Positions 1 through 64,000 of a stretch of 64,000 nt of DNA are shown here, piece by piece (the first letter of the stretch is position 1; every line of letters begins with the position of its first letter). The DNA is from Stenotrophomonas hibiscicola ATCC 19867 (lineage in GTDB: Bacteria; Pseudomonadota; Gammaproteobacteria; Xanthomonadales; Xanthomonadaceae). Both the position numbers and the translations under genes were made by a program. The stretch is taken from NCBI RefSeq assembly GCF_000382065.1, contig NZ_KB907498.1, forward strand, positions 192,714-256,713, given 5' to 3'. The notes below the pieces were generated by a model, which worked only from the letters and a program-made list of their open reading frames with translations, ran no database searches and was not told where the DNA came from.

Positions 1-247
1 GCTGCCCGCACACGCGTTCACTGGCCTGCTGCTGGTGTTGCTGGGCCTGCTGCTGTCGTTGCCGATTCCGTTCACCAACTTCCTGTTCGGCTTCCAGCTG
101 CTGCTGTTCTCGCTGGCGCTGCTGGAACGCGATGGTGCGCTGATGCTGTTCAACTGGATCGCCGCACTGGTGGCGATCGCGTTCTTCGGCTTCAGTTCGG
201 GGCAGCTGGTGGGCTATACAGTGGAGCTGTTCCAGCGCTGGTTCTGA
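1..247 (+). CDS. ExoD-like exopolysaccharide synthesis membrane protein (3' end only)
   Basis: The reading frame is open from base 2 and ends at a stop at 245-247, so the gene begins before the window. The visible 81 or so residues are strongly hydrophobic. A segment resembling IPFTNFLFGFQLLLFSLALL is followed by LERDG and a second membrane helix, which is the pattern of the C-terminal half of ExoD proteins. ExoD proteins are inner-membrane proteins linked to exopolysaccharide production; their biochemical role is unclear. The family call rests on the short PFTN...LLERDG region only. Confidence 0.6.
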   Translation, partial: LPAHAFTGLLLVLLGLLLSLPIPFTNFLFGFQLLLFSLALLERDGALMLFNWIAALVAIAFFGFSSGQLVGYTVELFQRWF

Positions 248-258
248 AGCGGCATCCG

Positions 259-320
259 GTAGAGCCGGCCGCTGGCCGGCTGCCACGTTTCCAGGGTTGC
301 CGGCCAGCGGCCGGCACTAC
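259..320. repeat. GTAG-headed inverted palindrome pair (SMAG/REP-like)
   Basis: A unit starting GTAGAGCCGGCCGCTGGCCG at 259 is followed by its inverted copy ending in CTAC at 320. The spacer is 17 bases. Each unit is itself a hairpin. The arrangement matches SMAG elements described in Stenotrophomonas maltophilia. It lies just after a stop codon and may act as a transcript 3' structure. Confidence 0.75.
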
Positions 321-339
321 CAATAACGGACATCGGTCA

Positions 340-837
340 TCACCGAAGATCGATGAAGCCGTTGTCGGCCAATTGCCCCGGCTCGTCCTGCACGGCGGAC
401 AGCACGAAATTCAACGCTTTGCCCAACAGCGTGCCCGGACCATCCCAATACTCGGCCGAGTCGGCCCGCACGTGGATCAGGCGCAGGTTCGGATCATCCT
501 TGCCACCCGGGAAGAACAGTGTCATCGCCGGTGACCACAGCTCCTCGATCTTCGCGCGGTCATCGACGACGCGGGCACGCCCGGCCACCGAGACATAGGT
601 GTTGTTCGAGGGCGAGGCATACGCCACGTTGACCCGCGGGTCGAGCGCGATCTCGGCCACCTTCGGGCTGTCGGCGGTGATGACGAACCACAGGTCGCCG
701 TCAAAGGCGACCTGCTGGGTGGCCAGCGGCCGACTGTAGAGCCGTCCGTCGACGCCGGTGGTGGTGAACATGGCCACCTCCACATCCTTGATCAGTTCGG
801 CCAGCTGGTTGACGTGTTCGGCACGGGTGTCGGCCAT
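340..837 (-). CDS. Pyridoxamine 5'-phosphate oxidase-fold general stress protein
   Basis: This 165-residue protein has the split-barrel flavin-binding pattern of general stress protein 26: a segment with TTTGVDGRLYSRPLA, then DLWFVITADSPKV and VAYASPSNNTYVSVAGRARV. Such proteins bind FMN or FAD in the cytoplasm; their substrate is usually unknown. The ATG at 837 is chosen because GGAG lies about ten bases upstream and family members start close to this point. A longer frame to 879 adds residues that do not look family-like. Confidence 0.85.
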   Translation of the reverse strand: MADTRAEHVNQLAELIKDVEVAMFTTTGVDGRLYSRPLATQQVAFDGDLWFVITADSPKVAEIALDPRVNVAYASPSNNTYVSVAGRARVVDDRAKIEELWSPAMTLFFPGGKDDPNLRLIHVRADSAEYWDGPGTLLGKALNFVLSAVQDEPGQLADNGFIDLR

Positions 838-906
838 GTGGGAGACTCCATCGGAATGAGCCCCCATCAGACCGGGCACGGCCGCAACAGCCCGTGACGC
901 AATTGT

Positions 907-1920
907 TCAGCCCGCGTGGCGGGCGTGCCAGGCCTGCATGGTCAGTTCGAACGAGCGCAAGCGCGCGCGGTGGTCGTACAGGTTGGCGGTGAGCATCAGC
1001 TCGTCGGGCTTGTGCCGTTCGACAAACGCGGCGATGCCCTCCCCGACCTGCTGCGGATCGCCCAGCACGGTGCAGGCCAGCGCCCGCTCCACCCCCAGTT
1101 TTTCGTGCGGCTCCCAGAAGGACTCGATGTCGTCGATCGGTGCCGGAATCTTGCCCGGCCGGCCACGACGCAGGTTGACGAAACTCTGCTGCTGGCTGGT
1201 GAAAAGGCGGCGCGACTCCGCCTCGCTGTCGCTGGCAACGACGTTCAGGGCCAGCATCGCGTGCGGCTGCTTCAGCGCCGCCGAGGGGCGGAACTCGCGG
1301 CGGTAGACAGCAAGGGCTTCGTCCATCGCGTCGGGTGCGAAGTGCGAGGCGAACGCATACGGCAGGCCCATCGACGCGGCCATGCGCGCGCCGAACAGGC
1401 TGGAACCGAGGATCCAGGTCGGTACCCGCAGGCCGCCACCTGGAACGGCCTGCACCGCCTGCCCCGGCTGAACCGGCTCGAAGTAGTGCAGCAGCTCGCG
1501 CACGTCCTGTGGGAACTGGTCCGCGCTGTCGAAGTAGCGGCGCAATGCACGCGCGGTCGGCTGGTCAGTACCCGGTGCGCGGCCCAGGCCCAGGTCGATC
1601 CGGTCCGGATACAGCGAGGCCAGCGTGCCGAACTGCTCGGCCACCTGCAGCGGGGCATGGTTGGGCAGCATGATGCCGCCGGCACCGACCCGGATGCGCC
1701 GGGTACCGCCGGCGACATGGCCGATCAGCACGGCGGTGGCCGCACTGGCGATGCCGGGCATGTTGTGGTGTTCGGCCAGCCAATAGCGGCGGTAGCCCAG
1801 CGCATCGGCGTGCTGGGCCAGTTCCAGCATGTTGGCAAAGGCGGTGGTGGTGTCACTGCCCTCGCAGACCGGGGCCAGGTCAAGGATCGACAACGGGATC
1901 ATCAGGCGTTTTTCCGTCAC
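907..1920 (-). CDS. LLM-class (luciferase-like) flavin-dependent oxidoreductase
   Basis: This is a 337-residue luciferase-like monooxygenase of the MsnO8 type. The N-terminus [10 protein letters not shown], the segment [14 protein letters not shown] and the [20 protein letters not shown] motif are hallmarks of the TIM-barrel flavin family. The C-terminal [11 protein letters not shown] stretch is also typical. It should use reduced FMN supplied by a separate reductase; the substrate cannot be told. GTG at 1920 is preferred because GGGGGAT lies five or six bases upstream. ATG at 1902 is the alternative. Confidence 0.85.
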
Positions 1921-2021
1921 AGGATCCCCCATGCATGGGGACGACCCGGCGCAGCGGCCAGTGCCGGTGGCGGGATGCTGATTCCCGCAGCGCGGGTCCA
2001 CGACTGGCTGCGCTTGATCCG

Positions 2022-2082
2022 GTAGAGCCGGCCGCTGGCCGGCAGGCAACGTGGCTGGCAGCCGGCCAGCGGCCGGCTCTAC
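2022..2082. repeat. GTAG-headed inverted palindrome pair (SMAG/REP-like)
   Basis: A second pair almost identical to that at 259-320: GTAGAGCCGGCCGCTGGCCG at 2022 and its inverted copy ending at 2082. It sits in the gap upstream of the LLM oxidoreductase and downstream of trhO. Confidence 0.75.
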
Positions 2083-2102
2083 CGGGGAATCGACATCCCG
2101 GC

Positions 2103-2870
2103 TTAGAACGCGCTGGGGCGCGGATCAGGCAACGGCTGGTCGACCATCGGCTTCAGTTCCGCATCCAGCGCAATGCGCTCATCGAACACGAAGCAGCGGC
2201 CTTCGTAGCCTTCGCCGCCCACTTCCTCGAAGTAGCCGAGGATGCCACCGTCCAGCTGCAGCACGTTGTCCATGCCGTCGTTGACCATCCACAGCGCCGC
2301 CTTCTCGCAGCGGATGCCGCCGGTGCAGAAACTGACCACGGTGCTGTCCTTCAGTGCTTCGCGGTGCGGCGCCAGCGCCTCCGGCAGGTCGGTGAACTTG
2401 TGGATGGGCAGCACCAGCGCATCCTTGAAGGTGCCGTACTCCACTTCCTGCAGATTGCGCGTATCGAGCATCACCACCGGCTTGCCGGCATCGTCATGCC
2501 CCTGCCGCAGCCAGCGCTGCACGGTGGCCGGATCGACCGCCGGCGCACGCGGATAGTCCAGCGGCTGGCCGTCATCACGGCGGAAGCTGATGATCTCGTC
2601 CTTCACCTTGGCCTTCAGCCGGGCGAACGGCTGGTGCTCGCTGAAGCTGGTCTTGACCCGCATATCGGCAAAGCGCGCGTCAGAGCGCAGCGCTGCGTAG
2701 AAACCCTCGACCGCCTCTGGCGCACCCGCCAGGAACAGGTTCAGCCCCTCGCCCGCCACCAGGATCGTGCCGCGCAGCTGTGCCGCCTCGGCACGCGCCA
2801 GCAGCTGGTCACACAGGGCCTGAGGGGCGTCGATGACGGCGAAATGGTAGGCAGCGGTATTGGCGATCAT
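2103..2870 (-). CDS. trhO: tRNA uridine(34) hydroxylase (rhodanese-domain, TrhO/YceA family)
   Basis: TrhO makes 5-hydroxyuridine at the wobble position of certain tRNAs, an O2-dependent route to modified U34. The 255-residue protein has the N-terminal ferredoxin-like segment [16 protein letters not shown] (about residues 34-49). A rhodanese domain follows, with the probable catalytic loop [12 protein letters not shown] (Cys about 182 and 188). The family marker [13 protein letters not shown] comes after that. It is shorter at the C-terminus than the roughly 300-350-residue enterobacterial enzyme, lacking the usual Cys-rich tail. Confidence 0.9.
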
Positions 2871-2900
2871 CCCGCCATTTTAGCGCCTCCCGCCCGCACA

Positions 2901-2976
2901 GACAGATTCAGGGGTCAGTGCCCTCTGCGCAGCAGAGGGATCCGACCCCAAGCCCGGCAGACACCCGGAATCTGTC
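2901..2976. repeat. Nested inverted repeat in intergenic gap
   Basis: Three levels of symmetry are nested. GACAGATTC at 2901-2909 pairs with GAATCTGTC at 2968-2976. GGGGTC at 2911-2916 pairs with GACCCC at 2944-2949. CCCTCTGC at 2921-2928 pairs with GCAGAGGG at 2932-2939. It would fold into a long hairpin in RNA or single-stranded DNA. It has no T-run, so it is probably not a simple terminator. Confidence 0.7.
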
Positions 2977-2978
2977 AG

Positions 2979-3086
2979 GGGTGGGGCGGTGTGGGCAGGC
3001 GGGGGCGCAGAGCGCCATGGATGGCGCTCTACGAGGCACGCAGGAGCAGCGTTTGCCGTCCCCCGCCTGCCCACACCGCCCCACCC
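2979..3086. repeat. 27-bp perfect inverted repeat with 54-bp loop
   Basis: The left arm 2979-3005 (starts GGGTGGGGCGGTGTGGGCAG) is exactly complementary to the right arm 3060-3086. The loop holds a smaller hairpin around AGCGCCATGGATGGCGCT. The gap between trhO (start 2870) and the DUF6164 gene (stop 3158) has no convincing gene, so this structure and the neighbouring nested repeat fill most of it. Confidence 0.8.
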
Positions 3087-3157
3087 TCCCACTGAAGCCC
3101 GGCTTTTGACGTCGACGTTGCGTCTGCGGGTGCCGGGTGCAACCCGGCCGAAACCCC

Positions 3158-3523
3158 TTACCCCCGCAACAGTACGAACGGCAGCAGCACCAGCGCAGCG
3201 GCAGCGGCCATCCCCAGCAGCACCAGCATTACGTACAGCGGCCGCCGCCGGAACAGGCTGCCGAAGGTCTCCGCCGTGCCATCACGCAATGCCTGCTCAC
3301 GCTCGGCACGGATGCGCGGCCCGCGTTCGGCCTGGTACTCCGCCATCAGCGCCTTCGCACGTGGATGATCGGCGTCCTCGCGCAGCCACAGGCCTCCGTT
3401 GGAAATGCCCCAGGGGCTGGGTTCGGTGCGGTACCAGGCGATGCCGTGCTGGTCGAGCAGCGTGCAGACATCGGCGTATTCGTCGTCACCGACATTGCGC
3501 AGATTGAGCAGGAGTTTTGCCAT
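3158..3523 (-). CDS. DUF6164-type small membrane protein
   Basis: A 121-residue protein of unknown function. Residues 1-60 form a soluble domain (LLLNLRNVGDDEYADVCTLL ... GGLWLREDADHPRAKAL) like those binding small ligands at membranes. A basic linker follows, then one C-terminal membrane helix (YVMLVLLGMAAAAALVLLPF). This layout matches the DUF6164 family of xanthomonads from memory. It is divergent from the FKBP gene, sharing a short promoter region. Confidence 0.7.
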   Translation of the reverse strand: MAKLLLNLRNVGDDEYADVCTLLDQHGIAWYRTEPSPWGISNGGLWLREDADHPRAKALMAEYQAERGPRIRAEREQALRDGTAETFGSLFRRRPLYVMLVLLGMAAAAALVLLPFVLLRG

Positions 3524-3593
3524 GTCCCCATGATACCCGGCGCCGATGCGCTACCCTTGCCGCCCTCGACCTGCGCCCTACCGGAGACGCCCG

Positions 3594-4028
3594 ATGCGCC
3601 GCCTGCTGCTTCCCCTGCTGCTGTCCCTCGCCGCCGCTGGCTGCTCGACCGAACCGTCCGGCCCGCCGCCCGGCGGCACCCTGACCGCCTTCGAGCGGAT
3701 CGATATCGTGCCAGGTGCCGGTGCTGAAGCCGTTCCCGGCAGCAAGGTCACCGTGCACTACACCGGTTGGATCTACGACAACCGTACCGAGACCAAGCAC
3801 GGCAAGACCTTCGACAGCTCCTTCAAGCACGGCCAACCGTTCACCTTCGCGCTTGGCGCCGGCCAGGTCATCCGCGGCTGGGATGAGGGCGTGGCCGGCA
3901 TGAAAGTTGGCGGCAAGCGCACGCTGATGATCCCGCCGGACTACGGTTACGGCGACCGCAAGGTCGGCCCGATTCCGGCCGGATCGTCGCTGGTGTTCGA
4001 CGTCGAGCTGCTCGATGTCAAACCGTGA
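3594..4028 (+). CDS. FKBP-type peptidyl-prolyl cis-trans isomerase lipoprotein
   Basis: This 144-residue protein catalyses cis-trans isomerisation of proline bonds, probably in the periplasm. A lipoprotein-like signal (RRLLLPLLLSLAAAGC) ends at Cys about 17. One FKBP domain follows, with VTVHYTGWIYD, GKTFDSSFKHGQPFTFALG, VIRGWDEGVAGMKVGGKR and the closing FDVELLDV. ATG at 3594 has GGAG about nine bases upstream and begins exactly at the signal peptide. The next gene begins at or just beyond its stop. Confidence 0.9.
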   Translation: MRRLLLPLLLSLAAAGCSTEPSGPPPGGTLTAFERIDIVPGAGAEAVPGSKVTVHYTGWIYDNRTETKHGKTFDSSFKHGQPFTFALGAGQVIRGWDEGVAGMKVGGKRTLMIPPDYGYGDRKVGPIPAGSSLVFDVELLDVKP

Positions 4029-4035
4029 TGCCGCC

Positions 4036-5262
4036 ATGCCCCACCGCGTCGCCGTCATCGGCGGTGGCCCGGCCGGCCTGTTCGCCGCCGAGCGCCTGCG
4101 CGCCGCCGGGCTGGACGTCGACCTGTACGAGGCCAAGGGGTCGCCCGGCCGCAAATTCCTGATCGCCGGCAAGGGCGGGCTCAACCTCACCCATTCCGAT
4201 CCGCGTACGCTGTTCGACAGCCGCTACCGCGAGCAGTCCACGGCCGTGGGCCGCTGGCTGGACGACTTCGATGCGCAGGCGCTGCGCGACTGGGCCGCCG
4301 GCCTGGGCGTGGAGACCTATGTGGGCAGCTCCGGCCGCGTGTTCCCGGTCGACCGGAAGGCTGCGCCGCTGCTGCGTGGCTGGGTGCGCCGGCTGAAGGA
4401 ACAGGGTGTGCGCCTGCATGCCAACCACCGCTGGATCGGCTGGGGTGAGGATGGCGCGCTGCGATTTGAAACCGAAGATGGCGCCGTTGAAGTACATGCC
4501 GATGCCACCCTGCTGGCCATGGGCGGCGGCAGCTGGCCGCAGCTGGGCAGTGACGGCGCCTGGGTCGCGCCACTGCAGACCCGTGGCGTGGACATCGCAC
4601 CACTGCAGTCGGCCAACTGCGGTTTCGACGTGGGTTGGACCCCATTCTTCGCCCAACGCAATGCCGGCGCGCCGTTGAAGCCGGTGGTCGCGCACTGGAT
4701 CGACCTGGCCGGACAGCCACGGTCGCTGCAGGGCGAATGCGTGGCCAGCGAGTACGGCATCGAAGGCAGCCTGATCTATGCGATTGCGGCGGACCTGCGC
4801 GAGACCATCAACCGCGAGGGCCACGCGATGCTGTGGCTGGATCTGGTACCGGGCCGCGACGAGGCGCGCCTGCTTGCCGATCTGTCACGCCCACGCAAGG
4901 GCCGCAGCTTCGGCGAGCACCTGCGCCGCCAAGCCGGTCTGGATGCAGTGAAAGCCGCACTGGTGTTCGAGATTCTGGGTAAAGAAGCGGGCAGCGACCT
5001 GCCTGCCGTGGCGGCTACGCTCAAGCGCCTGCCGCTGCGCCTGCTGCGTCCCCGGCCGATGGCCGAGGTGATCAGCACCGCCGGCGGCGTGCGCCTGGAT
5101 GCGCTGGATGATGGCCTGATGCTGCGGGCAGTGCCCGGCGTGTTCTGCGCCGGCGAGATGCTGGACTGGGAAGCGCCGACAGGTGGCTACCTGTTGACCG
5201 CGTGCTACGCCAGTGGCCTGCGTGCTGCGGAAGGCGTAATCGGGTGGCTGGCCGGGCGGTGA
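4036..5262 (+). CDS. BaiN/RdsA-like NAD(P)/FAD-dependent flavoprotein (TIGR03862 type)
   Basis: A 408-residue flavoprotein. The Rossmann dinucleotide motif VAVIGGGPAGLFAAERLRAA lies immediately after the start, and GRKFLIAGKGGLNLTHSDP is the family signature. The C-terminus has VISTAGGVRLDAL and GEMLDWEAPTGGYLLTACYA, which closes the FAD site. The substrate is unknown. An in-frame ATG at 4015 overlaps the FKBP stop. I prefer 4036 because the FAD motif usually begins a few residues from the start. Neither start has a clear ribosome site, which suggests coupling to the FKBP gene. Confidence 0.85.
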   Translation: MPHRVAVIGGGPAGLFAAERLRAAGLDVDLYEAKGSPGRKFLIAGKGGLNLTHSDPRTLFDSRYREQSTAVGRWLDDFDAQALRDWAAGLGVETYVGSSGRVFPVDRKAAPLLRGWVRRLKEQGVRLHANHRWIGWGEDGALRFETEDGAVEVHADATLLAMGGGSWPQLGSDGAWVAPLQTRGVDIAPLQSANCGFDVGWTPFFAQRNAGAPLKPVVAHWIDLAGQPRSLQGECVASEYGIEGSLIYAIAADLRETINREGHAMLWLDLVPGRDEARLLADLSRPRKGRSFGEHLRRQAGLDAVKAALVFEILGKEAGSDLPAVAATLKRLPLRLLRPRPMAEVISTAGGVRLDALDDGLMLRAVPGVFCAGEMLDWEAPTGGYLLTACYASGLRAAEGVIGWLAGR

Positions 5263-5272
5263 CGCCTGCCTT

Positions 5273-5364
5273 GTAGCGTCGAGCCATGCTCGACGGCGTT
5301 ACCTGTAGAGCCGAGCCCATGCTCGGCTTGAATCAAAAGCAGCCGAGCGTGGGCTCGGCTCTAC
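5273..5364. repeat. Three GTAG-headed palindromes (SMAG/REP-like)
   Basis: A first unit at 5273-5295 (GTAGCGTCGAGCCATGCTCG) is followed by a pair at 5305-5364. The pair is built on GTAGAGCCGAGCCCATGCTC and its inverted copy. They fill the gap after the flavoprotein stop. Confidence 0.75.
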
Positions 5365-5384
5365 AGAACGCAGAAAACGAGCAC

Positions 5385-5846
5385 TCACCACGGCCGGCGC
5401 ATGCTCACTGAAGCCAGCGCCACGCCGCTGGGATGCGGGTAGGCCTCTTCGCGCACGCTGACGAACCCCTGGCGTTGATAGAACGGCACGGCGTTGAGCG
5501 AGGCCGACAGCACCACCTCACGTTCACGATCGGCCATCGCCAGCAGGCGCTGCATCAACGCCTGGCCAATGCCCTGGCCGCCATGATCCGGATTGACGAA
5601 CAACGCATCGACTTCATTGGCATCGGCATCAAAGACGCCGAAGCCGAGCAGGCCACCCTGCCCGTCCTCGGCCACTACGCAGCCTCCCTGCCCCAGCAAC
5701 CGTGCGTACTGCGACGGCGGCGGCGAAGCAGACCACGGATCGATCACCTCCGCCGGGTAGTGGCTGCTGCACGTCTCGCGAACGCAACGCGTGCGCAGTG
5801 CCCACAGCATGGCGACATCGTCGATGGTGCCGGTCCTGAACCGCAT
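5385..5846 (-). CDS. GNAT-family N-acetyltransferase
   Basis: A 153-residue acetyltransferase of unknown acceptor. The acetyl-CoA loop is NPDHGGQGIGQALMQRLL (Q/R-x-x-G-x-G/A form), preceded by the beta-strand GFGVFDADANEVDALFV and followed by LSASLNAVPFYQRQGFV, the usual motif-B region. ATG at 5846 has AGGGAGA about six bases upstream. The longer frame to 5903 would run through the palindrome pair and is rejected. Confidence 0.88.
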   Translation of the reverse strand: MRFRTGTIDDVAMLWALRTRCVRETCSSHYPAEVIDPWSASPPPSQYARLLGQGGCVVAEDGQGGLLGFGVFDADANEVDALFVNPDHGGQGIGQALMQRLLAMADREREVVLSASLNAVPFYQRQGFVSVREEAYPHPSGVALASVSMRRPW

Positions 5847-5857
5847 GACATCTCCCT

Positions 5858-5942
5858 GTAGAGCCGAGCCCATGCTCGGCTCGGCTGTTCTTCGTTCCAA
5901 CATCGCGATGAGAGAAGCAGCCGAGCATGGGCTCGGCTCTAC
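5858..5942. repeat. GTAG-headed inverted palindrome pair (SMAG/REP-like)
   Basis: GTAGAGCCGAGCCCATGCTC starts at 5858, and the inverted copy ends in CTAC at 5942. It lies between the GNAT gene start and the stop of the glutamate synthase-like gene. Confidence 0.75.
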
Positions 5943-5951
5943 AACATCACG

Positions 5952-7574
5952 TTATCGCGACTTGCTGGCGCGCAGCGCCTGGATCTTCGGCGGTGGCTGG
6001 AACGAGTCGCTGCGCGCATCGGCCCAGAACGCATGGAACACCGCATGGTCGGGCACCTTGTGCAGCAGTTCGCCTGGATCCAGGTAGCGGTACAACGAGG
6101 CCAGCGAACGGATCTCCACCGGCGAGACACGGCGCAGGATGTGTTCCGGCCCCAGCTCGGCCGGATCATTGAGGCCAGCGGCACACAGCAGCTCCTTCAA
6201 GGCATGCAGCGTGTGCTCGTGGTAGCTGTAGACACGAGCAGCCTTGTCCGGTGCATCCAGATGCTTCCAGCGCGCGGGATCCTGGGTAGCGATCCCGGTC
6301 GGACACTTGTCGGTATGGCAGCTCAGCGACTGGATGCAGCCCAGCGCGAACATGAAGCCTCGGCCGGCATTGCACCAGTCGGCCCCCAACGCGATGGTCC
6401 GTGCGATGTCGAACGCACTGGTGATCTTGCCGGCCGCGCCGATGCGGATGCGCTCACGCAGGTCGAGGCCGACCAGGGTGTTGTGCACCAGCAGCAGTGC
6501 CTCATGCATCGGCACGCCGACATGATCGACGAACTCGGCCGGTGCCGCGCCGGTGCCGCCTTCGGCGCCATCCACCACGATGAAGTCCGGCAACAGGCCG
6601 GTTTCCTGCATCGCCTTGGCGATGCCGAACCATTCCCACGGGTGGCCGATGGCCAACTTGAAACCGACCGGCTTGCCACCGGACAGTTCGCGCAGGCGGG
6701 CCACGAACTGCAACAGTTCAACCGGCGTGGAGAACGCCGAATGGCGCGACGGCGACACGCAGTCAACGCCCATCGGCACGCCACGGGTCACCGAGATCTC
6801 GGCGGTCACTTTCGGTGCCGGCAGCACACCACCGTGGCCCGGCTTGGCCCCCTGCGACAGCTTGATCTCGATCATCTTGACCTGATCGTGGGTAGCGTTG
6901 GCAACGAAGCGCTCCTCGCTGAAACCACCTTTCTCGTCACGGCAACCGAAGTACCCCGAGCCGATCTCCCACACCAGGTCGCCGCCCATTTCGCGGTGGT
7001 AGGGCGAAATCGATCCTTCGCCGGTGTCGTGGTAGAAGCCACCGCGGCGTGCGCCTTCGTTCAGTGCGCGGATCGCATTGGCTGACAGCGAGCCAAAGCT
7101 CATCGCCGAGATGTTGAACACGCTGGCCGAATAAGGCTTGGCGCAGTTCGGGCCGATCAGGACGCGGAAGTCATGCTTGGCAATCGTCGTCGGTGCCAGC
7201 GAATGGTTGATCCACTCGTAGTCCACCGCATAAGTGCTGCGCAGGGTGCCGAACGGCACCGTGTCCATCTCGTTCTTTGCACGCTGGTAGATCAGCGCGC
7301 GCTGCTGGCGCGAGAACGGCACGTCTTCCAGGTCGCTCTGCACGAAGTACTGGCGGATCTCCGGACCGATCGACTCCAGCCCGTAACGGAAGTGCGCCAT
7401 CACCGGATAATTGCGGCGCAACGTGCTGCGTTTCTGCAGCAGGTCCCAGGTCCCCAGCGCCACCATCGCGGCAGTCAGGCCGACGCCCCAGTACCAGGCT
7501 GGCCAGATCGTGGCCAGCCACAGGCATATCGGGAACATCAGGATGGCGAGCAGGTAGACGATATACCGGTGCAT
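5952..7574 (-). CDS. FMN-binding glutamate synthase family protein
   Basis: A 540-residue protein with two N-terminal membrane helices, followed by the FMN-binding synthase domain of glutamate synthase without the amidotransferase domain. Visible motifs are SAMSFGSLSANAIRALNEGA, TGEGSISPYHREMGGDLVWE, QGAKPGHGGVLP, GGTGAAPAEF and the cysteine cluster around CIQSLSCHTDKCPTG that holds a 3Fe-4S centre in the family. The real substrate of these stand-alone, membrane-anchored versions is not known. ATG at 7574 has GAGGAA upstream. Confidence 0.9.
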   Translation of the reverse strand: MHRYIVYLLAILMFPICLWLATIWPAWYWGVGLTAAMVALGTWDLLQKRSTLRRNYPVMAHFRYGLESIGPEIRQYFVQSDLEDVPFSRQQRALIYQRAKNEMDTVPFGTLRSTYAVDYEWINHSLAPTTIAKHDFRVLIGPNCAKPYSASVFNISAMSFGSLSANAIRALNEGARRGGFYHDTGEGSISPYHREMGGDLVWEIGSGYFGCRDEKGGFSEERFVANATHDQVKMIEIKLSQGAKPGHGGVLPAPKVTAEISVTRGVPMGVDCVSPSRHSAFSTPVELLQFVARLRELSGGKPVGFKLAIGHPWEWFGIAKAMQETGLLPDFIVVDGAEGGTGAAPAEFVDHVGVPMHEALLLVHNTLVGLDLRERIRIGAAGKITSAFDIARTIALGADWCNAGRGFMFALGCIQSLSCHTDKCPTGIATQDPARWKHLDAPDKAARVYSYHEHTLHALKELLCAAGLNDPAELGPEHILRRVSPVEIRSLASLYRYLDPGELLHKVPDHAVFHAFWADARSDSFQPPPKIQALRASKSR

Positions 7575-7629
7575 GGCGTTCCTCGGTTGCAACTGCCCCC
7601 GAGTCTACCGCGCCGTTCGCAGCCGGGGC

Positions 7630-8922
7630 TTACAAACGATCGTCAACCACGTTGCGCGGCCAGGCCGATTTCACGTCGTAGACCAGGCCACCGGGCGCCA
7701 GCAGCGCCCGGATTGCGGATTCATCCATCGCCTTGAAACGGGCGTGGGCCACCGCCAGCACCACCGCGTCATAGCGCCCTGCCCCGGGCTCGGCCAGCCA
7801 GTCCAGGCCCTCGCCGGTCAATGCCGCCGGGCCGACCCACGGGTCGCTTACCTCGACCCTCGCACCGGCATCGCGCAAGCGCTGTGCCAGTTCCAACGCG
7901 CGACTGTTGCGCAGGTCCGGGCAATCCTCCTTGAAGGTCACGCCCAGGACCAGGATGCGTGCATCCGCCGGCGCACGGCCACGCTCGGCCAGCATCGCCA
8001 GCACCCGAGCCGCTACGTGCTCGCCGACGCGGTTATTGACCTGTCGCGCGGTGTGGATCAGGTCCGGGTGGTAACCCACGCTCTCGGACTTGTGCAGCAG
8101 GTAGTACGGATCGACGCCGATGCAGTGACCACCGACCAGGCCCGGGCGGAACGGCAGGAAGTTCCACTTGCTGCCGGCGGCATCCAGCACGTCCTGGGTG
8201 TCGATGCCGAGCCGGTCGAAGATCAGGGCCAGCTCGTTGACCAGCGCGATGTTGACGTCACGCTGGATGTTCTCGACCACCTTGGCCGCTTCAGCCACGC
8301 GCATCGAAGGGGCCGGGAACGTACCGGCGGCAATGATGCGCTGGTACAGACCATCAATCACCGCAGCGACCTCCGGGGTCGATCCGGAGGTGATCTTGCG
8401 GATGTCGGCAAGGCGCCGCTGGCGGTCACCGGGGCTGACCCGTTCGGGGCTGTAGCCGCAGTAGAAGTCTTCGTTGAAGCGCAGGCCGGACCCTTGTTCC
8501 AGCAGCGGCACGCACACTTCCTCGGTGGTTCCGGGGTAGACCGTGGACTCGTAGATCACCAGATCTCCGGCGCGGAGATGGCTGGCAATCAGGCGCGTGG
8601 CCGAACGCAACGGCTCCAGATCGGGCTGTTCGTAGGCATCGATCGGGGTCGGCACGGTGACGATGTAGACATTGCAGGCATCAAGCAGTGCCGGATCGCT
8701 GCCGTACTGCAACAGGTGCGCACTGGCCAGCTCGTCGGCTTCCATTTCCAGTGTGTGGTCCTGGCCGCTGCGCAGCTCGGCGATGCGACCGGCGTCAATA
8801 TCGAAGCCCAACGTCGGCCACTGCCGGCCAAACGCCACCGCCAACGGCAGGCCGACATAGCCCAGGCCGACCACCGCAAAACGAGGGTCACTGGCCGCCG
8901 CAACCGGCACACTCATCGGCAC
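7630..8922 (-). CDS. Nucleotide sugar dehydrogenase (TviB/WbpO-type UDP-HexNAc 6-dehydrogenase)
   Basis: This enzyme oxidises the C6 hydroxyl of a UDP-N-acetylhexosamine to a uronic acid for polysaccharide or O-antigen building. The 430-residue protein has the NAD-binding start FAVVGLGYVGLPLAVAFG, then VTVPTPID, YESTVYPGTTEE and the catalytic GGHCIGVDPYYL with Cys about 267. The C-terminal domain follows, with LGVTFKEDCPDLRNS. The sequence fits the TviB/WbpO branch better than UDP-glucose dehydrogenase. No other sugar gene is adjacent. Confidence 0.88.
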   Translation of the reverse strand: MPMSVPVAAASDPRFAVVGLGYVGLPLAVAFGRQWPTLGFDIDAGRIAELRSGQDHTLEMEADELASAHLLQYGSDPALLDACNVYIVTVPTPIDAYEQPDLEPLRSATRLIASHLRAGDLVIYESTVYPGTTEEVCVPLLEQGSGLRFNEDFYCGYSPERVSPGDRQRRLADIRKITSGSTPEVAAVIDGLYQRIIAAGTFPAPSMRVAEAAKVVENIQRDVNIALVNELALIFDRLGIDTQDVLDAAGSKWNFLPFRPGLVGGHCIGVDPYYLLHKSESVGYHPDLIHTARQVNNRVGEHVAARVLAMLAERGRAPADARILVLGVTFKEDCPDLRNSRALELAQRLRDAGARVEVSDPWVGPAALTGEGLDWLAEPGAGRYDAVVLAVAHARFKAMDESAIRALLAPGGLVYDVKSAWPRNVVDDRL

Positions 8923-9058
8923 ATCCCGTGCAATCGATGCAATCGCACATACGCTGCCATGGCTTCGGCCAACACACTCATCTGCTGCACCACTCCGGAA
9001 AACCTGCGCCAGAAAGGCTACAGCCTACCGGCCCCGGCGCCCTGCCGCCAAGGCGGGC

Positions 9059-9493
9059 TCAGGACCCCAACGCCACCGCCGCCGGTTCCAGCTCACCGTC
9101 GGCACCGGTCCAGGCCTGCAGCAGGCGTTCAAATCCACCGCTGCCAAGCAGGAAGCCGGGCCAAGCGGCGTCGACGATCTGCGCCAGTGGTTCTGGCTCG
9201 ATGCGCCGCGTACCCATCGACCAGCGCGGAAATGCCCGCTGCACCACCGGAGCGCGGCACAGTACGTGCAGCTGCCCATGGCTGCGCGCGTTGAGGATGC
9301 GCTGGAACACCGAATCGATGCCGTCCTGCGGGCCTTCGAGATACTGCAGGAAACGGCTGCCATCGAACATCAGGACGCCGGTGACTCCAGCTACACGATT
9401 GAATGCCGTGGCATCGGCCAGCAGGCGGTCAAGATCGGTTGTCTGCAGATCGGCGCGGGCCTCGCTGGCATAGGCAATCGCGTGCAGCGACAT
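9059..9493 (-). CDS. BLUF-domain blue-light sensor protein
   Basis: A 144-residue single-domain FAD photoreceptor. From the ATG at 9493 the three residues that run the BLUF photocycle fall at their classic positions: Tyr8 (HAIAYAS), Asn32 (AFNRVAGVTGVL) and Gln50 (RFLQYLEGP). The C-terminal 45 residues form a cap with no output domain, so it must act by protein-protein contact. GGGGGGAG lies upstream of the start. Longer upstream residues are not family-like. Confidence 0.92.
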   Translation of the reverse strand: MSLHAIAYASEARADLQTTDLDRLLADATAFNRVAGVTGVLMFDGSRFLQYLEGPQDGIDSVFQRILNARSHGQLHVLCRAPVVQRAFPRWSMGTRRIEPEPLAQIVDAAWPGFLLGSGGFERLLQAWTGADGELEPAAVALGS

Positions 9494-9624
9494 CAGATGG
9501 CTCCCCCCCTGGGAACGATGGCAGGGACTATGACATGAATACGATCGGCAGTTAAGCACGCGACCGCCGTGATGCAAACAGGCCGAGGCAGCGCAGGTGG
9601 GCTACAATCGGCGCCGCGCTGCTG

Positions 9625-9711
9625 GCCCGGATGGCGAAACTGGTAGACGCATCGGACTTAAAATCCGCCGGGGGCAACCCCATGCCGGTTCGATTCCGGC
9701 TCCGGGCACCA
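9625..9711 (+). tRNA. tRNA-Leu (TAA)
   Basis: The acceptor stem GCCCGGA pairs with TCCGGGC, followed by discriminator A and encoded CCA. The anticodon loop CTTAAAA gives TAA, and a long variable arm is present, as in class II tRNAs. The 3' 57 bases are the left att core of the prophage, and the integration leaves this copy intact. Confidence 0.96.
9655..9711 (+). other. attL core (57-bp direct repeat)
   Basis: Identical over 57 bases to 47717-47773, covering the anticodon arm to the CCA end of tRNA-Leu. Flanking bases differ on both sides. Confidence 0.93.
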
Positions 9712-9752
9712 AGGCTTTCGGGCCTATTGCGCCACCCACCCAGAAACGCCTA

Positions 9753-9773
9753 TGTGCAGTTTTTGTGCAGTGG
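9753..9773 (+). promoter_or_regulatory. Putative integrase arm-type site, left arm
   Basis: TGTGCAGTTTTTGTGCAG followed by TGG is repeated, with one base change, at 47629-47649 near attR in the same orientation. Two TGTGCAG half-units lie 11 bases apart in each. Paired repeats just inside both att cores are what integrase arm sites look like. This is inference from position and identity. Confidence 0.55.
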
Positions 9774-10076
9774 TCACTCTGCGGGCTTGATCTTCCCCGC
9801 CTCCCTTTCCTCAAGGATGGCCGCGACTTCCTGTCGCAGCCTGTCCTGATGCCGTATCACCCACTGCTCCATCCCAGCCCTGCCCGTCCACTGGTTCTGG
9901 CACGGCCGGACGATGTGCTGCCGGTAGTCACGGTGGAAGTCCAGAAACACCTGCCACCTCTGATTATCCACCCGCTGCTGGATCCGGGCCACGCAGATGA
10001 AGTGCAGGCAGATCATGTCCGGAGCCTGGGTGTACGTCGACGCCTTCTGCCAAGTGAAGTCTGGAGGTAGTTCCAT
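9774..10076 (-). CDS. Hypothetical phage protein, last late gene
   Basis: A 100-residue soluble protein of unknown function (starts MELPPDFTWQKASTYTQAPD). It is rich in Trp, His and Arg and has a C-terminal charged helix. It lies downstream of the tail-fibre gene and ends at the left att arm. ATG at 10076 has no good ribosome site. The frame extends to 10214 but those residues overlap the fibre gene and look random. It could be a fibre chaperone or a decorative gene; nothing in the sequence decides. Confidence 0.55.
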   Translation of the reverse strand: MELPPDFTWQKASTYTQAPDMICLHFICVARIQQRVDNQRWQVFLDFHRDYRQHIVRPCQNQWTGRAGMEQWVIRHQDRLRQEVAAILEEREAGKIKPAE

Positions 10077-10114
10077 GCCGGGGAGGATACGCTTCCCCGT
10101 CTCAGGGGTTGCGA

Positions 10115-11134
10115 TCAGACCTTGGCTTCTAGGGCGGACAACCGGGCGTCGAGTGCCTCGATCTTGCCCGCCTGTACGTCGTTCTCCGCCGCGAGCGCCG
10201 AGACCATGAAGCACAACAGCTCCTCCTTCCGGAAGCTGTAGAGGTCGCCTGCCTCGCGGGCCGGAGTAAGCTCGTTGCCCTCATCGTCGTGGGTGGCAGC
10301 TTCGGCCTCCCACTCGTCGTAGCAGATGAAGGAGTAGGCGAACGGTTCCAGCCCATGCGCCTCCATCACCGCGATAGCGGCCTGAACAGTCGGGCCAGCG
10401 TGCAGCCGGTCCCCGGTCAGCCACTCCCAGATGGCCGGAAGCCGGGCCAGCTCCGAACCTGCCTTGCACTCAGCATCCGACAACTGGCGCGGCTCGGTCT
10501 TGAGGCGGGCGTCGGAGGTGTTGATGGTGCCGTTTACCGCGTATACCTGTGACCAACGGTTACCTGCCTGTCCACTGGAATACAGGTTGTCACCAGCCGG
10601 AACGCTGTTTCCTCGGAAGTAGACAATCGAACTAGCCATGTCGATAACGAGATAGTTCGTCGTCGTACCACTTAGAGTATTGCTCAGGGTAAGTGCTGTT
10701 CCGGGATTCCAGAATCTGGTCAGGTTGCCATTCGTATGGCTAAGAAAGAGAGATGGACCGCCGTTTGAGATGGTTAGGTTCCCCAGCATTGTCTGAGGAT
10801 TGCCCCACGTAACAGTGCTATTGCAATGAGGGATCGTGTTCCCAGAGTTACCTTGGTCAAATGTTGCAACTGTGCCGAGCGCCAATGCCGTCCTCTGCGC
10901 CGCCTGAGTGGTGGCGGCAAGGAGGGTGCGGCCTACGCTGGTGACGGTGTACGTCGCCCATGCGGAGCCGTTGTAGTACAGCGACAGGTCTGCGGCAGCG
11001 GTCAACCCAGCGATGCCTGCAAGGTTGCCGAGGGCGAAATTTCCATCGGCACCCGCAGCGGTCCGGGTCATCACGTTGTCGGTGGCTGCCGGGGTGCCAA
11101 CCGGGTATACGGAGGGGTCTGCGTACTTGGGCAT
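10115..11134 (-). CDS. Tail fibre/spike with C-terminal S74 chaperone domain
   Basis: A 339-residue fibre protein. The C-terminal third begins NGTINTSDARLKTEPRQLSD, the start of the intramolecular chaperone of endosialidase (peptidase S74) domain. The Ser in TSDARLK is the expected self-cleavage site, and the domain ends in a coiled coil (EALDARLSALEAKV). The N-terminal region AALGTVATFDQGN resembles fibre repeat modules. The middle (roughly 10560-10870) is clearly richer in A and T than its neighbours, suggesting that the receptor-binding part was exchanged. Confidence 0.85.
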   Translation of the reverse strand: MPKYADPSVYPVGTPAATDNVMTRTAAGADGNFALGNLAGIAGLTAAADLSLYYNGSAWATYTVTSVGRTLLAATTQAAQRTALALGTVATFDQGNSGNTIPHCNSTVTWGNPQTMLGNLTISNGGPSLFLSHTNGNLTRFWNPGTALTLSNTLSGTTTNYLVIDMASSIVYFRGNSVPAGDNLYSSGQAGNRWSQVYAVNGTINTSDARLKTEPRQLSDAECKAGSELARLPAIWEWLTGDRLHAGPTVQAAIAVMEAHGLEPFAYSFICYDEWEAEAATHDDEGNELTPAREAGDLYSFRKEELLCFMVSALAAENDVQAGKIEALDARLSALEAKV

Positions 11135-11138
11135 GAGA

Positions 11139-11897
11139 TTACCTATTGAAGTAGTAGGCGGAGACTTCGACCGTTACTTGGCCGGCTGCAATGGTCACGA
11201 CGCCGCCGAGAATGTTCGTGGCGAGGCCCTGCATGGTCACGGTCAGGTCAGCGTCCAAGTTCAGCTCGATGGTGCTGGTCATGTTGGCGTCGACGTACTC
11301 CGTGTTCATCGTCGCTGTAGGCGCGCCCATCGATGGCCGGGAGAAGTAAAGAGTCAGGTTTGAGGCATTTCGGACCTTGAGCCGCACCATCGTTGCCGTC
11401 AGCGGCAAGATGCTGGACAGGTTGATGGTCTGCAGGGCAGGCTGGGTGAGGATTGCAATGCTCAAATTCAGAGGCCGCGCTGGGCCGCCGACCGCCGTAG
11501 AGGCGCGGTCCAGCTTTACGAGGTTTCCGCCCTGCCCCGCCAGAATGTGCCGACCAGATCGGAACCGGGACGTTGATTCTGAGCGGCATGTGCCGAGATA
11601 GCGCCGCGTCGTATCACCGGTCTTAGTGCGTGCGGTGCCGAGATAGGGGTTATCAGGGGCAACCGTATCGAACTCCAGCAGGCCCATGCCGTCGGGACTG
11701 GCGTACCCATACAGGTGGTAGAACGTGTTGGCAGCAGGGGTTGCAGGCAGGGTAGCCGTAGCGCTGCCATCGTAGGCCACGCGCTGCGTCCCCGGCAGGA
11801 AGAACACGCCAGGCGAGGTCGTGATGTTCATCCCATCTGGCGCCAGCGTCAGCTGCAGCCCGCGAATGTCGGAGTCTGTCGGATCAAGAGCGGCCAT
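11139..11897 (-). CDS. Phage tail-associated structural protein
   Basis: A 252-residue protein, beta-rich by composition, without a motif I can name. It starts MAALDPTDSDIRGLQLTLAP. Its ATG overlaps the stop of the preceding fibre gene (ATGA), and it is followed four bases later by the S74 fibre gene. It probably forms part of the fibre or its adaptor. The call comes from the operon position. Confidence 0.65.
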   Translation of the reverse strand: MAALDPTDSDIRGLQLTLAPDGMNITTSPGVFFLPGTQRVAYDGSATATLPATPAANTFYHLYGYASPDGMGLLEFDTVAPDNPYLGTARTKTGDTTRRYLGTCRSESTSRFRSGRHILAGQGGNLVKLDRASTAVGGPARPLNLSIAILTQPALQTINLSSILPLTATMVRLKVRNASNLTLYFSRPSMGAPTATMNTEYVDANMTSTIELNLDADLTVTMQGLATNILGGVVTIAAGQVTVEVSAYYFNR

Positions 11898-13075
11898 CAG
11901 CTTGCGATACTCCGGTCAGAGAAACGGCGCCATTTCGTGCCTGACACCACGGTGGAGTCGTACCAGCAAGGCTCGGGGTTGCCGGTAGCGAGGTCGGTGA
12001 TAATGACCATTCGCCCCAGCGATACCGGCGTCAGGGCATTGGCCTGAGCCAGCGTCATCGCCACGAGGGTGTGAATGTCCCCGAGGGTCTGCAGCGACCA
12101 TGCCCCACCACTCGATCGAAACGCATAACCCTGCCCAGACAGGCCAGCAACGCCGGTCAGATTGGCCGGGACGCCCGACAGCCACTGGTAGGGGATCTGC
12201 GCCGAATTGGCGTATAGCGGCCTTCCCTGCTGGTCTGTCAGCGGATTGCCAAGCTGATCCGTCAGGACCGACCAGCGCAGCAGCACATAGGGGCTGTTCG
12301 GGCCATCCAGTGGCGCCCACGCCAGACTCTGCCGGGCATAGGGCAACCCGTCGTTCGGCGCTTCGGGGAAATACTTGTTGATCGTGCCGGGCGGCAGATC
12401 GTCGGTAGTAGCAGCCTGGGTGCCGGACACCCTGCCCTTAGCATCGCGGGTGATCTTGACCAGCGCCGCACCAGCACCGGAATCGGGCAGGTTCGATAGC
12501 GAGATGGTCGGTAGCCCTGCCGCTGCATTCCCGTTCGCCACGTCGATCTGCTGCGCGGTGCCGGTGATCGTGGCGTCTTTGGTGCCAGTGACGCGCCCTT
12601 TGCCGTCCCGTGTGATCGCCAGCAGCGTACCGGCGCCAGAGTCGGCAACATCGGCGAGGCCGAACGTGGTCACGCCATCGGTGCCAATGGCTTTTGTCAG
12701 CTCTCCAGCCGCAACCGTGATGGTGCCAGAGACAGGGAACCAGCCCTTCGTGCCATCCGGGCCGGTGCCGTAGTACTCAGTGTTGCCTGGGCTTTCCTCA
12801 TCGCCTTGCAGGGTGATGACCACCACATAGCCAGGCTGCGGTATGCCGTTTACCGCGATGGACTGCTGTCCGAGGATCTGGAAGCTGCCGCCCTCGCCGT
12901 CCTCCAGCGCCGCAACGCGGGCAGCAAGGGCCTCATAGAGAGCACGCAGGTCATCGCTCGATTGGGCCGAGGCCAGCCGCAGGAAGTAGTTCGCCCACGC
13001 CTGCGTGACCCGCCCTGCCTGATCAACTACCGGCTGGTCAAAGCGCGGCTGTTCGCCAGGGAAGCGGCTGACCAT
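11897..13075 (-). CDS. Phage tail fibre/adsorption protein with internal repeats
   Basis: A 392-residue protein. It carries two imperfect repeats beginning DSGAGTLLAITRDGKGRVTG and DSGAGAALVKITRDAKGRVS, about 52 residues apart, as in beta-helical fibre shafts. A collagen-free glycine-rich middle and a C-terminal domain (MVIITDLATGNPEPCWYDST) seen in other phage fibres follow. The start at 13075 overlaps the previous stop as ATGA. The open frame upstream to 13105 is rejected for that reason. Confidence 0.75.
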   Translation of the reverse strand: MVSRFPGEQPRFDQPVVDQAGRVTQAWANYFLRLASAQSSDDLRALYEALAARVAALEDGEGGSFQILGQQSIAVNGIPQPGYVVVITLQGDEESPGNTEYYGTGPDGTKGWFPVSGTITVAAGELTKAIGTDGVTTFGLADVADSGAGTLLAITRDGKGRVTGTKDATITGTAQQIDVANGNAAAGLPTISLSNLPDSGAGAALVKITRDAKGRVSGTQAATTDDLPPGTINKYFPEAPNDGLPYARQSLAWAPLDGPNSPYVLLRWSVLTDQLGNPLTDQQGRPLYANSAQIPYQWLSGVPANLTGVAGLSGQGYAFRSSGGAWSLQTLGDIHTLVAMTLAQANALTPVSLGRMVIITDLATGNPEPCWYDSTVVSGTKWRRFSDRSIAS

Positions 13076-13866
13076 CAGCTGGCTACCTTGCCAATCGCTC
13101 GCCACATCACCGGCAGCGGGCTGCTGAGGTTGTATTGGGACCTCACGTCATCGACGCCCAGGTCCCAATAGATCGTAGCTCCTGTAGTGCTTGCGGTAGC
13201 TCCAATGTCACCGATGAACCCAGCAGCTACCGCGCCGGAACCCCGGTTTATGGTCACCTGGACGTTCGGGACAGTGGCATATGCGACAGGGAAGTTGAAC
13301 GAGCCACTCGCAATCTGTGCCCCGCTGGCTGGGATTGAGAACGTCCCCCACTGCTCAAGGATGACCGAACTGGTGCCGACGTACTTGACCGAGGTGTCCG
13401 TGACCACGATTGGCGAAACCGGCGCCGTCGGCTGGGCCTGGAGGACATAGCCACCACCACTGGCAACGACCATCTTGCCGTCCGAGCCGGTCGGGTCAGG
13501 AAGCTGGATGATGTCCTCCCACAGCACCACCGAACCGTCATTGGTCAGGAACTTGCCTGCCTCGAGCGTCGGGAACACGTTGTTCCCCACCGAGCCGTCA
13601 TTCACATCCCGGGTCCAGATCACGGCGCCAAGGCTATCGGTCAACCGTACGGTATAGGACCCGGACAGCCAGATGTTCACGTTGGCCCGGCCCGAGCTGT
13701 CCAGCGGCACCGGGTTGGTATTCGGGATCGTCAGCCCCTGGTTTGACCATGTCATGCGGGGATTGGTCGTGCCCTGGTCATAGAACTGCAGGAAGCCACC
13801 GGCCACCGGCTGATTGCTCAGGATGTCGAAATACACCGGGTTTGGGTCGTAGAAGCGGCCGCTCAT
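13075..13866 (-). CDS. Phage tail protein (fibre base/adaptor)
   Basis: A 263-residue protein starting MSGRFYDPNPVYFDILSNQP, with GGFLQFYDQGTTNPRMTWSN and VPLDSSGRANVNIWLSGSYT. This N-terminal pattern is common in podovirus tail proteins that attach fibres to the tail. The C-terminal half (WGTFSIPASGAQIASGSFNF) looks like a lectin-type beta domain. ATG at 13866 has GGGAGAT upstream. It is the first gene after two tandem terminators, so it should have its own promoter or rely on antitermination. Confidence 0.7.
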   Translation of the reverse strand: MSGRFYDPNPVYFDILSNQPVAGGFLQFYDQGTTNPRMTWSNQGLTIPNTNPVPLDSSGRANVNIWLSGSYTVRLTDSLGAVIWTRDVNDGSVGNNVFPTLEAGKFLTNDGSVVLWEDIIQLPDPTGSDGKMVVASGGGYVLQAQPTAPVSPIVVTDTSVKYVGTSSVILEQWGTFSIPASGAQIASGSFNFPVAYATVPNVQVTINRGSGAVAAGFIGDIGATASTTGATIYWDLGVDDVRSQYNLSSPLPVMWRAIGKVAS

Positions 13867-13878
13867 GGGATCTCCCAA

Positions 13879-13903
13879 AGAAAAAGCCCGCGTTGACGGG
13901 CTT
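13879..13903 (-). terminator. Rho-independent terminator
   Basis: On the minus strand AAGCCCG-TCAACG-CGGGCTT is followed by a T-run (A-run at 13881-13885 on the plus strand). Confidence 0.8.
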
Positions 13904-13910
13904 CGGGCAT

Positions 13911-13935
13911 AAAAAAACCCGCTCAAGGCGGGGCT
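13911..13935 (-). terminator. Rho-independent terminator, tandem
   Basis: The stem GCGGG/CCCGC is followed by seven T on the minus strand. With the next hairpin it forms a double terminator after the 51-residue gene at 13964-14119. Confidence 0.7.
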
Positions 13936-13963
13936 TCGGGTGTTCAGGATTTTGGATGGCGGG

Positions 13964-14119
13964 CTACCACCACTTGATAGCCCATATCACGGCGGCTACG
14001 GACAGCCCGATAGCCGCAATCAGAGCCGCGTTTGCCAGCTTGTTGCCAGCCCGGTCAGCGCCTTCTTTGCTCATGGCCCCTTTAACTCCAAGGTGCGTTT
14101 TGGGTGTATTCTTGGTCAT
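13964..14119 (-). CDS. 51-residue membrane microprotein
   Basis: This short gene encodes a basic, polar N-terminus (MTKNTPKTHLGVKGAMSKEG) and one membrane helix (LIAAIGLSVAAVIWAIKWW). GAGGA precedes the ATG by four bases, and a second in-frame ATG at codon 16 also has GGAG upstream. Two terminators follow the stop. It lies between the tail-fibre block and the ejection proteins. Function is unknown. Confidence 0.6.
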   Translation of the reverse strand: MTKNTPKTHLGVKGAMSKEGADRAGNKLANAALIAAIGLSVAAVIWAIKWW

Positions 14120-14152
14120 GGTCCTCGGTGGTCAGGTCACTGCGGATACATG

Positions 14153-14182
14153 AAGGGTCACCAGCGCGAACTGGTGGCCCTT
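14153..14182. other. Strong hairpin, AAGGGTCACCAG stem
   Basis: AAGGGTCACCAG-CGCGAA-CTGGTGGCCCTT folds with one mismatch. It sits upstream of the 51-residue minus gene and upstream of the plus-strand microprotein. There is no strong T-run on either side, although GTTTT lies five bases beyond on the plus strand. It may be a weak terminator or a leader structure. Confidence 0.5.
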
Positions 14183-14292
14183 CGCCGTTTTGGGGTCGGT
14201 ACGCTCAATCACGCTCACCGACAGGTAAATGCTAGCGGCACCGACGGACTCTCAGTGAGCAACAAAGCTGTGGATATCTCCGCGCAGCGCGC

Positions 14293-14298
14293 TTGACA
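14293..14298 (+). promoter_or_regulatory. Candidate -35 element for the plus-strand microprotein
   Basis: A perfect TTGACA lies 25 bases before the ATG at 14323, but no good -10 is found at normal spacing (TAGGAT is only nine bases away). Offered as a weak candidate only. Confidence 0.3.
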
Positions 14299-14322
14299 TT
14301 TGGGTGGTAGGATTCGGGCCAC

Positions 14323-14499
14323 ATGTCCACAGGTGTCGTCATGACTTGGCTCTATGCCATCGGCCTGAAACTGCTTTTCGCGCCGCTTTTTGTACTGGCT
14401 TACTGGCTGCTTGCCATCAAGGGTGGAAACGCTCTGGTGCGCTGGTTGATCCCCAGCCAGAAGTGGCGAGACTTTCTGACCAAGGACCGCTACTTCTAG
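14323..14499 (+). CDS. 58-residue membrane microprotein on the opposite strand (possible moron)
   Basis: A small plus-strand gene starts MSTGVVMTWLYAIGLKLLFA and has one long hydrophobic segment to about residue 32. A basic amphipathic tail with several Trp follows and ends in TKDRYF. Its stop overlaps the stop of the large minus-strand ejection gene, so the two are convergent. A single gene facing against the late operon is typical of a lysogenic-conversion moron. The composition with a clear membrane helix argues that the frame is real. Ribosome site is weak. Superinfection exclusion is a guess. Confidence 0.55.
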   Translation: MSTGVVMTWLYAIGLKLLFAPLFVLAYWLLAIKGGNALVRWLIPSQKWRDFLTKDRYF

Positions 14500-16739
14500 T
14501 CAGCTGAAGGCTGAGCCGAGCGGCCTGCCGCCAGCGCAAGCTGGTTGAGCGACTTACGGACAACCCCGGCATCCTCCTTGGGAAGCGCGGCCAGAACCCG
14601 TTGAGCCTCTGACGGGTTTGCCATCAGATACGCCAGTCGCTCCGACAAGCGCTGATTAGCCTGCTGCTCGAAATGCTCGAAGAGTGGCCCAACCCACGGC
14701 AGCCGGCTGCCAACGCCACGCACAGCGGCTCTCTCGCCAATGCTCAGCCGCTCCGCAGTCTGGCTACCAGCTGTCGCCGACCGGCTACGCTGGGCAATCC
14801 TCTGCATGTCGTCTTGAATCGCGCGCAGCGACGCCAGGTCATAGGCAGTCAGGATGTCAGTAGCCCTCGCCTTCTTGAAATCAGTGGCCTTGGCGGCGAT
14901 AGCATCCAGATCGTTGGTCGAGCGCGACACGCCCGACGGCGTAAGGATCGGGTTCCCGAGCTGGTCTTGCGCAGTGCTAGATGAGCGAGAAAGGATCTCT
15001 CGACCAACTTCCATGCGGTTGATTGGTTTGGAGGCATTGCGGTAGGCAGAGAGGTATTCAGGGAAGCTAGGCGCACGGTTTGCCAGCTCGCTGTCCAACG
15101 CCTCGCGAAGTTGCATCAATTCTCGGGAAGCTGCACGCGCATAACTCTTGTCGGCGCCAGCCTTGCCCTGCAAGAGGTCCCCGATGTACTGCCGGACAAG
15201 GTATAGCGACCCAACCGACTCGCCTGCGGAATCAAGAGCTCGGCCAACGTCGTTGATCGCAGATTGAACGCTCGGGCGTGGGGCATACTCAGACGACATG
15301 CGAGATGCCATAAGGCGAAGGTTACGTAGGCCCTCTGACACATCCTCGCCTTGCAGCCTCTGGGAGGGGGTCAACGAACGGTTGGCCTGCTCCAGTGAGG
15401 ATTCAAACTGGCGACCTTCCGCCATTGCCCTCTGCAATGCCGTGTCGACCACACTCTCGCGCGCAGCTTCGGCTGCTGCCATGTCGCCCTCGGTTCCAGC
15501 GATATTCTGCAACTGTTGCACACGGGCGGCGTTGTTTCTCAAATCGATGGGCTCAAATGCACCTCGATTCCGCGCACGCATCAGATTCTCCAAGGCCATG
15601 AGGCCGGAATCGCCACTAGCCTCGCCCAGGGTCCGCTGTACGCCGGGGACATCAGACTGAGTAATAGTGAGGTTGTTCGGGTTGGTAGCCTCGCGCGCCA
15701 GTACATTACCGGCCTGCCGGTCAGTGGCATTGAGGCCGGTACGCGCCAGGAGGTTTCGGCCGGTGTTCAGAGCAGCACCCGCGCCCTTTGCCGCAAGAGC
15801 GCCAGCGCCGCCGCCCACTCCGCCCAACAGCGCGTTCCCAACACGCTCATTCTCCGAGGCGACCGGCTGCAGAGCGCCGATGGTTAGGCCCTGAAGAGCA
15901 TTGCCTCGCACAGTGGTTGGCAGAAGGGCATTCGCGGCCGTAGTGCCGCGAGCTGCGACGCCAGGGCCAAGGATCTGTGCAATCGTCCCAAGGACATTCC
16001 CGCTGAACCCGGCCCCAGTATCAAGCAGTGGCCGGTCAATCTCTCGGCGCGCAGCTTCCTCATCACGCAGTCGCTTGCGCTCGGCCCCAAGCTTGGAAAG
16101 GGCAACCAATCCGCTTTCCAGGAAACCACCACCGCTCAAGGCGCCAACAGTCCCCTGCTGCAATGCTAGAAGAGGTGAGGATCCAACGTCGCCAGCGGCC
16201 TGCTTCAACCCCTGATACGTATCAACCAAAGACTTGCCGACGCCAGCGCGAAATCGGTCGATACCGCTCATGTTGTCGGTGGGGTTAGGAATGCCTCCTC
16301 GACCGACATCACTCTCCCTTGTGCCACCGACAATGTCGATGTTCAGGGCCTGATCGCCACCTGCAGGCTCGTCATCCCAGACAATCGTGCTGGGGTCTGG
16401 GCGGTCGTACATGCGCGCTTGATCGTTATGGAGACTTTCTGCATATGCTGTTGCATTCTCAGGAGTGTCAAAGGCCCCGAGGTTCCGACCAGTGCGCCGG
16501 AACAGATCAATCGCATCATCATCGCTGAGGATCCTACCGTCATCGGAGACGGTCGGGATCAGGTACTCACGGCCGTCAAAGTTCGCGGAGATTGAGCGTA
16601 CAGTCGAGATCGATCCATCCGCGTTTCGAACTACAGGGCGTTTGGTGAGGTCGATGTTGCCAGCTGACAGCTGCCCACGGGCCAGCTGCGGCCGCTGGGG
16701 CTCGTCGTCCCAAACGATGGTGGACGGATCAATTGCCAT
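14496..16739 (-). CDS. Large internal/ejection protein
   Basis: This 747-residue protein is probably carried in the capsid and ejected with DNA (the place of P22 gp16). Residues 4-14 and 115-125 repeat the peptide DPSTIVWDDEP. Between them is a module beginning NIDLTKRPVVRNADGSISTV with EYLIPTVSDDGRILSDDDAI and DTPENATAYAESLH, which I know from many phage internal proteins. A Gly/Ala-rich hydrophobic stretch near residues 200-330 could enter membrane; the C-terminal half is helical. ATG at 16739 overlaps the stop of the preceding gene by 11 bases. Confidence 0.75.
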   Translation of the reverse strand: MAIDPSTIVWDDEPQRPQLARGQLSAGNIDLTKRPVVRNADGSISTVRSISANFDGREYLIPTVSDDGRILSDDDAIDLFRRTGRNLGAFDTPENATAYAESLHNDQARMYDRPDPSTIVWDDEPAGGDQALNIDIVGGTRESDVGRGGIPNPTDNMSGIDRFRAGVGKSLVDTYQGLKQAAGDVGSSPLLALQQGTVGALSGGGFLESGLVALSKLGAERKRLRDEEAARREIDRPLLDTGAGFSGNVLGTIAQILGPGVAARGTTAANALLPTTVRGNALQGLTIGALQPVASENERVGNALLGGVGGGAGALAAKGAGAALNTGRNLLARTGLNATDRQAGNVLAREATNPNNLTITQSDVPGVQRTLGEASGDSGLMALENLMRARNRGAFEPIDLRNNAARVQQLQNIAGTEGDMAAAEAARESVVDTALQRAMAEGRQFESSLEQANRSLTPSQRLQGEDVSEGLRNLRLMASRMSSEYAPRPSVQSAINDVGRALDSAGESVGSLYLVRQYIGDLLQGKAGADKSYARAASRELMQLREALDSELANRAPSFPEYLSAYRNASKPINRMEVGREILSRSSSTAQDQLGNPILTPSGVSRSTNDLDAIAAKATDFKKARATDILTAYDLASLRAIQDDMQRIAQRSRSATAGSQTAERLSIGERAAVRGVGSRLPWVGPLFEHFEQQANQRLSERLAYLMANPSEAQRVLAALPKEDAGVVRKSLNQLALAAGRSAQPSAD

Positions 16740-18291
16740 ATTCGATGGCCCCGTCGCTGTACTGGACGACCGGGCGTCCGTTGGAGGTGCCTCGGCGGAC
16801 GATGGTGCGCTGAGCGCCCTGTTCCCGAGATGCCGACGACTGCCTGTTCGCATACTTCCTGTTCAACGAACGGATCTGCTCGAGCGCGGCAAGGCGCGTC
16901 TGGACTGGCAGCGTATCGTTGGCAAGGTCACCGGCCATCTGCTTGTAAAGTTGTACATCACGATCCGACTGCGGGCCTTCCATACGCGGCATCTTGGAAG
17001 TCAGCTGTCCCGCGATTGTCTGCAGGGCTGCAGTCGCCTGGGCGCCTTGGGTGGATCGGCCGAAAACGCCCGCCAACCGGTCAGCACCAGCACCAATAAG
17101 GCTACCCGTGGCGCCCGAGTTGAGGATGGCCTGCGCATCGTCAAGCAGGTCGAGAGCCGTGTTCGCATCCCGGGTGCGAGTTGTCTGCAGCTTGTTGGCA
17201 TCTGCTTGGGCGCCAACCTGTGCTTTGCCAGCCTCCTGAGCAAGGGCGGCCTGGGTGCGCATCGCCAGCTCCTGCGGGAGGAACTGCTGCTGAGTACCCA
17301 GCTTTGCCGCCTCGACAGCCGCCGCCTCATCCTCTGGGCGGCGACCGGCGAACAGGTTCGCACCACCGCCAGCACCGCCAGCACCGCGAGGCACCTGCAG
17401 GTGGATGTGATCGCCCTCATCGATGGCCTGATAGCCCAGCTGGCGCGCACGGGAGATGAATGCAGGCTTCTGGTTGGTCGGGACTGCATAGTCTGCTGCA
17501 GTGCCATTGAGATGCTGGCTGTTGGGCTGACCTCCGACCTGGGCATTGCGTTCGGCAGAACGCACACCGCTGGTCATCATCACCGACGGGAACTCAGTCG
17601 CCAGCTGGCTGAAGGCTGCGAAGTGGTTGCCGCCTCCCGCCATCGGTGCCGGCTGCGAGAACGAGCCGTAGCCGGTGCCGTCACCCACGACCTGCGCACC
17701 AATCTGACGCGGGTCAACGGCCACCAGACGTTCAACACCGTCGGGCCCCTTCACCTTCTGATAGCCGATGGCTGCCGAGGACTCCCGACCAGCCAGGCCG
17801 AGGTTGATGCGGCGTGCGCGCTCCACATCTTCCGGGCTCAGACCCTGAGTCATCATCTGGAAGGAGCGCACGTCAGTGGGCGTCTGCCCATTGAAATTCG
17901 GCGTGTTGCTTGCAACCGACAGAACCTGGTCAACGATGGGCATCACCGTGGCCGCATCGAACTGATCGGGGATCTCAGCGCCGAAGTTCCTCTTTAGGTA
18001 TGGCAGCGCCGAACGGTATACGCCCGCCTGCATCTGCGGATTGTCGGCATACTGCTTGAGCGTCTTTGCCAGACCAACAAGCTGCTGCTGCTGCCTGTTG
18101 CCTTCGGATTGGTATGCCTCAGCTCGCTTGGGGTCCAGTGCATATGCTCGGCTTGTTGCATCCAAATCACCAGCCATGACCTGAGGAGCAAGAGTCTGCA
18201 GCTCGGCCAGCATGTTGCGCTGGGTGATCGCATTCTGCCGCTCAAGGCCGTTGGCCTGCCCACGTGCGAAGGCTTCGTAGAAATTTGCCAT
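16729..18291 (-). CDS. Ejection protein with M15-like peptidase domain
   Basis: A 520-residue late protein in the position of P22 gp20. Residues about 240-300 carry a D-Ala-D-Ala carboxypeptidase-type fold: TSGVRSAERNAQVGG, NSQHLNGTAADYAV and DEGDHIHLQVP. The zinc ligands expected are His260, Asp267 and His295 or His297. The rest is helical and Gln-rich. The likely job is to cut peptidoglycan cross-links as the DNA channel crosses the wall. It overlaps the preceding gene as TGATG. Confidence 0.8.
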   Translation of the reverse strand: MANFYEAFARGQANGLERQNAITQRNMLAELQTLAPQVMAGDLDATSRAYALDPKRAEAYQSEGNRQQQQLVGLAKTLKQYADNPQMQAGVYRSALPYLKRNFGAEIPDQFDAATVMPIVDQVLSVASNTPNFNGQTPTDVRSFQMMTQGLSPEDVERARRINLGLAGRESSAAIGYQKVKGPDGVERLVAVDPRQIGAQVVGDGTGYGSFSQPAPMAGGGNHFAAFSQLATEFPSVMMTSGVRSAERNAQVGGQPNSQHLNGTAADYAVPTNQKPAFISRARQLGYQAIDEGDHIHLQVPRGAGGAGGGANLFAGRRPEDEAAAVEAAKLGTQQQFLPQELAMRTQAALAQEAGKAQVGAQADANKLQTTRTRDANTALDLLDDAQAILNSGATGSLIGAGADRLAGVFGRSTQGAQATAALQTIAGQLTSKMPRMEGPQSDRDVQLYKQMAGDLANDTLPVQTRLAALEQIRSLNRKYANRQSSASREQGAQRTIVRRGTSNGRPVVQYSDGAIEYGN

Positions 18292-19154
18292 CAGGTCCTC
18301 CGAGTGGCCCAGTAATCACCGAATGCACCGCCGACACCGGCAAGCGCGTTGTTCCAGGCCTGACCCTGGTTGAGATAGGACGAAGCGCGGGCGTTGCCTG
18401 CGTTGGCGAGCTGGTTACCGATCTGACCTGCGGTGTTCTGGCCCAAGCTGTTCAGCTCGCTATTCGCCGAGCCGCCGAGGCCTGCCAGTCGGAAGAGCGA
18501 GTTCTGGAAGTTGCCGAAAGCCTTTGAACCAAGGTTCGACGCGAAGGTCATCCGGTCAGCGTCGGCTCCGCCCGAGTACAGACCGCCACGAGCAGCAGCG
18601 CCACGGTCGAGAGCGTTGATGCCTTCATCTCGCGCCACGAGGTAGTCGGGCGTCTGATAGAACATGCTGAAGTCAGGGGTGCCAGTACCCTGATCCACGG
18701 TCCCGCCTCCCGCCGGCGCATTGCCAGTTCCGCCGCCTGTGGAAAACTGAAGGCTCCCACCGCCACCAGTGCTGCCACTGCTGAAGAAGCCCATCGGGTC
18801 GTAACTGGTGCCGCCGAACTGTCCGGCGAGGTTGGCAGGGTCAGTGATCTTGTCGAAGAGGCTGCGCTTCTTCTTCTTGGCTGGTTCAGGCTGGGTGATC
18901 TGAATGCCGCTAGAGAGCGGCGCCGAGTATGTCGGCAGGCCATACATCTGTGCCAGCAGGTTGAGCGCGCCCGTACCGGTCACCTGATACGGCAGCGTGT
19001 CCGCACGGCTTTGGTTGTACATCGCCACCTGGGCGTTGATCGAGTCGCGAGATGCACCCGTGGCCGCATCGCCTGCACGCCCGGCAGCGTCCGCCTGCAT
19101 TTTCCCGCCAACAAGACTGCCGGCAGCCCCCACAATTGCACCTACAGCTGGCAT
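18291..19154 (-). CDS. DNA transfer/ejection protein (P22 gp7-like)
   Basis: A 287-residue protein with a hydrophobic, glycine-rich start (AVGAIVGAAGSLVGGKMQAD). A low-complexity Gly/Ser linker follows, then a helical C-terminus containing YQTPDYLVARDEGINALDRG and ARGGLYSGGADADR, a pattern common to small ejection proteins of P22-like phages. A ribosome site GGAGAGCT precedes ATG at 19154, one base after the previous stop. Confidence 0.75.
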   Translation of the reverse strand: MPAVGAIVGAAGSLVGGKMQADAAGRAGDAATGASRDSINAQVAMYNQSRADTLPYQVTGTGALNLLAQMYGLPTYSAPLSSGIQITQPEPAKKKKRSLFDKITDPANLAGQFGGTSYDPMGFFSSGSTGGGGSLQFSTGGGTGNAPAGGGTVDQGTGTPDFSMFYQTPDYLVARDEGINALDRGAAARGGLYSGGADADRMTFASNLGSKAFGNFQNSLFRLAGLGGSANSELNSLGQNTAGQIGNQLANAGNARASSYLNQGQAWNNALAGVGGAFGDYWATRRT

Positions 19155-19155
19155 A

Positions 19156-19713
19156 TCAGCTCTCCAATACCGAATAGTCGTCGTTCATCACTGCCCAGCG
19201 GTATCGCAGGCGCAGGCCCTTGTTCTTGTTGTCCATTGCGCAGCAGCGCTCATACGCCCATTGCGGGCCGTCCGTGCCGCGCAGCCAGAGATCAATGTCC
19301 CAGCTGTAGTGCTTCACGTCGTGGGCAACACCACCGCGCAGGAAGGCAGTAGGTCGCACGTAGTCGAGGCGGAATCCGACGCGCTCGGTCAGGCGCAGGG
19401 CTGGCACGTTGTCTACCGGCACCTTCGTGACGATCTTGGTCATTTCGGTCCCGCAGAACAGGTATTCCGCCGCCTGAGCACAGAACCGGGCCACGCCCTT
19501 CGATCCCGGCAGGAACATGGTGTGTACCTCAACAACACCATCGCCAAGCCGGTGGAAGAAGAACCCGCCGCCCTCAAACTCGATCCCGATTCCTTGATCG
19601 AAGATCGCAGCTAGCGGCCACGACCCCTCCACGCCATCCGGTCCAATCCACGGACGCACGGCGGGGTGATCCATGACTTCCTGCAGGAAGCATGGATCGG
19701 TCGCAATCTTCAT
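19156..19713 (-). CDS. P22 gp14-like head/ejection assembly protein (DUF2824, GNAT-like fold)
   Basis: A 185-residue protein. The segment MTKIVTKVPVDNVPALRLTE followed by RVGFRLDYVR resembles the acetyltransferase core (N-x-x-A-x-R-L-x-x-x-x-G-F). However, the usual acetyl-CoA loop is not evident, as in the gp14/DUF2824 proteins of P22-like phages. Position between the gp10-like and gp7-like genes is the P22 order. Whether it has any enzyme activity is unknown. ATG overlaps the previous stop (TGATG). Confidence 0.7.
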   Translation of the reverse strand: MKIATDPCFLQEVMDHPAVRPWIGPDGVEGSWPLAAIFDQGIGIEFEGGGFFFHRLGDGVVEVHTMFLPGSKGVARFCAQAAEYLFCGTEMTKIVTKVPVDNVPALRLTERVGFRLDYVRPTAFLRGGVAHDVKHYSWDIDLWLRGTDGPQWAYERCCAMDNKNKGLRLRYRWAVMNDDYSVLES

Positions 19714-19940
19714 CAGTCTTCCGTCTGTTCCGGGGTCAGAACCGCGCCCAGAAGGTCATGCTTGCGCGGAGAGGAAACGCGTATGCGGAAAACGCGCTGC
19801 CGGGACTTGCCCAGGCGCATGAAGCGCACGCGCTTGGCATACTGCCCCACCTCACCAATGCTGCGTTGCTTCCAGTTCGACCAGTTCGCACCGCCGTCGA
19901 CGCTGTAGCACATTTCCACGTAGTGGTCAGTGTCAGCCAT
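19713..19940 (-). CDS. Separate C-terminal piece of the gp10-like tail hub protein
   Basis: A 75-residue protein, MADTDHYVEMCYSVDGGANW onward, with WKQRSIGEVGQYAKRVRFMR and RQRVFRIRVSSPRKHDLLGA. This is what the last strands of a gp10-type packaged-DNA stabilisation protein look like (DGG-x-x-W-S-N-W ... R-V-F-R-I). Its ATG overlaps the stop of the upstream gp10-like gene by eight bases, so it is translationally coupled. I infer that an insertion separated it from the N-terminal part. Confidence 0.65.
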   Translation of the reverse strand: MADTDHYVEMCYSVDGGANWSNWKQRSIGEVGQYAKRVRFMRLGKSRQRVFRIRVSSPRKHDLLGAVLTPEQTED

Positions 19941-22377
19941 CTGATTCACCCGATGTCCATCTAACACAGGTTGATGTGGTGGTTGGTGTCGGAGGCTGGT
20001 TCGCATCTAGCACAAGATCACCGCCGTGGGTGAGCAGAACAGGGAGGCTGGGAGTGCCGGATGTCGCTACTGTGATCCGTGTCTTGTCGCTGGATATTGA
20101 ACTGTCATTCACAGTCGATGAATTCTGCCAAGTCGTCGGACTCGCAGTGCCAAGGCTCCCGCTGGAGAATGGGTAACGCCGAGCTGAGGCTGCTCCTGAT
20201 CCAAAGGAATAGACCCACTGCCCATCGGCAGAGAAATATGCTCCACGACCGCTACCAGTTGAGCTTTGTGCTTGCAACGTAATTGCAGAATCAGTTACCA
20301 GCCAAATATATAGGCCAGTATTGTTCCGCTCGGCTACATACTTGGAATCTGGACTCCAATCGAAATCGATACCAGACTGAGCGCCGACAGACGTTGCGGG
20401 AGAATAGCGCGAGCCAATAACGCCGTTACTATCTACTACGTAGACAGCGCGCCAGTTGAATCCACCCCCCGATGATGTCCCAACGATTACACGCTTGCCG
20501 TCTGCTCGCCATGACACAGTGGTAGCGTCTGTCCCAGCTGCCGACGACGAAACTATCGAAAGGGTGTCGTCTGACTGATTAACGGCATAGACAAACAGCG
20601 TCGTGCTGGTGAGTACTGCCAAGAACTTACCATCAGGGTTGAACCTGCAGTATCGACAGGTTCCAGTTGTAGGCTGCGGCGGAGATGGCAGAAGCGTGTA
20701 TTGCGTACCTGCTCCATTCAGCTTAGCCCAGCTCAGCACGATGGTTGAAGTCCCCATAGGCCCAGCGATGTACTTTGCTGACCTGGAAACCGTCAGGCCC
20801 AAGTAGGTGCCTCCGCTTCCAATCGGATTGCTCCCGTAGAGTACATATGTCCCGTCAGCCTGCATCCGGTACGAGCGTGCTTGGTCCATGAAGGCTGGCA
20901 GCGTCGAATAGATCTCGACCTGGTAGGACTTTTCATCCCACATCTGGGCTGAATCAGTTACTCGGATCGTTACCGCCCCGGAAAAACTTTGGGATGGGAC
21001 CCCGCTGATTACGCCTGTAGCCGCCGTTAGCGACAGGCCGCTAGGAAGCGTTCCATCAACCACCGCGAACGTATACGGCGCAGTCCCTCCAGACACTGGG
21101 ATTGTGTAGCTATACGCATTCTCGACGTAACCAACAGGGAGTTGTCCAGACAGAACCGGCATCGAAGGCTGAGCGGGGAACGCAATAGGCGCTGTTGGCG
21201 GCCCATGCCCGGTGTCGAAGATCAGCTCGGCATTGGGCAGCAGCAGCGCGCTCTGATTGTCAGCCACTACGCCGGAGCTACGCTCGCTAATGATCGGCTG
21301 ATCGCCCTCGAGGAAATAATCCCAGTCGAGCTGCCAGGTGCGCCCGTTCTGGAAGTCGCCGCCAAACCAGTCGCGCCCCCACTTCTGGGTATGGCTCAAG
21401 CGCCAGCGGTTGATCCCGAAGGACTCGCGGCGATGCCACAGGCCACTCACCACGTCGTAGCCGAAGGTCTGTCCGTCAGGGAAGGTCAGATAGTAGACCT
21501 TGTGGCCGCGATCCTCCCAGGTGAAGGCGATGGCCTCGGCCCAGTTGTAGCCGGAAATGGCCTTCTCTAGCGCTCGTGTGGACACCGGACGGGCTGCGTA
21601 GCCTTCCATGCGGTAGACCACGCCGTCATCGCCGAGCCAGAACAGGGTGTTGTCCAGCTTCTGGATGGTATGACGTGACGCACAGCCACGGGTGATCGAC
21701 TGGCGGCGGTTCTGGAACGTGCCAGTCTGGCCGCCAGCATTGAAAAAGAACTCAATCGTCCGCTGCCCGAAGACGACGACCTCAAACTGGCTAACGGCCA
21801 GTCCTACGATCTTGTCGGGCGCGGCCTCAGCCTCGTATCGATCAAGGGTGTTGTAGTCGGTGGCGTCAGCAAGGTTGGAGTGGAACCAGAAGCGCCCCTG
21901 CGGCTCCACGCCCAGCAGATACGAGTCGAGGTAGTCCGACGAGATCGAACCGGGGTAGCCCTCGTCCGTGATCTTGGCGAAGGTGTCGTCTACCGTGTTG
22001 TAGACATACCCGCCACCGCCCTGCCCGTTCTCAACCAGCACCTGATAGCCAGTCTTGAACTGGTTGTGCGTCATCTGGACGCGGCCGACACCAGGGATGA
22101 TCCCCAGCGGAACGCCAACGCCAGTGTTGCTGATACGGTAGAGGTATCGGCCCGACACGATCAGTCGCAGCCCTTCGCAGTCGTGCATGCCGCGAATCGG
22201 GCCAGTGCCAATCTGCTGGTAAGGCTTGAGGCCAGGGGGAGTCGCGAACATCGACACAGTCCGCGTCCCAGCCACCTCCGCCATCACCGGCAGCCAGTTC
22301 ACCGTGTCCTGGCACGACCACGGCAGGCTATCGCTGGTGTAGAAGCCGCCGATCAGGTCTACGGGCTGAGCGCGCAT
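19933..22377 (-). CDS. gp10-like tail hub/DNA stabilisation protein carrying an inserted Ig-like plus beta-propeller module
   Basis: An 814-residue protein. Residues 1-392 (MRAQPVDLIGGFYTSDSLPW, VVFGQRTIEFFFNAGGQTGT, GRTWQLDWDYFLEGDQPIIS, NAELIFDTGHG) fit the P22 gp10 family that closes the portal. Residues about 408-490 are a putative-Ig (He_PIG) domain: GTAPYTFAVVDGTLPSGLSL, TGVISGVPS. Residues about 495-790 look like WD/TolB-type propeller blades (CRYCRFNPDGKFLAV, TTVSWRADGKRVIV, IDFDWSPDSKYVA, AYFSADGQWVYSF). The DNA for the added part (about 19940-21200) is visibly lower in GC. The C-terminal gp10 strands appear in the next gene. Confidence 0.75.
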   Translation of the reverse strand: MRAQPVDLIGGFYTSDSLPWSCQDTVNWLPVMAEVAGTRTVSMFATPPGLKPYQQIGTGPIRGMHDCEGLRLIVSGRYLYRISNTGVGVPLGIIPGVGRVQMTHNQFKTGYQVLVENGQGGGGYVYNTVDDTFAKITDEGYPGSISSDYLDSYLLGVEPQGRFWFHSNLADATDYNTLDRYEAEAAPDKIVGLAVSQFEVVVFGQRTIEFFFNAGGQTGTFQNRRQSITRGCASRHTIQKLDNTLFWLGDDGVVYRMEGYAARPVSTRALEKAISGYNWAEAIAFTWEDRGHKVYYLTFPDGQTFGYDVVSGLWHRRESFGINRWRLSHTQKWGRDWFGGDFQNGRTWQLDWDYFLEGDQPIISERSSGVVADNQSALLLPNAELIFDTGHGPPTAPIAFPAQPSMPVLSGQLPVGYVENAYSYTIPVSGGTAPYTFAVVDGTLPSGLSLTAATGVISGVPSQSFSGAVTIRVTDSAQMWDEKSYQVEIYSTLPAFMDQARSYRMQADGTYVLYGSNPIGSGGTYLGLTVSRSAKYIAGPMGTSTIVLSWAKLNGAGTQYTLLPSPPQPTTGTCRYCRFNPDGKFLAVLTSTTLFVYAVNQSDDTLSIVSSSAAGTDATTVSWRADGKRVIVGTSSGGGFNWRAVYVVDSNGVIGSRYSPATSVGAQSGIDFDWSPDSKYVAERNNTGLYIWLVTDSAITLQAQSSTGSGRGAYFSADGQWVYSFGSGAASARRYPFSSGSLGTASPTTWQNSSTVNDSSISSDKTRITVATSGTPSLPVLLTHGGDLVLDANQPPTPTTTSTCVRWTSGESDG

Positions 22378-22784
22378 TACCAGCGATACCCGTCACTGCG
22401 GGTGTTGTAGCGGCAACGGAAGCCTGGGATGCCGCGCTCCATCTCCATGGGGCTGGAAGAAAACACATCAGCCAGTACGTCAGACTTCAGCCGCCTAGCC
22501 TCTTCAAAGACATCCGGATCAATGCTCACGCCGTAGCGCGGGCGAAGCTTGACGGCAAGGTTGTACATGATGGCCTCATCGGCCTCCGGCACATTCGGCA
22601 TCTCGTCGGATGGGTTGGAAACCGGAGACCAACCCACTGAGTAGCCGTTGGCTTCCCAGCGGATCATCATCTGGTTGAGGGTGAAGATGCCCGTCTCCAT
22701 GTCCTCGGCCTCCGGGGCCTCCGTTGCATCCAGAACGCGCAGCAGGCCCAGGGCTCCAGAAACGATTTCGGAAACCTTCGACAT
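22377..22784 (-). CDS. P22 gp4-like tail accessory factor
   Basis: A 135-residue protein starting MSKVSEIVSGALGLLRVLDA, with LNQMMIRWEANGYSVGWSPV and LAVKLRPRYGVSIDPDVFEE. This pattern is that of gp4-type DNA stabilisation proteins, which bind the portal ring after packaging. Some gp4 proteins have muramidase activity; I see no catalytic motif here. The stop and the ATG of the gp10-like gene overlap as TAATG. ATG at 22784 is used because the upstream residues lie in the terminator. Confidence 0.8.
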   Translation of the reverse strand: MSKVSEIVSGALGLLRVLDATEAPEAEDMETGIFTLNQMMIRWEANGYSVGWSPVSNPSDEMPNVPEADEAIMYNLAVKLRPRYGVSIDPDVFEEARRLKSDVLADVFSSSPMEMERGIPGFRCRYNTRSDGYRW

Positions 22785-22795
22785 GGCAAACCCCC

Positions 22796-22825
22796 AAAAA
22801 GAAGGGGCGCCCCGAAGGACGCCCC
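22796..22825 (-). terminator. Rho-independent terminator inside the late operon
   Basis: GGGGCG/CGCCCC stem followed on the minus strand by TTCTTTTT. It lies between the coat cluster and the gp4-like gene, so it would lower tail-gene transcription relative to coat unless antitermination is active. Confidence 0.75.
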
Positions 22826-22848
22826 AATTCACTGACTACTGCGACTTG

Positions 22849-23118
22849 TTACTTCTTACCAGCGGCTTTGGATTCAGCCTTGGCCTCGCGAGCATCCAGC
22901 TTTTCCTGGCGTGCACGATTGGCCTTCTGAACCTCGGCGGCTGCATCAGCTGCAGACACCTCGTCTGCCGGAACCTCGGGATTCCAGTCCTCGCCGTTCG
23001 AACGCGGAAACTTCGGATACTCCCAGCCATCGGCCAGTGCATCTTCGACTTCGTCGCCCGCGAAAAGCTCCACTTCGCCATCCTTGTGAAGGTATTTGGC
23101 GTGCTTGAACTCAGCCAT
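22849..23118 (-). CDS. Small charged protein downstream of coat
   Basis: An 89-residue soluble protein, MAEFKHAKYLHKDGEVELFA onward, with a C-terminal Lys/Ala/Glu-rich helix. AAGGAGG lies ideally upstream of the ATG. It is found next to the coat gene, so a head-completion or decoration role is possible. No family recognised. Confidence 0.65.
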   Translation of the reverse strand: MAEFKHAKYLHKDGEVELFAGDEVEDALADGWEYPKFPRSNGEDWNPEVPADEVSAADAAAEVQKANRARQEKLDAREAKAESKAAGKK

Positions 23119-23128
23119 GACGGCCTCC

Positions 23129-23332
23129 TTACGCGGTGGTCTTGATGAGGCCCAGCGAGGCCAGTGCGGTTGCCAGCTGCGCGGCGGTGACGCTTGCCAA
23201 GCTCAGTGCGGCGGGCTGCACTGCCGGAGTGGCGCCAAAGAAGCCGACCTTCGAGTCGGCGTTGCGCCCCAGCAGGGTGCCATCGGGGTTTTCGGTCGCA
23301 GCAGCGGCGACGGTATCGGGCGAAAGTGGCAT
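23129..23332 (-). CDS. Small coat-linked protein
   Basis: A 67-residue Ala/Leu-rich protein starting MPLSPDTVAAAATENPDGTL, with FFGATPAVQPAAL. Similar short proteins follow the coat gene in several podoviruses. AAGGAGAAG precedes the ATG. Function unknown. Confidence 0.65.
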   Translation of the reverse strand: MPLSPDTVAAAATENPDGTLLGRNADSKVGFFGATPAVQPAALSLASVTAAQLATALASLGLIKTTA

Positions 23333-23344
23333 CGTTTCTTCTCC

Positions 23345-24535
23345 TTAGAAGTTGGTCGGGTCGTTCGGGATGACCACACCGAACTCGGGGCGCAGAACGG
23401 CCGAACCCCAAAGGATATCGACGCGATTCAGGAACTGATCGTTGACGGTGTCGTAGTCGCGGATCATGCGCAGGCTCAGGCCGTCGAACTGCATACGGCT
23501 GGCTTCCTTGTTCTCCGGCAGCGGCAGGTCGACCGTTGCGAAGGTCAGGAAGTCACGAGCGAAGCCCAGGTTGACGCCGGTCTGAGCGGTTGCACCCAAG
23601 ACAGAAACAGCAGCGGCAGCAGCCGGGGAAGCGGTGACGTTCTGCTCCGGGCCACTGGTGACGATGGCCGGGGAGATCTGCAGGTTGCCAGCGCCGCCGG
23701 CGTAGTTGGCCGTCACGACGAAGGTCTGCAGAACGCCGGTCGAGACCTTGGTGGCCGGGTTGACGGCAAACACGCCCGCGAAAGTGACGTGCTGACCGGC
23801 AACCAGGGTGCCAGTGCCCGTGTTAACCGCAATGGAGCTACCGGTCTGGTTGGCGCCGTTGACCTGATAGGTGCCCGGGATAGCCGAAGTGCCATAGGCC
23901 TGTGCCGGCATGTTGGTGGTTTCGAACCAGTCGAAGCCAGCTGCGCGGGCCATCAGACCGTCTTCATACTGCTCGGCCAGACGATCCTGGGCGTTGAAGA
24001 AGCCCTTCAGCTGGTCGACCACCTGGACCGTGCCGCTGGTGTTGGTCACCATGAACCGACGAGTCGGCGCCAGATTGTCGGTCAGCACCTTGTTGGCACG
24101 CAGAGCTTCCACGAAGTCCAGCTTGCCATCGGCGTTGGGCACGAAGTTGGCCGCGAACGGCAGGGCGCGCTGCAGAACGGTCTGCTCGATGCGCGATGCC
24201 AAGTCGGCGATGGGCTGATCCAGGTAACGGGCGCTGAAGTCATCAATCTTCAGGGCCATGTCCGAGCTGTTCCACACCAGATCGACGCCGGTCTGATCGG
24301 AGATGGTCAGCGGAACGGTCTTGTCGACCATGTTGGACGCATCCATGATGCGGCCGCTGCGGATCTTGGCGTGGGTCGGCACACGGATGTTGACGGTGTC
24401 GCCGATCTTGGCGCCAGTTACGGCGAACTCGCCCTTGTACTCCATGTTGATCTTGCGCAGGAAGGTGAGCTTCTGACGCAGGACCGACAGGATTTCGCGA
24501 GTGATTAGCTGGGTGGTGAGAAACTGATTTGCCAT
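23345..24535 (-). CDS. Major coat protein, P22 gp5 family
   Basis: A 396-residue HK97-fold coat protein of the P22 type. The N-terminal arm (FLTTQLITREILSVLRQKLT), GDTVNIRVP and the middle LDQPIADLASRIEQTVLQRA match the family. Residues about 225-320 (rich in Gly, Thr and Ala) correspond to the inserted I-domain, and the C-terminus LRMIRDYDTVNDQFLNRVDI with WGSAVLRPEFGVV closes the fold. It should form a T=7 capsid with the scaffold gene just upstream. Confidence 0.92.
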   Translation of the reverse strand: MANQFLTTQLITREILSVLRQKLTFLRKINMEYKGEFAVTGAKIGDTVNIRVPTHAKIRSGRIMDASNMVDKTVPLTISDQTGVDLVWNSSDMALKIDDFSARYLDQPIADLASRIEQTVLQRALPFAANFVPNADGKLDFVEALRANKVLTDNLAPTRRFMVTNTSGTVQVVDQLKGFFNAQDRLAEQYEDGLMARAAGFDWFETTNMPAQAYGTSAIPGTYQVNGANQTGSSIAVNTGTGTLVAGQHVTFAGVFAVNPATKVSTGVLQTFVVTANYAGGAGNLQISPAIVTSGPEQNVTASPAAAAAVSVLGATAQTGVNLGFARDFLTFATVDLPLPENKEASRMQFDGLSLRMIRDYDTVNDQFLNRVDILWGSAVLRPEFGVVIPNDPTNF

Positions 24536-24547
24536 GGGAATGTCTCC

Positions 24548-25453
24548 TTAGAGCCCACGGGCCTTGCGCTCTTTCCTGCGCTGCGCGTCGTAGTCGGCCA
24601 TTGACATCTCGGTCAGGTCCTTCACGACAGGCGGAGCACCGGAGAGCGTGGTCACCGGAGGCGGGGCTTTGGTAACGGTTTTGGTTTCTGGCTGACGCGC
24701 TTGTTCAGCGGCAGCAGGAGCGGCCTGGGATTCCAACTTCGCCTCGATGCGACCGATGGCTCGGCTGGCACCCGTGGGACTCATGGCCGCAATACGCGCG
24801 GCTTCGTCCAGGTTCTGACCCAGGTAATAGGCGATAGCAGCTGGGTTGTCCGTTTCAGTGATAGCCTCAGCCATCGCGACTGACACGGGCACGCCACCGT
24901 GGAACACGTCATGGAAATCGGGGTGCTGCTCGGCAAATGCCTGCACGCTGTCCTGATATCTCTTGGCACGTTCCTGTTCGCTTTCAGCCTCTTTGGCCTT
25001 CTGCGCACTCTTGGCGTCCTGCTGCTTGTGCCATTCGTACAAGGCCTCGGTATAGGCGGCGACGTCGAAACCATGCTGTTCCATGGTTGGTTTGTCGGAG
25101 GCTTGTTCCGTCTGGCTTGCCTGTTCCTGACGCGGCTCTGGCTGGCGCTGGTTGCGCAGTGCCTGCTCGCGCCAGTGATCCCGCTCACGCAACGCGTCGT
25201 ACTTCTCACGCGTCAGCTCATCGATGCGCTTCCCCACGCCCTTGTTCTTGGGCTTTTGGGCGGCGGCATCATCCGTTTCCGAAGCTGCCGATCCTTCGGT
25301 GTCGTTCTGCTCGCCGGTCTGAACCTCCACCGTCTGCTCAGTGGTCTCCTTCTCCACTGGCTTCTGTGCTTCGGATTTCTCGGCTCGCGCGGCAATGCCC
25401 GCGTCCAGGTGGCTGTTGTCCACCGGACCCGGCTTGGTCACTTCGTCACTCAT
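24548..25453 (-). CDS. Scaffolding protein
   Basis: A 301-residue very acidic and Gln/Ala-rich protein between portal and coat, the position of P22 gp8. It has a disordered N-terminus (EKETTEQTVEVQTGEQNDTE) and a long charged helical middle. Its short basic C-terminus (ADYDAQRRKERKARGL) would bind the coat N-arm, as in P22. ATG at 25453 has AGAGG six bases upstream. Confidence 0.8.
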   Translation of the reverse strand: MSDEVTKPGPVDNSHLDAGIAARAEKSEAQKPVEKETTEQTVEVQTGEQNDTEGSAASETDDAAAQKPKNKGVGKRIDELTREKYDALRERDHWREQALRNQRQPEPRQEQASQTEQASDKPTMEQHGFDVAAYTEALYEWHKQQDAKSAQKAKEAESEQERAKRYQDSVQAFAEQHPDFHDVFHGGVPVSVAMAEAITETDNPAAIAYYLGQNLDEAARIAAMSPTGASRAIGRIEAKLESQAAPAAAEQARQPETKTVTKAPPPVTTLSGAPPVVKDLTEMSMADYDAQRRKERKARGL

Positions 25454-25504
25454 GTGCGCCTCTGGCGATATTGGCCCGGTGAACCTCACCGGTACGGTTT
25501 TGGA

Positions 25505-27538
25505 TCACTGAAAAGAGAAGGGGCCCATCTGGGCCCCTTGCATTCCGATCTGCGTTGTCAGGAACGTTCGGAATAGTTCCTGTAGCTCTGCCTGCTGTTC
25601 CTTGGACATGTTGTCCAACTGGATGGATTCAGCCTGAGCAGCGTCCTTCTGGGCCGAGGCCATGTAGCTAACCGACTGCGCTTCGGACTTCTTCGCATCA
25701 GCCTGCATCTTCTGCGCCTGAGCCAGCTGCTCAGGGCTAGGCTGCTGTTGCTGCGGAACCTCTTCACCCTCTTCCGGCTCAAGCAAACCGGCCTGGACGA
25801 CGATTCGGCGGGCGGCCTTGCGCACGTCCTCAAGGCCCGGCATGTCGAGCGACTTGATGAAGCCATACTTGGCAACCATGCCCAGTGGGCTGGGGTCATT
25901 CGCCAGCTGCATCATCGCTTCGGCGGCTTCCATCCGCTGGGTCGTGTAGCTCGGACCGATGGTCACCGCAATGTCGTACCGCCCCTGAGACAGGTCATTC
26001 AACGTCACCTCGCGGCCCGTCTGCTGATCAACAACTGTCTGATTGACTCGGATTACCTTCTCGGCGCCGTCCTCACCGATGATGCGGATCTGGCGTTCGG
26101 TGTCGTAAATCTTGGAGATCAGGTCGTTCGTGATCTCGAAGTCGTACTTCATGGCGTACGACAGGTTGTCGATGTAGTCGAAGTTGGCTACATCGCCCTC
26201 GCGCTGGCGGGCCAGAATCGCCCGGCCGCTCGTCTCGTTGGACCTAGCGCCAAGGCTGGCATCGTAGATACCAGTCGCAGCCTTGATATCGTCGCTGCTG
26301 ATGGCTGCAGCCTGAGCCAGTGCTGCCGGGAACTGCGCTGTAGGCTCGCGTGACGGCTTACCTGCGTTGGGCAGGGCCGGGTCTGCCTTGTACAGCAGCA
26401 CAGGCGGCCGCTTTGTCTTCAGGCTGTTCCACTGTCCCTCGTAACCAGCCAACGACTCTGCCGGAGCCATAAACGGGCTGTAAGGCTGGTCGGACAGAAC
26501 CTCGATGAACGTAGAGCGCTCGTAGTTGTACATGCGCTGGGCGTCCTTGCCGAAGCGGACGGCACCGAAGAACGTTTCCTTGCCGCCAAGGTTGAGGATT
26601 TCTCCCCAGACCGGCACAAGCGGGATGAAGCGGCCAGCCCACTCGTTGGGGCCTTCCAGGATCTCCGCGCCGGACACGATGCACTGCCAGACCTTTTCGC
26701 GGGTTGCCTTGCGGCTGCGCTGGACGGTGATTCCTGCCTGGGCCATCTCGTCCAGCACGTCGACGATTTCAGCCTCGTCGTATGAGGCGCCGTTGGACAT
26801 CAGGACCAGGGTGTACGTCTCGCTGGTCTTGTACCAGTACTCCGATACGGTTACTTCTTCCTCTTGGAACCAGTCGCGGTGCGTCTCGCCGCAGTCATCC
26901 ACCGAAACCAGCTGGGCATCAGGCCACTTCTCCCGGAATGCCGAGCGTGCCCAAGTGCTGTCCACGAAGGCAAAGCGGGCGTCGCGGCGGTCCTTTGACT
27001 TGGCCGCAGGGTCGAAGACCACCGTGTAGGGATTGGCGATCTCCTCCTTGCGGATGACCATGTCAAAGCCGCCGTCGTCCTCGTATCCGTAGTTGACGCG
27101 CCACACGCCGTAGCCGCCGCCCACCGCAAACTGGAAGGCGGTGTCCCGTGCTCGGTCGGCCTCGCTGGTCTGATCGATGTTGCGGATCAGACCCTGACGG
27201 ATCTCGGCCAGGTCAGCATCGCTATCCTCGACTGCCCTCACCTTCGCCTGCGGCCTGTTCTGGCGCTGGTCGTTGGTGATCTGCTTCATTGCCTGGCGCA
27301 GCTTGTTCACGGTGTACATGGGGCGACCCGCACGGGTCTGCGCCATCCACTCGTCCCACTGCGTATCAGGCATGAAGGCGAACTCCATGTCCTGCTCAGC
27401 CAGCCGGTACTGGTTGCGCCAGTAGTCGCGGGCGTACTGGTGCCGGGACAGCATCTCCTTGTGGAGCGCCTCCTTGTCCACGCCCGACCGCTCCGTCGCG
27501 AACTTCGGATCTTCTGGCGTGTTCTTGTACTCAGCCAT
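25505..27538 (-). CDS. Portal protein, P22 gp1-like
   Basis: A 677-residue portal. The N-terminal region RHQYARDYWRNQYRLAEQDM and PMYTVNKLRQAMKQITNDQR, the middle SGRAILARQREGDVANFDYI and NLSYAMKYDFEITNDLISKI, and the Gln-rich C-terminal barrel helix (PEQLAQAQKMQADAKKSEAQ) match P22-type portals. It forms a twelve-subunit ring for DNA packaging. ATG overlaps the terminase stop as TAATG. Confidence 0.92.
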   Translation of the reverse strand: MAEYKNTPEDPKFATERSGVDKEALHKEMLSRHQYARDYWRNQYRLAEQDMEFAFMPDTQWDEWMAQTRAGRPMYTVNKLRQAMKQITNDQRQNRPQAKVRAVEDSDADLAEIRQGLIRNIDQTSEADRARDTAFQFAVGGGYGVWRVNYGYEDDGGFDMVIRKEEIANPYTVVFDPAAKSKDRRDARFAFVDSTWARSAFREKWPDAQLVSVDDCGETHRDWFQEEEVTVSEYWYKTSETYTLVLMSNGASYDEAEIVDVLDEMAQAGITVQRSRKATREKVWQCIVSGAEILEGPNEWAGRFIPLVPVWGEILNLGGKETFFGAVRFGKDAQRMYNYERSTFIEVLSDQPYSPFMAPAESLAGYEGQWNSLKTKRPPVLLYKADPALPNAGKPSREPTAQFPAALAQAAAISSDDIKAATGIYDASLGARSNETSGRAILARQREGDVANFDYIDNLSYAMKYDFEITNDLISKIYDTERQIRIIGEDGAEKVIRVNQTVVDQQTGREVTLNDLSQGRYDIAVTIGPSYTTQRMEAAEAMMQLANDPSPLGMVAKYGFIKSLDMPGLEDVRKAARRIVVQAGLLEPEEGEEVPQQQQPSPEQLAQAQKMQADAKKSEAQSVSYMASAQKDAAQAESIQLDNMSKEQQAELQELFRTFLTTQIGMQGAQMGPFSFQ

Positions 27539-29064
27539 TAGGCGAATTCCGATGCGAAGTTGAGGCGGATAGGTGCAGCCACTGCCACAGGCTCAGCGAA
27601 CGTCAGCGCCAGCGCGTCCCAACCATCGGGGCTGCTGATGCCTCGTTCGCGCATATGCTCTTTTGACTCAAGGATCAGACGTGAATGGCTGTCGTACCGA
27701 TACCCAGGCCCACAGGCATCGGCCTGCAGAGCGTCGTCGTCGGGGATTTCCACCCCTGCGATCTCTTCCAGCCATTCCTTCGACCGCATCCACATCTCGG
27801 CGCGACGGTTGGCAGGGCCGCCGCCGTCCTTTGGCGGCTCTTGCGGCGCAGAACCGAAGTTGACGGCTACGACCACCTTTCCGTAGCCCATCTCCTTCAG
27901 TCGGTCATAGACGCCTGCGCCAATACCGCCAACGTCGATGAACATCCTTGCTGGGGCTTCTTCATCAATGACCTTCTTGGCCCAGCCAGCAACTGCCATC
28001 GTGTCCCATTTGGCCCGGCGCTCCAGACCGAACGCCTTGCCACCTCGTCGCCTGATCATCGCTGTGCTGTCGTCGCCGAAGCGCGCCGGATCCAGGCCGA
28101 TCACCAGCGGCCCAGCCGGGTCCTTGACGGTATTACGCGCCTGGGCCACCAATGCTGGCTTGATGTAGCTATCGTGGCCGGACATCTGGAATGCCTCAGC
28201 TGCTGTAGCCGGGTATTCCTGCTTGAACAGCGCGGCGTCCTTCAGCTCGGAAATCTTGTTCCGGCGCCACGCCATCTGCTCCATGTCCAGGCCATACAGC
28301 TGGGCATAGGCGCGCTCGTCCTCATCCAGCTCAAACCCGGCCGGCACAGCGCGGCGGTACTCCTCCTGCCAGTACCACGGCACGAAGATCGCGATGAAGT
28401 CGCCTTCGCCGCGCTCAGCTGCCTGCCAGTTCTGGTGGAAGAAGTTGCCGATGCCGTTGGCCGTGGACTCAAGGATGACCTCGGTCCCGTCCTCGTTTGG
28501 CACCGCCTGCAGAACGCCAGCAGCATGGGTCTCTGCGTTCTTCCAGAACGCCACCTCGGATCCATGGAACAGCTGGATCGTGCTGGAGCGGCCGACGCCC
28601 TTGGTGCCAGCCGTGCCGACCTTGTAGCCACTGTCCAGGCCATCGAACAACAGCTCCTTGGCGTTCGCCGCCCCAGTGCTGGGACGAACGAACTCAGGAC
28701 AGTTCTCGTGATACCTGTTCACCATCTCAAACAGGTTCTGAGTGGCCGCGTCCTCGTGCGTCAGGATGAAGGTCCTAACCCCCCTCCTCCATGAGGATGC
28801 GTGGTAATACCTGGCCGAAACGTATGTCGAGCAACCCTGCTGACGGCCCTTCAGGATCAGCGCCCTAACCTTCCCGGTAGCGGCCTTCTGCTCCTCCAGC
28901 CGCTCATGGATGTAGGCCTGAGCCCTGTTGAATCGCAGCGCCTGGACGGCTCCCGACTTGCTGCGGATGAACATGCAGTTCTTGGAATAGAACTCCAGGT
29001 CGTCCCGCAGCCGGCGCCGCGCCTCAACCTCCTCAGTCTTCAAGCGAGGCGAGCCACTGTTCAT
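27538..29064 (-). CDS. Terminase large subunit
   Basis: A 508-residue packaging motor. The ATPase half has the Walker A-type ALILKGRQQGCST and a Walker B-type region around TEVILESTANG. The nuclease half has LVIGLDPARFGDDST, with the first metal-binding Asp, then RMFIDVGGIGAGVYDRL and the C-terminal SPDGWDALALTFAEP. It belongs to the P22/Sf6-like headful group by gene order, and it overlaps the small subunit by 32 bases. Confidence 0.92.
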   Translation of the reverse strand: MNSGSPRLKTEEVEARRRLRDDLEFYSKNCMFIRSKSGAVQALRFNRAQAYIHERLEEQKAATGKVRALILKGRQQGCSTYVSARYYHASSWRRGVRTFILTHEDAATQNLFEMVNRYHENCPEFVRPSTGAANAKELLFDGLDSGYKVGTAGTKGVGRSSTIQLFHGSEVAFWKNAETHAAGVLQAVPNEDGTEVILESTANGIGNFFHQNWQAAERGEGDFIAIFVPWYWQEEYRRAVPAGFELDEDERAYAQLYGLDMEQMAWRRNKISELKDAALFKQEYPATAAEAFQMSGHDSYIKPALVAQARNTVKDPAGPLVIGLDPARFGDDSTAMIRRRGGKAFGLERRAKWDTMAVAGWAKKVIDEEAPARMFIDVGGIGAGVYDRLKEMGYGKVVVAVNFGSAPQEPPKDGGGPANRRAEMWMRSKEWLEEIAGVEIPDDDALQADACGPGYRYDSHSRLILESKEHMRERGISSPDGWDALALTFAEPVAVAAPIRLNFASEFA

Positions 29065-29464
29065 GGGTCAACGTCACGTTAGTGACCGTGCTGTCCAGGC
29101 GGTCGCCGTACTTCTTGGGCTTCAGCTTGCTTGCCACCCACTTGCGGGTGTCGACCCGCAGCCGATTACGAGCAACCGCCGTGGAGTCATACACCACCAT
29201 GGTCGTGCCGCCCTCGGCATCCTTCACCACGGTTTCCTGCTCATCCGAGATCGCAACCAGCTCGTCGGCAAAGGATTCGGCCTGTTCATCCCTCGCACGT
29301 GCGTATTGGTCTTGGAACTCCTTGTGCTTGCCAAGCCACCTGAATACAGTGGCCTTGCTCGGCATGCCCTCGCAAGCACAGATGGCCCGCAGCGACTCGC
29401 CGTCCGCTATCCGTTCACAGATCACGTCAGCGATCTGGTCGTTGTAGTCAGTAGGGCGCGCCAT
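29033..29464 (-). CDS. Terminase small subunit
   Basis: A 143-residue DNA-binding packaging protein. The N-terminal helix-turn-helix region is IADVICERIADGESLRAICA followed by EGMPSKATVFRWLG. Then comes QYARARDEQAESFADELVAI and the oligomerisation segment DTRKWVASKLKPKKYGDRLD, which is diagnostic for this terminase family. Confidence 0.9.
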   Translation of the reverse strand: MARPTDYNDQIADVICERIADGESLRAICACEGMPSKATVFRWLGKHKEFQDQYARARDEQAESFADELVAISDEQETVVKDAEGGTTMVVYDSTAVARNRLRVDTRKWVASKLKPKKYGDRLDSTVTNVTLTHEQWLASLED

Positions 29465-29467
29465 GGC

Positions 29468-29857
29468 TTAACTCGGGAATGCCACCAACTGCTGAGGGCC
29501 GGTGATCCAGTTGTCGTTGCGGACATAGCGGGCTGGCAGGATGCGCAGGACATGCCACTGGCAGTAGCGCTCCCCGTTGCTCAGCTCCGCGTCCAGGCGG
29601 ATGCAGCAGGCGCCGTCGATCTGTGCCTGCACGTTGATTGAGACCTTGCGGCCATCTACAACAGGGTCAGACATGACCCCGGTCCAGTTGTCTAGGGTGT
29701 TCCACGTTGCCTTGGAGATGGTTACCCCTGGAGGCAGCGCACCGTTGAAGTCGGTGACAAGCTGTCGACGCTCAGGGCTGTAGACCTGCCCGTAGTGCAC
29801 GCGGTCCCGGTTATGCGCCGAAACCACGCAGCGGGTCACTCGACCGATGTCACTCAC
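29468..29857 (-). CDS. Hypothetical phage protein between lysis and terminase genes
   Basis: A 129-residue soluble beta-rich protein (MSDIGRVTRCVVSAHNRDRV, FNGALPPGVTISKATWNTLD, CCIRLDAELSNGERYCQWHV). It overlaps the Rz gene by eight bases and ends four bases before the terminase small subunit, so it belongs to the late operon. The fold looks like an Ig-type sandwich. Function unknown. Confidence 0.65.
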   Translation of the reverse strand: MSDIGRVTRCVVSAHNRDRVHYGQVYSPERRQLVTDFNGALPPGVTISKATWNTLDNWTGVMSDPVVDGRKVSINVQAQIDGACCIRLDAELSNGERYCQWHVLRILPARYVRNDNWITGPQQLVAFPS

Positions 29858-30314
29858 GATCAGCCCTCACCAAGGCTTGGAGCCCACGGACTTGGGCGTC
29901 ACAGGCGGCTGCGGCACGAACAATTCGGCCCGCACTGCCCGCTCGGTCGTCGGCTCTGTCATCAACGGGGCCGGAGCTGGCGCTAAGGTCGGACACTCGG
30001 GCCTCACAGCCTGCCCAGCGCTGCTGCAGGCGGAGGTTGCCAGCACGCAGGCCATCAGCGACAGCCGCGCCTTTCGATTCAGCATCTGCCTTCTCCTGCT
30101 CGTACTGGGTTGCGACTGCCTCGGCCCGCTTGACCCGTTGGCGCTCGACCGCGATCACGGCGATGGCGTTGTCGCGCTCCTGCTCTGCGACTGCCTTGGC
30201 CGTCTGGGCGTTGTCTCGGGCGCGCTCTGCCTGAGCTACCGTCCCGCGCTGCCACACGGCAACGCCCACTAGGAGCAATACGGCTCCCAGCAGGACACGG
30301 GACAGAATGCTCAC
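29850..30314 (-). CDS. i-spanin (Rz-like)
   Basis: A 154-residue inner-membrane lysis protein. One N-terminal membrane helix (LSRVLLGAVLLLVGVAVW) is followed by a long periplasmic coiled coil rich in Ala, Glu and Arg. The gene contains the o-spanin in another frame, as in lambda Rz/Rz1. The pair would fuse inner and outer membranes at the end of lysis. Confidence 0.85.
   Translation of the reverse strand: MSILSRVLLGAVLLLVGVAVWQRGTVAQAERARDNAQTAKAVAEQERDNAIAVIAVERQRVKRAEAVATQYEQEKADAESKGAAVADGLRAGNLRLQQRWAGCEARVSDLSASSGPVDDRADDRAGSAGRIVRAAAACDAQVRGLQALVRADRE
29867..30085 (-). CDS. o-spanin (Rz1-like lipoprotein) embedded in Rz
   Basis: A 72-residue frame entirely inside the Rz gene. It starts MLNRKARLSLMACVLATSAC, a lipoprotein signal ending in a lipobox Cys at residue 20, and continues with a Pro-rich stretch (PECPTLAPAPAPLMTEP) typical of Rz1. 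Signal plus Pro-rich short body in the expected place makes this convincing even without its own strong ribosome site. Confidence 0.82.
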   Translation of the reverse strand: MLNRKARLSLMACVLATSACSSAGQAVRPECPTLAPAPAPLMTEPTTERAVRAELFVPQPPVTPKSVGSKPW

Positions 30315-30315
30315 G

Positions 30316-30561
30316 TTAGAACGATCCCGGCTTGGCCACAGCGCGGGTCAGCGCCATCAGGCCGGTCTGGAAGTCGGTCTTGGCAATTGCAGACCAGCGG
30401 TAGCAATCGCCCTTGTCGCCCTCGATCGCGGTGTTCGTGTCGTTGACCTTGTTGACCAGGGCCTGCAGCTCCTCACCCTTCGCCTTGATCTCGTTCATCA
30501 GGTCGATCTCGGCCTGGCTCAGTTCCCGGTAGCCGGTGATCTTGCGGTGCTGGTTTTCCAT
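30316..30561 (-). CDS. Acb2/Tad1-like cyclic-nucleotide sponge (predicted anti-CBASS/anti-Thoeris)
   Basis: An 81-residue helical protein. The N-terminus MENQHRKITGYRELSQAEID with LMNEIKAKG and the C-terminus RWSAIAKTDFQTGLMALTRA with VAKP match the Acb2/Tad1 hairpin family as I remember it. Those hexameric proteins sequester cyclic di- and trinucleotides so that host CBASS effectors are not switched on. Tyr11 and Lys26, reported as ligand contacts in Acb2, fall at the same positions. ATG at 30561 has GAGGA upstream. The frame runs on to 30639 without similarity. It is placed in the lysis/late cassette directly after Rz. Confidence 0.75.
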   Translation of the reverse strand: MENQHRKITGYRELSQAEIDLMNEIKAKGEELQALVNKVNDTNTAIEGDKGDCYRWSAIAKTDFQTGLMALTRAVAKPGSF

Positions 30562-30571
30562 GAATGAGTCC

Positions 30572-30859
30572 TCAGAGAACGCTTCGGTCGTTGATGCTAT
30601 GCAGGTCGGCCAAGATGCTGGACAGGAGGGCGTTCCCATTCATCAGCACATCCACGAGCGGGGCACGCTCAGGAACCGGATCAGAACAGCACGCGTCGGC
30701 TTTGCCGTTCCGCTCCGGCGCCAACACCTTTGCGAATGAAGAACGGGTGCGGATCACAGCATGGGACAGCTCGTCCATGAGGTCGCGCTGTACCCGCAGA
30801 AGGCTATCGACTTCGGACGCCGGCATAGCCGGAGCAATCTCGCTTGAACCTTTCAACAT
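30572..30859 (-). CDS. Small helical phage protein, upstream of the Acb2-like gene
   Basis: A 95-residue protein (MLKGSSEIAPAMPASEVDSL, LMDELSHAVIRTRSSFAKVL, LMNGNALLSSILADLHSIND). It has two predicted helices around a Pro-rich centre. It is 11 bases from the Acb2-like start and likely co-expressed with it. No family that I can name. Confidence 0.6.
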   Translation of the reverse strand: MLKGSSEIAPAMPASEVDSLLRVQRDLMDELSHAVIRTRSSFAKVLAPERNGKADACCSDPVPERAPLVDVLMNGNALLSSILADLHSINDRSVL

Positions 30860-30868
30860 GTTGAACCC

Positions 30869-31141
30869 TCAGTTGGGCTTACGCTGACTGATGAACTTGG
30901 CGATCAGGCCGAAGCCTGCAACCACGCGGATCGACCACACGACCGCCTGCGGCATTGCCTCGTCCGCCAGCATGCCGAGCGTGTTGGCGGCCTGGTACAA
31001 GTCCGGGGAGGCCACGAGGACGGCCAGCGCCCAGGTGCTGTAGTGCTTGAGGGTGTCGCGGATCGGCATCAGGCCCTGCGGCAGAAGACTAGCCTTAGCA
31101 GCCTTCGGCGGCTTGGTGATGATCGGGGTAGGACTGCTCAT
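30869..31141 (-). CDS. Putative holin or holin-like membrane protein
   Basis: A 90-residue protein with a basic N-terminus. It has two hydrophobic segments (YSTWALAVLVASPDLYQAA and AVVWSIRVVAGFGLIAKFI) and a short charged tail. It sits in the lysis cassette downstream of the lysozyme, and the lysozyme has no signal, so a pore former is needed. Three small membrane proteins lie here and the true holin cannot be picked. ATGA overlap with the preceding gene. Confidence 0.55.
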   Translation of the reverse strand: MSSPTPIITKPPKAAKASLLPQGLMPIRDTLKHYSTWALAVLVASPDLYQAANTLGMLADEAMPQAVVWSIRVVAGFGLIAKFISQRKPN

Positions 31142-31464
31142 TTCTTTTCGCGCTCCTTCTGGCGCTGGAGTTCCTTGTCAACCTCCTCGGCGAAGCGAGG
31201 GGCCAGCATATAGACCGCCTTGTGGTAGGCCTCGGCCTGCCGGGTAGCCACATCGGCGCTGCTGGCGGTGTGTGCGATCCACACGGCGCCAAGGGTCACC
31301 CCAGCCAGTGCAATACCAATGGCGATTCCGTTCCACACAGAACCGGCGCCCTCAAGGCGCACCACGTTCCCGTTGGCGGATGAACCGTGGAGCCGACTCA
31401 ACGCCGAATCCAGCCGCTCCAACCCTGCGCGAAAGTCCCGGGCCAGTTCGTCGTTGGCGCTCAT
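31138..31464 (-). CDS. Membrane protein of the lysis cassette
   Basis: A 108-residue protein: soluble N-terminus (MSANDELARDFRAGLERLDS), one membrane helix (WNGIAIGIALAGVTLGAVWI) and a long charged C-terminal helix ending KELQRQKEREKK. It could be an antiholin, holin partner or tail tape factor. ATGA overlap with neighbours on both sides. Confidence 0.55.
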   Translation of the reverse strand: MSANDELARDFRAGLERLDSALSRLHGSSANGNVVRLEGAGSVWNGIAIGIALAGVTLGAVWIAHTASSADVATRQAEAYHKAVYMLAPRFAEEVDKELQRQKEREKK

Positions 31465-31721
31465 TTCCTGAAGGGCTCCGAGAACACAGGGACATCCATC
31501 TTGGTGGCGATTCGGTAGATCACGTCCCGCAGGCTGTGGATCTCTTCCTTAACTTCCTGCAGCGCGCCCTGCTTCAGCATGTTCTCGGCCACATAGAGCT
31601 TGTGCTTGTTGTGGTCCTGCCAGAGCATCCAGATCCAGCCCGTCAGCGCGCCTACGCCCAGCATGAGGCAGGGGACGACAATGGCGAGGATGCGGACCAA
31701 GATGTCCATGGTTTCGCTCAT
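31461..31721 (-). CDS. Membrane protein of the lysis cassette, second holin candidate
   Basis: An 86-residue protein with one strong N-terminal membrane helix (ILVRILAIVVPCLMLGVGAL). A coiled-coil region (EVKEEIHSLRDVIYRIATKM) follows. This topology is like class III or haemolysin-XhlA-type holins. It is immediately downstream of the lysozyme with an ATGA overlap. Confidence 0.55.
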   Translation of the reverse strand: MSETMDILVRILAIVVPCLMLGVGALTGWIWMLWQDHNKHKLYVAENMLKQGALQEVKEEIHSLRDVIYRIATKMDVPVFSEPFRK

Positions 31722-32155
31722 TCGCGGAACACCCTTTGCTCGTCAAGGCGCCGGTTGGTCAGGCCCTTCATGACTCGCCCCCCAGCCCTGTTCCAGCGGG
31801 TGAACTCAGCAGCTGCGCCAGCCACGTCCCCGGTGTTGAACTTCCTCAGCAAGGTGGAGTTGGCAAACGCCTTGGCGCCGATGTTGTAGGCCAGACTGGT
31901 CATAGCCCCGATCTGGGCGTCAGTGGCTGGCTTCTTCACCGCCGACTGAACGCCCTTGAGGAATCGGGTCACGTCCTGAGCCAGCCGCTCATCTGCCTGC
32001 GCTTGCGTCCACTTCACGCCCTTGGCGATGCCCGGGCCTGTGGCGCCGTAGCCAATCGTCCAAGGGTCTCCGCCAGTGCCGGGGTCCGGGTATGCCTCAA
32101 GCCTGCATCCTTCCCACCGCTTTATCAGTGAGATGGCATAGGCAAGGGCAGACAC
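31718..32155 (-). CDS. Endolysin, GH24 (T4-type) lysozyme
   Basis: A 145-residue muramidase cutting the MurNAc-GlcNAc bond. From the GTG start, the catalytic site is WEGCRLEAYPDP (Glu15, Asp24) followed by WTIGYG (Thr33). ALTSLAYNIG-like AMTSLAYNIGAKAFANSTLL and GRVMKGLTNRRLDEQRVF complete the family. GTG at 32155 is chosen because GGAGG lies five bases upstream. The open frame to 32227 has no ribosome site. No secretion signal is seen, so a holin is required. Confidence 0.9.
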   Translation of the reverse strand: MSALAYAISLIKRWEGCRLEAYPDPGTGGDPWTIGYGATGPGIAKGVKWTQAQADERLAQDVTRFLKGVQSAVKKPATDAQIGAMTSLAYNIGAKAFANSTLLRKFNTGDVAGAAAEFTRWNRAGGRVMKGLTNRRLDEQRVFRE

Positions 32156-32228
32156 AGGATCCTCCAATGGGCGCCCGCCCCGCTGCCAGCTATGCGCGAG
32201 GGTTGATCTGGACGGGGGAACGGGCAAA

Positions 32229-32256
32229 GAAAAAGCCCCTCGGGACCGAGAGGCTT
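32229..32256 (-). terminator. Rho-independent terminator between early-left genes and lysis genes
   Basis: AAGCCTCTCGG/CCGAGGGGCTT stem with short loop, followed by TTTTTC on the minus strand. It separates the replication-side leftward genes from the lysozyme, a natural target for a Q-like antiterminator. Confidence 0.8.
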
Positions 32257-32285
32257 CTATGTCACAGTGCCTGAAAAGTTACGCT

Positions 32286-32301
32286 AGAGGTGCGCACCTC
32301 T
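32286..32301. repeat. 16-bp perfect palindrome
   Basis: AGAGGTGCGCACCTCT lies between the terminator and the stop of the next gene. A protein-binding site is possible; nothing else supports it. Confidence 0.5.
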
Positions 32302-32331
32302 GCAATATGGCTTCGACAAAAACACCTCAAA

Positions 32332-32766
32332 TCAGGCTGCCTGAGCCATCGCGATCCCTCGCATGGCGCCTTTCACCTCTGCGAACGCCACGTCATGCAG
32401 TGTCAGGTAATGCCGCTGGCTTACTGGCTTCTCCCCGACGTGCACCAACAGAAGGTTGGCCGTCTCCCAACGTTCCACCTTCCTTCGACCCATGCCGCAG
32501 TAGTAGGCTCGCAGGACGCAGGCATAGACCACCTGGTCCCTGCCGATGCTGTACACGATGTCCTCTATCCGCTGTGCGCGAAGGTCCGTCTCCAGCGGTT
32601 TGAACCCCTGAACTCGGCCTGGCATCTCGCCGTGGTGTTCGATCAGGACAGCGAGGAGGTTCTTGGACTGATGGCCCAGGTACTCGCAGTCGCGGTGCAG
32701 TGCAAACTCCCTACCCCAATGCTCCAGCTCGGCCCGGACGTATGCCCCGAAGGTGTCAGCTTGCAT
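32332..32766 (-). CDS. Hypothetical phage protein, possible late regulator
   Basis: A 144-residue protein (MQADTFGAYVRAELEHWGRE, LRAQRIEDIVYSIGRDQVVY, LRAYYCGMGRRKVERWETAN). The segment around LRAYYCG with a following helix recalls small antitermination or sigma-like regulators, and the position just before the terminator and lysis genes is where a Q-type protein would be. The similarity is weak, so this stays a hypothesis. ATG at 32766 overlaps the previous gene by 11 bases. Confidence 0.55.
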   Translation of the reverse strand: MQADTFGAYVRAELEHWGREFALHRDCEYLGHQSKNLLAVLIEHHGEMPGRVQGFKPLETDLRAQRIEDIVYSIGRDQVVYACVLRAYYCGMGRRKVERWETANLLLVHVGEKPVSQRHYLTLHDVAFAEVKGAMRGIAMAQAA

Positions 32767-32989
32767 GATGTTCCCCCTGTCGGATGTATTTGCGGGCCTG
32801 TCGCCCAAACCGATATCGCTTAGTACCGTGTCGCCCGACGCACTCGATCTGGCCGCGCCGGGCCATCTGATCCACATCACGGGTAACTCTGTCCCGATCT
32901 ACTGCAGGCACCCCCGCGCAGACATCGCCTATGAAGTGCCACCCCGGGTTCTCTGCCAGCCACTGCCGGATCTGCTGTGCGCGGCTCAT
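32756..32989 (-). CDS. Winged-helix DNA-binding protein, small
   Basis: A 77-residue basic protein (MSRAQQIRQWLAENPGWHFI, VDRDRVTRDVDQMARRGQIE, KRYRFG) with the helix-helix-wing arrangement of small transcription factors. Its ATGA overlaps the RuvC-like gene. Confidence 0.6.
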   Translation of the reverse strand: MSRAQQIRQWLAENPGWHFIGDVCAGVPAVDRDRVTRDVDQMARRGQIECVGRHGTKRYRFGRQARKYIRQGEHHAS

Positions 32990-33459
32990 GCTGCCCTCCT
33001 GCTGTTCTCAGGAGTGATACCTGCCACGGTCACGGCCACGCCAAGCGCAGCCCACGCGTGCGACTTGACTCCATAGGTCGGCCCCGGTGCCTTCTTGGTG
33101 CCCTGCGGCCCAAGCAAGTCCAGCAGCGCCTGCCGGATGTTCGCGTCCTTGGCCTTGGCGTTACCGCACAGATGCAGCTTCACGTCGCGTCGGTAGACCA
33201 GCCTGACCGATGCTGGTACTCTCCACGCCTGCTGGAATCGCCCGATCCACACGCAGGTTTCAAACACCTCACGGCCCACCGCCATCCCGTAGCTGGCGAC
33301 CATCTCGATTGCCAGCTGGTCCTTGCTATACCCGCCCCAGCCGAGCAGGGCCACAAGCAGTTCATCGTTCGGCATCACGCCGGATTCCAAGACACTGCCG
33401 TTCTGCAGCAGGCACCACCCGCTTCCCTCGGTGCCAGGATCGATGGCAAGTATTCTCAC
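32986..33459 (-). CDS. RuvC-like RNase H-fold nuclease (Holliday junction resolvase-like)
   Basis: A 157-residue protein: ILAIDPGTEGSGWCLL gives the first Asp, QLAIEMVASYGMAVG the second-strand Glu, and PTYGVKSHAWAALGVAVTVA the C-terminal helix with a His where the family has Asp. KDANIRQALLDLLG is the usual region before it. It would resolve branched DNA before packaging. The loss of the last acidic residue (SHAWAALG) should be checked. Confidence 0.75.
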   Translation of the reverse strand: MRILAIDPGTEGSGWCLLQNGSVLESGVMPNDELLVALLGWGGYSKDQLAIEMVASYGMAVGREVFETCVWIGRFQQAWRVPASVRLVYRRDVKLHLCGNAKAKDANIRQALLDLLGPQGTKKAPGPTYGVKSHAWAALGVAVTVAGITPENSRRAA

Positions 33460-33827
33460 GCGGCCTCCCCGATGCCCAGCATCTTGTTCTGGCGCTCCAG
33501 CAGAACGGCGTCGCTGCCGAATGCCGCGTGGAACGTCTTGCTGCCGTCCATGAGGCTAGGGCCGTAGTGGGCCCTCATTTCCTGATGGGTGCAGCCCCAA
33601 TTGACCAGCCCGCGATGGTGCCAAGCGCAAAGGCCCAGCCCATCCATGTGCCCAATGCGCCGCCCGCCACTCAGCAGGTGGTGGTAGTCGCAGCCTGGGT
33701 GGACCATGAAGAACTGCGGCGCGTCTTCCTGCTCGCTGCGGATGACGCAGGCCACGCACAGGCCTTCCTTGCAGGCCACGATGCGGGCGGCCTCAGCTGC
33801 AGTCGGTGTTCCGGTGGAGTGCTTCAC
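33456..33827 (-). CDS. Ref-family RecA-dependent nuclease-like protein
   Basis: A 123-residue HNH-type protein. Cys pair EGLCVACV, then HPGCDYHHLLSGGRRIGHMD and LGLCAWHHRG form the metal site and active centre. GPSLMDGSKTFHAAFGSDAV with LLERQNKML ends the domain, as in P1 Ref. In P1 the enzyme cuts DNA at RecA-made displacement loops. It would fit with RecT and the RuvC-like resolvase in this phage. Confidence 0.8.
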   Translation of the reverse strand: MKHSTGTPTAAEAARIVACKEGLCVACVIRSEQEDAPQFFMVHPGCDYHHLLSGGRRIGHMDGLGLCAWHHRGLVNWGCTHQEMRAHYGPSLMDGSKTFHAAFGSDAVLLERQNKMLGIGEAA

Positions 33828-34015
33828 GCCGCCCTCCCCTGCCGCCGATGCTCGTCCTGATCCGCCCGGCCCCAGTAGTGCTGGAACGCCTTGGCCTCGT
33901 CCGTCCCTTCATCGAACGGGCACGAGGTGATCGGCTTGCGGTCGAGCCTGGCGCTGTACCCGGCGTTGCTCGCCTCGGTCAGTCGGCTACGGGTCTTGTA
34001 GTCGGAGAAGTCCAT
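33824..34015 (-). CDS. Rmf/CrpP-like microprotein
   Basis: A 63-residue protein with the short pattern N-x-G-Y ... CPF ... A-F-x-x-Y-W-G-R-A seen in ribosome modulation factor and CrpP-like proteins. Those bind ribosomes or are of disputed function. Similarity is limited to a few residues. It overlaps its neighbours by single bases, so it is a true operon member. Confidence 0.5.
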   Translation of the reverse strand: MDFSDYKTRSRLTEASNAGYSARLDRKPITSCPFDEGTDEAKAFQHYWGRADQDEHRRQGRAA

Positions 34016-34236
34016 CAGCCCTTCTCCCCAGCGAGGTCGGAGATAGACGAAATCAGTCCCAAGTCAATGAGGCAGCCAATAGCCTGAAGCTCGCCTTCGT
34101 AGCTCTCCAGGTCAGAACCATCGCGGACGTTCTCTGCCTCGTAGGGGTATCCGCGCTCGTCCAAGGCCATGGCCAGCAGTACCCGAGCCTTCCCCGCCGT
34201 AGTGCTGGTGTCGATCTGTTCGAGGTTCATGCGCAT
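34015..34236 (-). CDS. Hypothetical acidic phage protein
   Basis: A 73-residue acidic helical protein (MRMNLEQIDTSTTAGKARVL, ENVRDGSDLESYEGELQAIG). No motif recognised. TGATG-type junction with the next gene. Confidence 0.55.
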   Translation of the reverse strand: MRMNLEQIDTSTTAGKARVLLAMALDERGYPYEAENVRDGSDLESYEGELQAIGCLIDLGLISSISDLAGEKG

Positions 34237-34508
34237 TCTCCACGGTATGCCCGGACTACTTCTTGCAGCTCCCTCGGGTATAGGCTGAGCGCGTCCCGGC
34301 CCCAGAACTTTTCCCGCAGGTGTGCCTGATAGTCCACAAGGCCGTACTGCCGATGGAGATGGCTAGGCCATCCGGCAGCGTCCATGGCCTGGATGATCTG
34401 ATTACGTTCGCGGTGCGTAGCATTGTTTGCCTTCCCTGCCCTGACATACCACGCGGCAAGGCAAATGCAGGCCGAACCCCAAATTACCCAAAAAATCGTG
34501 TTCATCAC
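34227..34508 (-). CDS. Hypothetical membrane-anchored phage protein
   Basis: A 93-residue protein with an N-terminal membrane helix (NTIFWVIWGSACICLAAWYV) and a soluble, Arg/Trp-rich tail. Start could be either of two adjacent ATG codons. Function unknown. Confidence 0.55.
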   Translation of the reverse strand: MMNTIFWVIWGSACICLAAWYVRAGKANNATHRERNQIIQAMDAAGWPSHLHRQYGLVDYQAHLREKFWGRDALSLYPRELQEVVRAYRGECA

Positions 34509-34954
34509 GCTGCCCTCTTCTTGTTATGCGGCTCGGGGAACTCCAACCACACGCCAAGCCGCTGGTAATGGCGCTGGACTGATTCCAGGTACTGCGAAAG
34601 CTGCGGAGTGGTCATCAGCGATGTGACCGGGAACCACTCCATCAGGATCAACTTGTCTTCGTAGGCCATCGGCTTGACGGCCTTGTCGTACTTAGCGCGG
34701 AAGTCGTCGTCCTCGGCACGGAGGATCGGCACGCCGAAGTGGAGCTTGCAGAACGACTTCACGCCTAGCGGGCTGTCCTCGCTCAGCTCACGGGAAACCT
34801 GCTCGTAAAACGCATGGCTGATCGCGTTCTGGTCAAGGCTCCGCGCCTTTCCGTGCGTGATGCTCACCGTCAGGTACTTGCGGTCCTTGAACTGCTCGCG
34901 GAGCTGGCCGACCGCCGACTGCAGGGCGATCTCGGAGTTGACGGTGATTTTCAT
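34505..34954 (-). CDS. NinB/Orf-like recombination protein
   Basis: A 149-residue protein. After two beta strands comes the motif KARSLDQNAISHAFYEQVSR (compare R-S/T-L-x-Q-N in NinB), then PLGVKSFCKLHFGVPILRAE and TTPQLSQYLESVQRHYQRLG. NinB of lambda loads or replaces RecFOR-type functions in phage recombination. The family match is from memory and moderate. Confidence 0.6.
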   Translation of the reverse strand: MKITVNSEIALQSAVGQLREQFKDRKYLTVSITHGKARSLDQNAISHAFYEQVSRELSEDSPLGVKSFCKLHFGVPILRAEDDDFRAKYDKAVKPMAYEDKLILMEWFPVTSLMTTPQLSQYLESVQRHYQRLGVWLEFPEPHNKKRAA

Positions 34955-35265
34955 CCCTCCACCTCCGGCGCAGCAGGTAGCGGCTGCCAGTGGGTGATCG
35001 TCTCGTGGTCATCGGCGCTGCCAGCCACCCATGCGCCGGTAACGGCATAGCCGCCTGCGCGCGAGTCCCACAGCATCAGCCGCGTCCCATCCTTCGGCGC
35101 CGACTCAATCGGCTGCCACTGCGGCGCGAGTGCGGCGATGATTGCTTTCACCGCTGCCGATTCGGCAACGAACAGGTCACCGGCTCCGCTCATAATGGCG
35201 CCGACTTCCAGAGGGCCAAGTTGCTCACCCAGCAGCTCCCGCGCCTTCAATTCAATCTCGCTCAT
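34951..35265 (-). CDS. DUF551-domain phage protein
   Basis: A 104-residue protein. The N-terminal helix MSEIELKARELLGEQLG is followed by a C-terminal DUF551-like domain, WQPIESAPKDGTRLMLWDSR ... THWQPLPAAPE. DUF551 genes are frequent in phage early regions and have no known role. AGGAGGA lies upstream of the ATG at 35265. Confidence 0.75.
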   Translation of the reverse strand: MSEIELKARELLGEQLGPLEVGAIMSGAGDLFVAESAAVKAIIAALAPQWQPIESAPKDGTRLMLWDSRAGGYAVTGAWVAGSADDHETITHWQPLPAAPEVEG

Positions 35266-35441
35266 CACCGCTTCCTCCTGATCTGTTCGTCTCGTTCGTC
35301 CCAGCCGGCCAGCCATGCCCGGCGCAGTTCCAGCCCGTCCTCGCCCATGGCATAGAGAGGGGCCGAGTTGCGGTCCTTGTGTGCGTCGCGCATCCACCGG
35401 CCGGTCTGGCGGGCGCGTTCCAGTTCGTATTGGGCGATCAC
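35265..35441 (-). CDS. 58-residue microprotein with GTG start (Rmf-like ending)
   Basis: This small gene is coupled on both sides. Its GTG overlaps the previous stop as GTGA, and its stop overlaps the next start as TGATG. The product (IAQYELERARQTGRWMRDAH, GLELRRAWLAGWDERDEQ) ends in the W-x-x-G-W motif seen in ribosome modulation factor relatives. The dense coupling supports reality. Confidence 0.6.
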   Translation of the reverse strand: MIAQYELERARQTGRWMRDAHKDRNSAPLYAMGEDGLELRRAWLAGWDERDEQIRRKR

Positions 35442-35638
35442 GCGGCCTCCCGATTGGACAGGTGCAGCGGACCGGGACGCCGCGATTCCTGCGCCCTGGC
35501 GTACAGCACACGGCTACGGGCAATCAGCGCCGCCGCAGCCTGCGGAGGGATCTGCATAGCCGCGCCAATCTCGTTGGCGTTGCAGCCCTCGCAGTACAGG
35601 CGGAACACGTCTACGTCGGAGAGGTTGATGCGACTCAT
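35438..35638 (-). CDS. Helix-turn-helix phage protein, small
   Basis: A 66-residue protein (LSDVDVFRLYCEGCNANEIG, MQIPPQAAAALIARSR) with the spacing of a sigma-4/LuxR-like helix-turn-helix. GTGA junction with the next gene. Target unknown. Confidence 0.6.
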   Translation of the reverse strand: MSRINLSDVDVFRLYCEGCNANEIGAAMQIPPQAAAALIARSRVLYARAQESRRPGPLHLSNREAA

Positions 35639-35988
35639 ACCGGCATCCTCAGAACCTTGGCGATTTCCTCGAAACGCTTCTTCATTTCAGGAGAGTCGGG
35701 GTCAGCTGGTATCGGCTGTTTCGTGAGAACCAACTGCTCTCGCGGCGGCATAGCCTCCAGCAGAGAGGACGGCAACGGCCACTGGCGGCAGTCGCGGCAC
35801 AGGATTGCGAAGGCCCTACGGAAACGAGGCGCGTCCAGCTCCTGATCGAACTCCCGCCCCTCAGTGATGGCCTCCAGCCAGACGGCGGCGGTCAGCTGGA
35901 TAACCTCCGCTGCCGGCGTCCGCTCCAGGCCCAAACACATGAGCCGCATCAGGCCCTCCGAAATTTCCTGTTTGATCCACGCCGCCAT
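35635..35988 (-). CDS. Hypothetical phage protein near the replication gene
   Basis: A 117-residue protein (MAAWIKQEISEGLMRLMCLG, CRDCRQWPLPSSLLEAMP). It overlaps the end of the DUF1376 gene by 128 bases in another frame. Proteins of this shape occur next to phage replication initiators. The strong ATGA junction downstream supports it. Confidence 0.6.
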   Translation of the reverse strand: MAAWIKQEISEGLMRLMCLGLERTPAAEVIQLTAAVWLEAITEGREFDQELDAPRFRRAFAILCRDCRQWPLPSSLLEAMPPREQLVLTKQPIPADPDSPEMKKRFEEIAKVLRMPV

Positions 35989-37006
35989 TTGCGAATTCCT
36001 TCAGTGCCATCAAGCCTTGCGCCGTTTTCCCAAGTTGCTGCCCGCTCTGGCCCGTTTGAGGCCCTGCCCTTGCCGATTCTTGCGGCACGTCCTCCCACCG
36101 GGCTTGGTTGAGGTACGTCGACCCCATCGGCACGTAACCGCGCCGCCAGCCGTCGTCATGGGCCTCCATCAGCCGCACGTGGCCGATCAGCTCGTCGCAG
36201 CGGCTGTCCAGCTTTCGGCGCTTCCAAGTTTTCTCGGCCTCCTGCTTGCCCTTCTTGTTCGGGTAAGCAGCCCAGAAGTCGGCGAAGCGGCAGCGTGCGG
36301 CCAGCGGCTGCACATGCTGTTGCTTTTGCTCTTCTTCTTGGAGATTGGTGTCTGGTGTATGGAGAGTCTGCGAACTGGCACCGAACATCTGAGCCTGTTC
36401 GGTGCCCGATGCCTGCGAACACCCAAGGCATTCGGCAACGACATCATCGGCAGGTGCAGAGATCCACTCTCCATCCAGCACAGAAGCGAACTTACGATGC
36501 ACCGCAGCTTCCGAGGCGCCCATGTCTGATACTTGAACCATCGCCAGAATGTCTATGGGACCGTTCTTGCTGCGCAGGTCAGACATGCGCGGCGCGGGGT
36601 ACTTGGTGATGCCTACCTTGATTGAGCCGCCGCGTTGACGCTGGACGGCATACAGATAGCCAGGCTCGTTGTACCCGGCCTTCTTCTTAGGGTTGCCGCC
36701 CTTCTTCCCATTCTCACGAGCTGCCTCCACCCGCGATTTGTAGCGCGCAATCTCTTCGTCAGCGCGCTTGTTGTGCCAGCCGGTATCAGTCAGGGTGAAG
36801 AACTCGTCCAGCACAGCCTGGACCGCTTCCAGCTCTTCCTGAGAGCGAGCGCCAGCCAGACGGGCAACCTGCTTCACATCGGCGGGCAGCGCCTCTTCCT
36901 GCAGGTAGTACCGGCGCAGGAGACGGCTGTAGATGGCGTCCTCGATCAGCGACAGGTGCGCCGTCGCTGCTGCGTAGTCACCGAGGTGGAGCTCAAAATA
37001 GTTCAT
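35861..37006 (-). CDS. DUF1376 replication protein with an inserted GIY-YIG (T5orf172/MUG113-type) domain
   Basis: A 381-residue protein. Residues 1-105 are a DUF1376 domain (MNYFELHLGDYAAATAHLSL, IEDAIYSRLLRRYYLQEEAL), used in phage replication initiation. Residues about 116-195 carry a GIY-YIG-like domain: GYLYAVQRQRGGSIKVGITK, PAPRMSDLRS, EAAVHRKFASVLDGEWI. The usual C-terminal segment follows (FADFWAAYPNKKGKQEAEKT, YLNQARWED). The insertion sits exactly at the flexible GKKGGNPKKK linker. The last 128 bases overlap the next gene. Confidence 0.75.
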   Translation of the reverse strand: MNYFELHLGDYAAATAHLSLIEDAIYSRLLRRYYLQEEALPADVKQVARLAGARSQEELEAVQAVLDEFFTLTDTGWHNKRADEEIARYKSRVEAARENGKKGGNPKKKAGYNEPGYLYAVQRQRGGSIKVGITKYPAPRMSDLRSKNGPIDILAMVQVSDMGASEAAVHRKFASVLDGEWISAPADDVVAECLGCSQASGTEQAQMFGASSQTLHTPDTNLQEEEQKQQHVQPLAARCRFADFWAAYPNKKGKQEAEKTWKRRKLDSRCDELIGHVRLMEAHDDGWRRGYVPMGSTYLNQARWEDVPQESARAGPQTGQSGQQLGKTAQGLMALKEFANGGVDQTGNFGGPDAAHVFGPGADAGSGGYPADRRRLAGGHH

Positions 37007-37009
37007 GGC

Positions 37010-37321
37010 TCAGGCGGCCTTCGGACCTTCGTCACTGCTGATCGGGAACCACGTGCAGCCGCTGCGGCCATTGCTGGCCGAACACTTCCGGACCATCCCG
37101 CGCCGAATGAGGCCCTGCTTTTCCAGCTCGGGCAGGCGACGGGCCAACATGAAGCGATCCAGCCCGGTAGCACGGGCTAGTTCCAGGCTAGTGAGGCCGG
37201 GGTACTTGCGGACCGCCGAAGCGGCCTGCGAGTGCTGCTGAGCCTGAGCGCCAGACGACACCATGTGCGCTGCGGCTTCGTGGCTGCTGCTGGGATCGGT
37301 GTAGCGAGCTGGATGGTTCAT
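37010..37321 (-). CDS. Winged helix-turn-helix phage protein
   Basis: A 103-residue protein. The C-terminal half YPGLTSLELARATGLDRFML and ARRLPELEKQGLIRRG is a MarR/Lrp-like winged helix. The Cys and Trp-rich tail (CSASNGRSGCTWFP) is typical of the versions in phage replication regions. GGAATCC lies before the ATG. Confidence 0.65.
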   Translation of the reverse strand: MNHPARYTDPSSSHEAAAHMVSSGAQAQQHSQAASAVRKYPGLTSLELARATGLDRFMLARRLPELEKQGLIRRGMVRKCSASNGRSGCTWFPISSDEGPKAA

Positions 37322-37330
37322 GTGGATTCC

Positions 37331-37465
37331 TCAGCCCTTGATCGGGCGGGCGTGTAGCGGGATGACTCGGTCGGCGCGGGCTTTGTCTGCTCCCCGCTGT
37401 AGCCAGCCGGGTGAGAAGTTGCGCCAGGGGTGAGTCGGCTTCTTCTTAGGTGTCTGGGTCGTCAC
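37331..37465 (-). CDS. 44-residue basic microprotein (GTG start)
   Basis: This small frame encodes TPKKKPTHPWRNFSPGWLQR followed by GADKARADRVIPLH. It overlaps the end of the next upstream gene by 20 bases and ends ten bases before the winged-helix gene. The composition is unlike random frames here, but there is no good ribosome site, so it is tentative. Confidence 0.45.
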   Translation of the reverse strand: MTTQTPKKKPTHPWRNFSPGWLQRGADKARADRVIPLHARPIKG

Positions 37466-37634
37466 GTTTCAGGGCCTGAAAAGGAACAACGGAGCCGTGT
37501 TGGGCTGGGAGCCGATAGCGCCTATCAAGCTCAGCGCGGGCGGCGTGGATCAGTGCTTCGTGCAGTGGAAGCCCTTGGGCCTCCGCGTATTCCTCAAGCC
37601 TTCGGCGCTCATCGCGCGACAGCTGTATTTCCAT
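37446..37634 (-). CDS. Small ribbon-helix-helix-like protein
   Basis: A 62-residue protein (MEIQLSRDERRRLEEYAEAQ, LHEALIHAARAELDRRYRL). One strand plus two helices is the pattern of Arc/MetJ-type DNA binders. GGGAGGG lies upstream of the ATG. Confidence 0.6.
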   Translation of the reverse strand: MEIQLSRDERRRLEEYAEAQGLPLHEALIHAARAELDRRYRLPAQHGSVVPFQALKRDDPDT

Positions 37635-37663
37635 AGGCCCTCCCCGGGGACTTGTATGGACCT

Positions 37664-37849
37664 TCAGGCGGCATCGCGGTCGGAGCTACGCTGTTCCAAA
37701 GAAGCAATCCCAGCCAGGACCAGCTCCCGCACGAACACTGCGGGCTGACGACCGTTGAAGTTGGCGAGAGCCTCGATCACTGCCTTTTCCGAGTCGTTGA
37801 AACGGACCTTGATCGGGTTGTCGCGGAGGTGTGTGGGGTCTGCGTACAT
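37664..37849 (-). CDS. Ribbon-helix-helix protein (MobC/Arc-like)
   Basis: A 61-residue protein. DNPIKVRFNDSEKAVIEALA and NFNGRQPAVFVRELVLAGIA form the strand-helix-helix unit familiar from many phage early regions. Likely a transcriptional co-regulator in the leftward operon. Confidence 0.65.
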   Translation of the reverse strand: MYADPTHLRDNPIKVRFNDSEKAVIEALANFNGRQPAVFVRELVLAGIASLEQRSSDRDAA

Positions 37850-37894
37850 AGATGGAGCCTTGTCAGTGAGGGGGAAATCGAAGTGAGAAATGCC

Positions 37895-38104
37895 CTAGGC
37901 GGCTCTGGGAGTCCGCTTCTTCTTTGGAGGGGGGCCGAACAGATCAGGGCGACGAGCCTTCAGTTCCCATTGGCGGGACTCTGGAATCGGCTCGGCCTCG
38001 GGCCAGTGGAAAATTGCGCCTCGGCTCAGCCCGAAGAAGCGCGCCAACTCAGCATCGGAATCGAAGCCGAGCACCTTCTTTACGGCGGTCTTTGACATGT
38101 CCAT
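37895..38104 (-). CDS. cro: Cro-like repressor
   Basis: A 69-residue Cro-family protein (MDMSKTAVKKVLGFDSDAEL, ARFFGLSRGAIFHWPEAEPI, PESRQWELKARRPDLFG). It is divergent from the S24 repressor and lies at the head of the leftward genes, next to three operators. ATG at 38104 or 38098 could both be used. The chromosomal protein at 51796-52005 is a clear relative. Confidence 0.82.
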   Translation of the reverse strand: MDMSKTAVKKVLGFDSDAELARFFGLSRGAIFHWPEAEPIPESRQWELKARRPDLFGPPPKKKRTPRAA

Positions 38105-38112
38105 GGAATCGC

Positions 38113-38176
38113 AGTCTAGCTCTCTAGACTCAGAAGTCAAGCTCTCTAGACCCCGTTCAGTCTACTTTTCTAGCCA
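38113..38176. promoter_or_regulatory. Three tandem operators and the leftward promoter
   Basis: AGTCTAGCTCTCTAGACT at 38113-38130 is a perfect dyad. AGTCAAGCTCTCTAGACC at 38135-38152 and AGTCTACTTTTCTAGCCA at 38159-38176 are weaker copies, spaced 22 and 24 bases. On the minus strand TTGACT (38140-38135) and TAGACT (38118-38113), 16 bases apart, form a promoter for cro and the left genes. It would be blocked by repressor on the first two sites. The third site ends one base before the repressor ATG. Confidence 0.75.
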
Positions 38177-38177
38177 T

Positions 38178-38858
38178 ATGAGCACGATGGCTGAACGCGT
38201 TAAGCAGGCAATGGCTTTGCGTGGGATGACCGCGCCCGATCTGATCGCCCGAAAGGTCCTCAGCAAGGCTGGCATCTACTTCATTCTTGATGGGACCACC
38301 AAGGCGGAGAAGATCCGAGCCGCGACGGTGGCAAAATTGTCAGCAGCTCTCCAGGTCAATCCGGAGTGGCTTCAGTATGGTCGGGGGCCAATGGAAGGCG
38401 GAGCTTCAATCCCAGAGGGAGAGTGGGAGGATGTACGGGGATATGCCCAGGCAATGGGCCTAGGCGGCGGCCCCGAAGCTGCGGAGTATGCAGAGACCCA
38501 CAAGCTAAAGTTCAAGGCTTCGTCTCTGGCACGCAAGCGGCTCAGAGCCCCTGCCCTCGCCGTCATGTATGGCAAGGGGGACTCCATGGAGCCCCGCGTT
38601 CTGTCTGGCGACGCGATCCTATTCGATACTTCGGACACAAGGCCCCGCGACGGCGCCTTGTTCGTGATCCTTGTGCCTGGCGCGCATAACCCGGAGTACC
38701 AGGTGAAGCGCTGCGAACTTCTTGACGACCTTGTGTACTTCAAGGCGGACAATCCGCACGGCGACCACAACTGGAAGAAGGCACGCCGTATGGATGACAA
38801 GAAGAACCCGATTCAAATCATAGGACGTGTTCGCTGGATCGGAAGCTGGGAGGACTGA
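38178..38858 (+). CDS. CI-like prophage repressor (HTH plus S24 peptidase)
   Basis: A 226-residue lysogeny repressor. The N-terminal helix-turn-helix is about residues 5-60 (MAERVKQAMALRGMTAPDLI, YFILDGTTKAEKIRAATV). The LexA-like self-cleaving domain has GKGDSMEPRVLSGDAILFDT (nucleophile Ser136) and EYQVKRCEL (Lys177), so it should be inactivated by RecA after DNA damage. The ATG lies directly beside the third operator with no ribosome site, suggesting autoregulation. Upstream in-frame codons to 38097 would run through the operators and are rejected. Confidence 0.88.
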   Translation: MSTMAERVKQAMALRGMTAPDLIARKVLSKAGIYFILDGTTKAEKIRAATVAKLSAALQVNPEWLQYGRGPMEGGASIPEGEWEDVRGYAQAMGLGGGPEAAEYAETHKLKFKASSLARKRLRAPALAVMYGKGDSMEPRVLSGDAILFDTSDTRPRDGALFVILVPGAHNPEYQVKRCELLDDLVYFKADNPHGDHNWKKARRMDDKKNPIQIIGRVRWIGSWED

Positions 38859-39496
38859 TGGCTTACATCTCTATTGAAGTACGAACGGTGCTCGCCGAGA
38901 TTGGAACGATTGATGGCAGTAACGGCATAACCATCGGTCTCAACGGGGCGTTGAATTGGCGAACCAGTGTCCGTGACAAAGCCAACAATGAGATCGGGTC
39001 AGCGCCTTGGGAAGTCCAGGTGGTTCCTGAGGATAGGATCGCTGAACATGCCAAGGATTTAGGCGCCGTCGGGATATGCTCATACCATGAACGCGTAGAT
39101 GATCCAGAGTACGGCAGCCCCGCCGTGTTCTCGGCTTATGTTGGCCTTCCCCAACAGTCTATCTCGGACCTGTGGACGGCATGGAACGCGGGCAAGACAA
39201 TCAGCTCCATCACTCTTGAGATCGATGATCTTGAATATGGATGGGAGCCCGATGGAAGCGGCAAGGTTTGGGACACAGAGATCAAGCACAGGGCGGTGCG
39301 AACAGCGCGCATTCTGGTAAAGGACTCCCAGGCCCCAGAGGAAGATGATGAAGACATCACCGAGCCCTCAACCCCTGATGCGCCTACTAAGCGTGATATG
39401 CAGCAAATTGGCGATCAGTTGAAGTCGATTGAGAAGGCCGCCCATTACATAGTGGCCGCCGTGGTATTCGTCGCCATCATCGTAGCCTTCCGATAA
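38858..39496 (+). CDS. Lysogeny-expressed C-tail-anchored protein of unknown function
   Basis: A 212-residue protein whose ATG overlaps the repressor stop (TGATG), so it should be made in the lysogen. Residues 1-160 form a soluble alpha/beta domain (MAYISIEVRTVLAEIGTIDG, GLPQQSISDLWTAWNAGKTI, SITLEIDDLEYGWEPDGSGK). An acidic linker (APEEDDEDITEPSTPDAPTK) follows, then a C-terminal membrane helix (YIVAAVVFVAIIVAF). I recognise no family. The expression site and membrane anchor suit a superinfection-exclusion or defence role, which is inference. Confidence 0.65.
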   Translation: MAYISIEVRTVLAEIGTIDGSNGITIGLNGALNWRTSVRDKANNEIGSAPWEVQVVPEDRIAEHAKDLGAVGICSYHERVDDPEYGSPAVFSAYVGLPQQSISDLWTAWNAGKTISSITLEIDDLEYGWEPDGSGKVWDTEIKHRAVRTARILVKDSQAPEEDDEDITEPSTPDAPTKRDMQQIGDQLKSIEKAAHYIVAAVVFVAIIVAFR

Positions 39497-39520
39497 CTGA
39501 ACGGAATCGATGCCGTTCAG
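39497..39520. other. Hairpin after the lysogeny operon
   Basis: CTGAACGG (39497-39504) pairs with CCGTTCAG (39513-39520), directly after the stop of the previous gene. The following bases are AAAAATATTT, so it is not a standard terminator on the plus strand. It may still end or stabilise the transcript. Confidence 0.5.
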
Positions 39521-39529
39521 AAAAATATT

Positions 39530-39579
39530 TGTCTAGAGCGTCTAGTTCTCTTGACTTCGAAGTCTAGTTGTCTAGACTG
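39530..39579 (+). promoter_or_regulatory. Rightward promoter with operator
   Basis: AGTCTAGTTGTCTAGACT at 39561-39578 is a perfect dyad of the same core as that next to cro. A degenerate copy lies at 39530-39547. TTGACT (39551-39556) and TAGACT (39573-39578), 16 bases apart, repeat the promoter design of the left side in the opposite direction. It should drive the plus-strand early operon from 39634 and be shut off by the repressor. Confidence 0.72.
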
Positions 39580-39633
39580 TCTCCAACGCCCCACCACACC
39601 CACTACCGGGCCAGGGGCTAGGAGACGAAGGCA

Positions 39634-39828
39634 GTGGACAAGACCTTTGAAGTAGTCCGAATCGCAGGCTCAGACATCCTGCATTCGACCGTCCGCGTGA
39701 TGCGCTTGGGCGACGAGGTGTTCCTGGTTGTCAGTAGCGGTCTTAGCCGCGCTACCTACATGCTCCTCCCCTCCGAAGCCGTGACCATCGGCGAGCAGCT
39801 GATCGCTGCTGGCAAGGCCGAGGGCTGA
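39634..39828 (+). CDS. First early rightward gene, hypothetical
   Basis: A 64-residue protein (GTG start; DKTFEVVRIAGSDILHSTVR, VFLVVSSGLSRATYMLLPSE). It is the first gene after the repressor-controlled promoter, so it is the most exposed early product. No family recognised. GGAGACGAAGG precedes the start. Confidence 0.6.
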   Translation: MDKTFEVVRIAGSDILHSTVRVMRLGDEVFLVVSSGLSRATYMLLPSEAVTIGEQLIAAGKAEG

Positions 39829-39831
39829 GCC

Positions 39832-40140
39832 ATGGGCCTGCATACCCCAACCGACGTTGCCCGCAACGCGCAGCGGACCTACGACGCCCGCCTTCCGGAT
39901 GACTCCGAGCGCTGGGACGCCATCAGCGACGTAGCAAACGAGTGCATCGAAGAGGAACGGGTCGGCGAGATGGTGCAGGCCCTTGTCGATGCGCTTCCGG
40001 TCCTGTCGAAGCTGTCACGAATCCCCGGCCTGAGCGCGCCCGAAGCGGTGAACGCGATGGCTCTGTTCAAGCTGGCCCTGAGTCTCGACAAGAAGCTCGA
40101 TGAGCAGGCCCGTCTCTTCTCTGACGTGAGGAACAGCTAA
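39832..40140 (+). CDS. Hypothetical early phage protein
   Basis: A 102-residue helical acidic protein (MGLHTPTDVARNAQRTYDAR, WDAISDVANECIEEERVGEM, LSLDKKLDEQARLFSDVRN). Starts three bases after the previous stop and overlaps the next gene. Function unknown. Confidence 0.6.
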   Translation: MGLHTPTDVARNAQRTYDARLPDDSERWDAISDVANECIEEERVGEMVQALVDALPVLSKLSRIPGLSAPEAVNAMALFKLALSLDKKLDEQARLFSDVRNS

Positions 40141-40343
40141 TGGTCATCCAGTTCCCGGTACAGACCGACTTCCAGCTGCACATGTTGCAGAGCATCCGCG
40201 CCCACTGCGCTCGCAACGGGCTGGATCGCCGGAAAGTAGAACGCGACTTCATGGCCGCTGGCTGCACGAAGCAGGCGCAGAACGCGCTGTGGGAGTCGAC
40301 CCGTCAACACAACCTGGGCCACGGGCCGAAGGGGGCAGCGTGA
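40140..40343 (+). CDS. Hypothetical early phage protein
   Basis: A 67-residue protein (MVIQFPVQTDFQLHMLQSIR, ARNGLDRRKVERDFMAAGCT) with two predicted helices and a basic character. One-base overlap on each side. Confidence 0.55.
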   Translation: MVIQFPVQTDFQLHMLQSIRAHCARNGLDRRKVERDFMAAGCTKQAQNALWESTRQHNLGHGPKGAA

Positions 40344-40585
40344 TGGACGCCTACGAGAACGGCAACTCATTGGCGCATCCGGCCCCTCACGTATGGGCCG
40401 AGCGCTGGGAAATGATCGAGAAGGTTAAGGAGAGCCAAGGAGGCCTGACAAAGCGCGAGCTATTCGCTGCGATGGCGATGCAGGGGCTTCTGGCTAGCGG
40501 CTGGGACCATGCCGGAGTCCCTCGAGAAGGAGCGGAAACCGCAGTCGCCTACGCGGACCATCTGCTGTCGGCTCTAGCGGAATGA
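40343..40585 (+). CDS. Hypothetical early phage protein
   Basis: An 80-residue protein with the segment HVWAERWEMIEKVKESQGGL and TKRELFAAMAMQGLLASGWD, a pattern I have seen in many siphovirus and podovirus early regions. ATG at 40343 overlaps the previous stop (TGATG). Confidence 0.65.
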   Translation: MDAYENGNSLAHPAPHVWAERWEMIEKVKESQGGLTKRELFAAMAMQGLLASGWDHAGVPREGAETAVAYADHLLSALAE

Positions 40586-40695
40586 CCATGACCCGCTTCC
40601 TCCGCTCCCGCTACGCCCCGCTGGCAGCAATGGCGCTGATCGCGGCCTACGTGCTGACGAAGCTGGCACTCATCGTTAATGGAGTTGTGTCGTGA
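40582..40695 (+). CDS. 37-residue membrane microprotein
   Basis: A short frame reading MTMTRFLRSRYAPLAAMALI then AAYVLTKLALIVNGVVS. A basic N-terminus is followed by one membrane helix. ATGA overlap with the upstream gene and GTGA overlap with the downstream gene argue that it is translated. A second in-frame ATG at 40588 is possible. Confidence 0.5.
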   Translation: MTMTRFLRSRYAPLAAMALIAAYVLTKLALIVNGVVS

Positions 40696-40898
40696 CTACC
40701 TACTACATCGTTTGGAACAAGGGACGCACCGAGGGGTACATCACCAACGACCTGGGCGATGCCGACTATGCGGCCACTGGATTTACCGGATCGTTCTCAA
40801 CGTCCTCTGCGGCAGAAGGGTTCCGGGTTGCCTATGCAGATGATCCAGAGGATGAGTTTGAGATTGAGGAAATTGAGATCCGAGGATCTGACGAATGA
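40692..40898 (+). CDS. Hypothetical acidic early protein
   Basis: A 68-residue acidic protein (GTG start; TTYYIVWNKGRTEGYITNDL, ADDPEDEFEIEEIEIRGSDE). Beta-rich start and a strongly negative tail, as in DNA-mimic proteins; that is only a resemblance in charge. Confidence 0.55.
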   Translation: MTTYYIVWNKGRTEGYITNDLGDADYAATGFTGSFSTSSAAEGFRVAYADDPEDEFEIEEIEIRGSDE

Positions 40899-41137
40899 CG
40901 CCCCTCTCCGAACTCGACCGCCTCTTCCGCGACATCCCGAGGCCCGATCCGCTGGGAAACCAGTGCGATGGCTGCCAAGCAGGGATGCGCGTGACTGATG
41001 GAATTCACAGAGCCGATTCCGACAACGGCTTTTACGGGATACACATGGCCTGTCAGCGTAATCGCTACGTGTATTCAGAGGTAGACGCCGACGAGACGAA
41101 CCATGGCCCCTGCGCACAGGGGGATTGCGATGAATAA
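40895..41137 (+). CDS. Hypothetical early protein with a CxxC pair
   Basis: An 80-residue protein (MTPLSELDRLFRDIPRPDPL, NQCDGCQAGM, GFYGIHMACQ, CAQGDCDE) with several Cys that could hold a zinc ion. ATGA junction with the previous gene. Confidence 0.55.
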   Translation: MTPLSELDRLFRDIPRPDPLGNQCDGCQAGMRVTDGIHRADSDNGFYGIHMACQRNRYVYSEVDADETNHGPCAQGDCDE

Positions 41138-41441
41138 GCACACCAAGGGTCCTTGGGTCATCGTCCGAGGCGATGAGTGGACTACAGACATCGCCACTGT
41201 CGAGGGCGAGTTGCCTGATGGGCGTCCCGCTCATTGGAATGTTGCCAGCGTCAACAAGCAACGCGATGAGTGGGAATACAACCGCCGGCTGATCGCCGCC
41301 GCGCCGGAGCTGCTGGAAGCGTTGATCCGACTCGAAGCGGAGCTAGTCGAAGACAAGTACGGCGAGTGCTACGAGCCTTCCCCATTCGAGAATCTGGCAC
41401 TCGCACGCGCCGCCATCGCCAAAGCCACGGGAGAAGCCTAA
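41130..41441 (+). CDS. Early phage protein of the HTPGPW type
   Basis: A 103-residue protein: MNKHTKGPWVIVRGDEWTTD at the start and YNRRLIAAAPELLEALIRLE, then ALARAAIAKATGE. This layout is very common in phage early regions, without known function. AGGGGG lies before ATG at 41130, which overlaps the previous gene. Confidence 0.7.
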   Translation: MNKHTKGPWVIVRGDEWTTDIATVEGELPDGRPAHWNVASVNKQRDEWEYNRRLIAAAPELLEALIRLEAELVEDKYGECYEPSPFENLALARAAIAKATGEA

Positions 41442-41662
41442 TGCGCACCCACTACCTGGTACTGGCTTCGTGCATCGGACTGATCGTCTTCCTCTGCTGG
41501 GCTGCGTGGTTCACCTACAAGTACGAGGCGTATCACATCACGGCCTGCGCACTGCTCGTCGCCCTGATCGATGCGTTCTTCATCTACGACGAGCTGCACA
41601 TCATCCGCAAGAAGCGCAAGGACCGATTCAAGCAGCCGCCGCTCACCACCGAGCGGGGCTGA
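41441..41662 (+). CDS. Two-helix membrane protein
   Basis: A 73-residue protein with two membrane helices (YLVLASCIGLIVFLCWAAWF and ITACALLVALIDAFFIYDEL). A basic tail follows (IIRKKRKDRFKQP). TAATG junction with the previous gene. Unknown; a membrane protein this early could be an exclusion or anti-defence factor. Confidence 0.6.
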   Translation: MRTHYLVLASCIGLIVFLCWAAWFTYKYEAYHITACALLVALIDAFFIYDELHIIRKKRKDRFKQPPLTTERG

Positions 41663-41672
41663 GGAGGAACTG

Positions 41673-41909
41673 ATGAAAGTTAGAGAGTTGATCGAATGGC
41701 TGCAGAAGTTTGAGGACCAGGACGCGACGGTCGAGGTTCTGCACTGCCGCGAAGGAAATCCGTACTACATGCAGGGAGGCGAAACGGTAACCGTTGAGTT
41801 CGATCCAGAGAAGCATGCGGAGTACACCGATCTAAGGAATAACCCTTATGCACAGGGTAAGCCGTGGGGAGAGATCCACTCTCTACTGCTTGGAACAAAG
41901 GACGCTTAG
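41673..41909 (+). CDS. Hypothetical early phage protein
   Basis: A 78-residue protein (MKVRELIEWLQKFEDQDATV, EVLHCREGNPYYMQGGETVT). The start is a well-known small phage fold (RELI-x-x-L ... D-x-x-V-x-V). GAGGAGGAAC lies upstream of the ATG. Confidence 0.65.
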   Translation: MKVRELIEWLQKFEDQDATVEVLHCREGNPYYMQGGETVTVEFDPEKHAEYTDLRNNPYAQGKPWGEIHSLLLGTKDA

Positions 41910-42105
41910 TCCTCTGCATACGAGTTCTACGGAGGGAATGCGGAGTGGTGATCCGCGATCTTTGGAAGCCGAAAGGTGGCTAGCGCCGATTAGGAAGCCG
42001 GAAAGACACCACCGGCCCCTCCACCCAATCCCCTGCCCTGTCGCTCCCCACGACAGGGACCCGCGCCAGCCGGGTCCAACGCTGGCACCTATCAACGAGG
42101 CACAC
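41910..42105 (+). other. Leader region before recT with a hairpin
   Basis: These 196 bases hold no convincing gene. CCCTGTCG (42036-42043) pairs with CGACAGGG (42051-42058) around a 7-base loop, without T-run. The region could hold a promoter or attenuate entry into the recombination genes; I see no clear promoter. Confidence 0.45.
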
Positions 42106-43080
42106 ATGAACGCAGTAGTCGTCCAACAGGAAGAACGCCAGGTCGTGCCGTATCAGGCCGCGATCCAGAAGGCGAAGGACCGCTTCGCCAAGGTAGCAGC
42201 GTCCACGGTGAACTACGACCGCGAGTCGGTGTTCGCCATGCAGGCCATTATGAAGACCGACTTCGCCATGCAGACGGCGAACAAGAACCCGCAGTCGGTG
42301 CACATGGCGATGATCAACGTGGCCTCGACCGGCCTGACGCTGAATCCGGCCAACGGCTACGCCTACCTCGTGCCGCGTGACCGGGCCATCCACCTGGATA
42401 TCAGCTACAAGGGCCTGATCAAGATCGCGACCGACACCGGCTCGATTGAGTGGGCGCGTGCTGATGTGGTCTACGAAAAGGACACGTTCGCCTACCACGG
42501 CCCTGCTGCCCTGCCGGAACACACCGCCAACCCATTCAACACGGATCGCGGCGAGATCATCGGCGTCTACTGCATCGCCAAGACCCACGCGGGCGACATC
42601 CTGACCGAGGTCATGGATCGCGCCGAGATTGACAAGATTCGCTCCAAGTCGATGGCGAAGTCCGGCCCGTGGGTCGATTGGTTCGTCCAGATGTGCAAGA
42701 AGGCCGTGATCAAGCGCGCCAGCAAGACGTGGCCGTACACCGAGCAGTCGGGACGCATCGATCAGGCCATTGAGATCGCCAACACGTCTGAGGGTGGCTA
42801 CGACCTGGAATCCGAGGAAGAGAAGCTGCACAAGCGCCGTCAGCAGCATGACGCCGCGCTAGGCCGCCACTTCCGCAGCGTCGAGGCCATCAAGGAAGCA
42901 CTGGCAGCCGAAGAGCCGGATATGCACTCGGTCGCCGAGATGTGGGGCGAGATCCCGCAGGAAGACCAGATGGCCCTGTGGCTGGCTCCGAGCAAGGGCG
43001 GCTGCTTCATGACTGCCGAACGCAATGCGATCAAGAACGGCGTGCCGAAGGTCGCCACCGAATCCGAGGAACAGCAATGA
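42106..43080 (+). CDS. recT: RecT-family single-strand annealing protein
   Basis: A 324-residue recombinase that anneals complementary single strands. Hallmarks are KTDFAMQTANKNPQSVHMAM, INVASTGLTLNPANGYAYLV, DISYKGLIKIATDTGSIEWA and WVDWFVQMCKKAVIKRASKT. No RecE or other exonuclease gene is evident beside it. The SSB-like protein follows directly (ATGA overlap). Confidence 0.92.
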   Translation: MNAVVVQQEERQVVPYQAAIQKAKDRFAKVAASTVNYDRESVFAMQAIMKTDFAMQTANKNPQSVHMAMINVASTGLTLNPANGYAYLVPRDRAIHLDISYKGLIKIATDTGSIEWARADVVYEKDTFAYHGPAALPEHTANPFNTDRGEIIGVYCIAKTHAGDILTEVMDRAEIDKIRSKSMAKSGPWVDWFVQMCKKAVIKRASKTWPYTEQSGRIDQAIEIANTSEGGYDLESEEEKLHKRRQQHDAALGRHFRSVEAIKEALAAEEPDMHSVAEMWGEIPQEDQMALWLAPSKGGCFMTAERNAIKNGVPKVATESEEQQ

Positions 43081-43412
43081 GCGACGTGAAGTTAATTAGC
43101 GGGCTTATTTTCAAGGCGCCGCACGATAAGGCACCCAGCTACATCATGGCTCGCGGCTCGATCAAGCGCGAAGACCTTATCGCATGGCTAGGCACCGAAC
43201 AGGGCGAGTGGATCAACTTCGACGTGAAGGTATCGCAGAACGGGAAGTGGTACGCCGCAGTGGACGACTGGAAGCCGAACCAAGGCGGCGGCGCCAGTTC
43301 CCGCCGAGGCGGTCAGGAGCCGCGCGAGCGGCCGCAGAGGGCTACCGACAATGCGCCGCGCGATGAATTCCCAGATGACATCCCATTTCTGACCATGCAG
43401 GGGGGCTGGTGA
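43077..43412 (+). CDS. SSB-like protein with an internal DDIPF tip
   Basis: A 111-residue protein. Residues 1-67 are a beta-rich domain (MSDVKLISGLIFKAPHDKAP, WINFDVKVSQNGKWYAAVDD). A disordered basic linker follows, then FPDDIPF at 98-104, which matches the conserved acidic C-terminal tip of bacterial SSB that recruits recombination and repair partners. Here seven residues (LTMQGGW) follow the tip. Location after recT supports a partner role in annealing. Confidence 0.7.
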   Translation: MSDVKLISGLIFKAPHDKAPSYIMARGSIKREDLIAWLGTEQGEWINFDVKVSQNGKWYAAVDDWKPNQGGGASSRRGGQEPRERPQRATDNAPRDEFPDDIPFLTMQGGW

Positions 43413-43834
43413 TGGCTACTGGAATGCAGAACATGGCGGATGGCACGTTCTACGAGGTTGACCAATCCGTTGCCGAGAGGAATGCAGAGATCGCCCGCCT
43501 GCGCGCTGAGGTAGAGCAGCTTCAGGTGCAGCTCGCCGGATGCGGCGTAGTCGCGTTGAGCAATACGCGGGATTCGCTCAAGCAGCAGATGCCAGAGAAG
43601 GGCGCTTATGGCTGGTCTGAGTCGCTTCTTGAGGTGTGGTCGTCAGTCCTACTGCAGATCAACCAGCGGGAGCGGGCAGATGCTGCCGAGAAGGCCATTG
43701 AGATGATGGCTCCGTATCACCCAGCTGAGTCGCTGACGAACATCGCGTCGTTCTTCTACGACGGCCCATATCGAAATACGAGAATGGTCGCAGTGATCGA
43801 GCGAGCAATCTCCGCAATGGGGGCATCCGCATGA
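43412..43834 (+). CDS. Hypothetical coiled-coil early protein
   Basis: A 140-residue protein (MATGMQNMADGTFYEVDQSV, NAEIARLRAEVEQLQVQLAG) with a coiled coil at residues about 20-45. A C-terminal domain (SFFYDGPYRNTRMVAVIERA) follows. ATG at 43412 overlaps the SSB-like stop. Confidence 0.6.
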   Translation: MATGMQNMADGTFYEVDQSVAERNAEIARLRAEVEQLQVQLAGCGVVALSNTRDSLKQQMPEKGAYGWSESLLEVWSSVLLQINQRERADAAEKAIEMMAPYHPAESLTNIASFFYDGPYRNTRMVAVIERAISAMGASA

Positions 43835-44115
43835 CCACCGACAACAAGACCATGGCTATCGATGTTCTGGCGGTTATGGACCGCGAAGCTAAGCTTGCTC
43901 GGCATTACCGCATCGAGAATGGTGCAGTGAAGATTGCCGAGGAAGCATCCGCAGATGCTTGCGCTGCCCGCGCCGCAGTCGCCGAGCTGATCGAGGCCGA
44001 CGACCGGCTTCACGACACGATCCAGAAGTTTGGCAATCGCGTTCCGTATGAAGTCGTGAAATCCGCCATCGGGTGTGCCACTGCCCTCGCCCGCGTAAAA
44101 GGAGAATCAGCATGA
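43831..44115 (+). CDS. Hypothetical early phage protein
   Basis: A 94-residue Ala-rich helical protein (MTTDNKTMAIDVLAVMDREA, DACAARAAVAELIEADDRLH). ATGA overlaps with both neighbours. Confidence 0.55.
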   Translation: MTTDNKTMAIDVLAVMDREAKLARHYRIENGAVKIAEEASADACAARAAVAELIEADDRLHDTIQKFGNRVPYEVVKSAIGCATALARVKGESA

Positions 44116-44729
44116 GCACTGACAAGACCCTGGCGGACGTGCAGCCCGGCGGGAGGGTGAGGCTGGGGGATGCCCTGCCGCCGCTGCCGTGCACGGGCTA
44201 CAGCGCCTACAGCGACGGAACCGAGCCGCTGTACACCGCCGAGCAGATGCAGAACTACGCACGCGCCGCCCTCTCCGCCCTGCCCTCCCCGGGTGGTCAG
44301 GGGGATGTCCCCGAATGCGCCAAGCGTGCCATGTATGACGAAGTTTGGAATGCACTGCACGCTGCTGGGTTCGGCGACGATCTAGCAAGCTCGATTGCCG
44401 TCCTCGCCGCCCGCCAGCCGGTGGGGGAGCCGGTTGGCGCAGCAAAGCCCGGCAAGCGGGTCGGAATGCTGGAAGCGGTCTGCGGCCCTGAACGCCACTT
44501 TGACCCTGCTGCGGCTGATGCGGAATTGGCGAGCATTCCGCTGGTGCCGTTGTGGAAGCTTCCCGAGCTACATCCTCGGAAGGTTGTATATGAATGCCTG
44601 AGCACTATGGAATATGTGCGACAGGGAACCAAGCAGCATTCCAGTCGTCGTCACGTACTGACAGAGGCCATCGCGCTGGCAAAGAGATTCATTGAAAAAA
44701 TGGAAGCCATTGAGCGGGGTGGAAAATGA
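44112..44729 (+). CDS. Hypothetical early phage protein
   Basis: A 205-residue protein of mixed parts. The YTAEQMQNYARAALSALP phrase is common in phage primer-like or unknown proteins. A middle part (YDEVWNALHAAGFGDDLASS) and a C-terminal helix (TEAIALAKRFIEKMEAIERG) follow. Junctions are ATGA type. Function unknown. Confidence 0.55.
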   Translation: MSTDKTLADVQPGGRVRLGDALPPLPCTGYSAYSDGTEPLYTAEQMQNYARAALSALPSPGGQGDVPECAKRAMYDEVWNALHAAGFGDDLASSIAVLAARQPVGEPVGAAKPGKRVGMLEAVCGPERHFDPAAADAELASIPLVPLWKLPELHPRKVVYECLSTMEYVRQGTKQHSSRRHVLTEAIALAKRFIEKMEAIERGGK

Positions 44730-45028
44730 ACGCCGATCCTATTGCATGGCTTGGGCGTCAGCAAACGGGTTGGCCTCCGGTCGCATCTGCATGCCCAATC
44801 CAGATGCTCGAATGGAAGCAGAAGGGTTGGATCATCGAACCGCTCTACCTCGCCCCGCCCGCGCAGGCCGTGGACCTGGACAAGCTGCGACTGCTGGGCG
44901 AACGCATCGAGCAGGTCGGCAGGAACGCGGCTCCGACCGCGCAAGGATCGGGCAACGTCTACTTCCGCAACGTGATCGACTGGGGCCGGGAGCTGCAGGG
45001 CCTGGTGGCGGAGGTGTCCAATGGCTGA
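44726..45028 (+). CDS. Hypothetical early phage protein
   Basis: A 100-residue protein (MNADPIAWLGRQQTGWPPVA, LDKLRLLGERIEQVGRN, VYFRNVIDWGRELQGLVAEV). Overlaps on both sides. Function unknown. Confidence 0.55.
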   Translation: MNADPIAWLGRQQTGWPPVASACPIQMLEWKQKGWIIEPLYLAPPAQAVDLDKLRLLGERIEQVGRNAAPTAQGSGNVYFRNVIDWGRELQGLVAEVSNG

Positions 45029-45284
45029 CATCAAGACGCGAGCAGTCGAGATCGAGGCCAGGCTACGGGAGCAGGTCCTGCACCACCGCAACCTCAGCAA
45101 CCCGCTGTACATGAGCGAGCATGGCCGGCTGCTGCACGAGGCGGCGGAGACGATCGCGGCGCTGCGTGCGCAGGTGCTTGACCATCCCTTGATGCGGCCG
45201 CTGGCCGGCGAACTGGTGCCAGCGGATCCGACCAGCCTGCCAGCCATCGACCCGCCGGCGCCGCTGGCAGAGGTGAATTCATGA
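45021..45284 (+). CDS. Hypothetical early phage protein
   Basis: An 87-residue helical protein (MADIKTRAVEIEARLREQVL, HEAAETIAALRAQVLDHP) with a Pro-rich end. ATGA-type overlap with the next gene. Confidence 0.55.
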   Translation: MADIKTRAVEIEARLREQVLHHRNLSNPLYMSEHGRLLHEAAETIAALRAQVLDHPLMRPLAGELVPADPTSLPAIDPPAPLAEVNS

Positions 45285-45601
45285 ACGAGATCGAGAAGCG
45301 GGCGCGGGAGCTGCTGGCGGCCGAGATGGAGAGGTCTGGCCGGAAAGGCACTGCCAACAAGATCCGCCAGGGCCGACCGGCAATGTTCCGCGAGGAGCTG
45401 CGCGCCATCATCACCGCCCTCACGCCGCCCGAGGGCTACGTGCTGGTGCCGGTGGAGCCGACTGAGGCGATGCTGAGAGCGGGTGGCTGGGTTGAACCGC
45501 CAGACTCGCACGGGCAGGAGTACATCGAGAAGCAGGGTGCGGCTCAGTGCTGGAAGCTGATGATGAACGCTCGCCCGGAGGTGCCGGATGGGCGCGGCTG
45601 A
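45281..45601 (+). CDS. Hypothetical early phage protein
   Basis: A 106-residue protein (MNEIEKRARELLAAEMERSG, YVLVPVEPTEAMLRAGGWVE). The phrase YVLVPVEPT-x-x-M is common in phage early proteins with unknown role. The N-terminus resembles that of the DUF551 protein at 34951-35265 (EIE-x-K/R-ARELL), suggesting a shared module. Confidence 0.6.
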   Translation: MNEIEKRARELLAAEMERSGRKGTANKIRQGRPAMFREELRAIITALTPPEGYVLVPVEPTEAMLRAGGWVEPPDSHGQEYIEKQGAAQCWKLMMNARPEVPDGRG

Positions 45602-45812
45602 GCGGCTGAACGAACGTGGCATCCCAGTGCATCGCTCTGAGCGCGGACAGCTGGCGGGCTTCATTGGCTATATGCCGCAAGCTCCGGCAATCGGCGAGAT
45701 TATCTATCTGGGCCGTAAGCCATACAAGGTCAAGGGCGTCAGCTGGGTGTTTGATCCGAACCCCTCCGAATGGGAAGCAAGGATTGAGCTCAAATACTGC
45801 GGGGGTTGGTGA
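45588..45812 (+). CDS. Hypothetical early phage protein
   Basis: A 74-residue beta-rich protein (GQLAGFIGYMPQAPAIGEII, YKVKGVSWVFDPNPSEWEAR). Overlaps the previous gene by 14 bases and the excisionase-like gene by one. Confidence 0.55.
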   Translation: MGAAERLNERGIPVHRSERGQLAGFIGYMPQAPAIGEIIYLGRKPYKVKGVSWVFDPNPSEWEARIELKYCGGW

Positions 45813-46171
45813 TGAGTGCCGCTGAAAAGTTGATGACCCTGGCACAGGCGGCAGAACATTGCGCCTGCTCGGTCAAGACGCTGAGGCGGGCCATCGATGC
45901 TGGGCAGCTCGCAGCAGCACGACTAGGCCAAGGCCCGAGATCTGACAGAATTCACCCCGCCGACCTCGCAGTGTGGTGGGCCAAGTGCAAGGTAAAGGTA
46001 TGCCCGTCACCAAGCGTCCCAACGGACACTATCAAGTCACCATCGGATACGGCGGACGAACGTATCGCAAGACTTCTCGCCACTGGTCCTTCAAGGACGC
46101 GAGGGAGTACGAGCGCAAGTGGCTCGCGTCCGTCAAAGACGTTGCGGCTGGTCGTGAACCGGAACGGCTGA
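45812..46171 (+). CDS. Excisionase-like helix-turn-helix protein
   Basis: A 119-residue protein. Residues 8-60 are the excisionase/MerR-type domain (TLAQAAEHCACSVKTLRRAI, DAGQLAAARLGQGPRSDRIH, PADLAVWW). The remainder is Ser/Thr/Arg-rich and lies over the first 172 bases of the integrase gene in another frame. Likely guides excision or represses int. The long overlap is unusual. Confidence 0.7.
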   Translation: MSAAEKLMTLAQAAEHCACSVKTLRRAIDAGQLAAARLGQGPRSDRIHPADLAVWWAKCKVKVCPSPSVPTDTIKSPSDTADERIARLLATGPSRTRGSTSASGSRPSKTLRLVVNRNG

Positions 46172-46929
46172 TTGCTGAGGCGGTCGAGCGTTGGCTGACG
46201 GACCATGTGCCGCGCCTTCGCTCGGCTACCAAGACGAAGGCCCACGTTCGGGCGCTTCTACCCTATATCGCAGGTCGGAAGCTGGGGGAGATTGCCCAGG
46301 TGTGGGCAGAGGTGAAGGCTGCGGAAATCGGCAAGGCTCCGGCCACGGTCAACCACAAGGGGCGCATCTTGCGGCAGATCAGCCGGATGGCGTGGCGCGA
46401 GTGGGGGTGGCTAGAACGGCCTGCTGCGATTGGCCTGTTGCCTGAGAAGCCCCGTGAGACGTTCCTGACGCTCGATCAGGTCGAAGCGCTGGCTAGGGCG
46501 TGCCCCAACGCTGCGGCGGGCGACTATGTGCGGCTGGCGGCTTATACGGGCATCCGGCGCGGGCATCTGCTGCGCCTGACGGCTCACGATGTGCGCGGCG
46601 GGTTCATCCACCTGGATCGCACCAGCAAGACGCGGACGCTCCAACTGGTGCCACTGCACCCCAAAGTGGCAGGGATCGCGGCGCGGCTCCCGCTGGGCGC
46701 CTCAGACGATCAGGTCCGGGATTCGTGGGCCAAGGCACGCGAGGCGTGTGGCCTGCAGCACGTCCGCTGGCACGATTTAAGGCACACGTTCGCCTCATGG
46801 CTCATCAACTCGGGAACCCCGATTTACGCGGTGGCTACACTTTTGGGCCACTCATCTGTACAGGTAACGCAAAGGTACGCGCACCTGATGACTGAAACCT
46901 TGCAGGACGAGGTTAAAAAGCTAGCATGA
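46000..46929 (+). CDS. int: Tyrosine integrase
   Basis: A 309-residue site-specific recombinase. Residues 1-45 form an arm-type DNA-binding domain (NGHYQVTIGYGGRTYRKTSR) and about 55-140 the core-binding helices. The catalytic set is complete: Arg186 (TGIRRGHL), Lys210, His258 and Arg261 (WHDLRHTFASW), His284 (LLGHSSVQVTQRYAHL) and Tyr293. ATG at 46000 has AAGG upstream. An earlier in-frame ATG at 45973 is less likely. It should recombine the tRNA-Leu core sites. Confidence 0.93.
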   Translation: MPVTKRPNGHYQVTIGYGGRTYRKTSRHWSFKDAREYERKWLASVKDVAAGREPERLIAEAVERWLTDHVPRLRSATKTKAHVRALLPYIAGRKLGEIAQVWAEVKAAEIGKAPATVNHKGRILRQISRMAWREWGWLERPAAIGLLPEKPRETFLTLDQVEALARACPNAAAGDYVRLAAYTGIRRGHLLRLTAHDVRGGFIHLDRTSKTRTLQLVPLHPKVAGIAARLPLGASDDQVRDSWAKAREACGLQHVRWHDLRHTFASWLINSGTPIYAVATLLGHSSVQVTQRYAHLMTETLQDEVKKLA

Positions 46930-47615
46930 TCGAGAAAATCGACGGCGCCAGAAACCACCAAGGAAGACAACTCTATAGCCGCGTATGCAAAGGGTGTGGA
47001 GTGCGGGAGCAAGTCCTAAAGCAGAACGCTGACAGGCCCTGCTGGAAGTGCTATACGGCAAACAGGCAGCTCATAGCACGCGCCAAACAGCAGGCTAAGA
47101 CTCCATTCCACAGCACCTGCCCACAATGTGGAGCTGTAGCCATGGTTGTGCAGAAACGCAGTGTCGGAAAGCGCTGCATGTCATGCATAAAGACCGAACA
47201 CGGGCTATCCCGCACTAGACTGTACAAGATATGGAACGGAATGATGGCGCGCACAACTTCCCCCGCCTCCACCTTCTACGGCCGGTACGGTGGGCGCGGT
47301 ATCAAGGTCTGTGATGAGTGGGGAGACGTACATTCATTCATTGGATGGGCGACGGCTCATGGATATGCCCCTGGGCTGCAGATCGACCGGATCGACAACG
47401 ACGGCGACTACTCCCCCCTCAATTGCAGGTGGGTCACCTCTGCGGTCAATTGCCGGAATCGATCAACAAGCCTTCTCAACGAAAGCCAAGTGATCGAGAT
47501 CCGCATGCGTCTCTCGGAGGGCACGGCTACTCAGAAGCAGCTCGCCGCAGAATTCGGCGTTTCGAGGCGGACCATAAGCGCGATCAAGTCTGGCGCAAAC
47601 TGGGCAGCAAAGTGA
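46926..47615 (+). CDS. Zinc-finger, HNH/AP2-like phage protein with C-terminal helix-turn-helix
   Basis: A 229-residue protein overlapping the integrase stop (ATGA). Four CxxC pairs in residues 18-85 (VCKGCG, CWKC, CPQCG, CMSC) suggest two zinc ribbons. Then comes the phage motif YGGRGIKVCDEW and IDRIDNDGDYSPLNCRWVT, found in HNH-related and AP2-type DNA-binding proteins. A C-terminal helix-turn-helix (QKQLAAEFGVSRRTISAIKS) follows. Full HNH catalytic His residues are not obvious. It may be a homing-like passenger between int and attR. Confidence 0.65.
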   Translation: MIEKIDGARNHQGRQLYSRVCKGCGVREQVLKQNADRPCWKCYTANRQLIARAKQQAKTPFHSTCPQCGAVAMVVQKRSVGKRCMSCIKTEHGLSRTRLYKIWNGMMARTTSPASTFYGRYGGRGIKVCDEWGDVHSFIGWATAHGYAPGLQIDRIDNDGDYSPLNCRWVTSAVNCRNRSTSLLNESQVIEIRMRLSEGTATQKQLAAEFGVSRRTISAIKSGANWAAK

Positions 47616-47628
47616 TGGCCTGATCCTG

Positions 47629-47649
47629 TGCAGTTTCTGTGCAGTGGAT
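47629..47649 (+). promoter_or_regulatory. Putative integrase arm-type site, right arm
   Basis: TGTGCAGTTTCTGTGCAG then TGG, in the same orientation as the copy at 9753-9773, 67 bases inside attR. Confidence 0.55.
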
Positions 47650-47716
47650 GGGTCAAAACAGGTTATTTCAGTCCAGCACCGGCCTATACAAATCAACTAG
47701 TTGCGCCGCATCAGGT

Positions 47717-47773
47717 GACTTAAAATCCGCCGGGGGCAACCCCATGCCGGTTCGATTCCGGCTCCGGGCACCA
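47717..47773 (+). other. attR core (57-bp direct repeat), partial tRNA-Leu
   Basis: Identical to 9655-9711. It is the displaced 3' part of tRNA-Leu, lacking the 5' half, so it is not a functional tRNA. Confidence 0.93.
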
Positions 47774-47796
47774 TACGCACTCCGCGCAACCCACAC

Positions 47797-49206
47797 TCAG
47801 ATCGCCCGCGAGTAACGCGGTTGCTCGTGAGTGGCACGCAGGTACGGATCGAAGCACATCGCCAGCAACCGCAGCAGCGGTCGCCCCGGTTCGCTGGAAC
47901 GCACTACGCCATCGCGGTATTCGGCCAGCCCGTCTTCCTGCAGCCGCTGTACCGAATGCAGGTCCTCGGCAAAGTACTGTTCGAAATCCACGCCGTGGCG
48001 CTGACCCAGCTGCACGCCATCGACCTCGCCCTGGCACATCAACTGCTGGATCAGTTCCGCACGCAGCTGGTCGTCAGCGCTCAGCGCCACGCCGCGCCAC
48101 ACCGGCAGCTGCCCCTGGTCCACGGCATCCTCCCATGACGGCAGGTCGCGCGGATTCTGGCTGTAGGTGGCACCGATGTGGCTGATCGCACTCACGCCCA
48201 GGCCGAGCAGATCGGTATCGGCGTGGGTGGTATAGCCCATGAAATTGCGATGCAGCTGCCCGGCGCGTTGTGCGCGCGACAGATCTTCTTCCGGCAATGC
48301 GAAGTGATCCATGCCGATGTACTGGTAGCCGGCCGCAGAGAGCGTCTCCACCGCCAGACCCAGCAGCGCCAATTTGTCCTCCGGCGAAGGCAAGCGGCTT
48401 TCGTCGATCTGCTTCTGCGCACGGAACAGGTGCGGCAGATGCGCGTATCCGTACACCGCCAGGCGGTCCGGACGCAGCGCCAGCACCCTATCGAGGGTGC
48501 GGCCGAACCCCTCCAGGCTCTGCCCGGGCAGGCCGTAGATCAGGTCGACGTTGACCGAACGCATGCCGCTGTCGCGGCAGGCGCTCAGGATGTCCAGTGT
48601 CTGCTGCACGCCCTGGATGCGGTTGATCGATTCCTGCACCTGCGGGTCGAAATCCTGCACGCCCAGGCTGGCCCGGTTGAATCCCAGGCGCGCCAGCATG
48701 GCGACGTCGCGGGTGTCGATGAAGCGTGGATCGAGTTCGATCGAGAAATCGCGCTGCGGTGAATCGCTGAAATCGAAGCGCCGGCGCAGCCCTTCCACCA
48801 GCGTGGTCATCGCCTCGGCCTCGAGGAAATTCGGCGTGCCACCGCCCAGATGCAGCTGGATGACCTCACGGCCGTCCTCGAACTGCGGCGCCAGCAGGTC
48901 GGCCTCGGCCAGCACGCGCGACACATAGCTGTGGCCACGTCCGCGGTCGCGGGTGATCACCCGGTTGCAGCCACAGTAGAAGCAGGGGCTGGAACAGAAC
49001 GGCACATGCACGTACAGCGACAGCGCGCGGGCCAGCTGGTTGCTGTCGGCGATCGCCTGGCGCAGCGCCGGCGCGCCGAAGCCATCGTGGAAATGGGGCG
49101 CGGTCGGATACGAGGTGTAGCGCGGCCCGGGCCGGTCGTGCCGGCGCAGCAGATCGGGGTCGAAGGTCCAAGCCAGGCCACCGGCAGCGGGAGAGAACGT
49201 GTCCAT
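47797..49206 (-). CDS. hemN: Oxygen-independent coproporphyrinogen III oxidase
   Basis: HemN converts coproporphyrinogen III to protoporphyrinogen IX without oxygen, using S-adenosylmethionine. The 469-residue protein has the N-terminal RHDRPGPRYTSYPTAPHF typical of true HemN and the radical-SAM cluster CSSPCFYCGCNR. LHLGGGTPNFL and the family-specific ASLGVQDFDPQVQESINRIQ and DLIYGLPGQS follow. An FNR/Anr-type box at 49241-49254 lies 35 bases before its ATG. Confidence 0.95.
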   Translation of the reverse strand: MDTFSPAAGGLAWTFDPDLLRRHDRPGPRYTSYPTAPHFHDGFGAPALRQAIADSNQLARALSLYVHVPFCSSPCFYCGCNRVITRDRGRGHSYVSRVLAEADLLAPQFEDGREVIQLHLGGGTPNFLEAEAMTTLVEGLRRRFDFSDSPQRDFSIELDPRFIDTRDVAMLARLGFNRASLGVQDFDPQVQESINRIQGVQQTLDILSACRDSGMRSVNVDLIYGLPGQSLEGFGRTLDRVLALRPDRLAVYGYAHLPHLFRAQKQIDESRLPSPEDKLALLGLAVETLSAAGYQYIGMDHFALPEEDLSRAQRAGQLHRNFMGYTTHADTDLLGLGVSAISHIGATYSQNPRDLPSWEDAVDQGQLPVWRGVALSADDQLRAELIQQLMCQGEVDGVQLGQRHGVDFEQYFAEDLHSVQRLQEDGLAEYRDGVVRSSEPGRPLLRLLAMCFDPYLRATHEQPRYSRAI

Positions 49207-49240
49207 GCCGCCAGCATCGCGCCAGGCGGCCTATGCCGCC

Positions 49241-49254
49241 TTGACCCAGATCAA
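49241..49254. promoter_or_regulatory. FNR/Anr-type box upstream of hemN
   Basis: TTGACCCAGATCAA matches the consensus TTGAT-N4-ATCAA with one change. It overlaps the stop of the globin gene and is well placed to activate hemN when oxygen is low. Confidence 0.65.
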
Positions 49255-49691
49255 TGCTTGCCGGCGATCCCCAGTACCGGCAGGCCGACCTGCGGCCAGC
49301 GCAGCATCTGGTAGCGCTTCCAGAAGGTGTCACCGATCCGCGCAGCCACGTCGTTGGCCAATTCCTGCATCGGCGGGTTACCGCACTCGGCAGTGGTGGC
49401 CCGGAACAGCACCAGCCAGCGGTCGAACAGGTCCTTGTCCAGCTCGATGGCCATGTGCTTGGACATCGGCGAGCCCTTGAAGCGGCGGGTGCCGCGCAGC
49501 ATCGCCGACCAGAAGTCGACCAGCTGCGCCAGATGCTCAGGCCAATCGTGGACGTGCGCCTCGAACACCGGTCCCAGCCGTTCTTCCTCACGCACGCGGG
49601 CATAGAAATCGTGGACCAGTCGGGTCACTTCCTGCTCGGTGCACAACCCGGGCGAGGCGACGGGGAGGACAGGCGGCTGTGTTGCGTTCAT
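49251..49691 (-). CDS. Group III truncated haemoglobin
   Basis: A 146-residue haem protein of the 2/2 globin fold. LVHDFYARVREEERLGPVFE, LAQLVDFWSAMLRGTRRFKG, SPMSKHMAIELDKDLFDRWL and LFRATTAECG are characteristic of the group III class, including the proximal His in the KHMAI segment. It probably handles nitric oxide or oxygen. The ATG at 49691 is used; a TTG at 49703 would add four residues. A consensus FNR box lies about 50 bases upstream. Confidence 0.88.
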   Translation of the reverse strand: MNATQPPVLPVASPGLCTEQEVTRLVHDFYARVREEERLGPVFEAHVHDWPEHLAQLVDFWSAMLRGTRRFKGSPMSKHMAIELDKDLFDRWLVLFRATTAECGNPPMQELANDVAARIGDTFWKRYQMLRWPQVGLPVLGIAGKH

Positions 49692-49742
49692 CGGGGCATC
49701 CAAAGCTTGCAGGCAGGCTGCCGCACCCAGGCGGCAGCGCCG

Positions 49743-49756
49743 TTGATCCAGATCAA
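49743..49756. promoter_or_regulatory. Consensus FNR/Anr box upstream of the globin gene
   Basis: TTGATCCAGATCAA is a perfect match to TTGAT-N4-ATCAA. It is between the divergent globin gene and the membrane-protein/CcoG-like pair, so it could control both. Confidence 0.75.
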
Positions 49757-49870
49757 TGTCGGCGCAATCCGCTGCGCCTAGGCTGGCACGCTTGCAGGAA
49801 GCATGCCCTGCGGATACGGCGCCGATCCTGGCGAAGTATACGCGCCGCCCACTTTTCGATCGGGGACAGC

Positions 49871-50158
49871 ATGAACAGACCTTTTCCCAACCGCCGCCAG
49901 CGGCTGATCCAGCACTGGGGCGCGATCCTCTGGCCCAGCTTCATCGCCGCCGGCGTTGCCAGCGTGGTGTTCTTCGCCTTCGTCGATCCATTGCGCCTGC
50001 AGGCCATCAGTTTCCCGGGCACCGCCATCAGCCGCGAACTGGGCTATACGGCAGGATTCTTCATGTTCTGGTCGGTCACTGCACTGTCCAGCGCGGTCAC
50101 CTGGTACCTGCAGCGGCCCCTGCCGGGCGATGACGACGAGGAGCTGCCGCTGGGATGA
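49871..50158 (+). CDS. Small two-helix membrane protein upstream of the CcoG-like gene
   Basis: A 95-residue protein (MNRPFPNRRQRLIQHWGAIL, WPSFIAAGVASVVFFAFVDP, YTAGFFMFWSVTALSSAVTW) with two membrane helices. Its stop overlaps the start of the ferredoxin gene, so they are one operon. Likely helps cytochrome oxidase assembly or redox sensing with its partner; not proven. Confidence 0.75.
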   Translation: MNRPFPNRRQRLIQHWGAILWPSFIAAGVASVVFFAFVDPLRLQAISFPGTAISRELGYTAGFFMFWSVTALSSAVTWYLQRPLPGDDDEELPLG

Positions 50159-51204
50159 GCACGTCCTGCACCCGGGTACTCAGTCCCTGGCATTGGCGCG
50201 GCAGGCTCAGCGCTGCCCTGCTGGTGGTGTTCTACGCACTTCCGTGGCTGCGCTGGGAAGGACGCCAGGCGCTGCTGCTGGACATCAGCGCGCGGCGATT
50301 CGACCTGTTTGGCTGGACCTTGTGGCCCGGCGACGTCGGCGCGCTGATCGGCCTGCTGGCGGTACTGGTAGTAAGCCTCGCGCTGCTGACCCACCTCGCC
50401 GGCCGCGTCTGGTGCGGCCACGCCTGCCCGCAGACGCTGTGGCGCCGTGCCTTCGACTGGATCGCCCGCAGCGCGGCGCGGGTACTGCCCGCACCTGCGG
50501 CAGGCCCAGCCACCCAGCTGGCCTGGGGCCTGCTGTCAGTGTGGACCGGCATCACCTTCGTCGGCCTGTTCAGCCCGATCAGCGGATTGCTGGCCGCCGC
50601 GCCAAGCGCTGGCTGGAGCGGCTGGGAAACGTTCTGGGTGCTGTTCTACGCCGCCGCCACCTGGGGAAACGCCGGTTTCCTGCGTGAGCAGGTGTGCCGT
50701 TCGCTGTGCCCGTTCGCACGCATGCAGCCGCTGCTGACCGATCCGCATACGCCGCGCATGCTGTACGACGCCCGCCGCGGTGAGCCGCGCGGGCCACGCC
50801 CGTCCGGTCTCGGCGGGGTGCTGGGCCGTGGCCGCGGCCTGCTCGACCCGACCACTGCGCAGGACTACGTATTCCGCGCTGCGCATCCGCTGCTGGCAGG
50901 ACCGATGCCGACCTTCAGCGCCGACCGCCTGGGTGACTGCACCGACTGCGCAGCCTGCGTCCGTGCCTGCCCGATGCAACTGGACATCCGCCAGGGACCG
51001 CAGGCCGATTGCCTGGCCTGTGGCGCCTGCCTGGAGGCCTGCGCACAACAACAGCTCCGGGCCGGTTTCGGTCCTGGGCTGGTGCGCTACTGCAGTCCGC
51101 AGGCGATGGCCGGACAACCGAAGCGCCTGTGGCGACCCCGGACGGTGGCCCTGCTGTCCTTGTTGCTCGCACTGCTTGCCTGCGGCGCCTGGCGCCTGCT
51201 CTGA
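50155..51204 (+). CDS. CcoG/RdxA-like membrane ferredoxin
   Basis: A 349-residue protein with several membrane helices and NapH/CcoG-type Cys motifs (WCGHACPQTLW, CRSLCPFARMQ). Two 4Fe-4S sites follow (CTDCAACVRACPMQ and CLACGACLEACAQQ) and a final membrane helix. It lacks the large periplasmic domain of classical CcoG, so it is a short variant. CcoG helps deliver copper to cbb3 oxidase, matching the low-oxygen control suggested by the FNR box. Confidence 0.85.
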   Translation: MSTSCTRVLSPWHWRGRLSAALLVVFYALPWLRWEGRQALLLDISARRFDLFGWTLWPGDVGALIGLLAVLVVSLALLTHLAGRVWCGHACPQTLWRRAFDWIARSAARVLPAPAAGPATQLAWGLLSVWTGITFVGLFSPISGLLAAAPSAGWSGWETFWVLFYAAATWGNAGFLREQVCRSLCPFARMQPLLTDPHTPRMLYDARRGEPRGPRPSGLGGVLGRGRGLLDPTTAQDYVFRAAHPLLAGPMPTFSADRLGDCTDCAACVRACPMQLDIRQGPQADCLACGACLEACAQQQLRAGFGPGLVRYCSPQAMAGQPKRLWRPRTVALLSLLLALLACGAWRLL

Positions 51205-51205
51205 A

Positions 51206-51442
51206 TCAACGCGACGCGTTGGCGTGCGGCGGCACAAGCTGGGCGCGCCGGACGATGCCCAACTGTTCGATGATCAGCGCCATCTCGTTGGTGACTTCGG
51301 TACGCTCGGTCCCCTGTGGGACCAGGCGATCCAGCACCTGCTGGTAGGTATCCCAGAACGCCGGACCGCATCCGTGTTTGTGATAACTGGCTTCCAGTTC
51401 GCGGCGTACCCGTTCAGCCAAGCCATTCATGCCGTATTCCAT
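51206..51442 (-). CDS. Hypothetical helical protein
   Basis: A 78-residue soluble protein (MEYGMNGLAERVRRELEASY, FWDTYQQVLDRLVPQGTERT). GGAGG lies five bases before ATG at 51442. It is downstream of a region with repeated TTCACGA sites. No family recognised. Confidence 0.65.
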   Translation of the reverse strand: MEYGMNGLAERVRRELEASYHKHGCGPAFWDTYQQVLDRLVPQGTERTEVTNEMALIIEQLGIVRRAQLVPPHANASR

Positions 51443-51795
51443 ACGACCTCCGTTGGACTTGTTCTGCATCGTTGACGGTCTACCGACTCACTTGCGTGCT
51501 ACTGAAAGACTCCCAGGCTTCACGACTGGTTGACTCCAATTAGTCACAGATTTCACGACAGGTCAATTACATGCAGCGACTTTCGTGATTGAAATTATTA
51601 ATCGTTCACGAAACTACATACGGGGCCCTGGGGGTGCCGGATGGGGCGAAGCCGACAGGCGTCTGGAAGCACAGCACGACGTCCACAGTAGGCGGCACTG
51701 ATTATCAGCTTGGGATCGATTGAACTTGCCTATTTTGCTAAGTGTACTTAGCACATCGGGCTAAGCAGGCTGGATGCGACAAAAGGCGGCGCAAA
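51443..51795. other. Gene-free regulatory region with repeated TTCACGA motifs and an 18-bp dyad
   Basis: Motif TTCACGA occurs at 51519-51525, 51552-51558 and 51605-51611, and as TCGTGA at 51583-51588. TGCTAAGTGTACTTAGCA at 51736-51753 is a dyad with eight-base arms. The region is more AT-rich than its surroundings. No gene with a plausible start is seen. Confidence 0.55.
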
Positions 51796-52005
51796 TCAGA
51801 TGGATTCGTCTGCCCGCGCTTCAGTTGTCGGAAAAAGGTTCGGGTAGCGCTGATGGAGGATGTACTGCCGCAATGGAGGAATGGGAAAGTCCCTCGGCCA
51901 TTGCGACACTGCGGAACGGCTGATGCCAAAGAAGCGCGCCAGTTCCGCGTCGGTGCGGAATCCCAGCCGGGTTCGTACCTGCCGCTTGCTCCAGAATTCG
52001 GTCAC
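51796..52005 (-). CDS. Cro-like regulator outside the prophage
   Basis: A 69-residue Cro-type protein (WSKRQVRTRLGFRTDAELAR, FFGISRSAVSQWPRDFPIPP, LRQYILHQRYPNLF). It is closely related in pattern to the prophage Cro at 37895-38104. GTG at 52005 is chosen because AAGGACC lies upstream. It is divergent from a CI-like gene, with no phage structural genes near. Confidence 0.75.
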   Translation of the reverse strand: MTEFWSKRQVRTRLGFRTDAELARFFGISRSAVSQWPRDFPIPPLRQYILHQRYPNLFPTTEARADESI

Positions 52006-52083
52006 GGTCGGTCCTTCTGTTAACCAGACTGATTCTTGCGGCAAGGCTTCTTCGCAATCCACGCGTTAAGCTGGCTTGCATAG

Positions 52084-52518
52084 ATGAATACTCTCGGCCA
52101 ACGACTCGCGGCAGCCATGAAGAAAGCCGGGCACCCACGCCCGGCCGATCTGGCACGCGCCGCCAAATCAACGACAGCAACCATCAGCAACTGGCTCAAC
52201 GACCACGTGAGCGCCTCGCACGTAAAGGCCGAACAGCTGTTCCGCATCGCCGATGCGGCCAAGCTGGACGCACGCGAGCTGCTGTACGGGGTCAGCGGGC
52301 TTGGCGTCGGTGAGCCTGGCAATGCCTACATCCCCAGCCAGGCCCACCTGGATGTCTGGCAGGACGCCTACGAGCTGGTCAGCCATCTGGTGGCCGAGAA
52401 CGGTCTGGAGATCGACCACCGGCGCCACGCGGCCTTGGATCTGCTCGCGTTTGAACTGCTGATGGACGGCTTCAGCCGCAGCAAGGTTGCCCGGGTTCTG
52501 ACGACCTCGATGACGTAA
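52084..52518 (+). CDS. CI-like helix-turn-helix regulator lacking a peptidase domain
   Basis: A 144-residue protein. Residues 1-70 are a lambda-repressor-type domain (MNTLGQRLAAAMKKAGHPRP, DLARAAKSTTATISNWLNDH). The C-terminal part (VWQDAYELVSHLVAENGLEI, RHAALDLLAFELLMDGFSRS) is helical and is not an S24 peptidase, so it cannot be cleaved in the SOS way. It probably pairs with the divergent Cro-like gene. Confidence 0.78.
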   Translation: MNTLGQRLAAAMKKAGHPRPADLARAAKSTTATISNWLNDHVSASHVKAEQLFRIADAAKLDARELLYGVSGLGVGEPGNAYIPSQAHLDVWQDAYELVSHLVAENGLEIDHRRHAALDLLAFELLMDGFSRSKVARVLTTSMT

Positions 52519-52547
52519 ATGCACCGCCGCTGGTAGCATGGGCCTCG

Positions 52548-52597
52548 ATGGGGATGGGGCTCCCCCGATAACCGCCTGAGAAGGCTGATGGCTCCTG
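52548..52597 (+). promoter_or_regulatory. Fluoride riboswitch (crcB motif)
   Basis: The sequence GGGGATGGGGCTCCCC, then GATAACCGCC, then AAGGCTGATGGCTCCTGC matches the fluoride aptamer consensus (GATGG, AACCGCC, GGCUGAUG-x-CUCCU). It lies 90 bases before the crcB ATG and should switch on expression when fluoride binds. Confidence 0.88.
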
Positions 52598-52686
52598 CCA
52601 TGACGAATCCGGTGTTCGTCGACGGCGGGTCGTGCCTGCCCTCGGCGTTCGCCATTGACCCTGCGAACCCGTATTCGAGGCACCCC

Positions 52687-53079
52687 ATGCACGCACTGAA
52701 CGGCTATTTCCTGGTCTTCATCGGAGGCGGCATCGGTGCCTGCCTGCGCCACGCCTGCAATCTGCTCGGCGCGCGGGTAGGGGCCGGCAGTCCCTGGCCC
52801 TGGTCGACCTTCCTGATCAACATCAGCGGCGCGCTCCTGATGGGCGTCGTGGTCGAGGTCTTCGCGATGCGCAATGGCGCCTCGCCACAGCTGCGATTGT
52901 TGCTGGCCACCGGCATCCTCGGCGGCTACACCACGTTTTCCACCTATGCACTGGAGATCGGCCTGCTGCTGCAGCGCGGCCAGCATGGGCTGGCGGCCCT
53001 GTATGCCGGCGGCTCGGTGGCACTGGGCCTGGCCGGCCTGTTCGGCGGCATGAAGCTGGCCCGGCTGCTGCTGGGCTGA
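52687..53079 (+). CDS. crcB: Fluoride exporter CrcB/Fluc
   Basis: A 130-residue membrane protein forming a dual-topology fluoride channel. Visible features are FIGGGIGACLRHACNLL, WSTFLINISGALLMGVVVEV (Asn of the pore), LLATGILGGYTTFSTYALEI (the Phe-box and Na+ site) and four membrane helices. ATG at 52687 gives the family length; earlier in-frame codons would read through the riboswitch. Confidence 0.93.
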   Translation: MHALNGYFLVFIGGGIGACLRHACNLLGARVGAGSPWPWSTFLINISGALLMGVVVEVFAMRNGASPQLRLLLATGILGGYTTFSTYALEIGLLLQRGQHGLAALYAGGSVALGLAGLFGGMKLARLLLG

Positions 53080-53083
53080 GCGC

Positions 53084-53917
53084 TCAGGCCGCGCTGGCCC
53101 GGGTCTGCCCGCGCCATTCCCGCGGCGACAGCCCGGTATGCGCCTTGAACGCGCGCGACAGCGCGGCTTCGCTGCCATAACCCACGTCGTCGGCAATCCG
53201 TTTCAGCGGGCGCCCCTGACGCAGTGCCTGCTGCGCCAGGCCCACCCGCCAACCCTGCAGGTACTGCCCGGGCGTGGTACCCATCGCCTCGCGGAAACTG
53301 GCAGCAAACACGCTGCGTGACATGCCGGCAACCTCGGCCAGGTCTTCCAGGGTCCAGGACTGTGCGGGCGCCTCATGCATTGCTACCAGTGCCAGCCGCA
53401 GCCGTGGATGACCCAGCCCGGCAAACAGGCCACCACGCATCCCGCCCCCTTCCATCAGCTGGCGCAGCACCTGGATCATCACTACCTCGAACAACCGGTT
53501 GACCATCACCGCACGCCCGCAGCGCTGCTCGAAGGCCTCCTCGAACAGCAGTTCCAGCGCTGCGTTGCCGCCATGGAGATCCGCCAGCGGCATGCAGATG
53601 AAATCGGGCAACGCGGCGCTGATCGGGTTGAGCCGACCGCCCTCGAAATGCAGGTTGGCGCAGGCCATGTCGGCGCCGTGCTGCGGATCAGTGCTGAAGC
53701 GATGCGGCATCGGTCGCGGGTACAGCAGCAGGCTGGGGACCTCGACCTGCACGGTCTGCCGGCCGTGGCTGACCTGCAACGGGCCGCGCCGCACCAGGTG
53801 CAGCTGCCCGGCCTCATTCTCCCCCTCCAGCATGTTGATACCGCACAGCGCACCGGCATGGAACACCGAGGCAGTGACCGCAAAGCGTTCAAGCAGAATG
53901 GCGAGACGGTCGACCAT
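53084..53917 (-). CDS. AraC-family transcription regulator
   Basis: A 277-residue regulator. An N-terminal cupin-like sensor (AGQLHLVRRGPLQVSHGRQT, YPRPMPHRF) is followed by two helix-turn-helix units (WTLEDLAEVAGMSRSVFAAS, LKRIADDVGYGSEAALSRAF) and the closing GLSPREWR. It is of the AraC_binding/cupin_6 type. The divergent hydrolase gene could be a target. ATG at 53917 is used; the frame runs on to 53950. Confidence 0.88.
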   Translation of the reverse strand: MVDRLAILLERFAVTASVFHAGALCGINMLEGENEAGQLHLVRRGPLQVSHGRQTVQVEVPSLLLYPRPMPHRFSTDPQHGADMACANLHFEGGRLNPISAALPDFICMPLADLHGGNAALELLFEEAFEQRCGRAVMVNRLFEVVMIQVLRQLMEGGGMRGGLFAGLGHPRLRLALVAMHEAPAQSWTLEDLAEVAGMSRSVFAASFREAMGTTPGQYLQGWRVGLAQQALRQGRPLKRIADDVGYGSEAALSRAFKAHTGLSPREWRGQTRASAA

Positions 53918-54082
53918 GACGGGACCCTGGGTAAAGTAGAAAGAGATCAAGGCGACACATCGTATCGGAATCCTCCCGTAGCGGACGTGATCGACTCGGG
54001 GAGCGCCCCCCCGCCCTTCCTGCGGCAGTGCAGCGCGCGCAGGCTGCTGGCGGGGTCTAAGCTGACGCCATTTCCGGATGGA

Positions 54083-55168
54083 ATGCTCGTGATGTGTCGC
54101 TTGCTACGATGTGCCCTCACCCTCGCCCTGCTATTCCCGGCGACACCGGTGTTGGCCGCACCCGCTGCATCACCGCGCACGTTCAGTGGCGAGCTGCAGA
54201 GGGCCCCGTGGCGCCTGGACGTGCCGGCTGACTGGAACGGTGACCTGGTGATGCTGGCGCACGGCTACGAGCCGGTAGGCATGCCACGTGCTACGCCAAT
54301 GGCTGCCAATGACGGCACCGCGCCACTGCTGGCTGCAGGCTACGCCGTCGCGCAGAGCGCCTATGCCAGCCAGGGCTGGGCGGTGGCCGATGCGATCACC
54401 GACATGGAACGCCTGCGCCGGCATGCAGTGGCTGAACTCAAGCATGTGCGCCATATCTGGATGCTGGGATTTTCGATGGGCGGCGCCGTGACCCTCGCCA
54501 GCCTCGAGCGGTTCCCGCAACACTACGCCGGTGGTGTGTCGCTATGCGGCGCCAATCTCAGTGGCGAACAGATCGCGAGTGATCTGCTGACCACGCTGGT
54601 CGCTTTCGATTACTTCTTTGCCAAGGCCGAAGGCCTGCCGGCTGCGGGCCTGGTCTCACGCGACGCGGCTGCGCTGCCACAGGGCGAACTGTACCAGGGC
54701 ATCTCCAATGCGCTGCAACGCAGCCCCTCGCATGCCGCGTTGCTGGCACAGCGGCTGCAGGTGTCCGCTGATGCACTGGCCGGCACGATCAGCCTGCATG
54801 CTCTGGTCCTGCACGAACTGGCCACGCGCAGTGGCGGCATGCCGGTGGGCAACAGAGGTGTGGCTTACAGCGGCTTCGGTGACGACATGGCGTTCAATGC
54901 CGGCGTGCAACGTGTCGATGCCGTGCCTGCCGCGCAGGCCGCTGTCCGCAGGGAGCTGGCATTGAGCGGTGCGTTGAGGCGACCACTGGTGATCCAGTTC
55001 AACAACAACGACCCGACGATCGTGCCGCGCATGCAGACGGTGTATCCGCAGACGGCCGCACGGGCCGGCGCCCGTCCGCTGCCACAGGTGCTGCCGCCCG
55101 TTGGCGAAGGCCATTGTGGCTTCTCCGGCGCGCAGATCATCGAGGCGTTGAAGGCCGCGCAGCGTTGA
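54083..55168 (+). CDS. Exported alpha/beta hydrolase
   Basis: A 361-residue protein with a Sec signal peptide (RLLRCALTLALLFPATPVLA, cleaved before AAPAASP). The nucleophile elbow is GFSMGGAV (Ser), with the oxyanion region MLAHGYEP. The probable catalytic Asp and His lie in FNNNDPTIVP and GEGHCGFSG. Substrate unknown. Start could be 54083 or 54092. Confidence 0.82.
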   Translation: MLVMCRLLRCALTLALLFPATPVLAAPAASPRTFSGELQRAPWRLDVPADWNGDLVMLAHGYEPVGMPRATPMAANDGTAPLLAAGYAVAQSAYASQGWAVADAITDMERLRRHAVAELKHVRHIWMLGFSMGGAVTLASLERFPQHYAGGVSLCGANLSGEQIASDLLTTLVAFDYFFAKAEGLPAAGLVSRDAAALPQGELYQGISNALQRSPSHAALLAQRLQVSADALAGTISLHALVLHELATRSGGMPVGNRGVAYSGFGDDMAFNAGVQRVDAVPAAQAAVRRELALSGALRRPLVIQFNNNDPTIVPRMQTVYPQTAARAGARPLPQVLPPVGEGHCGFSGAQIIEALKAAQR

Positions 55169-55190
55169 GCAATCGCGGCCCACGCGCAGG

Positions 55191-55460
55191 TCAGCCGCCC
55201 AGCGTGCCCATCGTGAAGGTGTAGCCCGAGCTCATCAGGAATTCGCGCATGCGCATTTCCGCGCGACGCGGCGAAGCCAGATTGGCCGGCGCATAGAGGG
55301 CGTAGACCAGGCCCGACCCCTCGATATGCTCACGGCGCACCCCGCAGCGGGCGGTTTCCGAAGCGATGATCCAGCCATCCTTCAACCGGTCCGGCCCGAT
55401 GGATTGCCCGTTCTTCAAGCGAAAGGTCAACCAGCGCACATCTGCCGTGACTTTGCTCAT
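55191..55460 (-). CDS. Hypothetical protein
   Basis: An 89-residue basic protein (MSKVTADVRWLTFRLKNGQS, RLKDGWIIASETARCGVRRE, VYALYAPANLASPRRAEMRM). No family recognised. The ATG at 55460 has a CGGAA/GGAG-rich leader. Convergent with the hydrolase. Confidence 0.6.
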   Translation of the reverse strand: MSKVTADVRWLTFRLKNGQSIGPDRLKDGWIIASETARCGVRREHIEGSGLVYALYAPANLASPRRAEMRMREFLMSSGYTFTMGTLGG

Positions 55461-55678
55461 TTCCGTTTCGCTCCGTGGCTGGAACGACGCGTGATGTCCT
55501 TGCTCGCCATTGCGGCTCCCTGAGACGTGGAACTCGACCATAGCGCCTTTCCATGTCGTGGCCGGCTGAGACTGGCGATCGGGACGTGGCGAACGGCTGC
55601 AGGTGAAGTAGCGCGGCGTCGGAAATGGCGGCGGCAGGGAGCATCCTGCCGGCGCAGTTCACAGGCAGGGAACCCGAC

Positions 55679-56593
55679 TCACGCAGCGCGGTCGCTGCCC
55701 TGGTTCAAGGCGTGCAGCGCATCGGCCAGCGCCTGGATTTCGGCACGCAGGGCCAGCCGCTGCAACCACCGCCCGGGGATTCCGCGCGCACCATGGAATG
55801 CCCCCGCCAGCTGCCCCGCGATGGCGGCCGTGGTGTCGGCGTCCTCGCCAAGATTGGCCGCCTCGAGTACGACGGCTTCAAAGGTGTCGTGGCGATCAAA
55901 GCACCAGAGTGCTGCTTCCAGGCTGTCAACAACATAACCATTGCCACGGATCTGCTCACGCGCGGCACCGCGGTAGCCGCCCGCCGCGATCTGCTGCAGC
56001 CGCACGCTCTCGACGGGAACATTGCTGAGATCCAGCACCCCGTCACGGGTGCCGCCTGCCAACGCCCGCTCCAGCGCGACGGCCAGCAGGCGGCACGCCT
56101 CCAGGCACTCCTGCGCAGCGTGCGTCGTTCGCGAACTCAGCTCGGCCATTGCCTGCAGGTCGGGAGTCCCGGCGTAGCGCAATGCCACCGGCGCCAAACG
56201 CATGATCGAGCCATTGCCGGCGCTGCGTGGGTCGTCACTACCCGCCAGCGGTTGGCCGTCCTGCAGGAACCGGTCGATGGCAGCCCGCGTTGCCATACCG
56301 ATATCGAAGCACTCGCCGGTCGCACTCCAGTACCCATGCCGGTACCAGTTGGCGTAGCGGTTCATCTGATCGCGCGGGTCGAAGGTGTCGCAGCGCGCCA
56401 GGCTCTCGGCCAGGCACATCGCCATGGAGGTATCGTCAGTCCATTGCCCCGGCTGCAGGTGGAACGGCCCACCACCCACCATATCGGTAATCGGGGTGAA
56501 GCTGCCACGGGGCTTGAATTCCAGCGTGGTACCGACGGCATCGCCGCACGCGAGGCCGAGCAAAGCCCCGCGGAAGAGATCAATCTGGTTCAT
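55679..56593 (-). CDS. ADP-ribosylglycohydrolase family protein
   Basis: A 304-residue protein that should remove ADP-ribose from proteins or other groups. The start FRGALLGLACGDAVGTTLEF, the metal-binding WTDDTSMAMCLAESL, GSIMRLAPVALRY and the C-terminal NLGEDADTTAAIAGQLAGAF carry the acidic residues that bind two Mg ions. ATG at 56593 begins exactly at the conserved domain. The residues further upstream in frame look random. Confidence 0.9.
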   Translation of the reverse strand: MNQIDLFRGALLGLACGDAVGTTLEFKPRGSFTPITDMVGGGPFHLQPGQWTDDTSMAMCLAESLARCDTFDPRDQMNRYANWYRHGYWSATGECFDIGMATRAAIDRFLQDGQPLAGSDDPRSAGNGSIMRLAPVALRYAGTPDLQAMAELSSRTTHAAQECLEACRLLAVALERALAGGTRDGVLDLSNVPVESVRLQQIAAGGYRGAAREQIRGNGYVVDSLEAALWCFDRHDTFEAVVLEAANLGEDADTTAAIAGQLAGAFHGARGIPGRWLQRLALRAEIQALADALHALNQGSDRAA

Positions 56594-56674
56594 CACACGA
56601 GTGTAGCGCCACCGCATCTGCCATAACTGACAGCCGGGCGGTGATCGCGAGCGGGGAACTGATCGCAGCCAAAC

Positions 56675-56704
56675 AAAAAAGCCCTGACCGGAGTCAGGGC
56701 TTTT
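56675..56704. terminator. Bidirectional rho-independent terminator
   Basis: AAAAAA then GCCCTGAC-cgga-GTCAGGGC then TTTT, with usable tails on both strands. Confidence 0.8.
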
Positions 56705-56707
56705 CAA

Positions 56708-56756
56708 TTGGAGGCCTCAAGCGGAATCGAACCGCTGTAAACGGATTTGCAATCCG
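56708..56756 (-). repeat. Partial tRNA-Cys, 49-bp direct repeat (island boundary)
   Basis: Identical to 60585-60633, the 3' part of the intact tRNA-Cys. After base 56756 the two copies diverge, and no 5' half is present, so it is a displaced att-type fragment and not a working tRNA. Confidence 0.85.
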
Positions 56757-57151
56757 CGCCACTCCATTTGACATCAACACCTTAGACCTGCTCGACACCC
56801 AAGCTGCCACCGCAGTCGCTATCGGCCGTGGCACGCGCGTCCCCGGCTCGCGACGCACTGTCGCGCTTGCCACGAGTAGCCGATCTTGCACCCGGCCTAA
56901 CACTATCAAGCTCGGGAACCGGGGTCGGCTGTTAGTCCATCCGGCACAGAAACTACCCTATGCCCTAGTAGTTACGGTTACAGCGCGCAAGCACCCCGAC
57001 CTTTATGACAGGGTATTGCGGGCGTATCCAACTCTGGCTGCAATCCGTCCGAGAACCAGGCTGCCCGTGGTCGTGCGAGCTTAGGCCTCCGGGCAGATTG
57101 CAAAGAGCAGTCCATGGGACCAACGGTTTTAGCCGACCGGGGACGGGGCGG
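56757..57151. other. Gene-free stretch at island edge
   Basis: No reading frame with convincing start, ribosome site or protein-like composition. An open plus-strand frame covers most of it but also reads through the terminator and tRNA fragment, so I do not call it. GGACGGGGCG (57141-57150) and CGCCCCGTCC (57155-57164) form a strong hairpin at the end of the next minus-strand gene. Confidence 0.5.
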
Positions 57152-57676
57152 TCACGCCCCGTCCTGAGCCATTCCGGAATTGTGAGGTGGCATCCTCCCA
57201 GCCCTTACCCACCACTTCATCGGGTCTTTCGCTCTGGGCTTGGTCTCTTTCGGCGGTCGGCGCGGTTCAAGCGCCGCCTTGATCCGCTCGACTTCCCTCG
57301 TTCCGGCCTCGGCCAGACGCCGGGCCTGTTGCTGCTGCTCGCGGGTCGGCGGCAGGCCGGGCAGCGGTTCGAGCGGCTCGGCCAAGGTCGTGTCGAGCAA
57401 CCGCGCCACAGCGGCGCGCAGGCGCATCTCCGGGTACAGCCTAGCCGCGCACCAGCGCTCGGCGTAGCGCTTACCTTGAGACACGCTGGCGGCGAAGACC
57501 TTCTTGGTCTCGAAGATCTTTCGCGCATCTAGGTGAAGCCGCGCACCGCGGCCGGGAGCCGGAGTGATATTGGCGACCGAGCGCCCGTTCCACCACAGAT
57601 CCAACCGTTCCCCTGTCTGGACCCAGCCAGACGGGATCGGCACGGTGCGGAAGCCTTGGTAGGTGGCGGAAATCAT
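57152..57676 (-). CDS. Hypothetical island protein
   Basis: A 174-residue protein. The N-terminus MISATYQGFRTVPIPSGWVQ and LWWNGRSVANITPAP looks beta-rich, and the rest is basic and helical (SQGKRYAERWCAARLYPEMR, REQQQQARRLAEAGTREVER). No ribosome site is evident and no family is recognised. The stop lies inside the hairpin at 57141-57164. Confidence 0.55.
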   Translation of the reverse strand: MISATYQGFRTVPIPSGWVQTGERLDLWWNGRSVANITPAPGRGARLHLDARKIFETKKVFAASVSQGKRYAERWCAARLYPEMRLRAAVARLLDTTLAEPLEPLPGLPPTREQQQQARRLAEAGTREVERIKAALEPRRPPKETKPRAKDPMKWWVRAGRMPPHNSGMAQDGA

Positions 57677-57898
57677 GACCGGAAGGATACGACCGGCCGT
57701 CGCACACGCTGCGAACGCGGCAGCGACCTGCCTGAATCGTTCGGGATGGGCGCCGGCGCGGTGCTGCTTAGCGATGGTGCCAAGCAATTGACTGAACTTG
57801 GTCAACAAGCTAGCCAGACAAGCCAGGGCAACGACTCCGCAATCAGGCCTACGCGCAGGGCATCTACGGCGTATCAGTTTGCTGCGAAAAGTTCGACT

Positions 57899-58360
57899 TC
57901 AGTGCGGATGCATCGATTGCAGCCGATTCACCATCACGGAATGGCATTCACTGACCTTGGGGATCATCCGCGCAACCTCCCTCTTCACGTCCTGAGACAG
58001 GTCCGGATCATTGAGAACTTCGTTGAATGTCTGAACGAGACGCGCTTCAGACTTCTCCAACTCTTTCACATATTGGTACTGGGTCTCGCCAAACGCGGCG
58101 AGCATCTTCCCATAGTACTGATGCATCGCGCCCACGAATGTGCCTCGCTCTGCGGGGCGACCACCACTTGTGGAAACAATTTTACTGATCTCTTCGACCA
58201 GCTCGCCTTTAACCCCTGCAATGCCCATGAAGAGATCAGAAAGCTCCGAGCTCTCTATTCGATCCGAGGCTTCCTCATAGAACGCCTTCCCGTCTCGCGA
58301 TATCTCTATCAAGTCATTGAGGCGGCTCTCAATTCTAGACTGCATGGTTTGAAGGCCCAT
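57899..58360 (-). CDS. DUF2383/PA2169-type four-helix bundle protein
   Basis: A 153-residue all-helical protein. LNDLIEISRDGKAFYEEASD, SELSDLFMGIAGVKGELVEE and YGKMLAAFGETQYQYVKELE with its C-terminal helix fit the ferritin-like DUF2383 family linked to stress or biofilm. ATG at 58360 has AGGGAGAA upstream. Function not established. Confidence 0.75.
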   Translation of the reverse strand: MGLQTMQSRIESRLNDLIEISRDGKAFYEEASDRIESSELSDLFMGIAGVKGELVEEISKIVSTSGGRPAERGTFVGAMHQYYGKMLAAFGETQYQYVKELEKSEARLVQTFNEVLNDPDLSQDVKREVARMIPKVSECHSVMVNRLQSMHPH

Positions 58361-58442
58361 GGCACTTCTCCCTAATTGGTTCAATCGCAAATTTCGAAGC
58401 CGTGTCCGTCACGCTGCCGACTTGTAGCCGGAGGGGAAACAG

Positions 58443-58718
58443 CTATTTGGATGCGGCCCTCCTCGCATATAGAAGGACAGTCTCCTCATCTTTGATAGCG
58501 ATCTTTACTGAGGAAAGCCATCTACTTGCAGCCCCCGAGTTCTCAATCAGAACGGCGAGATCGTCGCATAGGCAATTGGCACATAGATAGCCGCCAGGAC
58601 TTGGTCTCCGGCACCTTTTGCATGGCAGCAACGTGGTCTCAGACGGGCTCCGAAGTTGATATGCCACCCGCACCATCAAAGCCTCTGCGTCTGTGCTCCT
58701 GTCTCTCAGCCTGTTCAT
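58443..58718 (-). CDS. Hypothetical protein with a four-Cys zinc-ribbon-like centre
   Basis: A 91-residue protein. LLPCKRCRRPSPGGYLCANC followed by LCDDLAVLIENS gives two Cys pairs. AAGGAG lies upstream of the ATG. No family known. Confidence 0.6.
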   Translation of the reverse strand: MNRLRDRSTDAEALMVRVAYQLRSPSETTLLPCKRCRRPSPGGYLCANCLCDDLAVLIENSGAASRWLSSVKIAIKDEETVLLYARRAASK

Positions 58719-58790
58719 GCACTTCGCTCCTTCTACAGAAAGGGGCAGCGCAAACCTGCGCCACCCTCTTTCAACTACTCACAGTCGATC

Positions 58791-58952
58791 TTACTTGTTC
58801 GACTTATGAGCTCCGCCTTCATTGGCATTACGCTCTTTGGACTCCTTGTCCTGGCGTTCTTGCTCCTGTTGCTGTTGCTTCTGCTTCCCTGCATCCGGCT
58901 CCGCCACAGCGGGCTTGTTGGTATTGGATGCATCACGTTTGAAGTCATTCAT
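58791..58952 (-). CDS. 53-residue hydrophilic microprotein
   Basis: A disordered, Gln/Lys/Glu/Asn-rich product (MNDFKRDASNTNKPAVAEPD, KQKQQQQEQERQDKESKERN). ATG at 58952 has GGAG eight bases upstream. The leader is nearly repeated before the gene at 59561-59767. The composition is hydrophilin-like, suggesting desiccation or osmotic stress. Confidence 0.6.
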   Translation of the reverse strand: MNDFKRDASNTNKPAVAEPDAGKQKQQQQEQERQDKESKERNANEGGAHKSNK

Positions 58953-59109
58953 AGCTTTACTCCATCGCGGTGGACTCACCGCACTGGAAGGATGCGCGCC
59001 GCCCCGTTAGCTGCAGGTCGCTTTCCAAGAGAAGACTGAACCGAGCACATGAATGAGCCCATTCGACCAACAGGCGTACACTGACCTTGGCGCATTCGAG
59101 GAAAATGCC

Positions 59110-59385
59110 ATGAGCAGGGATACAAGCTTCGTTGATGTCGAACGAGAGATCATCTATTGGCGCGTGCACTTCGGCTCCGGTGCATTTCCTGGAGCCAGCT
59201 TCGGCCTAGATATTCAACCGATCATCAAAATCGCATGCGACATCTACACAAGAGATCCACATGGGAGCCGTGAAGCCTGGCTTGACGATCTAGTGAGGAG
59301 ACTCAACATGCGATCACGCGACATGAGCAATGAGACCGCCGCCAGAGAATTTGCTTCTCGATGCTGGGACCACCTCCTCCACTGA
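59110..59385 (+). CDS. Hypothetical protein
   Basis: A 91-residue protein (MSRDTSFVDVEREIIYWRVH, GLDIQPIIKIACDIYTRDPH, DDLVRRLNMRS). GAGGAAAA lies directly upstream of ATG at 59110. It is divergent from the 53-residue gene. The pattern is similar to small proteins seen near stress genes in proteobacteria, but I cannot name a family. Confidence 0.65.
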   Translation: MSRDTSFVDVEREIIYWRVHFGSGAFPGASFGLDIQPIIKIACDIYTRDPHGSREAWLDDLVRRLNMRSRDMSNETAAREFASRCWDHLLH

Positions 59386-59560
59386 TGAAGGACCCGACTT
59401 CACTCACACTGCATTTCTCAAGCAAGAGCGCCCCAAGCCAAGCCGCCTGCGGGCAAATAGAACGATGATGGACGGCGCAGTTCTACGCCGCCCACTCAAG
59501 TTTTACGCTAACTGCTCCTACTTGCATTTTTGAGACTTCAGCCCTCTAGATCATGTTCAA

Positions 59561-59767
59561 CTAGATTCGCGCACAGGCCTCACTGAACATCTTGAGCTGG
59601 ATTTGCTGCTCGCAGGAAAGCAGCCTCAATGGAACGGTCGCTTCTGCGCCGAGCATGTACCCGTATCGCTTGAAGCCTTTCACTCCGATACTTGACCCGT
59701 ATCCATATCGCTCGCAGCCCTTCAAGTTGGTGCTGGATGCGTACCTGTAGCCCTCGACGTCGTTCAT
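59561..59767 (-). CDS. 68-residue protein with Tyr/Gly tandem repeats
   Basis: Residues 4-40 repeat a unit of about 14-15 residues: EGYRYASSTNLKGCE, RYGYGSSIGVKGFK, RYGYMLGAEAT. A plain helical tail follows. The start at 59767 (MNDVEGYRY) is chosen by alignment of its leader with that of the 58791-58952 gene, whose product also begins MND. No family known. Confidence 0.55.
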   Translation of the reverse strand: MNDVEGYRYASSTNLKGCERYGYGSSIGVKGFKRYGYMLGAEATVPLRLLSCEQQIQLKMFSEACARI

Positions 59768-59959
59768 ACATAAATCACTCCATCGCGATGAACTCACCGC
59801 CAGACGATGGTGCGCCTTGGCACGTTACCGCCCCGCGACGCTTCACGAGAAAGATGAACCTATGACGTGGCTAGCTTGTGGTGAAGCCGACAATCCCGCC
59901 GCTCTCGCGAGGGCGACGGGGCCACCGCCAATGCCAGGTGCTGAGATCACCTGTGTTGC

Positions 59960-59997
59960 GGCGCTGCCCGGATGCTTGCCGGCATCCGGGCGGCGCC
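59960..59997. terminator. Strong GC hairpin after the phage-like pair
   Basis: GGCGC-T-GCCCGGATGC pairs with GCATCCGGGC-G-GCGCC around a short loop, just after the stop of the gene at 60006. It is a probable transcript end for the minus strand, without a long T-run. Confidence 0.55.
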
Positions 59998-60005
59998 CTG
60001 TCTTG

Positions 60006-60239
60006 CTAGATGGTCACTTCGATGAGCGGCATGTTGGGTGCGGCCTCAATCAGGCGCCCACCTCTGACCCACACGTTGTATGGAATGGCCAACTGGAGCT
60101 GGCCAAAGGCCCGCATCTGCACCCCGTCATAAGTGGTCAACGTGCTGGTGCCGTCACTGTTGTGAGCGGTGACTGTCGCGAGCAAGCGAGGGCTACTGCT
60201 TACCAACTCGCCAAATTGATCCCAGAGGTCAGTCCGCAT
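60006..60239 (-). CDS. Phage-type small protein (remnant)
   Basis: A 77-residue protein (MRTDLWDQFGELVSSSPRLL, VTAHNSDGTSTLTTYDGVQM, PYNVWVRGGRLIEAAPNMPL). The phrase A-x-V-T-A-H-N-x-D-G-T-S is familiar from small tail-linked genes in prophages. It overlaps the next gene upstream by 11 bases. Confidence 0.6.
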   Translation of the reverse strand: MRTDLWDQFGELVSSSPRLLATVTAHNSDGTSTLTTYDGVQMRAFGQLQLAIPYNVWVRGGRLIEAAPNMPLIEVTI

Positions 60240-60459
60240 CGGTGTAGTGCCTCTCCAGGGTTGCCGTTTGCTCGATCACCACGGCCCGATCGTCCGCCGA
60301 GACCTCGATGCGCAGCGACTCGCACTCCGCCTCCGAGGCGAAGCTCAGATAGACAGGCTGGGCAGCAGCCCCGCCCGTTTGATCGTGTACTGCCAGGAGT
60401 CGCCCCGGCGTCGCTTGGTTGCCATCCCTGCTCAACTCACGTAAACGCACTCGGCGCAT
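60229..60459 (-). CDS. Phage-type small protein (remnant)
   Basis: A 76-residue protein (MRRVRLRELSRDGNQATPGR, PVYLSFASEAECESLRIEVS). Paired with the previous gene; probably the same phage remnant. Function unknown. Confidence 0.55.
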   Translation of the reverse strand: MRRVRLRELSRDGNQATPGRLLAVHDQTGGAAAQPVYLSFASEAECESLRIEVSADDRAVVIEQTATLERHYTDAD

Positions 60460-60555
60460 GTTAACGCGAGTTTGCCACCCGAAAACGGGTGGCAGACCGA
60501 TGATTTTGGGGGCGAATCAGGGGATCCCGGCCTCGGGCTCCGAACGCTAGGCAAA

Positions 60556-60585
60556 GAAAAAGCCCTGATAAATCAGGGCTTTATT
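60556..60585 (-). terminator. Terminator after tRNA-Cys
   Basis: On the minus strand AGCCCTGAT pairs with ATCAGGGCT and is followed by TTTTTC. It resembles the terminator at 56675-56704 beside the partial tRNA copy. Confidence 0.75.
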
Positions 60586-60659
60586 TGGAGGCCTCAAGCG
60601 GAATCGAACCGCTGTAAACGGATTTGCAATCCGGTGCATAGCCACTCTGCCATGAGGCC
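60586..60659 (-). tRNA. tRNA-Cys (GCA)
   Basis: The acceptor GGCCTCA pairs with TGAGGCC, with T and an encoded CCA. Anticodon stem-loop CCGGA-TTGCAAA-TCCGT gives GCA. 74 bases. Confidence 0.96.
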
Positions 60660-60691
60660 AACGTACTTCACGCCAGGAACGTAGCCCTGAC

Positions 60692-60714
60692 AAGACAAAA
60701 CCCCAAGATGGGGC
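60692..60714 (-). terminator. Weak terminator after tRNA-Gly
   Basis: CCCCA/TGGGG stem followed by TTTTGTC on the minus strand. Confidence 0.5.
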
Positions 60715-60725
60715 CTGTCGGAACA

Positions 60726-60801
<76 letters not shown>

Positions 60802-60910
60802 GTAGGCCGACATGCTACCGGAAATCCGGAAAACACACCAGCGATTTCACCTTTCTGACTGCGCGTAAAGCCTTGTGGCCCAACGTGCCCCGCCTTGCCG
60901 TGGCGGGAGA

Positions 60911-60935
60911 AAAACAAGGCCCCTACCGGGGCCCT
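60911..60935 (-). terminator. Terminator after the second tRNA-Gly
   Basis: GGCCCC-GGTA-GGGGCC followed by TTGTTTTTC on the minus strand. Confidence 0.75.
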
Positions 60936-60943
60936 GTAGAATC

Positions 60944-61019
<76 letters not shown>

Positions 61020-61152
61020 AGATTCCGTTCGACCTGCGTCAAAGGAGCGCCATTGTGTCCAAATTCCTTCACGCCGTCAACAGTCTTCACATCATGCGGT
61101 CACAGGCGTCCGCGCTGGGGTACGCTGCCCCGCCCAAGCACGGACACCGCCG

Positions 61153-61581
61153 ATGCCGAGACGCTACGTCCGCCTGTTCTGGTTGCTGGTCGCGCTGACT
61201 TGGCTGGCGCTGATCGCCGCGCTGGTCAATGCCGGTTTCACCCCGGACTACTGGCTGCTGCACCGACTGGAAGGCGCTGAGCTGCCCTACCCGACCAGCA
61301 CTGTCATCCTGTTCGCGCTGCTGGGAACGGTTGAGCTGGTGGTGGCCGCGTTGATCGTGCGGCCTTGGAAACTGAAACGCCTGTGGCTGCGTCTGCTGAT
61401 CGCCTTTGCCCTGCTGCTGGTGTGGTCGGTACCGTGGATGCTGTCGGCGATGCACCAGCCGCCGGTACAAGGCATGCACCTGCTGTGGTTGCTGCTGCTG
61501 GACGTGGGATTGCTGCTGGCGCTGTGCGGGGTGTCGGCGGTGAGCGCGTGGCGGGCGTTCAAGCGTCCGCCACCACGCTAG
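61153..61581 (+). CDS. Hypothetical four-helix membrane protein
   Basis: A 142-residue protein with four membrane helices (LFWLLVALTWLALIAALVNA, VILFALLGTVELVVAALIV, LRLLIAFALLLVWSVPWML, LLWLLLLDVGLLLALCGVSA). No family recognised. Convergent with the efflux operon. Confidence 0.75.
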   Translation: MPRRYVRLFWLLVALTWLALIAALVNAGFTPDYWLLHRLEGAELPYPTSTVILFALLGTVELVVAALIVRPWKLKRLWLRLLIAFALLLVWSVPWMLSAMHQPPVQGMHLLWLLLLDVGLLLALCGVSAVSAWRAFKRPPPR

Positions 61582-61583
61582 GC

Positions 61584-62504
61584 CTATTTCCGGAACTCCA
61601 CCCGCACGTGCTGGCCGAAGCGCGCCTTGGCCTCGCCATCGAACTCCAGCACACACTCCACCACCTTGGCCACGCCACGCCCTGCATCTTCAGGCAGGCG
61701 TGCCTGCGCGAACACCGGGCTGATGCGTACCACGCGTGCGGTCGGCAGCGTGCCGGTGTTCTCGGCACCATCACTGTCCGGTACCACCGCCGCGTTCATG
61801 CCTACCTGCACCGCATCGGCGTAGGCGGCGCTCAGTTCGGCGCGCACCTGCAGCGGGCGCGCCGGCAGCAACGAGATCGCCGGCTTGCCCGCCTGCACGA
61901 AGGCACCGACGCCCGGCACCTGGCCGACCACGGTGCCGGCTTCCGGCGCGCTCAACGACATCTGCTGCAGTTTCAGCTTCGCGTGCTCCAGCTTGTGCTG
62001 CGCTATGTCGACCTGCGCACCGGCCACGTCGACATCGGCGCGCACGCCGGCCAGCTGCTGTTTGGCTGCATCGGCCTGCTGGTTCGAGGACACGCCTTCG
62101 CTGGCGCCCGTGGACAGGCGAGTGGCGTTGCGCTCCAGTTCGCGCAGCTGCGCCTGGCTGCCCTTCAGGCGGTCATTGGCCAAGGCCAGATCGGCGCTGG
62201 CCATCGCCACCTCCTGCTGCAGCAGGGCACCATCCAGCGACAGCAGCAGCTGCCCCTTCTTCACCGTGGCGCCTTCCTTCACCGGCGCTGCAGTGATCGA
62301 GCCATCCACCGGCGGTGCCAGTGCGATCAGGCCACCTTCGACGTCAATGATGCCCCGCGCCACGGCGACCTTGCTGGCGGCGGCAGTACCCTCCTTGCCT
62401 GAGGGGGCCGATGCAGCGGTGGGCGCTTCCCTGGAACAGGCGCCGAGCAGCAGTGCCGCGGACAGGGCCAGGCTGAGGGGAAGCAGATGCGACGTCTTGG
62501 TCAT
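61584..62504 (-). CDS. Efflux membrane-fusion (HlyD/MacA-like) lipoprotein
   Basis: A 306-residue periplasmic adaptor. The lipoprotein signal ends LLLGACSREA (Cys about 23). The lipoyl half-motifs VDGSITAAPVKEGATVKKGQ and LSAPEAGTVVGQVPGVGAFV flank a coiled coil (residues about 95-175). It works with the downstream-encoded ATPase and permease to pump an unknown substrate. Overlaps the ATPase gene by four bases. Confidence 0.88.
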   Translation of the reverse strand: MTKTSHLLPLSLALSAALLLGACSREAPTAASAPSGKEGTAAASKVAVARGIIDVEGGLIALAPPVDGSITAAPVKEGATVKKGQLLLSLDGALLQQEVAMASADLALANDRLKGSQAQLRELERNATRLSTGASEGVSSNQQADAAKQQLAGVRADVDVAGAQVDIAQHKLEHAKLKLQQMSLSAPEAGTVVGQVPGVGAFVQAGKPAISLLPARPLQVRAELSAAYADAVQVGMNAAVVPDSDGAENTGTLPTARVVRISPVFAQARLPEDAGRGVAKVVECVLEFDGEAKARFGQHVRVEFRK

Positions 62505-63229
62505 GGGGCGGACTCTACGGTTTCGTTCTGGCGGCGGTCATCACGGACCATGCCGTCTTCCATGGCGATCACCCGATCGGCATGCCGGATCAGGCGCGGA
62601 TCGTGGCTCACGCACAGCACGGTGGCGCCATGCGCACGTGCGTAGCGATGCAGGATGTCGATCACGCGCTGACCGTTCTCGGCGTCCAGCGCGCTGGTGG
62701 GTTCGTCTGCGAAGATCAACGTCGGCGACTTGGCGAACGCGCGGGCGACAGCGACGCGCTGTTTCTCGCCACCGGACAGCTGCGCCGGGCGCATGTGGCT
62801 GCGGTGGCTGAGGCCCACTTCTTCCAGAGCCATGCGGGCCAGCGGCTCGCTTTCGCGATTGCGCATGCCGCGGTAGCCCAGTGGCAGCTGTACCTGCTCC
62901 AACGCAGTCAGTGCCGGGAACAGGTTGAAGCCCTGGAACACGAAGCCGACATGGTGCAGGCGGAAACGCTCCACTTCACTGCGGGTCATGTGGCCCACGT
63001 CCTGGCCCAGCGCGTGCACGCGACCGCCATCGGGTGCGGCCAGGCCGGACAGCAGCGACAGCAGCGTGCTCTTGCCGCAGCCGGACGGGCCGGATACCAG
63101 GGTCAGCTCGCCGGGATAGATGTCCAGCGACAGGCCACGCAGCACCGGCACCTGCACATCACCGGACATGAAGCCTTTTTCCAATGCTTCGGCCTGCAGG
63201 GTCGGGGCGATGGCGCGTGTGGAAGTCAT
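62501..63229 (-). CDS. ABC transporter ATPase (MacB/LolD type)
   Basis: A 242-residue ATPase. Walker A GPSGCGKST, Q-loop FQGFNLFPALTALEQVQLPL, signature LSGGEKQRVAVARAFA, Walker B LIFADEPTSALD and switch His in VSHDPRLIRHADR are all present. The family exports lipids, peptides or drugs in partnership with FtsX-like permeases. Confidence 0.92.
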   Translation of the reverse strand: MTSTRAIAPTLQAEALEKGFMSGDVQVPVLRGLSLDIYPGELTLVSGPSGCGKSTLLSLLSGLAAPDGGRVHALGQDVGHMTRSEVERFRLHHVGFVFQGFNLFPALTALEQVQLPLGYRGMRNRESEPLARMALEEVGLSHRSHMRPAQLSGGEKQRVAVARAFAKSPTLIFADEPTSALDAENGQRVIDILHRYARAHGATVLCVSHDPRLIRHADRVIAMEDGMVRDDRRQNETVESAP

Positions 63230-63239
63230 CGGCCGGTCC

Positions 63240-64000
63240 TCAACGCAGCAGCAACGATGGATCGGAGCGGACGACGCTGCGCACCGCCATGATGCTGGAG
63301 AGCATGGCCATCACCGCGACCAGCGCCACGCAGCCGAGGATCACCATCGGCGTCAGCTGCACCGGTACGCGCTGGGTCTGCGCGATCAACAGCACCACCG
63401 TGCTGAACGCCGCCGCCAGCAGCATGCCCACGCCACCGATCAGCAATGCCTGCTCGAACACCACCCGCGCCAGCGCGTAGCGACCGGCACCGAGCGCATT
63501 GAGCGTGGCGTACTCGCGCACCGAACCTGCCACTACCGAGGCGAACGACTGGTTGGTGATCACCGCGCCGACGAAGCAGACGATGACGGCCATGAACAGC
63601 ACCGCGATGCCGGCGCCGGTGTCGAACAGCCAGTATTGCTGCGAACGGCTGGCGAACGCCGGCGCGGTCCAGAACTCGACCGGTGTGGCCTGGCCCATCG
63701 ACGCGGCCAGGCGGTCACGCACGCGGTCGGCCAGATCCGGCGAGCGCAGGCCCGCCACGAAATAGGTGCTTCCCGCGTGTGGGTCGGTGCCGGCGATGGC
63801 GCGCGCGGTGTCCAGCGAGGCCAGTACGTTGACACCACCAAGGCCCCGCAGGCCCGGTTGTGCAGCGACCACGCGCACCGCCTTGCCATTGATCCAAGCA
63901 CGGTTGTTCTGCAGGTCCACGCCCAGCGTATCCAGATCGGCGCTGTCGACGATCACCGCCCCCGGCTCGCGAAGCTGCGCGCGCAGGTTCGCAGGGAGGA
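63240..64000 (-). CDS. FtsX/MacB-like ABC permease (5' end beyond the window)
   Basis: The reading frame is open to the right edge, so about 253 C-terminal residues are visible. A periplasmic part (LGVDLQNNRAWINGKAVRVV, STYFVAGLRSPDLADRVRDR) is followed by three membrane helices (IAVLFMAVIVCFVGAVITNQ, FEQALLIGGVGMLLAAAFST, VILGCVALVAVMAMLSSIMA), the usual FtsX C-terminal unit. Upstream gene of the operon with the ATPase and adaptor. Confidence 0.88.
   Translation of the reverse strand, partial: LPANLRAQLREPGAVIVDSADLDTLGVDLQNNRAWINGKAVRVVAAQPGLRGLGGVNVLASLDTARAIAGTDPHAGSTYFVAGLRSPDLADRVRDRLAASMGQATPVEFWTAPAFASRSQQYWLFDTGAGIAVLFMAVIVCFVGAVITNQSFASVVAGSVREYATLNALGAGRYALARVVFEQALLIGGVGMLLAAAFSTVVLLIAQTQRVPVQLTPMVILGCVALVAVMAMLSSIMAVRSVVRSDPSLLLR

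Follow-up and report, generated by a model that had tools for sequence, protein, structure and literature searches.

A probable two-chain tail hub of the P22 gp10 type in a Stenotrophomonas prophage, with an exchangeable module at the break

The DNA analysed here (the window) is a 64,000-nucleotide stretch of Stenotrophomonas hibiscicola ATCC 19867, and the genes of interest are listed in Table 1. Family matches find portal, coat, gp4-like adaptor, gp10 and ejection genes in the P22-type order, those for the gp4-like adaptor having been made on 22377–22787. The gp10 position is taken up by two overlapping genes in different reading frames. Separate tail-fibre genes lie at 10115–11134 and 13075–13926 of the same prophage, and a search of Rfam over 19000–23000 for an RNA element at the junction gave nothing at gathering thresholds. 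We think it likely that the locus encodes the tail hub (P22 gp10 = Hc3 = tubeB/nozzle type) of a P22-like prophage in two chains, with a socket for adhesion modules at the break.

Table 1. Features of the hub locus and its neighbours, in window coordinates
Feature	Position	Strand	Basis or content
DNA ejection protein, downstream	18291..19154	-	phrog_598, E 1.2e-35; P22-like tail order
185-aa gene between chain 2 and the DNA ejection protein	19156..19713
Chain 2, 75 aa, gp10/Hc3 C-terminal platform strands	19713..19940	-	phrog_578 positions 409-467; phrog_19101 positions 525-593
8-nt overlap ATGGCTGA, chain 1 stop and chain 2 start	19933..19940	-	likely translational coupling
Chain 1, 814 aa	19933..22377	-	gp10/Hc3 hub N-part, Ig domain and predicted seven-bladed propeller
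Seven-bladed beta-propeller module (predicted), residues ~508-814	19936..20856	-	AlphaFold2 model
Exchangeable cassette, starting after codon 393 and ending at the last base ahead of the chain 2 ATG	19941..21198	-	DNA similarity to L003-L007 breaks off there; low GC3
He_PIG Ig-like domain, residues 413-488	20914..21141	-	PF05345, E 1.8e-13; pLDDT 82-92 (residues 421-490)
Hub N-part, gp10/Hc3 residues 1-393: N-terminal platform strands, hub propeller, beginning of C-terminal platform	21199..22377	-	phrog_578 positions 1-400; PDB 7eeq, 9vyg and 8tvr by profile
Upstream neighbour, gp4-like adaptor (Ad3)	22377..22832	-	PF11650, 26.1 bits; phrog_637, E 1.8e-23

The first-pass annotation had read the front of the 814-residue chain as gp10-like and the 75-residue gene, whose ATG overlaps the stop by eight bases, as the gp10 C-terminus, and both identifications are borne out. 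The phrog_578 profile (head closure Hc3 = gp10) matches chain 1 at residues 1–393 over positions 1–400 of 486 (E 1.6e-109) and chain 2 at residues 10–68 over positions 409–467 (E 7.3e-11). Since the two chains match successive parts, a single 486-position profile has been cut in two; the C-terminal strands of the family are present in chain 2 and absent from chain 1. By profile comparison, the solved homologues 7eeq and 9vyg hold the N and C parts within one chain, as do intact relatives, and chain 2 aligns to the last strands of these single-chain hubs (residues 367–432 in 7eeq). The cut falls where an intact relative has a flexible hairpin, which joins the strand that ends near residue 387 to the one after it. 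P22 gp10, Sf6 gp8 and the Pam1 needle head protein are of the same family by profile and position, but they are single chains of 442–472 residues, whereas the window hub is interrupted at the C-terminal hairpin, where its module is attached. A single polypeptide is a usual, not a defining, trait of gp10/Hc3, and the window has two chains. With PF11134, the window chain scores 23.4 bits against a curated cut-off of 25, a threshold that comes from another library and is not the definition used; only L004 among eight chain-1 relatives lies above it (25.8 bits), as does L076, scored separately (29.6 bits). On sequence and gene order, we class the locus as a split member of gp10/Hc3. The split-hub reading also explains the unannotated phrog_19101 (595 positions), whose last ~70 positions are the gp10 C-part, as well as the small genes of 73–75 aa downstream of gp10.

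The module attached to the hub N-part has the He_PIG-then-propeller order first proposed for it. The Ig-like domain scores 51.1 bits in Pfam against a cut-off of 24, and the AlphaFold2 model of the residues behind it agrees with a seven-bladed fold, with VIA Z scores of 25.5 to 3ow8_A and 25.4 to 1l0q_A. WD40-type Pfam matches in the propeller module are weak and below their cut-offs.

Only the N-part was used to search for relatives, and the 80 best of 149 were kept, so the ratio of split to intact loci is weighted to near relatives. The C-part is present in 71 of these 80 loci, and the other nine end at a contig end. Among the 64 distinct loci that are not cut by a contig end, 54 are split and 10 are intact, and those whose N-part shares at least 80% identity with the window are split without exception. 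The first-pass annotation had named as evidence against its reading a finding that all homologues carry the 75-residue protein as a separate gene; this is the case for the close relatives examined and fails overall, since intact homologues exist. One locus, L009, is scored as intact at site 391 despite being cut at 57. The wider count comprises 97 loci, 80 of them distinct, and nine of these 80 lack a C-part since their contig ends; it leaves out L018, L020–L041 and L121 onward, which are window copies, Ig-only matches, genome matches or later fetches. That a frameshift mutation, pseudogene formation or a sequencing error broke a normal gp10 in one prophage has in its favour only the bare single-sequence observation and is practically negligible, given the same two-gene layout in 54 of the 64 relatives and the mostly synonymous changes in chain 2 (47 identical, 23 synonymous and 6 nonsynonymous codons between the window and L004).

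In the tree, all 28 rows of the clade that holds the window sequence (row L002) are split. The intact row L077 is placed inside split rows, and therefore splitting is reversible or has arisen more than once; a topology with the split rows as one clade is rejected (p-AU 4e-5). A second cut site of the same design is found at residue ~57 in another lineage, and the split occurs in another bacterial family also (G299).

The base composition had been taken to mark recent entry of the insert. The drop itself is real: GC is 0.623 in the N-part, 0.560 over residues 394–490, 0.541 in the propeller and 0.610 in the C-part, and the corresponding GC3 values are 0.812, 0.557, 0.518 and 0.763. The drop and the existence of intact homologues would both fit a recent foreign insertion that split an intact gp10 in the window lineage. 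This reading is extremely improbable, however, as the whole window clade is already split, close relatives differ in the module and not in the split, and in 51 of 52 split loci GC3 is lower in the insert than in the N-part of the hub. A single insertion event in the window phage is thus rejected. The GC drop does not serve as a clock either: inserts in general have low GC3, which therefore characterises this class of cassette.

What has changed recently can be read from the borders of the cassette. DNA similarity to five relatives (L003–L007) ends 0 to 11 codons past codon 393 (between 21200 and 21166) and restarts between 19942 and 19940, 0 to 2 nt ahead of the chain 2 ATG. The closest relatives, L003 and L004, have N-parts 96–97% identical to the window, and their inserts give only a 75-residue Ig match (44%) or no match. 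On these alignments, the recent event is an exchange of the module and not the split. Synonymous differences (pS) were compared by part in nine hand-picked pairs. For L054/L055, pS is 0.04 in the N-part, 0.04 in the Ig, 0.79 in the module and 0.10 in the C-part; for L046/L047 the values are 0.24, 0.17, 0.75 and 0.43, and a jump in the module is seen also in L007/L047, L058/L061, L002/L003 and L002/L004. There is no such jump in L072/L073 (0.39, 0.19, 0.37 and 0.42) or L090/L092 (0.69, 0.64, 0.74 and 0.69), and L082/L083 is intermediate. N and C identities are correlated over 55 split loci (r 0.81, 0/1000 permutations). Judged from these comparisons, the hub parts are conserved and inherited together with mostly synonymous change, and the module between them is swapped wholesale, the replacement spanning the end of the hub N-part (or of the Ig) to the chain 2 start codon. 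Replacement of a whole module is not the pattern expected of a diversity-generating retroelement target, the marks of which are a linked reverse transcriptase and adenine-directed changes that go with a template repeat.

Frameshifting or readthrough is known for some Ig domains of tailed phages, and the overlapping frames, a 97-aa open frame at 19713–20006 and the presence of Ig-like domains would be compatible with programmed ribosomal frameshifting or readthrough at the overlap, giving one fused protein in place of two chains. The likeness extends to an Ig on a virion protein at an internal gene boundary; the window locus differs in having a start codon, a variable phase and a separate conserved gene. 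In 47 of 48 adjacent pairs, the chain 2 start lies −8 to +3 nt from the chain 1 stop, with gaps in some cases and overlaps in others. A constant frame relation is a mark of the programmed-frameshift virion Ig domain, but the 48 relatives have their chains in phases 2, 1 and 0 in 30, 13 and 5 cases, and in the phase-0 cases a stop codon stands between the chains. Because the junction varies over all three phases, frameshifting is disfavoured. All 48 have a start codon, counted as the in-frame start nearest the profile match, where the C-part begins or close to that point, and an SD-like motif is present in 24 of the 48 junctions versus 6.6 expected (a looser pattern, with no control set, gives 30/48; the controlled count is 24/48). 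The restart of DNA similarity at the chain 2 ATG or at most 2 nt before it in the five relatives also argues against fusion. On the phase and start-codon evidence, fusion by frameshifting was rejected, and we regard it as very improbable.

Two separate chains could still have separate work. If chain 2 acted on its own under selection, for example as an assembly factor, chain 1 would be a hub with an incomplete platform, and this possibility has in its favour that we place chain 2 in the virion by inference. The alignment of chain 2 to the last strands of 7eeq and 9vyg, its presence in every one of the 71 loci from the N-part search that are uncut by a contig end (best 80 of 149) and its co-inheritance with the N-part speak against it. 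The structure models point the same way. AlphaFold2 places residues 1–52 and 317–403 of chain 1 alone below pLDDT 50, and the hub propeller of this model reaches only about 55–86; modelled without chain 2, chain 1 fails at the platform and the last blade. The low pLDDT of chain 1 may be partly due to a mixed alignment (A3, 29 rows, unlike modules). The model of the intact relative L077 has pLDDT 80–93 over 311–390 and 52–85 over 1–50, and superposes on P22 gp10 (8eap) with a Z of 38.4 over 439 residues at 2.3 Å. We therefore consider an independent role of chain 2 improbable.

Among the relatives, the modules include WD40- and BNR-type propellers and LamG (LamG_3), which are adhesion-type families, and the second pieces of some relatives carry GTA-TIM (GTA_TIM) or tail-fibre domains. 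In two relatives, tail-fibre PHROG families occupy the site as well: fused to the C-part in L079, and as intervening genes in L085. L081 matches phrog_19101 over its full length; the GTA_TIM tail-protein body of this family differs from the window module in being an alternative plug-in before the C-part and not behind the N-part. Propellers and LamG domains have other roles besides adhesion, and WD40 propellers are general scaffolds. The scaffold nature of such propellers and the separate tail fibres of the prophage speak for a reading in which the chains are separate and chain 2 completes the hub, but the module, instead of being displayed as an adhesin, serves in structure, assembly, host takeover or superinfection. 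Against this reading stand the tail-fibre families at the same site and a pattern of diversity and exchange such as recognition modules would be expected to have; we judge it unlikely though deserving of real consideration. Since the prophage has its own tail-fibre genes, the module is not necessarily its principal adhesin.

The two-chain tail hub, with the break as a plug-in site for adhesion modules, is in our judgement the probable reading. We infer both the rejoining of the chains and receptor binding; the latter would follow from the domain types and rapid exchange, and comparative and in-silico evidence supports the suggestion, already made in the first-pass annotation, that the pieces rejoin with the module displayed. 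Its observation stands confirmed, and its interpretation is partly supported. In the proposed mechanism, translational coupling would supply both chains together, and chain 2 would complete the platform domain by strand complementation as the hexameric hub docks, through its platform, onto the ring of the gp4-like adaptor (Ad3). This would leave about six module copies projecting next to the fibre/tailspike docking region and binding the host surface, and modules would be replaced by recombination. An insertion in a loop has to keep the frame on both sides; with the chain cut, it would instead be a fusion at a chain end, closed by a stop of its own, and the site would in this way be a frame-free socket for adhesion modules. 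In this virus and many relatives, the domain on the cut end of this short-tail protein differs from phage to phage, probably so as to alter the cell surface that is gripped.

Several known systems resemble parts of this arrangement. Central hubs of the lambda gpJ type and tail fibres have variable C-terminal receptor-binding domains. They share with the window hub a conserved virion-bound N-part and an exchangeable C-terminal recognition part, but their variable domain ends the protein, whereas in the window hub conserved strands come after it, in a second gene. In the nozzles T7 gp12 and SU10 gp17, as described in the accessible parts of the reports, N- and C-terminal segments form a platform around the propeller, and extra domains and a fibre dock are present (PMC6702177, PMC9509320). 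The two-segment platform and the extra domains are shared with the window hub; on the same partial accounts, the nozzles are single chains with internal extra domains and with fibres as separate proteins, whereas the window hub is two chains, and these parts of the reports describe no exchangeable cassette (PMC6702177, PMC9509320). Tail tubular proteins are able to bind receptor, according to the accessible part of another report (PMC7241545), and the APSE "DNA stabilization" trio, as far as the accessible text goes, looks like an ordinary gp4/gp10/gp26-like set by size and order (PMC8579659). Among the open-licence PMC papers listed in literature searches, no title or beginning of an abstract describes a split gp10.

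In its widest form, which we put forward tentatively and at slightly under an even chance, gp10-type hubs would be a general two-chain display platform. The chain would be cut at the ~57 loop or the ~391 hairpin, an exchangeable adhesion, lectin-like or enzyme-like module hung on the cut end or before the second piece, and the hub rebuilt by strand complementation. The locus L009 has two alternative first pieces with different modules; these could share a slot, so that a single virion could carry mixed rings. Work on how phages recognise receptors usually looks to fibres and tailspikes, and the annotation given to gp10 is that of a head-closure or DNA-stabilisation protein. In many podophage contigs, exchangeable recognition modules appear to plug into the hub itself, and fibre-based prediction of host range would miss them. 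The arrangement would also be a natural case of a structural protein cut in two, with one end an interchangeable terminus, at two positions of one fold.

Finally, phage and plasmid records were searched. With the window C-part as the tblastn query, 13 named phage records were found, and the N- and C-matches are in one frame in 13/13 of these, so that no cultured split phage was seen among them; MW202691 is annotated as a single CDS of 1380 nt. Other queries gave 25 (another split C-part), 52 (window chain 1) and 61 (the L114 N-part) phage records. In a plasmid collection 32 records matched, and among the 15 matches listed, 13 cover the Ig region only and two cover part of the hub.

The minus strand of the window carries a P22-like structural block, recognised by Pfam and PHROG profile matches, in which the gp10-type tail hub is encoded by two genes (see the table). 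A single profile, phrog_578, is divided over chain 1 and chain 2, and the chain 2 ATG overlaps the chain 1 stop by 8 nt, which confirms the first-pass annotation of a split hub with its C-terminus in an overlapping gene. In PDB 7eeq (Pam1) and 9vyg (Pan3), the corresponding N- and C-terminal hub parts (N-part and C-part) lie in a single chain. In structure comparison, the modelled propeller that ends chain 1 resembles WDR61 (VIA Z 25.5) and the YVTN propeller of an archaeal surface-layer protein (Z 25.4).

Structural block, hub domains and tail-fibre genes in the window
Feature	Position	Strand	Remarks
Sf6-type small terminase, then large terminase		minus	profile matches
P22-type portal		minus	PF16510, 594 bits
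Scaffold		minus	between portal and coat in listed order
P22-type coat		minus	110 bits
gp4-like adaptor		minus	phrog_637; precedes hub
Chain 1	19933-22377	minus	814 aa; residues 1-393 match phrog_578 profile 1-400 of 486
He_PIG domain	chain 1 residues 413-488		after hub part
Seven-bladed propeller	chain 1 residues ~508-814		structure model
Chain 2	19713-19940	minus	75 aa; phrog_578 profile 409-467
DNA-ejection protein		minus	beyond hub, with a 185-aa gene in between
Tail-fibre or spike gene	13075-13926	minus	separate from hub; weak gp53-like fibre C-terminus, below Pfam cut-off
Tail-fibre or spike gene	10115-11134	minus	separate from hub; S74 endosialidase chaperone domain

The cassette between the hub parts is sharply bounded, and its module has been replaced among close relatives. 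DNA similarity to the related loci L003-L007 is lost within 21200-21166, the last base of codon 393 being 21199, and it restarts between 19942 and 19940, where the chain 2 ATG begins (19940). The hub parts of L003 and L004 are 96-97% (N) and 92-93% (C) identical to those of the window; the L003 insert shares the Ig domain alone (44% over 75 residues), and the L004 insert shares nothing. Synonymous differences were compared in nine hand-picked locus pairs. The values per site for L054/L055 are 0.04 (N-part), 0.04 (Ig), 0.79 (module) and 0.10 (C-part). The module jump is also seen in L046/L047, L007/L047, L058/L061, L002/L003 and L002/L004 (L002 is the window's sequence), the last three jumping in the Ig as well; L072/L073 and L090/L092 show none, and L082/L083 is intermediate. 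These patterns suggest that recombination exchanges the modules, with the Ig sometimes serving as upstream homology. Most changes in chain 2 are synonymous: the window has 55 identical, 16 synonymous and 5 nonsynonymous codons relative to L003 and 47, 23 and 6 relative to L004, and the pattern is less strict relative to L007 (37, 24 and 15). Across 55 loci, N- and C-part identities are correlated (r 0.81; 0 of 1000 permutations).

The split itself is conserved. From a search with the N-part only, 80 of 149 viral loci were kept as the best matches; 71 of them have the C-part, and the other nine end at a contig end; duplicate removal left 73 loci, 64 of them uncut (54 split, 10 intact, that is, with the hub in one gene). 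Counting all loci gives 97, of which 80 are distinct and 71 uncut, with 55 split and 16 intact. The C-part occurs in 4 of 91 genomes of the genus sample, always within a short open frame (97-114 aa), and in 6 of 369 genomes of the class sample, four times in frames of 475-653 aa. One of the two short frames of the class sample is that of the genome holding the window (97 aa); the other belongs to a genome of a different family (G299, 81 aa), in which chain 1 has 961 aa and chain 2 has 74 aa. The C-part of the window matches 13 records of named phages, and the split is absent from all of them; we found no description of a split gp10-type hub in the open-licence literature searched, judged by titles, abstract openings and passages. 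In a tree of the N-part, the intact state occupies the most divergent rows. A single clade of split rows is rejected (p-AU 4e-5), with five changes of state, so the cut was gained or undone several times. The intact hub gene L077:4432-5835, nested within split rows (support 100/99), either was re-fused or has a separate history. As an architecture, the split is recurrent and predates this phage, and the module is what moves. The first-pass interpretation is supported in part; its timing, with the low GC as the mark of a recent entry, is not supported for the split.

Chain 2 starts -8 to +3 nt from the chain 1 stop in 47 of 48 adjacent split pairs, the relative phase is 2 in 30 pairs, 1 in 13 and 0 in 5, and an SD-like motif lies upstream of chain 2 in 24 of the 48 (6.6 expected from random module positions). 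On sequence grounds, these features fit coupled independent initiation; frameshifting between the chains does not fit them.

Structure models place the cuts. The model of intact L077, with a mean pLDDT of 87, can be superposed on P22 gp10 across 439 residues at Z 38.4, and many WD40 structures align to the L077 propeller (~46-353). By analogy with T7, residues 1-45 and 354-467 are taken as the platform. The position of the cassette corresponds to the hairpin that joins strand 377-387 to strand 400-406, where pLDDT falls to 62, and a second cut falls in the loop linking strands 49-55 and 61-67. According to the available text of PMC6702177, the T7 gp12 platform likewise has three strands from a 45-residue N-terminus, and an outer-surface fibre dock joins propeller and platform. 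The available text of PMC9509320 places the SU10 short-fibre dock loop on blade 1, among the blades far from the axis. Chain 1 modelled without chain 2 has pLDDT below 50 at 1-52 and 317-403 (platform and last blade), compared with 52-85 over 1-50 and 80-93 over 311-390 in L077, a suggestive but uncontrolled comparison, given the different alignments behind the two models.

The second cut site is used in L009 and in L129-L134, which are six of the seven relatives of L009; the seventh, L135, ends at a contig end. In these loci, hub residues 1-~57 and a module form chain 1, while chain 2 consists of the hub propeller with the C-terminal strands. Over these genes, L129 equals L130 and L131 equals L132, leaving five distinct. 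L129 and L133 share 94% in the first piece and 87% in the second, with modules that have no match to each other at E 1e-3. L009:2156-4509 holds two tandem hub N-terminal pieces (~57 residues each), both carrying an Ig but differing in their modules, ahead of a single second chain common to both; no further locus was found when the second copy was used as the query. In the identical L010 and L011, both sites are cut, the first without a module.

The modules are diverse. Among 52 inserts scanned, with overlapping categories, He_PIG occurs in 26, WD40-type propellers match the THOC3 (10) and EML (8) profiles, and Sortilin (5), BNR (5), LamG_3 (2) and DUF7483 (2) are also found. The C-part lies more than 1 kb farther downstream in 7 of 55 split loci. 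The second piece of L081 (6608-8416) is a GTA_TIM protein (E 1e-106) with the gp10 C-part at its end, matching end to end phrog_19101, annotated as of unknown function. The C-piece of L079 is preceded by tail-fibre family phrog_4950, and two tail-fibre-family genes separate N and C in L085. L075:6206-6835, a small gene between the hub genes, has weak glycosyltransferase family 2 matches, and the start of its counterpart L086:6209-6847 resembles it; judged from these matches, it is possibly an enzyme gene carried within the cassette. In L020/L128 (G037), L079 and L085, the chain 1 tail consists of ~30-residue repeats (e.g. '..SPTGGQLRNAF..') that replace the Ig, and more genes lie between it and the C-part.

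We propose that chain 2 would complete the platform through strand complementation, that about six modules would be displayed around the hub, and that these would bind the host surface. Since the prophage has separate tail-fibre genes, the module may act as a second adhesin. On this reading, the split hub would be a case of modular phage adhesion, a known principle, in an unusual construction.

Two further proteins lie on the minus strand of the window. A 785-aa protein (14496-16853) at the ejection-protein position lacks a Pfam or PHROG match. A 107-aa protein (30316-30639) of the prophage matches PF24729, the Acb2/Tad1 hairpin domain, at 60.4 bits against a cut-off of 27 and is presumably a sponge for defence signals.
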